Shown here in pieces: positions 1-29,146 of a DNA stretch of 29,146 nt. Location: positions 1 through 29,146 of IMG/VR virus record IMGVR_UViG_3300030329_003236, one strand, 5' to 3'. The notes below the pieces were generated by a model. That model did no database searches. It was not told the origin of the DNA and saw only the letters and a program-made list of their open reading frames with translations. The number at the start of each line of letters is the position of its first letter. Position 1 is the stretch's first letter. Source of the DNA: a virus. The position numbers and the translations under genes were made by a program.

Positions 1-2
1 CA

Positions 3-1667
3 GGAGACCGTGATTTATTAACTACAAAGTCTGCGGCAGAATATCAAGCAGAATTAGATGCGTTGATGGCTCCCACAGCAGAGAAACTAAAAACCCCAGA
101 AGAGCTATTGCAAGAACGTCAAGATTTTGTAGGAGACATGGATAGAAGTCCAGAAGCGTTGTTTGCATTAGCACAATCTTTTAATCAGTTAGCCCAAACT
201 CCCGGAACGTTTTTACAGGGAGTTGCAGCGTTCGGTGGTGATGCAGCCGAAAGATTAGCTCCTATGTCTAGGGAGCAAGAGCTTCTAGAAAGGCAGATGA
301 AATCACAAGCGTTTGATGAAAGTAGGGAACTGGCAGAGCGTATACGCCAAGAAGATAGAAGTTTAGCTGAAAGTGCGTACGAAATGTTCCGTACTGATGA
401 GCAGGGAACAAAAGCTATGAAACAAGGATTGTTTTCAACAGCAATACAACAAGCCGCCATAGAATCACAAACAGCTCAAGAGCTTAACACGCGGATTAAA
501 GAATTATCCATAACATTAGGTGTTGATTTGAGAACAGCTCAGATAGACGCATTGCAAAAAATGTATGAACCCATGCTAGAAACAGAAGTTGAAGAATGGG
601 GTGGTTTATATAAAATGATTCCTGATGAAAACGGTGATTTAGTAAGAAGATTTGTCGGGGTACAAGGCGAAGATGTAAACCAATACTTTAATCAACGTCA
701 CGCATTACGAGGTGATAACCCAATGGTTATTGTGGCAGACCCTGACGCCCCTCCTCAAGAAGTTCTTGAAAACATGGGTAATGAGCGAATACTTACGTTA
801 CGAGATAAAATTGGAGCTAAAGAACGCGCCATCAACGATTTCGAATCTTTGATTGCCGACATTTATCGTTCGGATGGTCAAATAGGTACTGGCCCTGTTT
901 CTTTCATCAAAGCATTGGCGACAAATAGTTTAGGTGCTTTTGGGGCAGATGGTTTTACTTTTATTCAAAATGAAAACCAAAGAAGACAATTATTAGAAGC
1001 CATTCGCTCTTACCAAAGAGCAGAAACCATGAACCCACGCTATCCTATCGGAGAAATGGAAAGAATAGAAAACATGGTTGATTTAGATCCTCAGTTCTTT
1101 GCAAGTCCAGAAGCTACATATGAAAGACTGCGAGAACTAGCAATAGATCTGCTGAATAGTAACGAGTACGAACGTGCAATAATGGAACGTCGCGCACCAA
1201 ATAGAATAGTCAACATAGGTAGTGCAACTACTAATGATCCTGTCGATTACGGCAATCCTCAATTTAGAGATATGTTAGGACTATTTAGTGAAACAGGTCA
1301 ATCATGGTCTGGGTTTGTAAACATGACACCTGATGATGCTATGCTCGCCGACCCAAGAATGAATCCAAATGCTTTAGACACAGTAGCAAAAGTACGCGCT
1401 CAATATGAAGATCCGGCTATGGCTGATCAATTAGACAGAATAGATAAATACGAATTTTTCAGAGCCAACAACAAACCTATTAAAGCATTCCTCGAGTTAG
1501 GTCCGAGAGGTGAGTTTTCGACTTTCGAACCTCAAGGTCAGGCATTTAAAACACGATATGATCCAACCAATGTGGTAGGTGCTCCTATGCCTAACATTGA
1601 TAGCGTCGGTCCGTTTGGATCGGGACTGGTCGGTCGTTTTACTAGCCGTTTAGAAAACAGGGATTAA
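3..1667 (+). CDS. Large phage protein, probably virion-associated; 5' end cut by the window edge
   Basis: The frame is open right up to the left edge (codons run from base 3 without a stop) and the residues before the first ATG at 66 look like the same helical, Glu/Ala-rich protein. I therefore read this as the 3' part of a longer gene, not as a gene starting at 63/66. About 555 residues are visible. I recognise no domain. The N-terminal 200 residues are mostly charged helix (many EL, ER, EE pairs, coiled-coil-like); the middle and end are mixed. No signal peptide or membrane segment is seen. It lies 3 bases before another very large protein on the same strand, at the end of what is probably the structural block, because the large terminase begins at the other end of the window. 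Virion or DNA-ejection protein is an inference from size and place only. Confidence 0.75.
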   Translation, partial: GDRDLLTTKSAAEYQAELDALMAPTAEKLKTPEELLQERQDFVGDMDRSPEALFALAQSFNQLAQTPGTFLQGVAAFGGDAAERLAPMSREQELLERQMKSQAFDESRELAERIRQEDRSLAESAYEMFRTDEQGTKAMKQGLFSTAIQQAAIESQTAQELNTRIKELSITLGVDLRTAQIDALQKMYEPMLETEVEEWGGLYKMIPDENGDLVRRFVGVQGEDVNQYFNQRHALRGDNPMVIVADPDAPPQEVLENMGNERILTLRDKIGAKERAINDFESLIADIYRSDGQIGTGPVSFIKALATNSLGAFGADGFTFIQNENQRRQLLEAIRSYQRAETMNPRYPIGEMERIENMVDLDPQFFASPEATYERLRELAIDLLNSNEYERAIMERRAPNRIVNIGSATTNDPVDYGNPQFRDMLGLFSETGQSWSGFVNMTPDDAMLADPRMNPNALDTVAKVRAQYEDPAMADQLDRIDKYEFFRANNKPIKAFLELGPRGEFSTFEPQGQAFKTRYDPTNVVGAPMPNIDSVGPFGSGLVGRFTSRLENRD

Positions 1668-1670
1668 TTA

Positions 1671-4600
1671 ATGCCTTTAATTCCAGTTTCACCAGAACAA
1701 AGACAAGCACAAAGCGCGAAAGGAGAAAGTGCCGCCTCCTTACGTGCCAGTAAAAAAGCCGTAGTCCCACAAGCAGCACGAACAAGTATAGATTATGACG
1801 AAGCACTTGGCCCTCTATCAGATAAGGCAGTCAGACGTGGAGGAACGTATGGTTTTGGTGCAGCAGCTAATGATATTGCCGGTGGGTTCGTAAAAGGTTT
1901 GGCTCTACTACCTGATGCTGCTATTAATGCGATTGCAAGATCAACCGAAAAACAACAGGGACTAGAAGAAGGTACTCTAGGCCGAGACTTTTTGAACAGA
2001 GCACTTAGATCTGGTAACTACGAAGATGCAGAGTGGTTGATTCCCGGACTAATTAAAATGGCCAAAGAAGGCCCAGACTTAGGTACAGGAAGCGGGATAG
2101 GAAATGTTTTAGAACGCACTGCTGAGTTTGGTGCTCTAGCAATACCCTTTGCCGGAGCGTTGAACGCAATGGCACAAGCCAGTAAAGCTAGTAAAGCTGC
2201 TCGTTTAGGTATTGGTGCAGACACAGGTGGTGTGCCTATGTCAAGATTTATAGGCCCATCTAGACCTGCTGTAGACCCTGTTTCTGGTAGGGCGTTAGGT
2301 GCGTTTGCTCCCACAACTACACGAGGAAAACTAGGGGAAATGATGATTGCCCCGTACCGAGCTAATCCCGGAACGCTTGGGAGAGCAGGTAGAGTAGAAA
2401 TGGGTTTTGTCGCACTTAGCGGATTAGGTGCGGGTGTAGAACAAGAAATGTTTGGTGGTTCTGGTTTAACAGGTGGATTAGTAGCTCCACTAGCTGCTCC
2501 CTTAGTATTGGGTGGCGCAAAAGGTTTTATGCGTTTAAGTCCTATCAGAGCTGTGGGTGCGCGATTGAAAGGCAGCACTGCGGGTGTCACTGATGATGTT
2601 AAAGTAGCGGAGCGGTTATATGCAGGTAAAGGCACGGAAGTCGCACAAGAAGAAGGCTCTGCTGCTGCAAGAAATTTAGTTGCACAATACCTTAAAGGTT
2701 TAGAAGGTAGACCACAAACAGCAGATTCCTTAGAAAGAGTGCGTGAAATACAAAATGAGTTTGGGACATTAATGTTTGGCCCTGACGGAAAAATACCTTT
2801 TCAGTTAGCGGAAATATTAGATGACCCTATAACTACTGCCCGTACCGGAGCAACTATCAAAAGAGGTGGGGATGATGCTCTGCGAAAGGAAGAAGCTCGT
2901 GTAACCGACATTTTGACGAGGATAAAAAATTACTACGACAATGAGTTATCGGTCGGGGTAGGTACGGGTAATCCTGGAGAGTCAGTACCTTTTGTAATTG
3001 ATCAATTAAGAAATCGTTTTGATGAAGTTCTTTCTGCTAATAAAACAGAAGCAGGTGAGCTAAAAAGTGCTGTAGACGATTTAATCCCTAGTTTAGATCA
3101 AGGTGAACGCGCACTTGTTGGTGGTAACACAAGAGAGAACGTAATTAATGCCAGAAACGCTGCCATAAAAAGATTTGAAGAACGCGCAACGAAAGAAGGT
3201 ATAAATGATGCTGATCAATTAGGCACAAACGCAGACTGGAAAAATTTTGTAGAAGAAGTCAGGGGTACGTTTTTACCTGCTCTACAAGATAAATCCTTAA
3301 CAAGAGAAGGGTTACCCAGAACCATCCAAAGAGTGTTATCGCGGGATGATGATTTTGCTTTGTCGTTTCAAGACTGGAAACAAACTAGACAAGATATCAG
3401 CGGGGAAATTGCTAGGTTTTATGATGTCGGCAACGGTGCAGAAGCATCTAGACTACAGCTTTTTGCAGATATGTGGGATGACTTTGCAACTAGGGGTGCG
3501 GGGAAAACAACCTTAGAGTCACGGTCTCCCAATTTACAAAGATCTGGTAATAATCTGTTAAGGTATTTAGAAGATTACAGAAACGAAGTTTCAGCCCCCT
3601 TTGAAAATAGATATTTCCGCACTATACGTCAGCGAGCAGGTGGTACAGATGACTTTCCACTTTATCAAACAAATGCGGAAAATGTCACTGACCAATTTTT
3701 AAATAGCGTTGAAGGCATACGTACTTTCAAACAAGTTTATGGGCCAGATGGATTAGTCAAAGACCCTGCTATACGTAACAGCCAGATGTCTAATCTACGC
3801 AATGCTTTATTAGATAGAGCAAACACAGAAGTTGTTCGTAATGGATCTATAGGCTCTGGTAAACTTGATAGTTTTCGCAATAAATATTCGGAAGTTATAA
3901 AAGAATTAGAAATGGATGATGTTTTTGCTAACATTGCCTCAACAGCAGAAAACACAGCGCAACGCCTTGCCACTCTAACCGAACGTGGCGAAGCAGTAAT
4001 GCGTAACAAGCTATACAGACAATTAGAAAAATATGTAGATGCAGACGCAGTTAATCAAGAAGTTCTGTTTGACAGTTTATTCACTTCTGGAAATCGTCAA
4101 ATATTATCTGACATTCGTAAGCAAGCATTGGAAGGTGGTTTTGAAAAACAATGGAACCAAGTTGTTTTAGACAGTTTAAATAAAAAAGTATTCAATAACA
4201 TTGACGGTGATATTTTAAATCAACCCAGTGCGTTACTCAAACATCTAGCTAACCGTAATAATAGAATAACGCTAAATAACGCATTGGGCGAAGCACAAGT
4301 TGACCGTATACAATTACTCGCAGACTTTGCCGATAGAGTCAACAAGGTTTTCCCAAAAAATGCTGATGGCAGTGTGAATTTTGGTCAAGCAGCATCGATG
4401 AACCCACAAACTCTGCTTACTAAAGTATTTGAATCAGTAGGAACCAGTGTTCCACAAGCCACAACTCGGTTCATTGCAATACAAGAGGGCCGTATTGGTT
4501 ACAGGGCAGCGATGGCTTACTTTTTAGCAAGAGCCATAAACAGTGGTTCTAGTGCAAGATATGATGCTGTTCTTACGGAAGCCCTAACTAATCCTAGCTT

Positions 4601-5039
4601 CGCACAACAAATTATGAAAGAAGCCCCAATAGAAATGTTGCCTAATAATCAAGTAGGTTTGCCATTGCAAGGCCCACGGGAAACAGTCTTAGACTTTTTC
4701 TTCAAACGAGGAGTACCTGCGACATTTATACTAGGCAGTGAAAAAATGGCAGGTGAACTAGATCCCGAAGTTGCTCCACCACCCGTCACCGAAGAAGTTG
4801 TAGAAACAGTAACACAAGCTCCACCTGCTCCGGTTCCGACTAGCACTCCTGCACCTGCCCCCCCGCCTCCACCTCCACCAACAGGAGCATTTGCAGGGAC
4901 ACCACCCGCGCCTACTGGTATCGCTGCTACTCAACAACAGCCACAACCCACAGCTAACTACCAAGAACTATTCCCGTTTGACACTACAGGTCAGGCAATA
5001 CAAAGACGTAGGGGTATAGGTGGGTTAGGCGTAGTCTAG
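1671..5039 (+). CDS. Very large (1122 aa) phage protein with Pro-rich tail, candidate DNA-ejection/internal virion protein
   Basis: The ATG lies 3 bases after the preceding stop; the Shine-Dalgarno match is weak (AGGGAT). Residues about 50-290 are rich in Gly and Ala and contain hydrophobic stretches (around LALLPDAAINAIA, FGALAIPFAGALNAMA, GLVAPLAAPLVLGG). These are followed by about 700 residues of charged helix, and the end is low-complexity Pro/Ala/Thr/Gln (residues about 1035-1100, with a run of seven prolines). Very long proteins with Gly/Ala-rich, membrane-active-looking N-terminal parts and long helical bodies are typical of podovirus internal virion proteins that form the ejection channel; no family match could be tested. 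Its TAG stop (5037-5039) overlaps the stop of the converging helicase gene. Alternatives are a tail or tape-like protein. Confidence 0.85.
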   Translation: MPLIPVSPEQRQAQSAKGESAASLRASKKAVVPQAARTSIDYDEALGPLSDKAVRRGGTYGFGAAANDIAGGFVKGLALLPDAAINAIARSTEKQQGLEEGTLGRDFLNRALRSGNYEDAEWLIPGLIKMAKEGPDLGTGSGIGNVLERTAEFGALAIPFAGALNAMAQASKASKAARLGIGADTGGVPMSRFIGPSRPAVDPVSGRALGAFAPTTTRGKLGEMMIAPYRANPGTLGRAGRVEMGFVALSGLGAGVEQEMFGGSGLTGGLVAPLAAPLVLGGAKGFMRLSPIRAVGARLKGSTAGVTDDVKVAERLYAGKGTEVAQEEGSAAARNLVAQYLKGLEGRPQTADSLERVREIQNEFGTLMFGPDGKIPFQLAEILDDPITTARTGATIKRGGDDALRKEEARVTDILTRIKNYYDNELSVGVGTGNPGESVPFVIDQLRNRFDEVLSANKTEAGELKSAVDDLIPSLDQGERALVGGNTRENVINARNAAIKRFEERATKEGINDADQLGTNADWKNFVEEVRGTFLPALQDKSLTREGLPRTIQRVLSRDDDFALSFQDWKQTRQDISGEIARFYDVGNGAEASRLQLFADMWDDFATRGAGKTTLESRSPNLQRSGNNLLRYLEDYRNEVSAPFENRYFRTIRQRAGGTDDFPLYQTNAENVTDQFLNSVEGIRTFKQVYGPDGLVKDPAIRNSQMSNLRNALLDRANTEVVRNGSIGSGKLDSFRNKYSEVIKELEMDDVFANIASTAENTAQRLATLTERGEAVMRNKLYRQLEKYVDADAVNQEVLFDSLFTSGNRQILSDIRKQALEGGFEKQWNQVVLDSLNKKVFNNIDGDILNQPSALLKHLANRNNRITLNNALGEAQVDRIQLLADFADRVNKVFPKNADGSVNFGQAASMNPQTLLTKVFESVGTSVPQATTRFIAIQEGRIGYRAAMAYFLARAINSGSSARYDAVLTEALTNPSFAQQIMKEAPIEMLPNNQVGLPLQGPRETVLDFFFKRGVPATFILGSEKMAGELDPEVAPPPVTEEVVETVTQAPPAPVPTSTPAPAPPPPPPPTGAFAGTPPAPTGIAATQQQPQPTANYQELFPFDTTGQAIQRRRGIGGLGVV

Positions 5040-6475
5040 AGTATCCACTGTTTGTAGCCCTCTTGCATCACCTGTGCGCTGATATCAATCTTGCTACGTA
5101 GGGCTTGTAGAATCTTTTCGTCGATTGTGTCCTTAGCTATTATGTCCACGTAAGTAACCTTATTGGTTTGACCTATGCGGTGCGCTCTGTCCTCGCTCTG
5201 TAGACGGACTTCTAGGTCGTAGCCATTACTGTAGTAGATAACTGTTTTGGCTTCCGTGAGCGTTAAACCATAGCCTCCTGTGCGAGCTTGGCCCACAAAG
5301 AACCTCAGAGGCGAGCTAGGGTCTTGAAACCTTTCCACAATGGTTTGCCTGTCTTCGGCTTTTGTTTCGCCATAGAACGTCTCCACGCTGTCTGCACCAT
5401 AGGTTTCTGCCAGTGCCTTTTGTATTTCCAATAAATTCTGTGTGAAGTAGGCCCAAATGATCACTTTGCCCTGTGTTTCTTCTAAGGTTGCCATGAGTTC
5501 ATCAATCTTACGGCTAGGTACAGGGATTACTGCACCTTCTTCGGTTTTGGTAAACCCAGAGCATACCTGCTGTAGTCGCAAAAGCTGTGTAAGTATGGTG
5601 GGTGCGGTTACCAGTTCTTTAGATTCTATGATTGCCATAGCATTGTTTTTCAAGTCTGCATAGATTTTACGCTGCTCGTCACTGAGTTCTACTTCACGTT
5701 TGATGTAGATCTTGTCAGGTAAGTCTAAGCAATCTTCTTTGCGTACTCTAAAGCTAAATGTTTTAAGTATGGCAGTAAGTTCTGTAAGGTTTTGATACCC
5801 CACTATGCTATGGAAACTATGAGTGCTTACTGTACGCCTGACCATTTTTGCATACCTGTTTTGGAAACTCCAGAACGAACTTTGGTTTAAACATTCTTCG
5901 TTAAGGAACTCACACTGTGAATACAGATCAATGGGGCTTTTGGTTACCGGACTACCTGTCAATATCCTACGGTAAGTGGCTAATTTTCTTAGTTTTATTA
6001 GGTTCTTTGTACGTGCTGCCTTTGGCGATTTTATGGTCGTACTTTCGTCAATAGCTAACATGGTGTTGCGGTGCGTAAGAAACTGGGCTGCTTTTTCGTA
6101 GCCACGTTTAGTGCTTAACGCTTCTATATTCATTAGAAATATTTTCAGGTTATGGTTTACCTCGTCTAACTTGCTGAGTTCTTTCAGCTTTTTCTGTGTT
6201 TTGTGAGGTGACCATGCCACTATATCTGCTGTTATATGGTCAGGCAGGTGTGCGGGTAACTCTTTGAGTTCCCAGTTTTTGTACACAGACTTGGGCGCAA
6301 CAATAAGTGCAGAGTCAACTTTACCTTGATCGTACAGTATTGCCACGTTATCAATGAGTACTTTGGATTTACCAGTACCCATATCCATGAAGAACGCAAA
6401 GTAATCTTTGTTCCAAGATTCTTCTAGTGCCTCAAGCTGATGTGCATAAGGTTCGTGTTTAAACTTGTATCGCAT
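5036..6475 (-). CDS. SNF2-like superfamily 2 DNA helicase/translocase
   Basis: This ATP-dependent DNA translocase or helicase of the SNF2/Rad54-like group probably acts in phage replication or recombination. From the chosen ATG: motif I MGTGKS (about residues 32-37), motif II DEST (143-146) in place of DEAD/DEAH, motif III TGSP (173-176), and near the C-terminus the hallmark helicase-C motif VI with SEDRAHRIGQ. At 479 residues it is a minimal form without extra domains. The frame is open 54 bases further up (to 6529), but the ATG at 6475 follows the box CAAAGAAAGAG, which resembles the ribosome site used by other genes here, so I choose it. Its stop codon shares bases with the stop of the converging large virion gene. 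The promoter lies about 35-50 bases upstream, within a palindrome. Confidence 0.93.
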   Translation of the reverse strand: MRYKFKHEPYAHQLEALEESWNKDYFAFFMDMGTGKSKVLIDNVAILYDQGKVDSALIVAPKSVYKNWELKELPAHLPDHITADIVAWSPHKTQKKLKELSKLDEVNHNLKIFLMNIEALSTKRGYEKAAQFLTHRNTMLAIDESTTIKSPKAARTKNLIKLRKLATYRRILTGSPVTKSPIDLYSQCEFLNEECLNQSSFWSFQNRYAKMVRRTVSTHSFHSIVGYQNLTELTAILKTFSFRVRKEDCLDLPDKIYIKREVELSDEQRKIYADLKNNAMAIIESKELVTAPTILTQLLRLQQVCSGFTKTEEGAVIPVPSRKIDELMATLEETQGKVIIWAYFTQNLLEIQKALAETYGADSVETFYGETKAEDRQTIVERFQDPSSPLRFFVGQARTGGYGLTLTEAKTVIYYSNGYDLEVRLQSEDRAHRIGQTNKVTYVDIIAKDTIDEKILQALRSKIDISAQVMQEGYKQWIL

Positions 6476-6508
6476 TGTCTCTTTCTTTGACAAATGTTTG
6501 GTAGCTGT

Positions 6509-6525
6509 AACTTTACTATATAGTA
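6509..6525 (-). promoter_or_regulatory. Promoter/operator of the SNF2-like helicase
   Basis: A perfect 12-bp palindrome, TACTATATAGTA (6514-6525), contains a TATAGT -10-like hexamer on the minus strand. The 15-mer CTATATAGTAAAGTT, read on the minus strand over 6509-6523, is repeated exactly in front of the small terminase gene (26349-26363, plus). No convincing -35 box. Promoter function is inferred. Confidence 0.5.
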
Positions 6526-6564
6526 CCAAATTAAAAAAGTAGTAAATTAATTTTATTGGATTCT

Positions 6565-6620
6565 ATAATATACAATATACAATATATCCTACAGACGAGG
6601 AAACTCCGGGACGCGCGAGT
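6565..6620. promoter_or_regulatory. Divergent control region, elements shared with the region before the small terminase gene
   Basis: The gap between the minus helicase and the plus operon contains ATAATATACAATAT (6565-6578) and the GC-rich block CCGGGACGCGCGAGT (6606-6620). The first is exact, and the second 12 of 15 bases, at 26183-26196 and 26290-26304, in the same order. An open frame from TTG 6556 runs through here but is not credible as coding. Confidence 0.4.
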
Positions 6621-6640
6621 CAATTTAGATATAAAATATA

Positions 6641-6671
6641 TTGTACAAATATTTTTGTTTGTGCCTATAAT
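6641..6671 (+). promoter_or_regulatory. Promoter of the main early/middle operon
   Basis: A perfect -10 TATAAT lies at 6666-6671, with TTGTAC at 6641-6646 as the best -35 candidate. The spacing of 19 bases is long for a sigma70 promoter. The first gene starts 35 bases downstream of the -10 box. Confidence 0.55.
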
Positions 6672-6705
6672 ACAAAACTTGCTATATACCCATGTGGAGA
6701 AAGAC

Positions 6706-7035
6706 ATGACGGTTTACATTGTTCAGGAACTTCGCGGCAGAAACTTTTCAGATGCTACCAGTTTTGGTGATTGTGAAATATTACTGTCTGCTGACGTTCA
6801 AACATATTCAACATTACCTGTAATTCGTAAGCTAACTAATAGGTTGGCTAACTTTTGTGATGATGATTATTTGTTACTGGCCGGAGACCCTGCTGCCATT
6901 GCTTTGTCTGCTTGTATTGCAGCAAGGAATAATAATCACCGTATCAAAATGCTCAAGTGGGATAGGTTAGATGAAAAATACTATCCACTTTATGCAGATA
7001 TCACAGGTAAAGGGGTAACTAATGAAAAAGTTTGA
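6706..7035 (+). CDS. Conserved phage protein of unknown function (109 aa), first gene of the operon
   Basis: The ATG at 6706 follows GGAGAAAG at a proper distance. The open frame reaches back to a TTG at 6556, but that part lies in the promoter region and is AT-rich, so the shorter protein is preferred. The protein begins MTVYIVQELRGRN and has the central stretch DDDYLLLAGDPAAIALSACIAA and the C-terminal MLKWDRLDEKYYPL. I have an impression of similar short proteins near the start of replication operons in marine phages, always unassigned. It has no catalytic motif, membrane segment or zinc ligands. Its last 14 bases overlap the next gene, which suggests translational coupling. Confidence 0.82.
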   Translation: MTVYIVQELRGRNFSDATSFGDCEILLSADVQTYSTLPVIRKLTNRLANFCDDDYLLLAGDPAAIALSACIAARNNNHRIKMLKWDRLDEKYYPLYADITGKGVTNEKV

Positions 7036-7564
7036 ATCTATTGCAACCGAACTTGAGGATCTAAGTAATGATGGCCTCAGTGAAGTTAGTAAGTTGGCGG
7101 TGCAGTTAAAGGAAGCACAAGATCAACTATCAACAGCAGAAGATGTTGTAAAGGAATGTAAGCGTAAAGTTAGGGAAATAGCAGAAGAGCGTTTGCCAGA
7201 AGCAATGGCAGAACTCAACTTGAGCAAAATAAATTTAGAGGATGGGTCAAGCATATCGGTGGATAAGTATTACAGTGCTTCCATTCCTCGGGACAAGCAA
7301 GAAGAAGCGTTCAACTGGCTTGTTCAAAACGATCATGGTGACTTGATTAAAAACCAAGTAGCCGTGAGTTTTGTGCGTGGTGAAGAAACCAAAGCACAAA
7401 AGTTTGCCGAAGAGTTAGCAGCTAGTGATTATGCAGTTAATACCCGTAAGTGGGTAGAACCTATGACTCTAAAGGCATGGTGTAAAGGTCAAACTGAAAA
7501 GGGTATGAACATTCCAAGTGATCTATTTGGTTTGTACATTGGTAATAGAGCTAAAATTAAATGA
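7022..7564 (+). CDS. Hypothetical replication-cluster protein with N-terminal coiled coil (180 aa)
   Basis: The start ATG lies inside the end of the preceding gene. Residues about 10-60 form a strongly predicted coiled coil (many E, K, Q, L, A in heptad-like order), followed by a mixed domain of about 110 residues ending in GLYIGNRAKIK. I do not recognise an enzyme family. It stands directly before a putative ssDNA-binding protein and a primase, 8 bases from the next gene, so a role in phage DNA metabolism is likely from position, but this is inference only. Confidence 0.85.
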   Translation: MKKFESIATELEDLSNDGLSEVSKLAVQLKEAQDQLSTAEDVVKECKRKVREIAEERLPEAMAELNLSKINLEDGSSISVDKYYSASIPRDKQEEAFNWLVQNDHGDLIKNQVAVSFVRGEETKAQKFAEELAASDYAVNTRKWVEPMTLKAWCKGQTEKGMNIPSDLFGLYIGNRAKIK

Positions 7565-7572
7565 GGTGACAT

Positions 7573-8373
7573 ATGTCAAAAGAAGTAGCTGAAAAAGCTG
7601 CGACTAGCGTAGCGGTGGCTAGTCGTTTTGCAGAACTAAGTATATCTGGATTTGAGGAGGTTGCATCTGAAGACCTTGCAATACCATTCATCAGATTACT
7701 ACAAGCAAATAGTCCGCAAGTCAAAAAGAACGACCCCCAGTATGTAGAGGGTGCAGGTGAAGGTGATATCTACAATACAGTGCAGAACTGTTTTTATGAC
7801 GGTCCAAAGGGTATCGAGGTTATACCTGCCTATTATAACAGGCGTTACGTTGAATGGATTCCACGCACTAATGACGGAGGGGGTTTTGTAGATTCTCACC
7901 CATTAGATACACCATTGTTAAACGAAGCTGTACCTAATGAAAAAGGTGTTTTAATAATATCAAATGGAAATGAATTAAAGAACACAGCTAACTTTTATTG
8001 TTTGGCTATTCTAGAAGGTAAGGCACAACACGTACTCATACCTATGAGCAGCAGTTCTTTGAAGAAAGCAAAGCAGTGGGTAACAATGGCTCAGACGCAA
8101 ACCTACACTAAGGAAAACGGTGAGTTAGCTATTCAGCCCATGTTCAATAATGTGTATAGGCTATCTAGTCTTGGTGAAACCAATAAGCATGGTTCATGGG
8201 CTAACTGGGCTGTTGAACACGTAAGGACATTGGATATTGAAAATAATGCAGAAGAAGCCAACTGGTTTGAACTTGCTTTTAGTTTTGCAAAGTCTGTTAA
8301 GGCAGAAGAAGTACGTATCGTTGATTCACCGGCCCACGATGCAGATGTTACCGCTGATGATTCAGTGATGTAA
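7573..8373 (+). CDS. Putative single-stranded-DNA-binding-like phage protein (266 aa)
   Basis: The ATG at 7573 follows GAGGTGAC. The protein has a pattern I associate with a phage family often placed next to primases and helicases: an IPFIRLLQANSPQV-like block, GAGEGDIYNTV, a GIEVIPAYYNRRYVEW block, and an acidic C-terminal tail (ADVTADDSVM and preceding acidic residues). An acidic tail is typical of phage ssDNA-binding proteins such as T7 gp2.5, where it mediates contacts with polymerase and primase. Two bases separate it from the primase gene. The ssDNA-binding role is a family-level impression plus context; a structural comparison to OB folds would decide it. Confidence 0.8.
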   Translation: MSKEVAEKAATSVAVASRFAELSISGFEEVASEDLAIPFIRLLQANSPQVKKNDPQYVEGAGEGDIYNTVQNCFYDGPKGIEVIPAYYNRRYVEWIPRTNDGGGFVDSHPLDTPLLNEAVPNEKGVLIISNGNELKNTANFYCLAILEGKAQHVLIPMSSSSLKKAKQWVTMAQTQTYTKENGELAIQPMFNNVYRLSSLGETNKHGSWANWAVEHVRTLDIENNAEEANWFELAFSFAKSVKAEEVRIVDSPAHDADVTADDSVM

Positions 8374-8375
8374 CA

Positions 8376-9899
8376 ATGTCATTAGCAGAAGAGTTTAACC
8401 TGCTCTTTAGGGGCAGTGATATCGCTCACGGAACTTACGTAGTCAATGGTAGCAGGGATAGGGATGGTAAAAAGCAAGGGACTGCTAAAGTAATTCGTGA
8501 GCCTCCTACTGCAGAGTTGTGGGAGCAACATCTAAAAGGTGGTACTGGTTTAGGTATTATTCCTATTCGTAGTGATAATACCTGCCAGTGGGGTGCGATT
8601 GATATCGATGAATATGATGTTAGTCACACTGCCATTGTAAAGATGATTCGCTCCCATAAGATACCTGCGGTAGTAGGTAGAACCAAAAGCGGTGGAGCGC
8701 ACGTTTGGATGTTTCTTTCTGAGCCGGTAGAAGCAGTAGATATGCAACGTCGTATGACGGAATTAGCAGCAGCTCTTGGTTTTTCTGGTAGTGAAATATT
8801 TCCCAAGCAAACAACTATCTTACTTGACAGAGGTGATACAGGTAACTTTTTGAATATGCCGTACCACTCTTCTAAGAACAGCACTCGTTATTCGTTTGAT
8901 GACGAGGGTAATGGTCTTACAGCAGAAGAGTTTATAGCGTATGTCAAGCCTTACATTACTACGCCCTCTAACTTTCATAAGTTAGATTTTAGTTTTGGTA
9001 TAAAGAAGCAGGAACACTTAGATCAAGGCCCACCATGCTTGCAGCATTTATGCGCTCAAGGGTTTGGTGAGGGGTCGCGTAATAACGCACTGTTTAATCT
9101 AGGGGTTTATGCAAGGTTATACGATAGTGAAAACTGGGAAACACTTGTTCAACGCTATAACATGGATTATTTGATACCACCACTTAGTCACACAGAAGTA
9201 GGAACTGTAATCAAACAGTTGAATAAAAAAGAATACTTCTACAAGTGTGAAGATCAACCTATCAAACCGTTTTGTGACAAAGAAGTATGTAAGTCACGTA
9301 AGTATGGGGTAGGTCAAGGTGCGTTAGGTAGTGAGCTTAGTAGTCTAACCAAAATAGATGGTGATCCTCCTATCTGGATTTTAAATGTAGATGGTAATCG
9401 GGTAGAACTTTCTACCAATGGCTTAACCTCACAGATGCAGTTTCAAAAAGAGTGTGTAAGCCAGATTAATAAATTTCCATTAACGGTTGCTCAAAAAGCG
9501 TGGCAGGTTAGAATACAATCCCTTTTAGATAAACTAACAGTGGTAGAAGTACCGCCTGATGCTACATTCAAGGGTGAGTTTGAAGAACTGCTGTACTCCT
9601 TTGCTGCGGAAAGAGCCAAAGGTGAAGAAAGGGAAGACATATTGCAGGGTATCGCAGTTTGGGTAGATGAGCGTGTTTATTTTCAAATCAAAGATCTGAA
9701 GAAGCATTTAACGGTCAATGATTTTAACCACTATACATCTAATAAAATAACATTACGTTTACAGGATTTAGGGGCAGAAAAAATGTTTTGGCGAGTTAGG
9801 GGTAAGGGAGTTCATGTGTGGTCATTACCGCAGAACTATTTCTCCGACACAGAGCTAGAAATACCACTTCCCCCAATACCTAAAGAAGATATATTGTAG
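8376..9899 (+). CDS. Archaeo-eukaryotic-type primase (TOTE primase-like domain) with C-terminal Cys cluster
   Basis: The N-terminal half matches the primase domain known from TOTE conflict systems and many phages. It has LFRGSDIAHGTY near residue 10, the metal-binding DID at 76-78 (in WGAIDIDEY), SGGAHVWMF with His109 in the catalytic SxH position, and a following EIFPKQ block. These are the three motifs of the AEP primase-polymerase superfamily. The C-terminal part contains a helical region with Cys221 and, further on, Cys291, Cys300 and Cys305 in a Y-x-C...PI...C...C...YG arrangement. This is like the [4Fe-4S] or zinc cluster of primase large subunits, so this looks like a one-chain fusion of catalytic and priming parts. 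It would make primers for the DNA polymerase encoded 6 kb downstream. The start ATG is 2 bases after the previous stop; the stop touches the helicase start. Confidence 0.9.
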   Translation: MSLAEEFNLLFRGSDIAHGTYVVNGSRDRDGKKQGTAKVIREPPTAELWEQHLKGGTGLGIIPIRSDNTCQWGAIDIDEYDVSHTAIVKMIRSHKIPAVVGRTKSGGAHVWMFLSEPVEAVDMQRRMTELAAALGFSGSEIFPKQTTILLDRGDTGNFLNMPYHSSKNSTRYSFDDEGNGLTAEEFIAYVKPYITTPSNFHKLDFSFGIKKQEHLDQGPPCLQHLCAQGFGEGSRNNALFNLGVYARLYDSENWETLVQRYNMDYLIPPLSHTEVGTVIKQLNKKEYFYKCEDQPIKPFCDKEVCKSRKYGVGQGALGSELSSLTKIDGDPPIWILNVDGNRVELSTNGLTSQMQFQKECVSQINKFPLTVAQKAWQVRIQSLLDKLTVVEVPPDATFKGEFEELLYSFAAERAKGEEREDILQGIAVWVDERVYFQIKDLKKHLTVNDFNHYTSNKITLRLQDLGAEKMFWRVRGKGVHVWSLPQNYFSDTELEIPLPPIPKEDIL

Positions 9900-11419
9900 T
9901 GAAAATAATACTAGGGCCTCCGGGAACAGGTAAGACAACCAAGTTACTCGGCCTAGTAGAAAGCTATTTAACGAAGGGGGTAGAACCAGATAGGATAGGC
10001 TACTTTGCTTTTACACGTAGAGCCGCAAATGAAGCTATAGAAAGAGCTTGTTTGCGGTTTAATTTGTCTAAGAAAGACCTACCTTATTTTAGAACTCTAC
10101 ATAGTTTAGCGTTTCTACAGGCAGGGTTGAACCACAACCAGATCATTACAGAAAACCAGTATCAAGAGGTAGCTGATTGGTTAAAGGTTGGGAAGTTTTT
10201 TATTGATCATAAAACAAATGATCAAGGCCCATTCAAAGATTTTGGTTACGGAGATAAGTTTTTAGAGCTTATTAATATGTCCCGTATACTGCGAGAGCCA
10301 CTCAAAAAGGTTTACAAAGAAAGCACCGTTCCGTTGAAAACAGATTGGTCTAGGGTAGAATATGTAGACAGGGGTTTGGCTCATTGGAAAAAGACATTCG
10401 GCCTGTTTGATTTTACGGATATGCTCGAATACTTTATTCAGCATGAGCTTTCACCCAAGTTTGAGGTGTTGTTCATTGATGAAGCCCAAGACCTAAGTCC
10501 AATACAATGGGAAATGGTGCGCCAACTAGAACAAAACAGTAAGGAGTGTTACATAGCCGGTGATGATGACCAAGCTATCTTTCGTTATGCGGGTGCAGAT
10601 GTGCAGCAGTTTGTAAGTTTAAAAGGTGAAGTTACCTTACTTGACAAAAGTTACCGCATACCTGCTAGTCACCATAGGTTATCTAGCCAAGTAATAAAAC
10701 GGATAGTGGGTAGACGTGAAAAGATATTTGCCCCACGTGAGGAAGAAGGTGAAATACTGTGGCACAGTCATTCTGAAGAAGTTGATTTGTCACAAGGTGA
10801 CTGGTTATTGATGAGCCGAACCAGTAGAGGTGCAAAACAAATAGAAGAAGAGGTAAGGCGTAGGGGTCACTTGTATGTTTACAATAGCTCACAAAGCATA
10901 GACCATAATGTGTTAGAAGCTGTGCGGTTGTGGGAGTTACTGTTACAAGGTGAACGTGTAAGTGCTGAAAAAGTAAGGCTAGTGTATAAGCAGATGCTTT
11001 CTAGAACACAAGTAGCCTATGGACAAAAGTCTATGCCACGGGGAGAGGAAGGTAAGTTTTATTCACTTAGTGATTTAATGCAGGAACATGGTTTACTTCA
11101 TGACAAGCCGTGGGAAGTAGGGTTAGGTAAAGTTAGTGAAACAGACAAAACTTATATCAAAGCCTGTTTACGTAAGGGTGAGTCTTTAACAGAGGAGCCA
11201 CGTATACGTATTTCTACTATACACTCGGCTAAAGGAGCGCAAGCTACTAATGTGATGTTGCTCACCGATATCATGCGTAGGCCATACTCTATGTGGCGTA
11301 AGATGGATTACTATGATGAAGACGAAGCTAGGGTGTTCTATGTTGGTTTAACACGGGCATTGAAAAAGTTACACCTGATACACCCTATGTACAGTCAAGG
11401 TTATAGCTTACCGTACTAG
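9899..11419 (+). CDS. UvrD/Rep-like superfamily 1 DNA helicase
   Basis: All main SF1A motifs are visible: motif I GPPGTGKT (residues 6-13), a FAFTRRAANEA block, FRTLHSLA (Ia), motif II DEAQD (194-198), motif III AGDDDQAIFRYAGAD, motif IV LDKSYRIP, motif V STIHSAKGAQA, and motif VI FYVGLTRALKKL. At 506 residues it is shorter than cellular UvrD (about 720), with reduced 1B/2B insertions, as is common in phages. It unwinds DNA 3'-5' by family knowledge and probably serves replication or repair with the primase before it. The start is GTG, sharing a G with the TAG stop of the primase gene, so the two are coupled. It ends a transcriptional stretch: the next gene has its own promoter-like region. 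Confidence 0.93.
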   Translation: MKIILGPPGTGKTTKLLGLVESYLTKGVEPDRIGYFAFTRRAANEAIERACLRFNLSKKDLPYFRTLHSLAFLQAGLNHNQIITENQYQEVADWLKVGKFFIDHKTNDQGPFKDFGYGDKFLELINMSRILREPLKKVYKESTVPLKTDWSRVEYVDRGLAHWKKTFGLFDFTDMLEYFIQHELSPKFEVLFIDEAQDLSPIQWEMVRQLEQNSKECYIAGDDDQAIFRYAGADVQQFVSLKGEVTLLDKSYRIPASHHRLSSQVIKRIVGRREKIFAPREEEGEILWHSHSEEVDLSQGDWLLMSRTSRGAKQIEEEVRRRGHLYVYNSSQSIDHNVLEAVRLWELLLQGERVSAEKVRLVYKQMLSRTQVAYGQKSMPRGEEGKFYSLSDLMQEHGLLHDKPWEVGLGKVSETDKTYIKACLRKGESLTEEPRIRISTIHSAKGAQATNVMLLTDIMRRPYSMWRKMDYYDEDEARVFYVGLTRALKKLHLIHPMYSQGYSLPY

Positions 11420-11423
11420 CTAT

Positions 11424-11457
11424 TTGATAAATGTATAGGCATACTATAAAGGTAGTA
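11424..11457 (+). promoter_or_regulatory. Promoter with overlapping inverted repeat before the base-modification genes
   Basis: TTGATA (11424-11429) and TATAAA (11445-11450) form a sigma70-like pair with a short 15-base spacer. The -10 box sits inside TACTATAAAGGTAGTA (11442-11457), an inverted repeat of the form TACTA-N6-TAGTA seen at other promoters in this window, suggesting operator control of the modification genes. Confidence 0.5.
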
Positions 11458-11483
11458 TTTATTCTCAAAGAAAGGAGAAACAT

Positions 11484-12572
11484 ATGACATATGATTTTGA
11501 ACCGTTAAAAGAAGCCCAAATATTACAGAGTGGTTTTTTTCAGTGGATTGTTGAACGTCACCAGATTTACCGTAACAGGCTAGAGGGTAAACCTTTTGGG
11601 GAATGGTCTGACGACCATTGGTTGGAAAACTACAAGTTCACCAACCCATTCCGTGAAAACGACAGGGAAACTATATGGATGCGTAAAAACTTTACCCCTG
11701 TTTCTGAACTCAACAGCCCATACCATCCGAAGCAGGTGTTGACATTTAGGGATGCCACCCTAAAGAATAACATTGTAAATGCTGCTCTATACCGCATGGT
11801 GGGTACAAAAGATTTTGCAGAAGAGTTTTTATTTAGCCACGGTTGGATAACAGAAAACAACTACAACCCCAAACTCATAAAGGAAATAATTGAAAAACGT
11901 ATAAAACATAAGGAACGGTGTTTTACTGGGGCATACATAATTACTAACCAAGGAATCAAAGCCCCTAAATCTGAGGTGGTTATTGACCGTTTTATAACTC
12001 CTCTGTATGAAGATATAGTGCTTGACACAACCAACTTCCCCATGAACAACACAGCATCTTTTATGCAGCAGAGACTTATGCACTACCAGTTGATGGACTT
12101 TAAGGGGTTTGGGGGTGGAGGTTTTATGGCTTACGAGGTAGTTTGTGACCTCACCTATATGCCAACTTACAGAGGTAATGCTTCCTTCTATGAAAGTTGG
12201 GAAGAGCTACAACAAAAAGCTACGTTAGAAGATTTCGTAAGTGACAGATACTTCTGGGCTAATGCAGGTCCGGGAGCTTTACGTGGTCTTAACCGTATTT
12301 GGGGCAGGTTCCTAACTTCGCGTATGAACTTTGCTGAGTCTGTTGCAAAAATGAAGCACCTGCTTTCCTATAAAAAATTAATTGCAGAAATCTCTGCAGA
12401 GCGGGGTTATAAACCTATCAATCCCAAAGACATTGATATGCGGTGTATAGAGCATAGTTTGTGTGAGTACGATAAATATATGCGTGTTTTACGCGGAGAG
12501 GGTAGGCCACGGTCTGTTACTAAATACAAAGAAGGGAAAGTCTATCCCGTTGAACGAGGGCCAGTAGAATGA
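11484..12572 (+). CDS. aGPT-pyrophosphorylase / 5-hmdU DNA kinase helical-domain family protein (thymine hypermodification)
   Basis: The protein matches the helical family described for alpha-glutamyl/putrescinyl-thymine pyrophosphorylases and the helical domain of 5-hydroxymethyl-dU DNA kinases. It has FFQWIVERHQIYRNR (18-32), NYKFTNPFREND (49-60), a Gly-rich GFGGGGFMAYE block (208-218), AGPGALRGLNRIWG (261-274) and the C-terminal signature IEHSLCEYDKYMR (322-334) followed by GEGRPR. By family knowledge these enzymes act on hydroxymethylated thymine precursors in phage DNA, making a pyrophosphoryl intermediate that is replaced by another group. No P-loop kinase domain is fused here and none is seen nearby. 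A glycosyltransferase and a thymidylate synthase-like gene follow in an overlapping operon, which supports base modification. It starts after a strong AAAGGAG site and ends with ATGA overlapping the next gene. Confidence 0.85.
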   Translation: MTYDFEPLKEAQILQSGFFQWIVERHQIYRNRLEGKPFGEWSDDHWLENYKFTNPFRENDRETIWMRKNFTPVSELNSPYHPKQVLTFRDATLKNNIVNAALYRMVGTKDFAEEFLFSHGWITENNYNPKLIKEIIEKRIKHKERCFTGAYIITNQGIKAPKSEVVIDRFITPLYEDIVLDTTNFPMNNTASFMQQRLMHYQLMDFKGFGGGGFMAYEVVCDLTYMPTYRGNASFYESWEELQQKATLEDFVSDRYFWANAGPGALRGLNRIWGRFLTSRMNFAESVAKMKHLLSYKKLIAEISAERGYKPINPKDIDMRCIEHSLCEYDKYMRVLRGEGRPRSVTKYKEGKVYPVERGPVE

Positions 12573-13894
12573 AAATATTAATGACCATGTATCAGATACA
12601 AGATTATGGTGGGATTATCAACCATGTTGAAAACCTAACACAAGGTTTCCAAGAAGCAGGACACGTAGTAGATATAGTTATGTTGTGTCCTAAGCATAAG
12701 GCAATCAGCGTAACTTCTAAGCGTGACGATTGGCAGATTAACCCTAAAGGCACTGGCTATAGATACAACCAAGCCAGAGGGTGGTCAGGCATACCTAAAG
12801 TACCTTACCTTGATGATGCACGTAGGGAACAGTTTAGGCAGCAAACATTAGAGTATGATGCAGTAATATGGCATATCCCTGTGCCTACGTTAAACAAAGA
12901 CAACAAGGGGGTAACCCAGTGGGAGGAACTTTATCACCCACGGGCTAACCACTTTGGCATAATACATGATGGCAACTTTCCTCAACTGTATCCTCACCTA
13001 AACCATGTTAAAGAATTTTTTAAGGGTTTGATCTGCGTACATGAGGCTGCTTACTACTCAACACTCAAAACAGGTATAGACATTCCCTCTACAATGATTG
13101 TCAACCCTTTTGATTTGTCAGAGTGGCAAAAAGACCCAGAAGCGTATGCCCCATTGGACTGGAAAGACCGCAATGGTTTTGTGTCAGTACAGGTGTTTAA
13201 GGGTTGGAAGCGTGTCGACTCTTTGATACGTGCAATACCAAGAATGCAAAACAACGAGAAAAAGATAGTGGGCGGTGCAGGTATTGAGTACCGCTACATG
13301 ACCAGTTATGACAAGTGCAAGGATAAATATAAAGAGCCAGATGGCACACGTATTTGGGACAATGCTATTCGTTTTGACATGGACTATGTTGGGGTCATAC
13401 CTACCCCTACTTTTTATAATTATTTGAAAGAAGCAAAGCTACAGATTGACCCAAGTTGGTCGAAAAAGTATTCACAGTATGGAGCGCATTTTAATCGCAC
13501 CACTGTAGAAGCGATGATATGTGGGGCTGTGCCAGTTGCCACAGATTTAGGCATGATAGACAGTTTAGTTTTTCAAGCAGGTAGCAACTTCTTTCAGTTA
13601 GAGCATGACGCACAACCCGCAAATTACGCACACTGCATCGACTACTGGTTAAGTCATGAGGCTAGAGTACAATGGCGCACCATTCGCGAAAACAACATGG
13701 CTAACATTATTCCGCACTTTGGTCTTAACAAGGTAATCCCTGCTTACGAAAACTATATCAAACACGGAGAGTCCAACCATGCTTTTTCAAGGCAAACGCA
13801 TTTGAGATACAGAAGGGAAGACTATGACAGTGATGCTTACGTTAATTTATTGCAAGCCAGTGATAAAAACCTACAATTCTTTGGGATAAGGTAA
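12569..13894 (+). CDS. GT-B fold glycosyltransferase, candidate DNA-base glycosyltransferase
   Basis: The protein has the plan of a family 4-like retaining glycosyltransferase: an N-terminal GGIINHVENLTQGF loop (14-27) in the acceptor-side Rossmann domain, a middle VNPFDLSEW linker, a second domain starting near FVSVQVFKGWKRVDSLI, and a C-terminal sugar-nucleotide block with the EAMICGAVPVATDLG pattern (about 313-327) that carries the conserved Glu. Its start codon is in an ATGA overlap with the hypermodification gene before it, and its stop overlaps the start of the thymidylate synthase-like gene. The context suggests it transfers a sugar to a modified pyrimidine in phage DNA. Without context it could also act on a cell-surface or virion glycan, so the DNA substrate is inference while the fold is fairly sure. 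Confidence 0.88.
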   Translation: MKILMTMYQIQDYGGIINHVENLTQGFQEAGHVVDIVMLCPKHKAISVTSKRDDWQINPKGTGYRYNQARGWSGIPKVPYLDDARREQFRQQTLEYDAVIWHIPVPTLNKDNKGVTQWEELYHPRANHFGIIHDGNFPQLYPHLNHVKEFFKGLICVHEAAYYSTLKTGIDIPSTMIVNPFDLSEWQKDPEAYAPLDWKDRNGFVSVQVFKGWKRVDSLIRAIPRMQNNEKKIVGGAGIEYRYMTSYDKCKDKYKEPDGTRIWDNAIRFDMDYVGVIPTPTFYNYLKEAKLQIDPSWSKKYSQYGAHFNRTTVEAMICGAVPVATDLGMIDSLVFQAGSNFFQLEHDAQPANYAHCIDYWLSHEARVQWRTIRENNMANIIPHFGLNKVIPAYENYIKHGESNHAFSRQTHLRYRREDYDSDAYVNLLQASDKNLQFFGIR

Positions 13895-14916
13895 TGGAAA
13901 CATTTAGTGTGAGAGGCCCGAGTGAGGGTCTGTTTTTAGTGTGTCAGGCTATTAGGGCTGTGGGAAAAAGAAAGCAGTCACGTAATGGGCCAGTGCTTGA
14001 GTTCCCTACACCTGTGATAATCCAGTACAAAAAACCAGTTGAACGTGTTTTGTTTTACCCTCAGAGGGATGCAAACCCGTTTTTTCATTTGATGGAAGGT
14101 TTATGGATGTTGGCAGGTAGGCAAGACGTTGAGTTTGTAGATCATTACAACAGCCGGATTCATGAGTACAGTGATGATGGAAAAGTGTTTCATGGAGCAT
14201 ACGGTTTTAGGTGGCGACACTGGTTTGACATAGACCAGTTAGATATCGCTGTGGAGCGATTGAAAAACTACCCCAATGACAGACGCACTGTGGTAGCTAT
14301 GTGGGATGCACACGAAGATTTGATGGTTGAAAATAACTTCAAAGATGTGCCATGTAACACCAGTATTTATTTTAAACTCTGTGACGAAACAAACAAATTA
14401 GACATGACAATTAGCAATCGTAGTAATGACCTGATCTGGGGAACATTTGGTGCTAATGCTGTACACATGAGTATGTTGCATGAATACATGGCTGCTCGTG
14501 TGGGGGCAAAGATTGGTAGTTATTACCAGTTTAGCAATAACCTCCATGCGTATGAAGCGGTGTTAGATAAGCTAGGTAAGCATGAAGAAGGTACGTTCAA
14601 TCCTGACTATGACCCCTACTTAACTTTAGGTGAGGATGGTCTTTCTTATGACCCACCTCCTCTAGTGGATTACCCAGAGGTTTTTGATCAGGAGCTTGCA
14701 ATGTGGTTTCGTGACCCAGACAAGTATACGTTCGCCAACAGCTATTTGTTTAGGACTTGTACACAAGTGCGGGAAGCGTGGAAGCAATACAAAGAAGATA
14801 ATTTAGTTGGAGCATTAACATTTGCGGAGGGTATACATGATAGAGCGTGGCAAAAAGCCTGTGTCGAATGGATTGACAGGCGCATTCAAAAAAGACGGTC
14901 ATCCCAAGGACGGTAA
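13894..14916 (+). CDS. Thymidylate synthase-like enzyme (thymidylate synthase or dUMP hydroxymethylase)
   Basis: This is a ThyA-superfamily protein of 340 residues. Visible are the folate/dUMP core with FFHLMEGLWMLAGRQDV (63-79), a GAYGFRWR loop (101-108), the catalytic Cys154 in DVPCNTSIYF, the phosphate-binding NRSNDLIWG (175-183), Asn188 in GANAVH, and YQFSNNLHAY (211-220). Asn at the position of E. coli Asn177 fits a uracil (dUMP) rather than cytosine substrate. Thymidylate synthases and the phage dUMP/dCMP hydroxymethylases share this fold. Next to a 5-hmdU-type modification gene and a glycosyltransferase, dUMP hydroxymethylase is attractive, but sequence reading alone cannot separate the two. 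TAATG overlap at the start; the next gene begins 80 bases before its stop. Confidence 0.9.
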   Translation: METFSVRGPSEGLFLVCQAIRAVGKRKQSRNGPVLEFPTPVIIQYKKPVERVLFYPQRDANPFFHLMEGLWMLAGRQDVEFVDHYNSRIHEYSDDGKVFHGAYGFRWRHWFDIDQLDIAVERLKNYPNDRRTVVAMWDAHEDLMVENNFKDVPCNTSIYFKLCDETNKLDMTISNRSNDLIWGTFGANAVHMSMLHEYMAARVGAKIGSYYQFSNNLHAYEAVLDKLGKHEEGTFNPDYDPYLTLGEDGLSYDPPPLVDYPEVFDQELAMWFRDPDKYTFANSYLFRTCTQVREAWKQYKEDNLVGALTFAEGIHDRAWQKACVEWIDRRIQKRRSSQGR

Positions 14917-15262
14917 CGAAGGCTACATAGAAAAAGCCTTTACCAACTTGGATTTTTCAGATCTGACCCTACAGATGCGTAAGGTTTGCAGGGCAATGGA
15001 ATCTGACATAGAAACTCTTGTTGAAAAGGAGGAGGACTATGGGGATAGTTGGAAAAAGCGTGGTGGTGTCGGGGCGTTTATGATGTTGGCCCGTAAGTGG
15101 GATAGAATTGAAAACTCTTTGTCCGACAGGGTCGATGAGCGTTACGACATATTTCACGCTATGATGCAAGACATGAGGGACGATGGCATCTTAGATGACA
15201 TACGGGACTTACGTAGGTATTTACTCTTAGTTGAATCAGAGGTTTTAAGCCTTGACGAATGA
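14837..15262 (+). CDS. Nmad1/DUF1599-like nucleotide-modification-associated protein
   Basis: The ATG at 14837 has a good GGAGGG site six bases upstream. A TTG 15 bases earlier is in frame but poorly placed. The C-terminal 90 residues carry the pattern EKEEDYGDSWKKRGGVGAF, then MLARKWDRIENSL and a helical end with DIRDLRRYLLL. I recognise this as the DUF1599 family, named nucleotide modification associated domain 1, an all-helical MazG-like fold with acidic residues that could bind metal. The first 40 residues are a basic, probably disordered extension. It overlaps the thymidylate synthase-like gene by 80 bases, an unusually long overlap that ties it to the modification operon. A nucleotide-pool or base-modification role is inferred from family and context. 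Confidence 0.85.
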   Translation: MIERGKKPVSNGLTGAFKKDGHPKDGNEGYIEKAFTNLDFSDLTLQMRKVCRAMESDIETLVEKEEDYGDSWKKRGGVGAFMMLARKWDRIENSLSDRVDERYDIFHAMMQDMRDDGILDDIRDLRRYLLLVESEVLSLDE

Positions 15263-15443
15263 ACTTGATGAACTGGTTTTAGCAGAATGTAAGTGTGGGA
15301 CAAAGCGTAATATTTCTTTTCGCACACTCAAAAACAAATGGCCTCACTGCAAGGTGTGTAGCCAACCTATGATTATCAAACCTAACAAGCCGTTAGTTAA
15401 GGAAGACAAAAATGCAGATACCACTAATTCAGCCACAAACTGA
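15252..15443 (+). CDS. Small zinc-ribbon-like protein (63 aa)
   Basis: A TTG start at 15252 overlaps the end of the preceding gene by 11 bases; no ATG is available in this frame before the zinc motif. It carries CKCG (Cys at 13 and 15) and CKVC (about residues 33-36) separated by about 18 residues, a likely zinc-binding pair of knuckles, then a basic tail. Its end overlaps the DNA polymerase start by 32 bases. Its role is unknown; such ribbons in phage replication operons often bind nucleic acid or partner proteins. The start is uncertain. Confidence 0.65.
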   Translation: MTNELDELVLAECKCGTKRNISFRTLKNKWPHCKVCSQPMIIKPNKPLVKEDKNADTTNSATN

Positions 15444-17328
15444 ATGGGTAATGCCTGATGGTTATCCAGACCTAGCAGGTTACCGTGAGGTAGCCATAGA
15501 CTTAGAAACCAAAGACCCTAACTTAATTACAATGGGGTCAGGTTGGGCAAGAAAAGATGGACACGTTATTGGTATCGCAGTAGCAGTAGAAGGCCGTAGT
15601 TGGTACTTTCCTATCCGGCATGAACTTGGTAGTAATTTTGACCCCAAGCTGACTTATAAATGGTTAGCTGATGTGGTTTCTGTTGACAGAGATTATATTT
15701 TCCACAATGCACCTTATGATGTGGGTTGGTTACGAGCCGAAGGTGTAGAAGTCAAAGGGCGTGTGGTAGACACAATGGTTTGCGCTCCTTTGTTAAATGA
15801 AAACCGTTTTTCGTATTCGTTAAATGCGTTAAGTAAAGATTATCTACAGGAAAACAAATCAGAGCGCGGGTTACGTGAAGCAGCAGAAACTTTTGGTGTC
15901 AATCCTAAAAGTGAGATGTACAAGTTACCTGCCCAACACGTCGGCCAATATGCCGAGCAAGATGCAAACCTTACTTTACGGTTATGGCAACAGTTCAAGG
16001 GTTTAATTGTAAAAGAAGATGTAAGCAGTGTGTTTGACTTAGAAACAAAAGTCTTACGTACAATAATTGATATGCGTACTCAAGGAGTGCGTGTTGACTT
16101 AGAAACAGCAGAAGAAGTCAAGCGTGGGTTGGAACTCAAAGAAGACCAGTTGTTGTTTGAGATTAAAAAGCGGTCTGGCATTGATGTTGAAATATGGGCT
16201 GCTGAAAGCGTGGCAAAGGTTTTTGATTCATTAGGTTTGGGTTACAAAAAGACAGAAAAAACACAAGCACCAAGTTTCACCAAAAACTTTTTGAAGAATC
16301 ATAAAGACCCAGTGGCACAGATGGTAGTTAGGGCGCGAGAGTTTAACAAGGCTCGGACTACTTTTATTGACACCATACTCAAACACCAAGTCAACGGTAG
16401 AATACACGCAGAGTTACACCCGTTACGTAGTGAGCTTGGTGGTACGGTAACTGGTCGGTTTAGTTACAGTAATCCTAACTTGCAGCAGATACCTGCACGT
16501 CATGGTGAGATTGGCCCAATGATTCGCAGCTTGTTTCTACCCGAGGAGGGTTGTGAATGGGGTGCTTTTGATTACAGCAGTCAAGAGCCACGCATTGTCG
16601 TGCATTATGCAAAGCTCATGGGGTTTGACGGTGCTAGTGAGTTTGCTGCTGAGTACAACAAAGACCCGCGCACAGACTTTCATCAAATGGCAGCAGACAT
16701 CGTGGGTGTGCCTCGTAAACAGGCTAAAGATATTAACTTGGGTTTGTTCTATGGGATGGGCAGTAATAAGTTAGCTGAAACACTTGGTTTAGAATTAGAC
16801 GAAGCCAAAGAACTCTTTGCGGTGTATCACGGTAAAGTGCCTTTTGTTAAGGAGCTTGCTGACTACACGGTAAACAGAGCAGCACGTAAAGGAGTTATAA
16901 GAACTTTGCTAGGGCGTAAGTGCAGGTTTGACCAATGGGAACCTGCCAAGTATGGCATATGGAGGCCTCAAAGCTATCAGGACGCATTCAACGAACACGG
17001 TGCTAGTATTAAACGTGCGTTTACTTATAAGGCTCTGAACAAGCTCGTACAGGGCAGTGCAGCCGATCAAACGAAGGCCGCTATGGTAGCACTGTGGGAA
17101 GAGGGCATAACCCCCATGATACAGGTACATGATGAGTTGGATGTTTCCGTAGAGAGTGAGGCACAAGCCAAGCGTATTACTGAACTCATGCAAGACTGTG
17201 TAAGTCTAGAAGTTCCCTCTATTATTGATGCGGAGTTCGGGCCAAACTGGGGACAGGCTAAACAAACTTTTTCTGACAAGCCGTGGACAAGAGGCTTACG
17301 GGACAATCACAGTGAAATGCAAGTGTAG
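15412..17328 (+). CDS. polA: DNA polymerase I-type (family A) with 3'-5' exonuclease, Leu at the 762 position
   Basis: This is the replicative polymerase of the phage. The proofreading domain has Exo I DLE (Asp30, Glu32), Exo II HNAPYD (Asn99, Asp103) and Exo III YAEQD (Tyr180, Asp184). The polymerase domain has GTVTGRFSYSNPNLQQIP, motif A DYSSQEPR (Asp387), motif B with Arg435, Lys439, Leu443, Tyr447 and Gly448, and motif C QVHDELD (His573, Asp574, Glu575). There is no 5'-3' exonuclease domain; 638 residues fits phage-type enzymes. Leu443 stands where E. coli Pol I has Phe762 and T7 has Tyr526. In viral metagenome literature this Leu variant has been linked to slower, more accurate synthesis and possibly a temperate lifestyle. 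The ATG is preceded by AAGGAAG and lies inside the previous gene. Confidence 0.95.
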   Translation: MQIPLIQPQTEWVMPDGYPDLAGYREVAIDLETKDPNLITMGSGWARKDGHVIGIAVAVEGRSWYFPIRHELGSNFDPKLTYKWLADVVSVDRDYIFHNAPYDVGWLRAEGVEVKGRVVDTMVCAPLLNENRFSYSLNALSKDYLQENKSERGLREAAETFGVNPKSEMYKLPAQHVGQYAEQDANLTLRLWQQFKGLIVKEDVSSVFDLETKVLRTIIDMRTQGVRVDLETAEEVKRGLELKEDQLLFEIKKRSGIDVEIWAAESVAKVFDSLGLGYKKTEKTQAPSFTKNFLKNHKDPVAQMVVRAREFNKARTTFIDTILKHQVNGRIHAELHPLRSELGGTVTGRFSYSNPNLQQIPARHGEIGPMIRSLFLPEEGCEWGAFDYSSQEPRIVVHYAKLMGFDGASEFAAEYNKDPRTDFHQMAADIVGVPRKQAKDINLGLFYGMGSNKLAETLGLELDEAKELFAVYHGKVPFVKELADYTVNRAARKGVIRTLLGRKCRFDQWEPAKYGIWRPQSYQDAFNEHGASIKRAFTYKALNKLVQGSAADQTKAAMVALWEEGITPMIQVHDELDVSVESEAQAKRITELMQDCVSLEVPSIIDAEFGPNWGQAKQTFSDKPWTRGLRDNHSEMQV

Positions 17329-17347
17329 TTGCTCCAGTATTTTCGCC

Positions 17348-17375
17348 TTGCTAAGTTGGGGTTTTACGCTATAAG
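17348..17375 (+). promoter_or_regulatory. Promoter giving a leaderless transcript of the next gene
   Basis: TTGCTA (17348-17353), a 16-base spacer and TATAAG (17370-17375) form a good sigma70-like promoter. Only 8 bases separate the -10 box from the ATG at 17384, and there is no Shine-Dalgarno sequence, so transcription would begin at or next to the start codon. Confidence 0.5.
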
Positions 17376-17383
17376 GCATTGTT

Positions 17384-17899
17384 ATGAATATATTTTTCTT
17401 AGATGAAGACCCCAAGAACGCAGCACTATCCCTATGCGACAAGCACATTGTTAAAATGATTTTAGAAACAGCACAGATGTGCAGCACAGCAGTTCAACAA
17501 TCGTTTGAGTTAGAACCGTTACCTAGCACTTATAAACCGGCTTTTGTCAACCACCCAATGACGTTATGGGTAGGTGAAAGCCATGAGAATATGCAGTGGG
17601 CGTTACGTCATGGACTTAGCATTGGTAAAGAATATACGCATCGCTATGAAAAAACACACAAAAGCCAAAAGGTATTAGAAGATATTTGCGAACATTACTT
17701 CCCAATAATGGAGGAGCCTTTTAAAATAACCACACCTCCCTTATGTATGCCAGATCACTGCACAAGCGATATTGATGGTTACAGGATGCACTACGTTGAT
17801 TGTTACCGTAAATATTACATCATCTCCAAAAAGTCTTTTGCTAGATACACTAAACGCCCAATGCCAGAATGGTTAGAGGAGAATGATGAATATGAGTAA
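17384..17899 (+). CDS. Conserved phage protein of unknown function (171 aa, CDKHIVKM motif)
   Basis: The N-terminus MNIFFLDEDPKNAALSLCDK runs into HIVKMILETAQM, and this is followed by NHPMTLWVGES and GKEYTHRYEKTHK. I know this arrangement from many phages of diverse hosts, where it is usually left unnamed. Conserved Cys, His, Lys and Glu residues suggest an enzyme or a metal/DNA-binding protein, but I cannot name a reaction. A distant relation to pyrimidine-dimer glycosylases has crossed my mind but is not shown by the sequence. It appears to have its own promoter with almost no leader. Its last bases overlap the next gene. Confidence 0.85.
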   Translation: MNIFFLDEDPKNAALSLCDKHIVKMILETAQMCSTAVQQSFELEPLPSTYKPAFVNHPMTLWVGESHENMQWALRHGLSIGKEYTHRYEKTHKSQKVLEDICEHYFPIMEEPFKITTPPLCMPDHCTSDIDGYRMHYVDCYRKYYIISKKSFARYTKRPMPEWLEENDEYE

Positions 17900-18083
17900 G
17901 AACAAAATTACAATCACATTTACTGAGCAACAGGCACTTTGCTTGATGACTGCTGCTAGTCAAGTAATGGATCATGGGGATGTGGTAGAAAATAACTTTC
18001 CAGAGCGCGGTGAAAGGAGAGCCGCCTACAATGCTTACAACAAACTGCAAGATGAATACTTTAAGCAAAGAGGAGAACGATGA
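17892..18083 (+). CDS. Small hypothetical protein (63 aa) before the endolysin
   Basis: Three in-frame ATGs lie at 17883, 17886 and 17892 behind GAGGAG (17876-17881); 17892 gives a workable 10-base spacing and the natural-looking start MSKNKITITF. The protein begins with a beta-like segment (ITITFTEQQA), has a helix with LCLMTAASQVM and a polar, Arg/Glu-rich end. I do not recognise it. Its TGA stop lies in the ATGATG at the start of the endolysin, so the two are probably translated together. Confidence 0.7.
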   Translation: MSKNKITITFTEQQALCLMTAASQVMDHGDVVENNFPERGERRAAYNAYNKLQDEYFKQRGER

Positions 18084-18700
18084 TGAAAGAGAACTTTGAA
18101 AAAGCATTGGCTCTCGTGTTGAAGCACGAGGGAGGTTTTGTAAATCACCCCCAAGATCCGGGAGGTGCAACCAACAAGGGCATCACACTACGGGTGTACG
18201 AAGATTTTATACAAGACGTCGTAGATTCTTCTGCGTTAGTAACCGAAGAAGACCTAAAAAATATCCCTGATGACGATGTGGCAGAGATATACAAGACACG
18301 ATACTGGGATAAAATCATGGGTGACGATTTGCCAGACGGCATAGATTTTGCTCTGTTTGACTTTGCCGTAAACTCAGGACCGGCACGAGCAGTCAAAGAG
18401 CTACAGAAAATATTCTTTGAATGTAAGACAGATGGAATCATGGGACCAATTACTCTTAAAAAAGTATTTGACCCTGACAACTTAATGGCGCACCAGAAAA
18501 TAAAAATTCAAGAAGGAACGCATACACTAGAGCAGTTTAAGCAAGAGGAAACGCAACTCCTAATCGAAAGATTGATGGAAAACAGGAGGAAGTTTATTAA
18601 GACACTCAAGCACTACGATCATTTTAGTAGGGGATGGGAAGCTCGGTGTAACACAACAGAGAAAGAAGCTACCCTCTTGTGTGAAAACATCAACAGTTAG
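18083..18700 (+). CDS. Endolysin, glycoside hydrolase family 108 muramidase
   Basis: Lysis enzyme that cuts peptidoglycan. The N-terminal catalytic domain has KHEGGFVNHPQDPGGATNKG; the Glu of EGGF is the known catalytic residue of GH108 N-acetylmuramidases, and PGGATNKGIT is the following conserved loop. The middle has the RYWDKIMGDDLPDGIDFALFD block and then the usual C-terminal peptidoglycan-binding part (DFAVNSGPARAVKELQ, DGIMGPITL). At about 205 residues it has normal length. No signal peptide is present, so a holin or pinholin would be needed; none is obvious next to it. ATGs at 18080 and 18083 are both possible; AGGAG at 18071-18075 fits the second better. The preceding gene overlaps it. 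Confidence 0.92.
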   Translation: MKENFEKALALVLKHEGGFVNHPQDPGGATNKGITLRVYEDFIQDVVDSSALVTEEDLKNIPDDDVAEIYKTRYWDKIMGDDLPDGIDFALFDFAVNSGPARAVKELQKIFFECKTDGIMGPITLKKVFDPDNLMAHQKIKIQEGTHTLEQFKQEETQLLIERLMENRRKFIKTLKHYDHFSRGWEARCNTTEKEATLLCENINS

Positions 18701-18707
18701 GTACGAA

Positions 18708-18745
18708 TAACTACCTGTGTTAGTATTGCTTTTTATAGGTAGTTA
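18708..18745 (+). promoter_or_regulatory. Inverted repeat/promoter in front of zinc-ribbon gene
   Basis: A perfect 9-bp inverted repeat, TAACTACCT (18708-18716) and AGGTAGTTA (18737-18745), flanks an AT-rich 20-base loop with a -10-like TTTATA. The right arm ends 3 bases before the ATG at 18749, so either an operator or an RNA hairpin could block expression. The arms contain CTAC/GTAG as in the operator-like sites elsewhere. Confidence 0.45.
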
Positions 18746-18748
18746 AGT

Positions 18749-18949
18749 ATGGGAAATATATTAGAATTTAAAAACAAAAACAAACCGCCAGACGATATCA
18801 ACAGGGTAGAAGTCCACGTTTGCGGTGTGTGCGGTAGCGAAAACTTTTGGCTACTGGCAAAAAGTATTCAGGATGATGTAGACCTCCACGGCATAGCCTG
18901 TGCTCGCTGTGGACACCAAGTACAAGGAACGTGGCAACCAAAACCATAA
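18749..18949 (+). CDS. Small zinc-ribbon protein (66 aa)
   Basis: The protein has two CxxC knuckles, CGVCG (near residue 25) and CARCGH (near residue 50), about 22 residues apart, the classical zinc-ribbon layout, with ENFWLL in the first strand and VQGTW at the end. Zinc ribbons of this size in phages usually bind nucleic acid or RNA polymerase, but no partner can be read here. There is no clear Shine-Dalgarno sequence; the start lies at the foot of a 9-bp inverted repeat. A 21-base gap with a strong AAAGGAG site separates it from the next gene. Confidence 0.75.
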   Translation: MGNILEFKNKNKPPDDINRVEVHVCGVCGSENFWLLAKSIQDDVDLHGIACARCGHQVQGTWQPKP

Positions 18950-18970
18950 ACTCAAAGAAAGGAGTTAATT

Positions 18971-19531
18971 ATGAAAACACCACAAGTCCCTCACGGGGTT
19001 ATTGATGCAGTTAGCGGTGAAGAAATCACAACACCGTTAGGTGTGCCAAGAAACTACGAACCCAATCCTTACGAGGACAAAAGTAAAACAGAAGCCCAAC
19101 AAGACGCGATCTTCTTGGCTACGCTCGGTGAGTTTAGCGGTAGCGATATACCACCCAAGCGACATTTTTGCGTAACTCCCAAGCTAGGTATGTTGTTACT
19201 TTCCGAAGGCGCAGATTACTTGCGTAACTACGGTGGTCAAGGTAACGGCTGTCACTGGCTGTTTGACATCTTCGTTACTGAAATTTTCCCTTTGTTTAAA
19301 AAGTACCCCGATGAAGATATGTTCATCATTACTATTACTGTTAAAAACAACCAAGCGTCTCTTTCTGCAAGGGCTAAAAGTGAAGCGAAGATATGGTCTC
19401 GTCACATAGGTTTTACCGACCTTATTGACATGGATTTTTATCTGTGGATGTTACGTGGTGATAGTGTTGCGCCCGAGCTAGCTCCGGGATTACCTGCATA
19501 CGGACACGTACTTATACCCAAAGAATACTAA
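18971..19531 (+). CDS. Hypothetical phage protein, possibly DUF6876-like (186 aa)
   Basis: This gene has one of the strongest ribosome sites of the window (CTCAAAGAAAGGAG, identical over 14 bases to that of the hypermodification gene at 11484), so high expression is likely. The first 50 residues are polar and Pro-rich. The core has LLSEGADYLRNYGGQGNGCHWLFDIFVTEIFPLF and a DLIDMDFYLWM stretch. The YGG...WLFDI pattern reminds me of DUF6876, a small family of unknown function; this is a weak call. It has no membrane segment and no catalytic motif. Confidence 0.8.
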   Translation: MKTPQVPHGVIDAVSGEEITTPLGVPRNYEPNPYEDKSKTEAQQDAIFLATLGEFSGSDIPPKRHFCVTPKLGMLLLSEGADYLRNYGGQGNGCHWLFDIFVTEIFPLFKKYPDEDMFIITITVKNNQASLSARAKSEAKIWSRHIGFTDLIDMDFYLWMLRGDSVAPELAPGLPAYGHVLIPKEY

Positions 19532-19532
19532 A

Positions 19533-19586
19533 ATGCTTTGGATTGTAGTGTTTTATTTGCTGCTTGTTCTTTTACTGTGGAGATAA
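19533..19586 (+). CDS. 17-residue hydrophobic micropeptide, copy 1 (candidate)
   Basis: The open frame codes MLWIVVFYLLLVLLLWR and stops at TAA. It has an almost purely hydrophobic core with one terminal Arg: a short membrane-spanning or membrane-inserting peptide. It fits exactly between the preceding stop (19531) and the next start (19591). CAAAGAA, part of the ribosome-site box used by other genes, lies 9 bases upstream, but no GGAG follows. A second frame at 27573-27626 codes a peptide of the same length with 9 of 17 identical positions and conservative changes at the rest. This is the main reason to believe it is real. Confidence 0.5.
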   Translation: MLWIVVFYLLLVLLLWR

Positions 19587-19590
19587 CAAA

Positions 19591-19851
19591 ATGAATTCCT
19601 CTATTACTAGATACTTGGTAGAACACGATGACTACCCCGATGGTTTGTATGTTGTAGTGGAGGAATCTCCCCCCGAGCCAGACGTAGGATGTTTCGGAGA
19701 TGGTAAAACGTCAATCAGCGTAGAGCAAGTGTTCAAAGGGGATGGGTACGGTAGTCCTACAAATGAGGAGATAACAGGTGATCTTTCTCCTGACGAAATA
19801 GACAGCATTGCTCATAAAATTTATGCACAGATAGGAGACAGATATGGCTAA
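19591..19851 (+). CDS. Hypothetical acidic protein (86 aa)
   Basis: The ATG at 19591 follows GGAG (19579-19582) at 8 bases; the frame is open 27 bases further up from a TTG, but that part overlaps the hydrophobic micropeptide frame and is less likely. The protein is acidic, with Pro/Gly-rich loops (EESPPEPDVGCFGDG) and a helical end (PDEIDSIAHKIYAQIG). It overlaps the following nuclease gene by 8 bases. No family recognised. Confidence 0.78.
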   Translation: MNSSITRYLVEHDDYPDGLYVVVEESPPEPDVGCFGDGKTSISVEQVFKGDGYGSPTNEEITGDLSPDEIDSIAHKIYAQIGDRYG

Positions 19852-20419
19852 AATAGGACATCACGAACTAGAAGAGCTAAAATCAAAATTCACTAGACAT
19901 GACAAGTCGAGCAAACCTGCAGATTATAACTGGATGTTCGATAAACTTTATACAAACAAATGTGTTGTGAGGAGAGTGGTCGATGGAGATACTATTGATG
20001 TGGACCTTGATTTGGGGCATGATGTTTGGCTACGTAATCAGCGTGTTCGTTTGGTTGGAATTGACACACCCGAATCACGTACTAGAGATGCAGAAGAAAA
20101 GAAATATGGACAGATGGCGACAGGGGCGGTCATAGATTATTTTGACGTAGCAGAGGAACAAGACTGTCCCCTAGTGTTGAAAACTCATAAGAAAGGTAAA
20201 GGAAAGTTTGGTCGCTTGTTGGCTGACTTCTACTCACCGGCTAGTAGCGTGTCTTTGTGTCGGCATTTGTTAGATCATCAACTGGCGGTTGATTACAATG
20301 CAGAAAACAAAGCAATAGTAAAAGAACAACACATTAAGAACCGTGACTTTATTAGTAAGAACAGACACCTATCCGCATATACGCAATATTGTTTTGCTCT
20401 GTACCATTCGCGCAAGTAG
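19844..20419 (+). CDS. Staphylococcal-nuclease-like (SNase/thermonuclease) protein
   Basis: This OB-fold nuclease has the SNase signatures VVDGDTIDVDLDLG (45-58), VRLVGIDTPESR (68-79, with Arg69, Asp74 and Glu77 in the places of Arg35, Asp40 and Glu43) and KFGRLLA (121-127, with Arg124 as the second catalytic Arg). All active-site residues are present, so it should be a Ca2+-dependent nuclease. There is no signal peptide, so it probably acts inside the cell, for example in host DNA breakdown or phage DNA processing. The 30 residues before the domain are polar, as is the tail of about 50 residues after it. The start overlaps the preceding gene by 8 bases. Confidence 0.92.
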   Translation: MAKIGHHELEELKSKFTRHDKSSKPADYNWMFDKLYTNKCVVRRVVDGDTIDVDLDLGHDVWLRNQRVRLVGIDTPESRTRDAEEKKYGQMATGAVIDYFDVAEEQDCPLVLKTHKKGKGKFGRLLADFYSPASSVSLCRHLLDHQLAVDYNAENKAIVKEQHIKNRDFISKNRHLSAYTQYCFALYHSRK

Positions 20420-20421
20420 TA

Positions 20422-20427
20422 TATAAT
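20422..20427 (+). promoter_or_regulatory. -10 box of a promoter before the coiled-coil/RHH/DUF3846 genes
   Basis: A perfect TATAAT at 20422-20427, just behind GTAGTA, in the 45-base gap after the nuclease gene. No good -35 at the expected distance. A downstream start with AAGGGG site lies 37 bases away. Confidence 0.4.
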
Positions 20428-20464
20428 ACACTTTTTACCATTAACCAAAGAAGGGGTTATTCGA

Positions 20465-20737
20465 ATGGCAGACTTTACCGATGAAAAACAAGAAATGCTA
20501 GAAAGTTTTGTGACATCTAGCACTAAAACCATGCAACAAATAAGCAAGTGCCTTGACTCTGCAAACAACGTCAGTACCAAGCATGGAGAAGCACTTTCCC
20601 TCCACAGTGACGCAATACAACAATTGATGGACAGATCTGAGCGACATCACGAGTTGTTTGAAAAAATGTCTTCCTGCATTACCAACCTTAACTCAATGAT
20701 AGATATAGTTGCGAAGGAGGTGGCTCGTGACAAGTAG
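20465..20737 (+). CDS. Small helical/coiled-coil protein (90 aa)
   Basis: The ATG lies behind CAAAGAAGGGG, a version of the ribosome-site box repeated in this genome. The whole chain is predicted helix with heptad-like hydrophobics (MLESFVTSSTKTMQQISKCL, HELFEKMSSCITNLNSMIDIV). No domain or membrane segment is recognised. Its end contains the strong GAAGGAGG ribosome site of the next gene, which starts 11 bases before its stop. A scaffold or partner role for the ribbon-helix-helix protein is possible but unproven. Confidence 0.78.
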   Translation: MADFTDEKQEMLESFVTSSTKTMQQISKCLDSANNVSTKHGEALSLHSDAIQQLMDRSERHHELFEKMSSCITNLNSMIDIVAKEVARDK

Positions 20738-20882
20738 CACTTACCAAGGAAACAATGTGCGTGTTGATGAGGAGACTTACAAGCGCATACAAACACTTTC
20801 CAAAGAAGAAGGCCGTAGTTACAAGGAGATACTTAAACGTGCAATCTTAGAATACTGGGGCAAAGAAGGAGATGACCGATGA
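20727..20882 (+). CDS. Ribbon-helix-helix (CopG/Arc-like) DNA-binding protein (51 aa)
   Basis: A GTG start lies 6 bases after a perfect GAAGGAGG site inside the preceding gene. The chain NNVRVDEETYKRIQTLSKEE followed by GRSYKEILKRAILEYW has the ribbon-helix-helix pattern: a short beta strand with alternating residues (VRV), helix A (DEETYKRIQTLSKEEG) and helix B starting at the conserved SYKEILKRA. Such proteins bind DNA as dimers through the paired strands and usually repress short inverted repeats. It is a good candidate reader of the TACTA-N6-TAGTA sites seen at promoters here, but that link is only a proposal. ATGA overlap with the next gene. Confidence 0.82.
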   Translation: MTSSTYQGNNVRVDEETYKRIQTLSKEEGRSYKEILKRAILEYWGKEGDDR

Positions 20883-21181
20883 GTAATAGACCACATCCAT
20901 TAATACATACGTTCACCGCAGCTGACGAACGGCCCGATCTTCAAAAGGCACAAGAACTCGTCAAGGGTAATGTAGAAATAATAGAAATACCCATGCACTC
21001 ACCCGAAGGTGAATATGATTACATACAGTTGTTAGTCAATGAGGAAGCATTGTTACTGGAGGGTATGGAGTACAACCCTGTAGCAACTGAGTTGGTTATC
21101 GCCAAGACCAACCGCCTGTTAGATCCAAGAGGCATACTTGGCCCTGCTGTGATTTTATCTGGCGATGCTAGGTGGACTTAA
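20879..21181 (+). CDS. DUF3846-family protein (100 aa)
   Basis: The pattern LQKAQELVKGNVEIIEIP, then LLVNEEALLLEGMEYNPVATEL and ILGPAVILSGD, fits DUF3846: a first half built around 'lVgG.ie', the invariant NEE in the middle, N..At, and a final G.a...G block. The function of the family is unknown; it is frequent in phages and plasmids. It is the last gene of the long plus operon and its TAA overlaps the stop of a small minus-strand gene; the operon terminator follows 12 bases later. Coupled to the ribbon-helix-helix gene by ATGA. Confidence 0.85.
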   Translation: MSNRPHPLIHTFTAADERPDLQKAQELVKGNVEIIEIPMHSPEGEYDYIQLLVNEEALLLEGMEYNPVATELVIAKTNRLLDPRGILGPAVILSGDARWT

Positions 21182-21342
21182 CTTCTGTAAATGGTGCGAC
21201 GCGTAAAACCGTCGCGCCTTTTTACATCCCCTGACACACCCTTCTCAACTTTTTTTATCGTATTACCTTTGGCAAGATAATCCTGTATTTGTTGGGCTAA
21301 GAGTTCTGTCTGTTTATCTTTCTGTTTATCTTTTAGTTTCAT
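21178..21342 (-). CDS. Small basic protein (54 aa) coupled to the lipase gene
   Basis: This 55-codon frame starts at an ATG in an ATGA overlap with the lipase stop and ends at a TAA that overlaps the stop of the converging DUF3846 gene. It codes MKLKDKQKDKQTELLAQQIQ, then a DYLAKGNTIKKVEKG block and a basic end (KRRDGFTRRTIYRS). The 'I..yLakGn.I.kv..G' pattern is common in short phage proteins of unknown function. The coupling and the exact fit between two stops support a real gene. Its 3' part also forms the terminator stem of the opposite operon, which constrains its codons. Confidence 0.72.
   Translation of the reverse strand: MKLKDKQKDKQTELLAQQIQDYLAKGNTIKKVEKGVSGDVKRRDGFTRRTIYRS
21193..21223 (+). 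terminator. Rho-independent terminator of the long plus operon
   Basis: GGTGCGACG (21193-21201) pairs with CGTCGCGCC (21210-21218) with one G-U pair, 8-base loop, followed by five T. It lies within the coding sequence of the small minus-strand gene 21178-21342. Confidence 0.85.
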
Positions 21343-22031
21343 TTTTTGTGTAGACTTTCTATGTAATCAAACAATCTTTGTTCGTATTCTGGCATGAAAT
21401 GATCAGAGATTGCTTCTTTAGCCTTGCTCATAAAGTCTTTCTTTTTAAACTCTGGGTCTGGGTCTATTACATCCTCACCACTGTTAGCATGATACAACAT
21501 GGTTTGGCTGACAGATGGCCCATAACAAAGGCGAGGAATGCGGGAAACTAGATCACTCCCTGCCACTACGGAGATCTGGCCTGTTAAATCCATTGGCTTT
21601 TTGAATCCTTTAAAAAATGTGTTCGGCTTACCGAATGTGACCAAGCTCATCTGTTTATGTTTGCCGTTGAGTTTAGCGGCTGTGAGTTCAGCTAGTGCGC
21701 CTCCTAGACTGTGACCTGTGATGAGCAGTTTTTTGTCATAGTCAATGTGCTTTTTGATTTTACCCCATACTGAAGAGTGCGCTGCCACAAAACCCCCATG
21801 ACACAACCTACCCGCATAAGGAAAAGGAATGGCACTGATGTTAAACAACCAGTCACGTATCTGCTGAGTACCTCTAAAGCAAATGATGTCTATGGTTTTT
21901 GTCTGTACGAAGAAGGCCGTTGTTGAGGTGAGCTTAGATTCTATTTTAGTTCCGTTCTTTATCTTTTCGTTGTAGGCTTGGTTAGAATATTTACATCCGG
22001 TCTCTAATAAAAGCCTTTGCACATCAGCCAT
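21339..22031 (-). CDS. Class 3 lipase-like alpha/beta hydrolase (230 aa)
   Basis: Carboxyl-ester hydrolase of the lipase class 3 family. It has the oxyanion-side CFRGTQQIRDWLFNI block (51-65), the nucleophile elbow GHSLGG with Ser108, TFGKPNTFF after it, the acid Asp160 in AGSDLVSRIP, and the base His181 in MLYHANSG, so the Ser-Asp-His triad is complete. No signal peptide or membrane anchor is seen, so it is a cytoplasmic or virion protein. A lipase is not a usual phage core gene; it sits as a separate minus-strand unit between two plus operons with its own promoter region and an ATGA-coupled small gene, like an accessory cassette. It could act on host membrane lipids or storage esters, possibly in lysis. 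Ribosome site AAAGGGG. Confidence 0.92.
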   Translation of the reverse strand: MADVQRLLLETGCKYSNQAYNEKIKNGTKIESKLTSTTAFFVQTKTIDIICFRGTQQIRDWLFNISAIPFPYAGRLCHGGFVAAHSSVWGKIKKHIDYDKKLLITGHSLGGALAELTAAKLNGKHKQMSLVTFGKPNTFFKGFKKPMDLTGQISVVAGSDLVSRIPRLCYGPSVSQTMLYHANSGEDVIDPDPEFKKKDFMSKAKEAISDHFMPEYEQRLFDYIESLHKK

Positions 22032-22083
22032 TTGTATCCCCTTTTTGTTAATTAAAATTTGTTCAACACCACTCGCTTTGTTA

Positions 22084-22120
22084 CGCTACCATTGTAGTAC
22101 AAAAACAGTAAATTCATAAA
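22084..22120. promoter_or_regulatory. Divergent promoter/operator between lipase and small-gene operon
   Basis: CTAC-catt-GTAG (22086-22097, part of CGCTACCATTGTAGTA) is a shorter version of the TACTA-N6-TAGTA site. On the minus strand it contains TACAAT, a -10 candidate for the lipase. On the plus strand TTGTAG (22093-22098) and CATAAA (22115-22120) with a 16-base spacer may serve the genes to the right. Confidence 0.4.
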
Positions 22121-22139
22121 CCATAGAAAGGGTAATGAT

Positions 22140-22481
22140 ATGAGTACAATGTCCTACGCTCAATGTGAGCAAATACATAACCAAGCAATCACCGCAGCAG
22201 AACAAGCTGCACAAGACAAACTCAACGAACTCGGCGAAGAATGGTTTCCTTGCGGGTTCGCATGGGTACGTGTTCTTCCTGCCACACAACCGTTCGGCAG
22301 GTTTCTGAAAAAAGCCGGTATCGTTGACAGTGCGAGCTACGGTGGTGGTTACACCGTGTTTGATGCCTGTGGTAACCGATACACACAATCCATGTATGTT
22401 AAAGAAGCGGGTACAAAAGCCTATGCTAAAGTCCTACGGGACCACGGTATTGAGTGCTACGCTGAATCAAGAATGGACTAA
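22140..22481 (+). CDS. Conserved hypothetical phage protein (113 aa)
   Basis: The ATG follows AAAGGG. A helical first part (YAQCEQIHNQAITAAEQAAQDKL) is followed by EEWFPCGFAWVRVLPATQPFGRFLKK, a FGRFLKKAG motif and a GGGYTVFDACG loop, with DHGIECYAESRMD at the end. I have the impression of relatives in marine phages with the WfPCGFAWV core but no known function. It begins a chain of six to seven short genes that overlap by 1 to 11 bases or lie close together. TAATG overlap with the next gene. Confidence 0.82.
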   Translation: MSTMSYAQCEQIHNQAITAAEQAAQDKLNELGEEWFPCGFAWVRVLPATQPFGRFLKKAGIVDSASYGGGYTVFDACGNRYTQSMYVKEAGTKAYAKVLRDHGIECYAESRMD

Positions 22482-22654
22482 TGATAGTAACGCTTCCCAT
22501 AGACCAAGCCAAAGAGCTAGCTGATGACCTCAACAAAGAGGCCATTGACAATCGCTCTTACATGGTCAAGGTTGTAGGAACCACTAACACTGCCCAAATC
22601 ATTATAAAAAATGCCGAGGGCAGGGAGTTAGGTTATTTAGGAGATAAAGACTAA
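22481..22654 (+). CDS. Small hypothetical protein (57 aa)
   Basis: The start is in TAATG, overlapping the previous stop; the stop is in TAATG with the next start. It codes MIVTLPIDQAKELADDLNKE followed by a central stretch with MVKVVGTTNTAQIII and ends ELGYLGDKD. It looks like a compact helix-strand-strand fold. Not recognised. Its reality rests on the exact coupling at both ends and normal composition. Confidence 0.72.
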   Translation: MIVTLPIDQAKELADDLNKEAIDNRSYMVKVVGTTNTAQIIIKNAEGRELGYLGDKD

Positions 22655-22824
22655 TGCAAGAACCATATAAATGTGTGCTCTGTAAAGAAATTTTTGGTGG
22701 TTTTGGTAACAATCCGTGGCCTTTAGCCGAGGATGGGCGGTGTTGTGATAACTGTAATATGTTAGTTATTGCTTCACGCCTTGAAGCCCATGTACTCAAG
22801 AGGGATAAAGTCGATGACAGATGA
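22654..22824 (+). CDS. Small zinc-finger-like phage protein (56 aa)
   Basis: The protein has CVLC (7-10) and CCDNC (30-34) flanking the stretch GGFGNNPWPLAEDGR. This 'C..C...GNNP.PLa..G.CCd.CN' pattern is one I know from many short phage and prophage proteins, a treble-clef-like zinc site followed by a helix (NMLVIASRLEAH). Function unknown; likely a small nucleic-acid or protein adaptor. The last 11 bases overlap the next gene. Confidence 0.82.
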   Translation: MQEPYKCVLCKEIFGGFGNNPWPLAEDGRCCDNCNMLVIASRLEAHVLKRDKVDDR

Positions 22825-23062
22825 AGACAGGCGTCCCATTGATTATGACCCTGAGTATTATGCCAAAGAGAAGTATTACTTTGACAGTCTCAAGGCTGCG
22901 AGTGATGCACTACAGGCTCAGTATCACCCTTCATTGTTTCAGCAGGTTCTTACTGATGAATCTAAAGAAGGGCCAGACAACTTGTTTATTGAGGTTAGGC
23001 ATCGTCACACCACGCCTAACTCTAGGGCGGGTGAGCTAGTGGGGTATTTAGAAGACATATGA
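22814..23062 (+). CDS. Hypothetical acidic protein (82 aa)
   Basis: The frame is open from 22769, but the ATG at 22814 is preferred because the upstream part overlaps the well-supported zinc protein and AGAGGGATAAAG precedes it. The protein is charged with aromatic residues (DYDPEYYAKEKYYFDSLKAA) and a central helix, and ends AGELVGYLEDI. Not recognised. Its TGA lies in an ATGA with a tiny Arg-rich frame. Confidence 0.75.
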   Translation: MTDEDRRPIDYDPEYYAKEKYYFDSLKAASDALQAQYHPSLFQQVLTDESKEGPDNLFIEVRHRHTTPNSRAGELVGYLEDI

Positions 23063-23133
23063 GAAGTCCAAGACGTAGGCGTCCCTTGCGCTTACTGACT
23101 CCAAAGCACGTCGGGCGGTGCGTGGGACAATAG
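23059..23133 (+). CDS. Arg-rich 24-residue mini-protein (candidate)
   Basis: The ATG in an ATGA overlap with the preceding gene opens a 24-codon frame: MRSPRRRRPLRLLTPK and then HVGRCVGQ. Seven of 24 residues are Arg. It resembles nucleic-acid-binding arginine-rich peptides. The coupling supports translation, but the length does not allow certainty; it could also serve only to carry ribosomes toward the next gene, whose AGGAGG site lies 15 bases after this stop. Confidence 0.4.
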   Translation: MRSPRRRRPLRLLTPKHVGRCVGQ

Positions 23134-23158
23134 CCGCCAACCTAAACAGGAGGAAATG

Positions 23159-23446
23159 ATGGACGTATGTGACCGATGTAGAGAACCAACCCACCCAACC
23201 GACTTAGAAGTAATTAGTCGACCTCATGTACCACTCAGCGGACGTAACATCTGGGTCTGCCCCACTTGTCACCTTCCCGCATTGCAAAGCCTAGTAAACG
23301 ACATCCCAGAGGAAGAACTCGAAGATATCAAAAAGAGTTTTAAACTCTGGCATAATTCTCGCGCCAAAAATTTGGCGGAGCATCTACAATGGATAATTAA
23401 AAGTTACTCCAATAGGCTAATCTCCCGTAGCAATCCTCTGCCATAA
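23159..23446 (+). CDS. Small zinc-ribbon protein (95 aa)
   Basis: Of two adjacent ATGs (23156, 23159) the second has the proper 5-base distance from AGGAGG (23148-23153). The protein has CDRC near the N-terminus and CPTC near residue 40, separated by about 36 residues, a likely zinc site, followed by an all-helical half (QSLVNDIPEEELEDIKKSF, AEHLQWIIKSYSNRL). Function unknown. Third or fourth zinc-type small protein in this genome. Confidence 0.78.
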   Translation: MDVCDRCREPTHPTDLEVISRPHVPLSGRNIWVCPTCHLPALQSLVNDIPEEELEDIKKSFKLWHNSRAKNLAEHLQWIIKSYSNRLISRSNPLP

Positions 23447-23480
23447 GCATTATCATTTGTCTGCAATTCCACCGTGAATA

Positions 23481-23526
23481 AACCCAGAGGGTAGTCTTTA
23501 ATCCCTTTTCTTCTGCTCTCTGGGTT
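23481..23526 (+). promoter_or_regulatory. 9-bp inverted repeat in leader of a small gene
   Basis: AACCCAGAG (23481-23489) and CTCTGGGTT (23518-23526) are perfectly complementary with a 28-base pyrimidine-rich loop. It ends 11 bases before the ATG at 23538 and is not followed by a T run, so it looks more like a leader structure or protein-binding site than a terminator. Confidence 0.4.
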
Positions 23527-23537
23527 CCTCTCCCATT

Positions 23538-23684
23538 ATGAAACTACAAGTCACAATAGAGTTAGCAGCAGAAGACACACTGGCAGACAGCATTGACGAG
23601 GCGTTGCGCGAACTCATACGCGAAGAAGTCCAACAACTGCTAACAGAACTAGATATAATCCAAAACCCCCAAATAGACCCATAA
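23538..23684 (+). CDS. Small acidic helical protein (48 aa)
   Basis: A frame of 49 codons, MKLQVTIELAAEDTLADSID, then a helix EALRELIREEVQQLLTELD and a short tail. The strand-helix arrangement with leucines at helical spacing suggests a small dimer. There is no Shine-Dalgarno sequence (the leader is CCTCTCCC), and a hairpin lies just upstream, so expression may be conditional. It is followed by a terminator, consistent with being the last gene of the plus unit. Confidence 0.62.
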   Translation: MKLQVTIELAAEDTLADSIDEALRELIREEVQQLLTELDIIQNPQIDP

Positions 23685-23693
23685 TTTTAAAAC

Positions 23694-23715
23694 ACCTCTA
23701 CGGGGTCTTATTTTT
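23694..23715 (+). terminator. Terminator of the small-gene plus operon
   Basis: ACCTC-tac-GGGGT (23694-23706, one G-U pair) followed by CTTATTTTT. A larger alternative stem AGACCC (23675-23680) with GGGTCT (23703-23708) shares the same T run. Confidence 0.6.
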
Positions 23716-23814
23716 ACCCCTTGCCATACCCCTACTTACTTTTCTTTTTGCTCTACAGGGGCTTACAGGCAGCTCTATTTTTAAAAAAGTACTCTAAAAC
23801 CGTTATTTAGGCAC

Positions 23815-23840
23815 AAAAAAGCCCTCTTTTTACGGAGGGC
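23815..23840 (-). terminator. Rho-independent terminator for the minus-strand genes
   Basis: On the minus strand GCCCTC/GAGGGC (23821-23826 with 23835-23840), 8-base loop, followed by six T (23820-23815). It lies 10 bases after the stop of the last minus gene. The plus operon terminator faces it 100 bases away. Confidence 0.85.
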
Positions 23841-23849
23841 TTGGGTTTG

Positions 23850-23951
23850 CTAACCTCTTCTTTCGTTTCGCTTGCGCTTATCTATTGCTTTAAGGGTTTT
23901 TGATTTTCTTTTCTTAGTATACTCCGCTCGGTGCGGGTTACGTCTAGCCAT
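23850..23951 (-). CDS. Very basic small protein (33 aa)
   Basis: A strong AAAGGAGAATACT ribosome site precedes the ATG. It codes MARRNPHRAEYTKKRKSKTL and then a KAIDKRKRNERRG tail; about 45 percent of residues are Arg or Lys. It is likely to bind nucleic acid or to be a nucleoid-type accessory peptide. It is the last gene before the minus terminator. No family known to me. Confidence 0.68.
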   Translation of the reverse strand: MARRNPHRAEYTKKRKSKTLKAIDKRKRNERRG

Positions 23952-23963
23952 AGTATTCTCCTT

Positions 23964-24125
23964 TTATTTTTCATCGGATTCAGCATTCATTTGGTTACAC
24001 TCTGCAACCACCACCGGATGCCAAACTATATTTATAGGCGACCCAATAACATAGTTATCACGCGCCCACTGTTGGAACTCCACAACTTCTTGGTCGTTTA
24101 AATCTCTAAACAACAAGCTACTCAT
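23964..24125 (-). CDS. Conserved small phage protein (53 aa)
   Basis: It codes MSSLLFRDLNDQEVVEFQQW, then ARDNYVIGSPINIVWHPVV and a polar end. The 'eF..WARdNY..G.pIn.vWHPvV..EC..MN' pattern is one I know from many marine and enteric phage small proteins, all of unknown function. The start overlaps the preceding minus gene by 8 bases, and the stop precedes the next gene's AAGGAG site. Confidence 0.8.
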   Translation of the reverse strand: MSSLLFRDLNDQEVVEFQQWARDNYVIGSPINIVWHPVVVAECNQMNAESDEK

Positions 24126-24663
24126 AGTAAGGGCGCTCCTCGGGGTAATCTTTTCCGGGACTGGTTTCTACAACACACACAAGTTTTTCATCACCCCATG
24201 CGCCTCCGGCCATAAGGTAATTGTCATCACCTTCACCTGTGGCAGGATTTACACCGTCTGTTGGGCCATAACCCATCTGGTGCTTTTTCAACTTGGCAAC
24301 ATCCCGTTCCCAAGCGTCTCCGTTTTTAATAGCCTGACTAATACGGTCTGCAATGGCTTGCGCGGACAGGCGGGAGTCAACGGTTATGATGTGGTGTCTA
24401 AACTCACCGTAATCATAAAACCAACCGCCCTCCTCAGGTCCACCATAAGCACGACCACAGGCATACATATTCACATAAAACTTTTCTTCAACTGGGATTT
24501 TTAGAGTAAAAATATCACCTTCTACCCATTCGTCCCACCCCTCTCGCCAATCAGATTCATTGTATGCTGTCCACTTTTCTGAGCGATCACGGTTTATTTC
24601 TTCAAGCACTTGTTCCAATGACCAATCGCAAATCTTCCCTGTTTTAATATCTTTTACTTTCAT
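24118..24663 (-). CDS. Conserved hypothetical phage protein (181 aa)
   Basis: The start at 24663 is chosen because it forms ATGA with the stop of the small membrane protein upstream; the frame is open 30 bases further (GTG 24693), which is less likely. The chain begins MKVKDIKTGKICDWSLEQVL, has a Trp-rich acidic part (ESDWREGWDEWVEGD), a strand-rich middle with YGGPEEGGWFYDYGEFRH, and a Gly/Asp-rich end. No domain I can name. Confidence 0.8.
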   Translation of the reverse strand: MKVKDIKTGKICDWSLEQVLEEINRDRSEKWTAYNESDWREGWDEWVEGDIFTLKIPVEEKFYVNMYACGRAYGGPEEGGWFYDYGEFRHHIITVDSRLSAQAIADRISQAIKNGDAWERDVAKLKKHQMGYGPTDGVNPATGEGDDNYLMAGGAWGDEKLVCVVETSPGKDYPEERPYYE

Positions 24664-24758
24664 GGCAAATACCATCCCACCCACACACTCCACAGCAGGT
24701 AAACTCCTATAATCATTACAAAAACAAACGATATTGCTTCTTTAATAAAATGTTTCAT
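24660..24758 (-). CDS. Single-pass membrane mini-protein (32 aa), possible pinholin/holin-like
   Basis: A GAGGG site 4 bases before the ATG, then MKHFIKEAISFVFVMIIGVY followed by LLWSVWVGWYLP. One continuous hydrophobic helix of about 22 residues, with positive charges only at the N-terminus. The stop is in an ATGA overlap with the next gene. A small membrane protein could serve as a holin component for the endolysin, but it lies on the other strand and 6 kb away; a toxin-like or superinfection role is equally possible. Confidence 0.65.
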   Translation of the reverse strand: MKHFIKEAISFVFVMIIGVYLLWSVWVGWYLP

Positions 24759-24789
24759 ACAACCCTCTCTTTGGTTCAGTTAGTTTGTG

Positions 24790-24805
24790 TACTACTATTG
24801 TAGTA
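24790..24805 (-). promoter_or_regulatory. Promoter/operator with perfect TACTAC-N4-GTAGTA repeat
   Basis: TACTAC-tatt-GTAGTA is a perfect inverted repeat 32 bases before the membrane mini-protein gene; on the minus strand it contains TACAAT as -10. This is the best copy of the repeated operator-like site. Confidence 0.5.
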
Positions 24806-24845
24806 TGGCATAGCGAGCGTCGCACACCAAGCACTACTTTTGTGT

Positions 24846-25319
24846 TTAGTGACTAAAGGTTTCACTGTCCAAATACTTTTTTCTTGCGTCTGCACTTACG
24901 TACAACTCTAAAAAGGCAAACACTGGCCCACAAAATTCATTCTCCCACGGGCCATAAATGTTATCAACTGGCTGCGTCCAATCAATATTGTCCAATGTTT
25001 TGCGGTGTTGGACCAATATCATCGCCATAGAGTTAGGGACTACCGTTGTGCCAAACAACTCCTGTACCTCTTCTTTTTTACGTTGGCCCATGACTAACGT
25101 AGGCCACATCAAACGGTAACGGTACTCAATGTCAGGGTGGGATTCTTCACACTCCTCCATTTGCCCATCATTTAACCTGCAAAAAGTTTCCGGTGTGCCG
25201 TTCTCAACACACAACCACTCAGCTAACTTTTCTGCTGCGCCCTGCGGGTCATTGTCCCAATGCACATAAACCGATTCCGGCTTTGCACCCTCAAAAATAT
25301 ACATTCCGCGTGTTGCCAT
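24846..25319 (-). CDS. Conserved hypothetical phage protein (157 aa)
   Basis: It starts MATRGMYIFEGAKPESVYVH and continues WDNDPQGAAEKLAEWL. The 'atRg...f......vY.HwD..P.ga...l' pattern is known to me from phage and bacterial hypothetical proteins, often written as 'MGTRS...HwDGYP'. C-terminal part with YGPWENEFCGPVFAFLELYV. Function unknown. AAAGGAG site overlaps the preceding minus gene's stop, 4-base gap, so they form an operon. Confidence 0.82.
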   Translation of the reverse strand: MATRGMYIFEGAKPESVYVHWDNDPQGAAEKLAEWLCVENGTPETFCRLNDGQMEECEESHPDIEYRYRLMWPTLVMGQRKKEEVQELFGTTVVPNSMAMILVQHRKTLDNIDWTQPVDNIYGPWENEFCGPVFAFLELYVSADARKKYLDSETFSH

Positions 25320-25323
25320 GTTA

Positions 25324-25545
25324 TTACTCCTTTGTAAAATCTTTAATTGCGTTAGTTATTACATTATTAGATTCGGCCAATAACTTAGAAACTGTTTGTG
25401 CATACTCTAAGTCAGGCGTACCCGTACTGAACTCTTTTTGTAACTGGTCAATTAACAGTTGGCTGATTTCACCAACGTAATTTTCTAAGGTCAACGGCAT
25501 TTTTTCTGTACTGCCGTAGTAAGTGTGGGGTGGGAACGTCTGCAT
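25324..25545 (-). CDS. Small hypothetical protein (73 aa)
   Basis: The ATG at 25545 lies 6 bases after GGAG; the frame is open 12 bases further from a TTG within that site, which is therefore less likely. A short N-terminal part with MQTFPPHTYYGSTEKMPLTL precedes two helices (ENYVGEISQLLIDQLQKEF, YAQTVSKLLAESNNVITNAI). Not recognised. It is the first gene of a two-gene minus unit. Confidence 0.75.
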   Translation of the reverse strand: MQTFPPHTYYGSTEKMPLTLENYVGEISQLLIDQLQKEFSTGTPDLEYAQTVSKLLAESNNVITNAIKDFTKE

Positions 25546-25580
25546 ATAAAACTCCAAAGTGTTTAAGATTAATAAACTTT

Positions 25581-25596
25581 TACTACTTTTGTATTA
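25581..25596 (-). promoter_or_regulatory. Operator-like repeat/promoter of the two-gene minus unit
   Basis: TACTAC-tttt-GTATTA, one mismatch from the perfect repeat at 24790-24805, with ATGG following in both. It lies about 40 bases before the start at 25545 on the minus strand. Confidence 0.45.
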
Positions 25597-25630
25597 TGGT
25601 GGGGCGATTTTTGCAGAGCAACTAAAAACT

Positions 25631-25658
25631 AAAAAAGGGGTGACCGTAGCCACCCCTT
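25631..25658 (-). terminator. Rho-independent terminator of the single minus gene 25664-26047
   Basis: AAGGGGTG (25635-25642) pairs with CACCCCTT (25651-25658), 8-base loop; read on the minus strand the stem runs into six T (25636-25631). It starts 6 bases after the stop codon. Confidence 0.88.
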
Positions 25659-25663
25659 GTTGA

Positions 25664-26047
25664 TTAGTCTAGGAAAAAGTAAATCATTAACTGCCCATGT
25701 GCAGAGCAGCCATTGTAGGCCAACGCCCATAGATTTTCTTTGGTGTGCTTGTACATGCTGTGATAGCAACCATCGTGGGAAAAATCAGCAACCTTTACAA
25801 AGTGATCGCCATGCACCCGTGCTACTAACTCTGCACTTGGCTTATGGTGCATATAATCTACCCACCCGCTAATTAACTCTACGTCGTACACACTGTAGTT
25901 GCCCTCAGGCAAAAATGTTTGCAGCAAGAATTCCATGCCCTTGTAATCTGGGTGTGCTGTGTCTTGATACTCTGGCTGCAAAAATTCTTGGATTACCGCA
26001 CTTTTAGCCGCATGAGGCAAAGGCTTATTACCGTATAGAACAGTCAT
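25664..26047 (-). CDS. Hypothetical phage protein (127 aa), single-gene unit
   Basis: A strong AAGGAGAATCTTT site is followed by MTVLYGNKPLPHAAKSAVIQ. The protein is rich in His, Tyr and aromatic residues, with FLQPEYQDTAHPDYKGMEFL, a DYMHHKPSAELVARVHGDHF segment and a C-terminal NGCSAHGQLMIYFFLD. The several His and Cys could bind metal, but no known motif is formed. It has its own -10 (TATAAT) and its own terminator, so it is expressed independently. Confidence 0.82.
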   Translation of the reverse strand: MTVLYGNKPLPHAAKSAVIQEFLQPEYQDTAHPDYKGMEFLLQTFLPEGNYSVYDVELISGWVDYMHHKPSAELVARVHGDHFVKVADFSHDGCYHSMYKHTKENLWALAYNGCSAHGQLMIYFFLD

Positions 26048-26369
26048 AAAGATTCTCCTTGTATTAATAGATTATACAAAAGTGTTACATGGTTAGTATG
26101 TACGGGCGAATATCTATGAACAACCAAAGTTTGCTATATAGGGGAGTTTTCAAAAAGTTAAGAATTAATTTTTCAATAATACATAATATACAATATCTCA
26201 CTATATTAATATCTTTCATAATTATCAATAGGTTACTCACAATGGATTCAGTAAATGTATATTTAGTTGATCAATAATTGAACAAGAGTCCGGGGATCGC
26301 GAGTGGAATACTCAGCAAAAAGTTTTATGTAACTTTTCACAAACCTGTCTATATAGTAAAGTTGGGTTC
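26048..26369. promoter_or_regulatory. Divergent 322-base control region before the terminase operon
   Basis: It holds TATAAT on the minus strand (26076-26071) for the gene to the left and a TATAGT (26352-26357) 12 bases before the small terminase ATG on the right. It also contains ATAATATACAATAT (26183-26196), CCGGGGATCGCGAGT (26290-26304) and CTATATAGTAAAGTT (26349-26363), all shared with the helicase/operon divergent region near 6510-6620. AAGTGTTAC at 26080-26088 is also found near 27683 and 28440. An open frame 26089-26277 has AT-driven, non-protein-like composition and is not called. Confidence 0.45.
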
Positions 26370-26906
26370 ATGCCGTTAGCCAAACAAACACATAAGAACA
26401 GCCTTGAAGTCGTAGCTAACCCACGTACTGAAAAGAAAATCACACCAAAGCAAGAAGAGTTCGTACGCATATATTGTTGTGAGGACGTAAGCCAAACCGA
26501 AGCGGCTGTTCGTGCAGGTTACTCAAAAAAGTCTGCCCATGCCATAGCATCACAACTACTAAATGGGTCACATTATCCCCACGTAGTCACCCGCATACAC
26601 GAGGTTAAAAAAGAACTAGCCCAGAAATATGAGGTTACGTTTGAGGGCCACGTTAAAAAACTCGCTGAAATCAGGGACTTAGCGTTAGAGGACGGGTCGT
26701 ACGCTGCTGCGGTAGCTGCTGAAAAGAACCGTGGTCAGGCTGCGGGTTTGTATATTGACCGTAAAGAAATCCTGCATGGGAAAATAGACACCATGAGCAA
26801 AGAAGAAGTCTTAAATGAAATCAAGAAGTTGCAAGAGGAATACCCTGCTTTAGCTGCGGTTAGTCAAGGCAACGTACTCATTGAAGGCGAAGTTGAAGAA
26901 GCCTGA
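26370..26906 (+). CDS. terS: Terminase small subunit (TerS)
   Basis: The protein recognises phage DNA for packaging. It has the Terminase_2-type N-terminal core, TPKQEEFVRIYCCEDVSQTE followed by AAVRAGYSKKSAHAIASQLL, in which the helix-turn-helix (SQTEAAVRAGYS) contacts DNA. A long helical oligomerisation part follows and the end is acidic. Length 178 residues is normal. The start lies 12 bases after a -10 box with no ribosome site, so the transcript may be almost leaderless. The nuclease gene starts within its last codons. The large subunit lies 1.7 kb downstream rather than directly next to it, which is unusual. Confidence 0.92.
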   Translation: MPLAKQTHKNSLEVVANPRTEKKITPKQEEFVRIYCCEDVSQTEAAVRAGYSKKSAHAIASQLLNGSHYPHVVTRIHEVKKELAQKYEVTFEGHVKKLAEIRDLALEDGSYAAAVAAEKNRGQAAGLYIDRKEILHGKIDTMSKEEVLNEIKKLQEEYPALAAVSQGNVLIEGEVEEA

Positions 26907-27315
26907 AAGCAAACTGTGGCAAAATTTACGTGACGGCACAAAGCACTCTGGTGTGTTTTGGACAAGGTTAGAGTCATGGGCTACTCCTGGAATACCAGAT
27001 TGTCATGGCATCATTGAAGGATTCCCCTTTTGGTTAGAACTCAAGCTTCACAGCTTAAAGTCGCTTAACTACGTAAACCTCAGCCCACATCAAATAGCGT
27101 GGCAGATAAGATATAGTGGGAAATTAGGGTGTGTGTTAAACCTTGTTGGTCATCCTTCCTCTAACAATATCTATATATTTAAAGGAGAAAGGGCAATGGA
27201 CATTGGACCAACAAGAGATAGGAAAGAAGAAATGACCCCTGACTGGGAGTCAAGTAAGCCTTACGACTGGGAGGGAATGCTTGACTTTGTTCTATCGCAG
27301 AGGAGGGAAGGTTAG
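26881..27315 (+). CDS. VRR-NUC-like PD-(D/E)xK nuclease (Holliday-junction-resolvase-like)
   Basis: The protein has the compact nuclease layout: Glu31 in TRLES, Asp40 in TPGIPDCHG, and Glu53-x-Lys55 in FWLELK, with SPHQIAWQIRYS after the core. This E...PGxxD...ExK order is that of phage VRR-NUC domains, which cut branched or gapped DNA. Next to terminase it may resolve junctions before packaging. About 90 residues form the domain; the remaining end (TPDWESSKPYDWEGM) is specific. Start codon TTG at 26881, inside the terminase gene; a second TTG at 26893 is also possible. Confidence 0.87.
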   Translation: MKAKLKKPESKLWQNLRDGTKHSGVFWTRLESWATPGIPDCHGIIEGFPFWLELKLHSLKSLNYVNLSPHQIAWQIRYSGKLGCVLNLVGHPSSNNIYIFKGERAMDIGPTRDRKEEMTPDWESSKPYDWEGMLDFVLSQRREG

Positions 27316-27366
27316 TCGGCTCTTGTCCCTTCCCATCTGGTCTACTCGTATCTGTTCATGTTCAAT

Positions 27367-27382
27367 CGTTTCACGTGAAACA
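27367..27382. promoter_or_regulatory. parS: parS-like ParB-binding site
   Basis: CGTTTCACGTGAAACA contains the perfect 14-bp palindrome GTTTCACGTGAAAC (27368-27381) and differs from the bacterial chromosomal parS consensus TGTTTCACGTGAAACA only at the first base. ParB dimers load and spread from this sequence. No ParA or ParB gene is present in the window, so host ParB or a phage ParB elsewhere would be the reader. Confidence 0.75.
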
Positions 27383-27415
27383 TCCCTACCCGAGAGGAAT
27401 CCCTACCTGAGAGGA
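27382..27415 (+). repeat. Tandem pair of 17-bp repeats next to parS
   Basis: ATCCCTACCCGAGAGGA (27382-27398) is followed immediately by ATCCCTACCTGAGAGGA (27399-27415), one mismatch. It directly abuts the parS-like site. Confidence 0.85.
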
Positions 27416-27482
27416 GACGATTAGACTAGAGACGAATGTCTATTGGTATTTGTATACGTATATATAATCATTGCTCTTTATG

Positions 27483-27516
27483 GATCGAGAGAGATCATCG
27501 CCGATCGCGGACGATC
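27483..27516. repeat. Four GATC sites at exact 10-bp spacing
   Basis: GATC starts at 27483, 27493, 27503 and 27513; the last two are within CGATCG. All four lie on about the same face of the helix. Possible terminase-recognition, methylation-sensitive or protein-array site. Confidence 0.8.
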
Positions 27517-27572
27517 GCACCAGAAAATATCTAATGCTAACTCTTTTGCGCTCGCTGCCGTAAAGTTTAACC

Positions 27573-27626
27573 ATGCTTATGGTAATTGCTTTTTATATTT
27601 TACTGGTTCTGATACTGTATAAATAA
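27573..27626 (+). CDS. 17-residue hydrophobic micropeptide, copy 2 (candidate)
   Basis: The frame codes MLMVIAFYILLVLILYK and stops at TAA. It matches the micropeptide at 19533-19586 in length, in the core FY-x-LLVL and in the final basic residue: 9 identical positions (1, 2, 7, 8, 10-13, 15) and conservative changes elsewhere. No clear ribosome site is present. It lies in an otherwise non-coding segment. The codons differ enough between copies that protein-level conservation, rather than recent DNA duplication, is suggested. Confidence 0.45.
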   Translation: MLMVIAFYILLVLILYK

Positions 27627-27629
27627 CCA

Positions 27630-27691
27630 GTGTTATTTGTTACACTTTAACACAATTTAACACTTAAAATGCTTGTGTTAATAAGTGTTAC
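27630..27691. promoter_or_regulatory. Symmetric TAACAC/GTGTTA operator array
   Basis: Within 61 bases are GTGTTA (27630), TTACAC (27640), TAACAC (27648), TAACAC (27658), GTGTTA (27675) and GTGTTA (27685). The last four form TAACAC-N4-TAACAC-N11-GTGTTA-N4-GTGTTA, a two-fold symmetric set with 10-bp spacing in each half. It lies 48 bases before the gene at 27739 and looks like a multi-dimer operator. Confidence 0.55.
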
Positions 27692-27738
27692 GCGCTAATA
27701 TTACCTTGCTTTGTTAATAAACACATAGGTAAAACATT

Positions 27739-28314
27739 ATGGTTAAAGCAAAAAACGTAGCAGCTAACACTACTAAAACAGTTAGCAAAACCGTAAAAAT
27801 AGCAAACCTAAATAGTGGTGCTGTTTATACATTACCTAGCAATGGCCAAGCCACCGGTGCAAGTATAGCTAACTTTATAGCTAACAATGCTGCCGGCAGT
27901 TTGGCTAATGTTACAGTGCAACTAACCGCGTTTGCTAAAAGCTTAGGCATTACGCCTAGCAATTGGGTTAAACACAACAGCGGTATGTTTTGCACTAACA
28001 CTGGTACGCGTGGCCACCAGTTACAGTGCGCCATGTTTGGCGTACAAGTTAGCACCATTAGCAGCAACAAAAGCAAAGCATTTAAAAAAATGCAATTGGC
28101 TAGTGTTGGTGGCAATGGTGCAAGCAATAACTTAGGGCATATTGCTGCCGCCATTACTGCTAGTGGTGGCAAAATTGTTACTGGCAACATAGCAAGCGGT
28201 AACACACTTTGTATGCTGCTAACTGGTACTAATACAGTAGGCAATAAAAAGCATACGTTTTATGGTAAGCCACTAGTGCAATTAGTGGTAACACCGGCAG
28301 TAAAAACTAAGTAG
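27739..28314 (+). CDS. Asn/Ala/Gly/Ser/Thr-rich protein of unknown function (191 aa), moron-like single-gene unit
   Basis: The ATG follows an AGGTAAAACATT leader. More than half the residues are Ala, Asn, Gly, Ser or Thr; the N-terminus is Lys-rich (MVKAKNVAANTTKTVSKTVK), and near the middle is a polar stretch with KHNSGMFCTNTGTRGHQLQC that carries two of its Cys residues. No signal peptide, membrane helix or known catalytic motif. Serine is coded largely by AGC and the base use differs from neighbours. It sits between terminase subunits with its own operator-like array upstream and a strong terminator downstream, which is how phage morons (independently expressed accessory genes) look. DNA-binding, virion-decoration or anti-host functions are all open. 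Confidence 0.82.
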   Translation: MVKAKNVAANTTKTVSKTVKIANLNSGAVYTLPSNGQATGASIANFIANNAAGSLANVTVQLTAFAKSLGITPSNWVKHNSGMFCTNTGTRGHQLQCAMFGVQVSTISSNKSKAFKKMQLASVGGNGASNNLGHIAAAITASGGKIVTGNIASGNTLCMLLTGTNTVGNKKHTFYGKPLVQLVVTPAVKTK

Positions 28315-28343
28315 CATTTAAACTTAAACTTTTAACAAAGCGG

Positions 28344-28375
28344 GCCGGTAGGTTTACACAACTACCGGCTTTTTT
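28344..28375 (+). terminator. Strong rho-independent terminator of the moron-like gene
   Basis: GCCGGTAG (28344-28351) pairs perfectly with CTACCGGC (28362-28369), 10-base loop, followed by six T. Confidence 0.92.
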
Positions 28376-28396
28376 GTGCGCGTAATAAAAGTATAT

Positions 28397-28427
28397 AAAA
28401 AGGTACTTGGCACCTTTTTAAAGTACC
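28397..28427. terminator. Two mutually exclusive hairpins before the large terminase gene
   Basis: AAAAAGGT (28397-28404) pairs with ACCTTTTT (28412-28419), a symmetric terminator-like hairpin. GGTACTT (28402-28408) can instead pair with AAGTACC (28421-28427). The two share GGT and cannot form together, as in attenuators. Confidence 0.45.
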
Positions 28428-28596
28428 ATGTGTAACACTTTAGAGACCGACCCCCCCTGAGAACAAATAAACGTACCCGTAAGGGTGGGTTTATAGTGAT
28501 TGCCACGAATCCACAGGTAAATAAAAATTATTTATGGCCTACCCCCCTAAATGCCATATGACCGATAGGTTCATTGTCCTCTAAAAATTTTCGATA
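28428..28596. other. Leader region of the large terminase gene
   Basis: No convincing coding frame. It contains GTAACACTT (28432-28440, minus copy of AAGTGTTAC), two C-runs (near 28450 and 28543) and CCC-gtaa-GGG. A cos/pac site is possible in this position but no direct mark of cutting is visible. Confidence 0.35.
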
Positions 28597-28602
28597 TATT
28601 AT
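28574..28602 (+). promoter_or_regulatory. Promoter of the large terminase gene, predicted leaderless
   Basis: TTGTCC (28574-28579), 17-base spacer, TATTAT (28597-28602). The ATG at 28609 is only 6 bases after the -10 box and has no ribosome site. An in-frame TAA at 28582 excludes an earlier start. Confidence 0.5.
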
Positions 28603-28608
28603 AGATAT

Positions 28609-29146
28609 ATGACCCCTGATCAAATATTGACCATTCCAGAAGAGAGGCTAAAGAATTACGCTTCTTTGTTAGACAGAGCAAACACGTTACAAAAGGCCGA
28701 GAAAGCCCGTCAAGGGTTTATGGACTTTGTGCAGTTGGCGTGGCCTGAGTTCATTAATGGCCGTCACCATAAAATAATGGCAGAGAAGTTTGATAAGTTG
28801 GCAAATGGCGAGATAAAGCGGTTGATTGTCAATATGCCGCCCCGCCATACTAAAAGTGAGTTTGCCAGTTATATGCTCCCCGCATGGATGATGGGCCGTA
28901 ACCCTACGTTAAAGATTATGCAGACAACGCACACAGCGGAACTGGCATTCAGGTTTGGCCGTAAGGTACGTAACCTGATGAACAGTGATGAATACAAAAG
29001 GATATTTGAGGGTGTAAATTTGCGAGCCGACAGCCAAGCAGCGGGGCGTTGGGAGACTTCCGGTGGTGGTGAGTATTTTGCGGCAGGTGTGGGCGGTGCG
29101 GTAACGGGCCGTGGTGCAGACCTTTTGATAATTGACGATCCCCACT
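28609..29146 (+). CDS. terL: Terminase large subunit (TerL), N-terminal ATPase part; 3' end cut by the window
   Basis: This is the packaging motor. The visible 179 residues hold the ATPase core: an adenine-side FINGRHHKIMAEKF block (48-61), the Walker A-like MPPRHTKS (76-83), THTAELAFRFGRKVRNLM, a GGAVTGRGAD loop and Walker B LLIIDDPH (172-179) at the edge. The phage-type PPR-x-x-K-S P-loop fits the large-terminase family. The nuclease domain and stop lie beyond the window. The start ATG at 28609 is the first possible after the in-frame stop at 28582. The gene presumably leads the structural block that ends at the left side of this window if the map is circular. Confidence 0.93.
   Translation, partial: MTPDQILTIPEERLKNYASLLDRANTLQKAEKARQGFMDFVQLAWPEFINGRHHKIMAEKFDKLANGEIKRLIVNMPPRHTKSEFASYMLPAWMMGRNPTLKIMQTTHTAELAFRFGRKVRNLMNSDEYKRIFEGVNLRADSQAAGRWETSGGGEYFAAGVGGAVTGRGADLLIIDDPH

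Follow-up and report, generated by a model that had tools for sequence, protein, structure and literature searches.

Two frames of 17 codons (A and B; Table 1), found in a fragment (29 kb) of a tailed marine phage, are almost certainly genes, and their products, which on comparison of their residues form a single paralogous family, are very likely membrane peptides. The fragment (hereafter 'the window', meaning the whole stretch of 29,146 nucleotides that was analysed) has its nearest named phages in 023Pt_psg01, DSL-LC04 and the pelagiphages HTVC027P and HTVC023P, with which it shares 51-55% identity in the DNA polymerase and 58-67% in the terminase; a search of GTDB genomes for a host returned only a distant Clostridia polymerase. 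An initial annotation of the same DNA had proposed that the two frames represent a real family of micropeptides, and that proposal is supported by purifying selection specific to the coding frame, by conservation of the frames at their genomic sites and by an independent pair of peptides in HTVC023P.

Both frames and their translations were reproduced exactly, and the two peptides are identical at 9 of 17 residues. Among the 213 short frames of the window (counted on both strands as ATG frames of 12-25 codons; just 15 of them are in gaps), the A/B pair reaches a BLOSUM62 score of 55, against 20 for the second-best pair of equal length. The frequency of such pairs in shuffled sequence had been named beforehand as a possible ground for doubt; in 200 dinucleotide shuffles of the window the best pair per shuffle averaged 25 and never exceeded 40, which bore out no such doubt. 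Permuting the residues of one peptide gave p ~5e-6 for the positional score, which indicates that the match lies in the order of the residues, beyond their hydrophobic composition.

Table 1. Coordinates of A, B and associated features (window positions, except for the HTVC023P pair).
Feature	Position	Strand	Basis or remark
GH108 endolysin	18080..18700	+	PF05838 E 3e-28, PHROG 315 endolysin
DUF6876 protein, 186 aa, upstream partner of A	18971..19531	+	Pfam PF21781 E 3e-7
Micropeptide A, 17 aa, MLWIVVFYLLLVLLLWR	19533..19586	+	predicted single hydrophobic helix, basic C-terminus
Shine-Dalgarno-like GGAGAT of the 86-aa gene, within the final codons of A	19579..19584	+	sequence; putative function
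86-aa protein, downstream of A	19591..19851	+	ORF
Terminase small subunit (anchors the synteny of site B)	26370..26906	+	PF03592, PHROG 51
9-codon frame (M/V)LTLxxSLP-stop, just 5' of B	27534..27563	+	kept in L048, L049, L053, L056; shorter in L002
Micropeptide B, 17 aa, MLMVIAFYILLVLILYK	27573..27626	+	exact translation, site-conserved in relatives
Pair of overlapping inverted repeats (9 bp each) that separates B from the 191-aa gene	27647..27690	+	sequence
191-aa protein, always between B and TerL in the clade	27739..28314	+	synteny
Terminase large subunit (TerL), N-terminal part, synteny anchor	28609..29145	+	PHROG 4758/38
Single-helix membrane peptide pair (predicted) of HTVC023P (L090)	12922-13008; 16000-16083		3 kb apart

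Counterparts of A were found in three other IMG/VR contigs (L002, L003 and L017, the last two using a GTG start and L017 having a peptide that begins MIWAILF) and clear counterparts of B in nine (L048, L049, L053, L056, L002, L051, L052, L092 and L093). The nearest contig, L002 (87% identity in the polymerase), has both an A peptide (MLWVIVVYLLLLIFLWKP) and a B peptide (MLLIAVYICLIIILYK) at the respective sites, and another contig, entered as both L003 and L092, likewise carries the two peptides, with MIWVILFYLLLVVLALKRKG at A and MGIAIAFYIVLILLYI at B. Broken frames had been anticipated as one way in which relatives might speak against the family; the relatives preserve the start and the stop of A and B at their respective sites. 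A comparison of synonymous with nonsynonymous change over phylogenetically independent pairs gave a pN/pS of 0.39 in the coding frame (p 4e-6; of 94.3 synonymous sites 34.7 had changed, and of 319.7 nonsynonymous sites 46.3). The two alternative frames gave 0.94 and 3.39 (p 0.51 and 1.0). These values are based on small site counts because the genes are small, and kinship among the contigs limits their independence. The ratio was 0.29 at site A (about 0.3 per pair), where synonymous sites are nearly saturated, and 0.44 at site B (independent pairs). Across a ten-sequence alignment of A and B, which displays an FY motif, Y8 and L11 are invariant, and such position-specific residues suggest a specific helix face, beyond mere hydrophobicity. 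Frame-specific selection, saturated synonymous sites and retained residues are together what gives the two frames the pattern of a gene.

Wider searches of IMG/VR were less productive. A profile search with the A/B alignment returned 116 pattern stretches, none of which was confirmed (the query is probably too short for tblastn), and the DNA pattern IAFYI-x-LV returned 48 stretches, with no comparable standalone short frame beyond the known members of the clade. A profile search with the DUF6876 protein found no new full-length neighbour of A, the other matches having in common only the first 28 residues and lacking the micropeptide. That N-terminus (MKTPQ..HGV...EITTPLGLPR) is shared with otherwise unrelated phage proteins (L047, L179-L182 and L184), and looks like a mobile N-terminal module.

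The initial annotation had assigned both frames to gaps between genes. This is correct for B, which is truly intergenic (in a gap of 423 bases), but not for A, which, with 1 base separating it from the preceding gene (stop at 19531) and 4 bases from the following one (ATG at 19591), forms part of a tight operon. The stop codon of the DUF6876 gene precedes the start of A by 1 nt in the window, and overlaps it as TAATG in L002. For the 86-aa protein encoded downstream of A, no Pfam or PHROG family was found.

Frame B is flanked by a nuclease/helicase-like gene on its 5' side and by the gene of the 191-aa protein on its 3' side, and it lies 1 kb ahead of TerL. No Shine-Dalgarno sequence is recognisable ahead of B in its window-type form, and a promoter scan gave no signal above shuffle level. 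The last 13 bases of B are invariant as DNA (ATACTGTATAAAT, in five aligned sequences), and in view of this its conservation may be partly regulatory. The 9-codon frame in front of B is possibly a leader, or possibly the remnant of a longer transmembrane peptide found upstream in L051, L052 and L092, while the inverted repeats behind B could conceivably serve as an operator or hairpin. The 191-aa protein has a confident AlphaFold model (pLDDT 81), for which Foldseek found no match in the PDB or in a viral structure library; L048, L049, L052, L053 and L092 additionally have an inverted relative upstream.

Using the 191-aa gene upstream of the terminase as an anchor, site B was surveyed across the wider clade for a strong hydrophobic stretch within 500 bases upstream. 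A hydrophobic ATG mini-ORF occupies the site in 22 of 31 genomes, against 1.1 expected from dinucleotide shuffles, the 31 including near-duplicates and so representing fewer independent cases. The more distant peptides differ in sequence (for example MVFVICLIVVCLLAMFYDYS, MFYILIFLIIGIAMWQLYNSFNKS and MWILIVIIVILGCLTLFWVS) and give no convincing alignment; they may reflect extreme divergence or replacement by unrelated peptides, and the 22 may mix homologues with replacements. L051, L052 and L092 encode a second peptide, 32-35 residues long and starting with MRQ, which has a GGGAG ribosome site in front of it and whose end falls on the start of B or just past it (L114 and L054 have a similar tandem); its basic N-terminus predicts a topology opposite to that of B. 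Proteins of 53-54 aa with two helices are encoded near site B in L095, L122 and L123. In HTVC027P, gp34, which lies near site B and is early-middle in RNA-seq (PMC12753301), does not encode a membrane peptide, and for that reason its timing is not transferable to B.

The cultured pelagiphage HTVC023P, a distant relative, possesses a homologous pair of its own (28 and 29 aa; MDKFIAFIFRAVIFYPFIAIIILSLLAFL and MMHLIAFIFRAAVFYPLTVILILSLLFI), under purifying selection (pN/pS 0.38, p 4e-4). As with A and B, there are two homologous single-helix peptides in the genome, each directly preceding another gene; they differ in being longer and in having an internal Arg and an FYP motif. The pair is the same kind of object, without clear homology to A and B. 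The expectation that standard annotation would miss such frames is supported, and the HTVC023P peptides are both absent from that phage's annotation table.

From the features that can be read directly (the frames, their conservation as proteins and at their sites, their helix-like composition and their charge pattern), we infer translation, membrane insertion, a topology and a docking or modulating action. The N-terminal half is uncharged in all 20 of 20 peptides and the C-terminal half has a basic residue in 13 of 20, a distribution that predicts an N-out/C-in helix. On the favoured explanation, A and B would be paralogues whose translation yields minimal membrane peptides of one helix. Each peptide would insert in the inner membrane of the host, the uncharged N-terminus facing out and the basic C-terminus facing in, and would then dock on a membrane protein complex of the host (or of the phage) and modulate it in the course of infection. 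A would be produced from the operon that follows the DNA polymerase, its translation being coupled to that of the DUF6876 gene, and B would be expressed from a unit ahead of the 191-aa protein and the terminase; two production sites would allow dose or timing to be spread. The initial annotation had named a membrane-enzyme modulator and a superinfection factor among its suggestions; the former is the reading preferred here, and the latter is conceivable as well. Comparable proteins are CydX, KdpF, MgtR and AcrZ, bacterial regulatory membrane proteins of about 29-49 aa with known partners, which A and B resemble in their one short helix and, putatively, in docking on a membrane complex, and from which they differ in being shorter (16-20 aa). 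A modulator is preferred to a depolariser by analogy, and the explanation as a whole has about an even chance of being correct. In L051, L052, L092, L114 and L054, B begins within or directly against the end of a further small membrane peptide, and the start of A overlaps or abuts the upstream stop, arrangements that may be likened to those of co-translated membrane complexes. Counting against this explanation, a helix of 17 residues is short for a full membrane span, window-type B shows no recognisable Shine-Dalgarno sequence, its conservation may be partly regulatory, and the distant site-B peptides may include replacements.

A broader and rather improbable version of it would see paired minimal helices (16-20 aa) as a dedicated system of marine phages related to the HTVC023P type, with one copy coupled to genes behind the polymerase and one ahead of the packaging region, joined in some relatives to a second overlapping helix of opposite topology: a bipartite device for remodelling a host membrane complex, which different lineages would have reconstructed at this one site from unrelated sequences.

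A different action in the same membrane is conceivable, namely that of an Ibs/ShoB-like depolariser, many copies of which would collapse the proton gradient and so exclude a second phage or hasten the shut-off of the host. IbsC (a 19-aa helix that is toxic via depolarisation, and active even at 15 aa) and ShoB (26 aa) are E. coli type I toxins consisting of a single hydrophobic helix, and most type I toxins have a C-terminus that is predicted to be cytosolic and contains basic residues (PMC8309996). A and B, as short hydrophobic helices, belong to the size class of IbsC (15-30 aa) and share this predicted layout of the C-terminus. They differ, however, in their phage origin, their operon context, their FY-LLV pattern and their presence at two phage sites. 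The window contains no Rfam match, and thus no known antitoxin RNA, and promoter-like sites on the opposite strand do not exceed shuffle level. Since A belongs to a closely packed operon and has its own translation coupling, which sets it apart from a free-standing toxin gene, and since the FY-LLV residues vary less than one would expect if depolarisation were all that they served, a toxin of this type is considered unlikely.

A function in lysis had been put forward by the initial annotation in the form of a minimal holin or pinholin. As the main lysis function, this was rejected: a GTA-type holin (PF11351, E 6.5e-18; PHROG 3427 'holin') is encoded separately by the two contigs that carry both A and B, that of L002 (L050/L094) and that of L003 (L092/L174), as well as by the genome of L049, in each case in the late region, and A is not located beside the endolysin gene. 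(The window stops within the terminase gene, short of the late region, so that relatives had to supply the evidence.) Like A and B, that holin is a phage-encoded membrane protein of the same genomes; in contrast to them, it comprises 133 aa and three helices, and it has no similarity to either peptide. A and B are thus probably not the phage's holin. They might still act as an accessory lysis factor, such as an antiholin or a pinholin-like partner adjusting when the GTA-type holin acts, as could be argued from their nature as phage membrane helices, from the endolysin gene 0.8 kb upstream of A, and from the tandem peptides of opposite predicted topology at site B and the nearby two-helix proteins of 53-54 aa. 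Against that stand the holin already present in the late region of the same genomes and the position of the peptides, neither of which adjoins holin or endolysin: two genes separate A from the GH108 endolysin gene, and B, which is grouped with the terminase genes, is 9 kb away from it. An accessory role is accordingly quite unlikely.

Equally unlikely is a purely regulatory role, in which the act of translation, rather than its product, controls the next gene (that of the 86-aa protein after A and of the 191-aa protein after B). The location of the next gene's Shine-Dalgarno sequence in the final codons of A would suit such coupling, as would the position of B, which occupies the 5' region of the 191-aa gene, is followed by inverted repeats and ends in 13 invariant bases, and the fact that both HTVC023P peptides also immediately precede a gene. 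Coupling, however, needs no amino-acid conservation, yet nonsynonymous change is selected against; nor is there the codon conservation of a leader, since the synonymous sites are saturated and the residues nevertheless retained (the exception being the final 13 bases of B). In addition, the genes downstream of A vary among L002, L003 and the window, whereas the peptide stays. Finally, the notion that A and B are functionless hydrophobic frames that converged in T-rich gaps retains almost no probability, for although T-rich DNA readily encodes hydrophobic residues and the nested hydrophobic frames of L095, L100 and L104 may be such by-products, it is contradicted by the shuffles, the residue permutation, the frame-specific selection and the conservation of the sites.

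Several other small hydrophobic frames were met in the course of the analysis. The nested frames just mentioned (18-20 aa; L100 3579-3641, L095 2680-2736 and L104 8253-8315) lie out of frame and begin 16-19 nt past the start of a soluble gene, and could be either genuine nested genes or a by-product of Asn/Asp/Ser codons. A conserved protein of 45 aa with one C-terminal membrane helix is encoded in L003 (14353-14490) and L002 (11620-11757, minus strand); in the window, a class 3 lipase gene (21339-22031) takes its place, and the 45-aa protein was not seen there. The window also contains, on the minus strand at 24660-24758, a frame of 32 aa with a strong membrane helix (MKHFIKEAISFVFVMIIGVYLLWSVWVGWYLP), and in L111 (4681-4740) and L112 (3690-3749) a short hydrophobic frame, MTLFFCFVFLILFISLFFK, directly precedes a gene and has GAGGAA after its stop.

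No convincing match to Pfam, PHROG or NCBIfam models was obtained among the members long enough to scan (at least 20 aa), and a search of named phages with a 20-aa relative of A found none. On these grounds, A and B are regarded as a new family (relative to those collections and to the named phages) of a kind that is already known, that of small phage membrane proteins with a single helix. Fremin, Bhatt and Kyrpides reportedly described novel families of small phage genes in 2022, many of them functionally uncharacterised, which A and B resemble in being tiny and missed by standard annotation. Small phage genes are a known class (PMC11323111, citing Fremin, Bhatt and Kyrpides 2022), and the A/B family falls at its very short end and is duplicated within the genome.

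What emerges is a set of phage genes of only 16-20 codons, backed by frame-specific selection and present twice per genome, whose carriers are marine phages distantly related to the abundant pelagiphages of the HTVC023P type. Comparative tests can recognise hydrophobic genes of fewer than 20 codons, which current annotation drops, and the culturable HTVC023P-Pelagibacter system, with a peptide pair of its own, makes the function of such helices testable.
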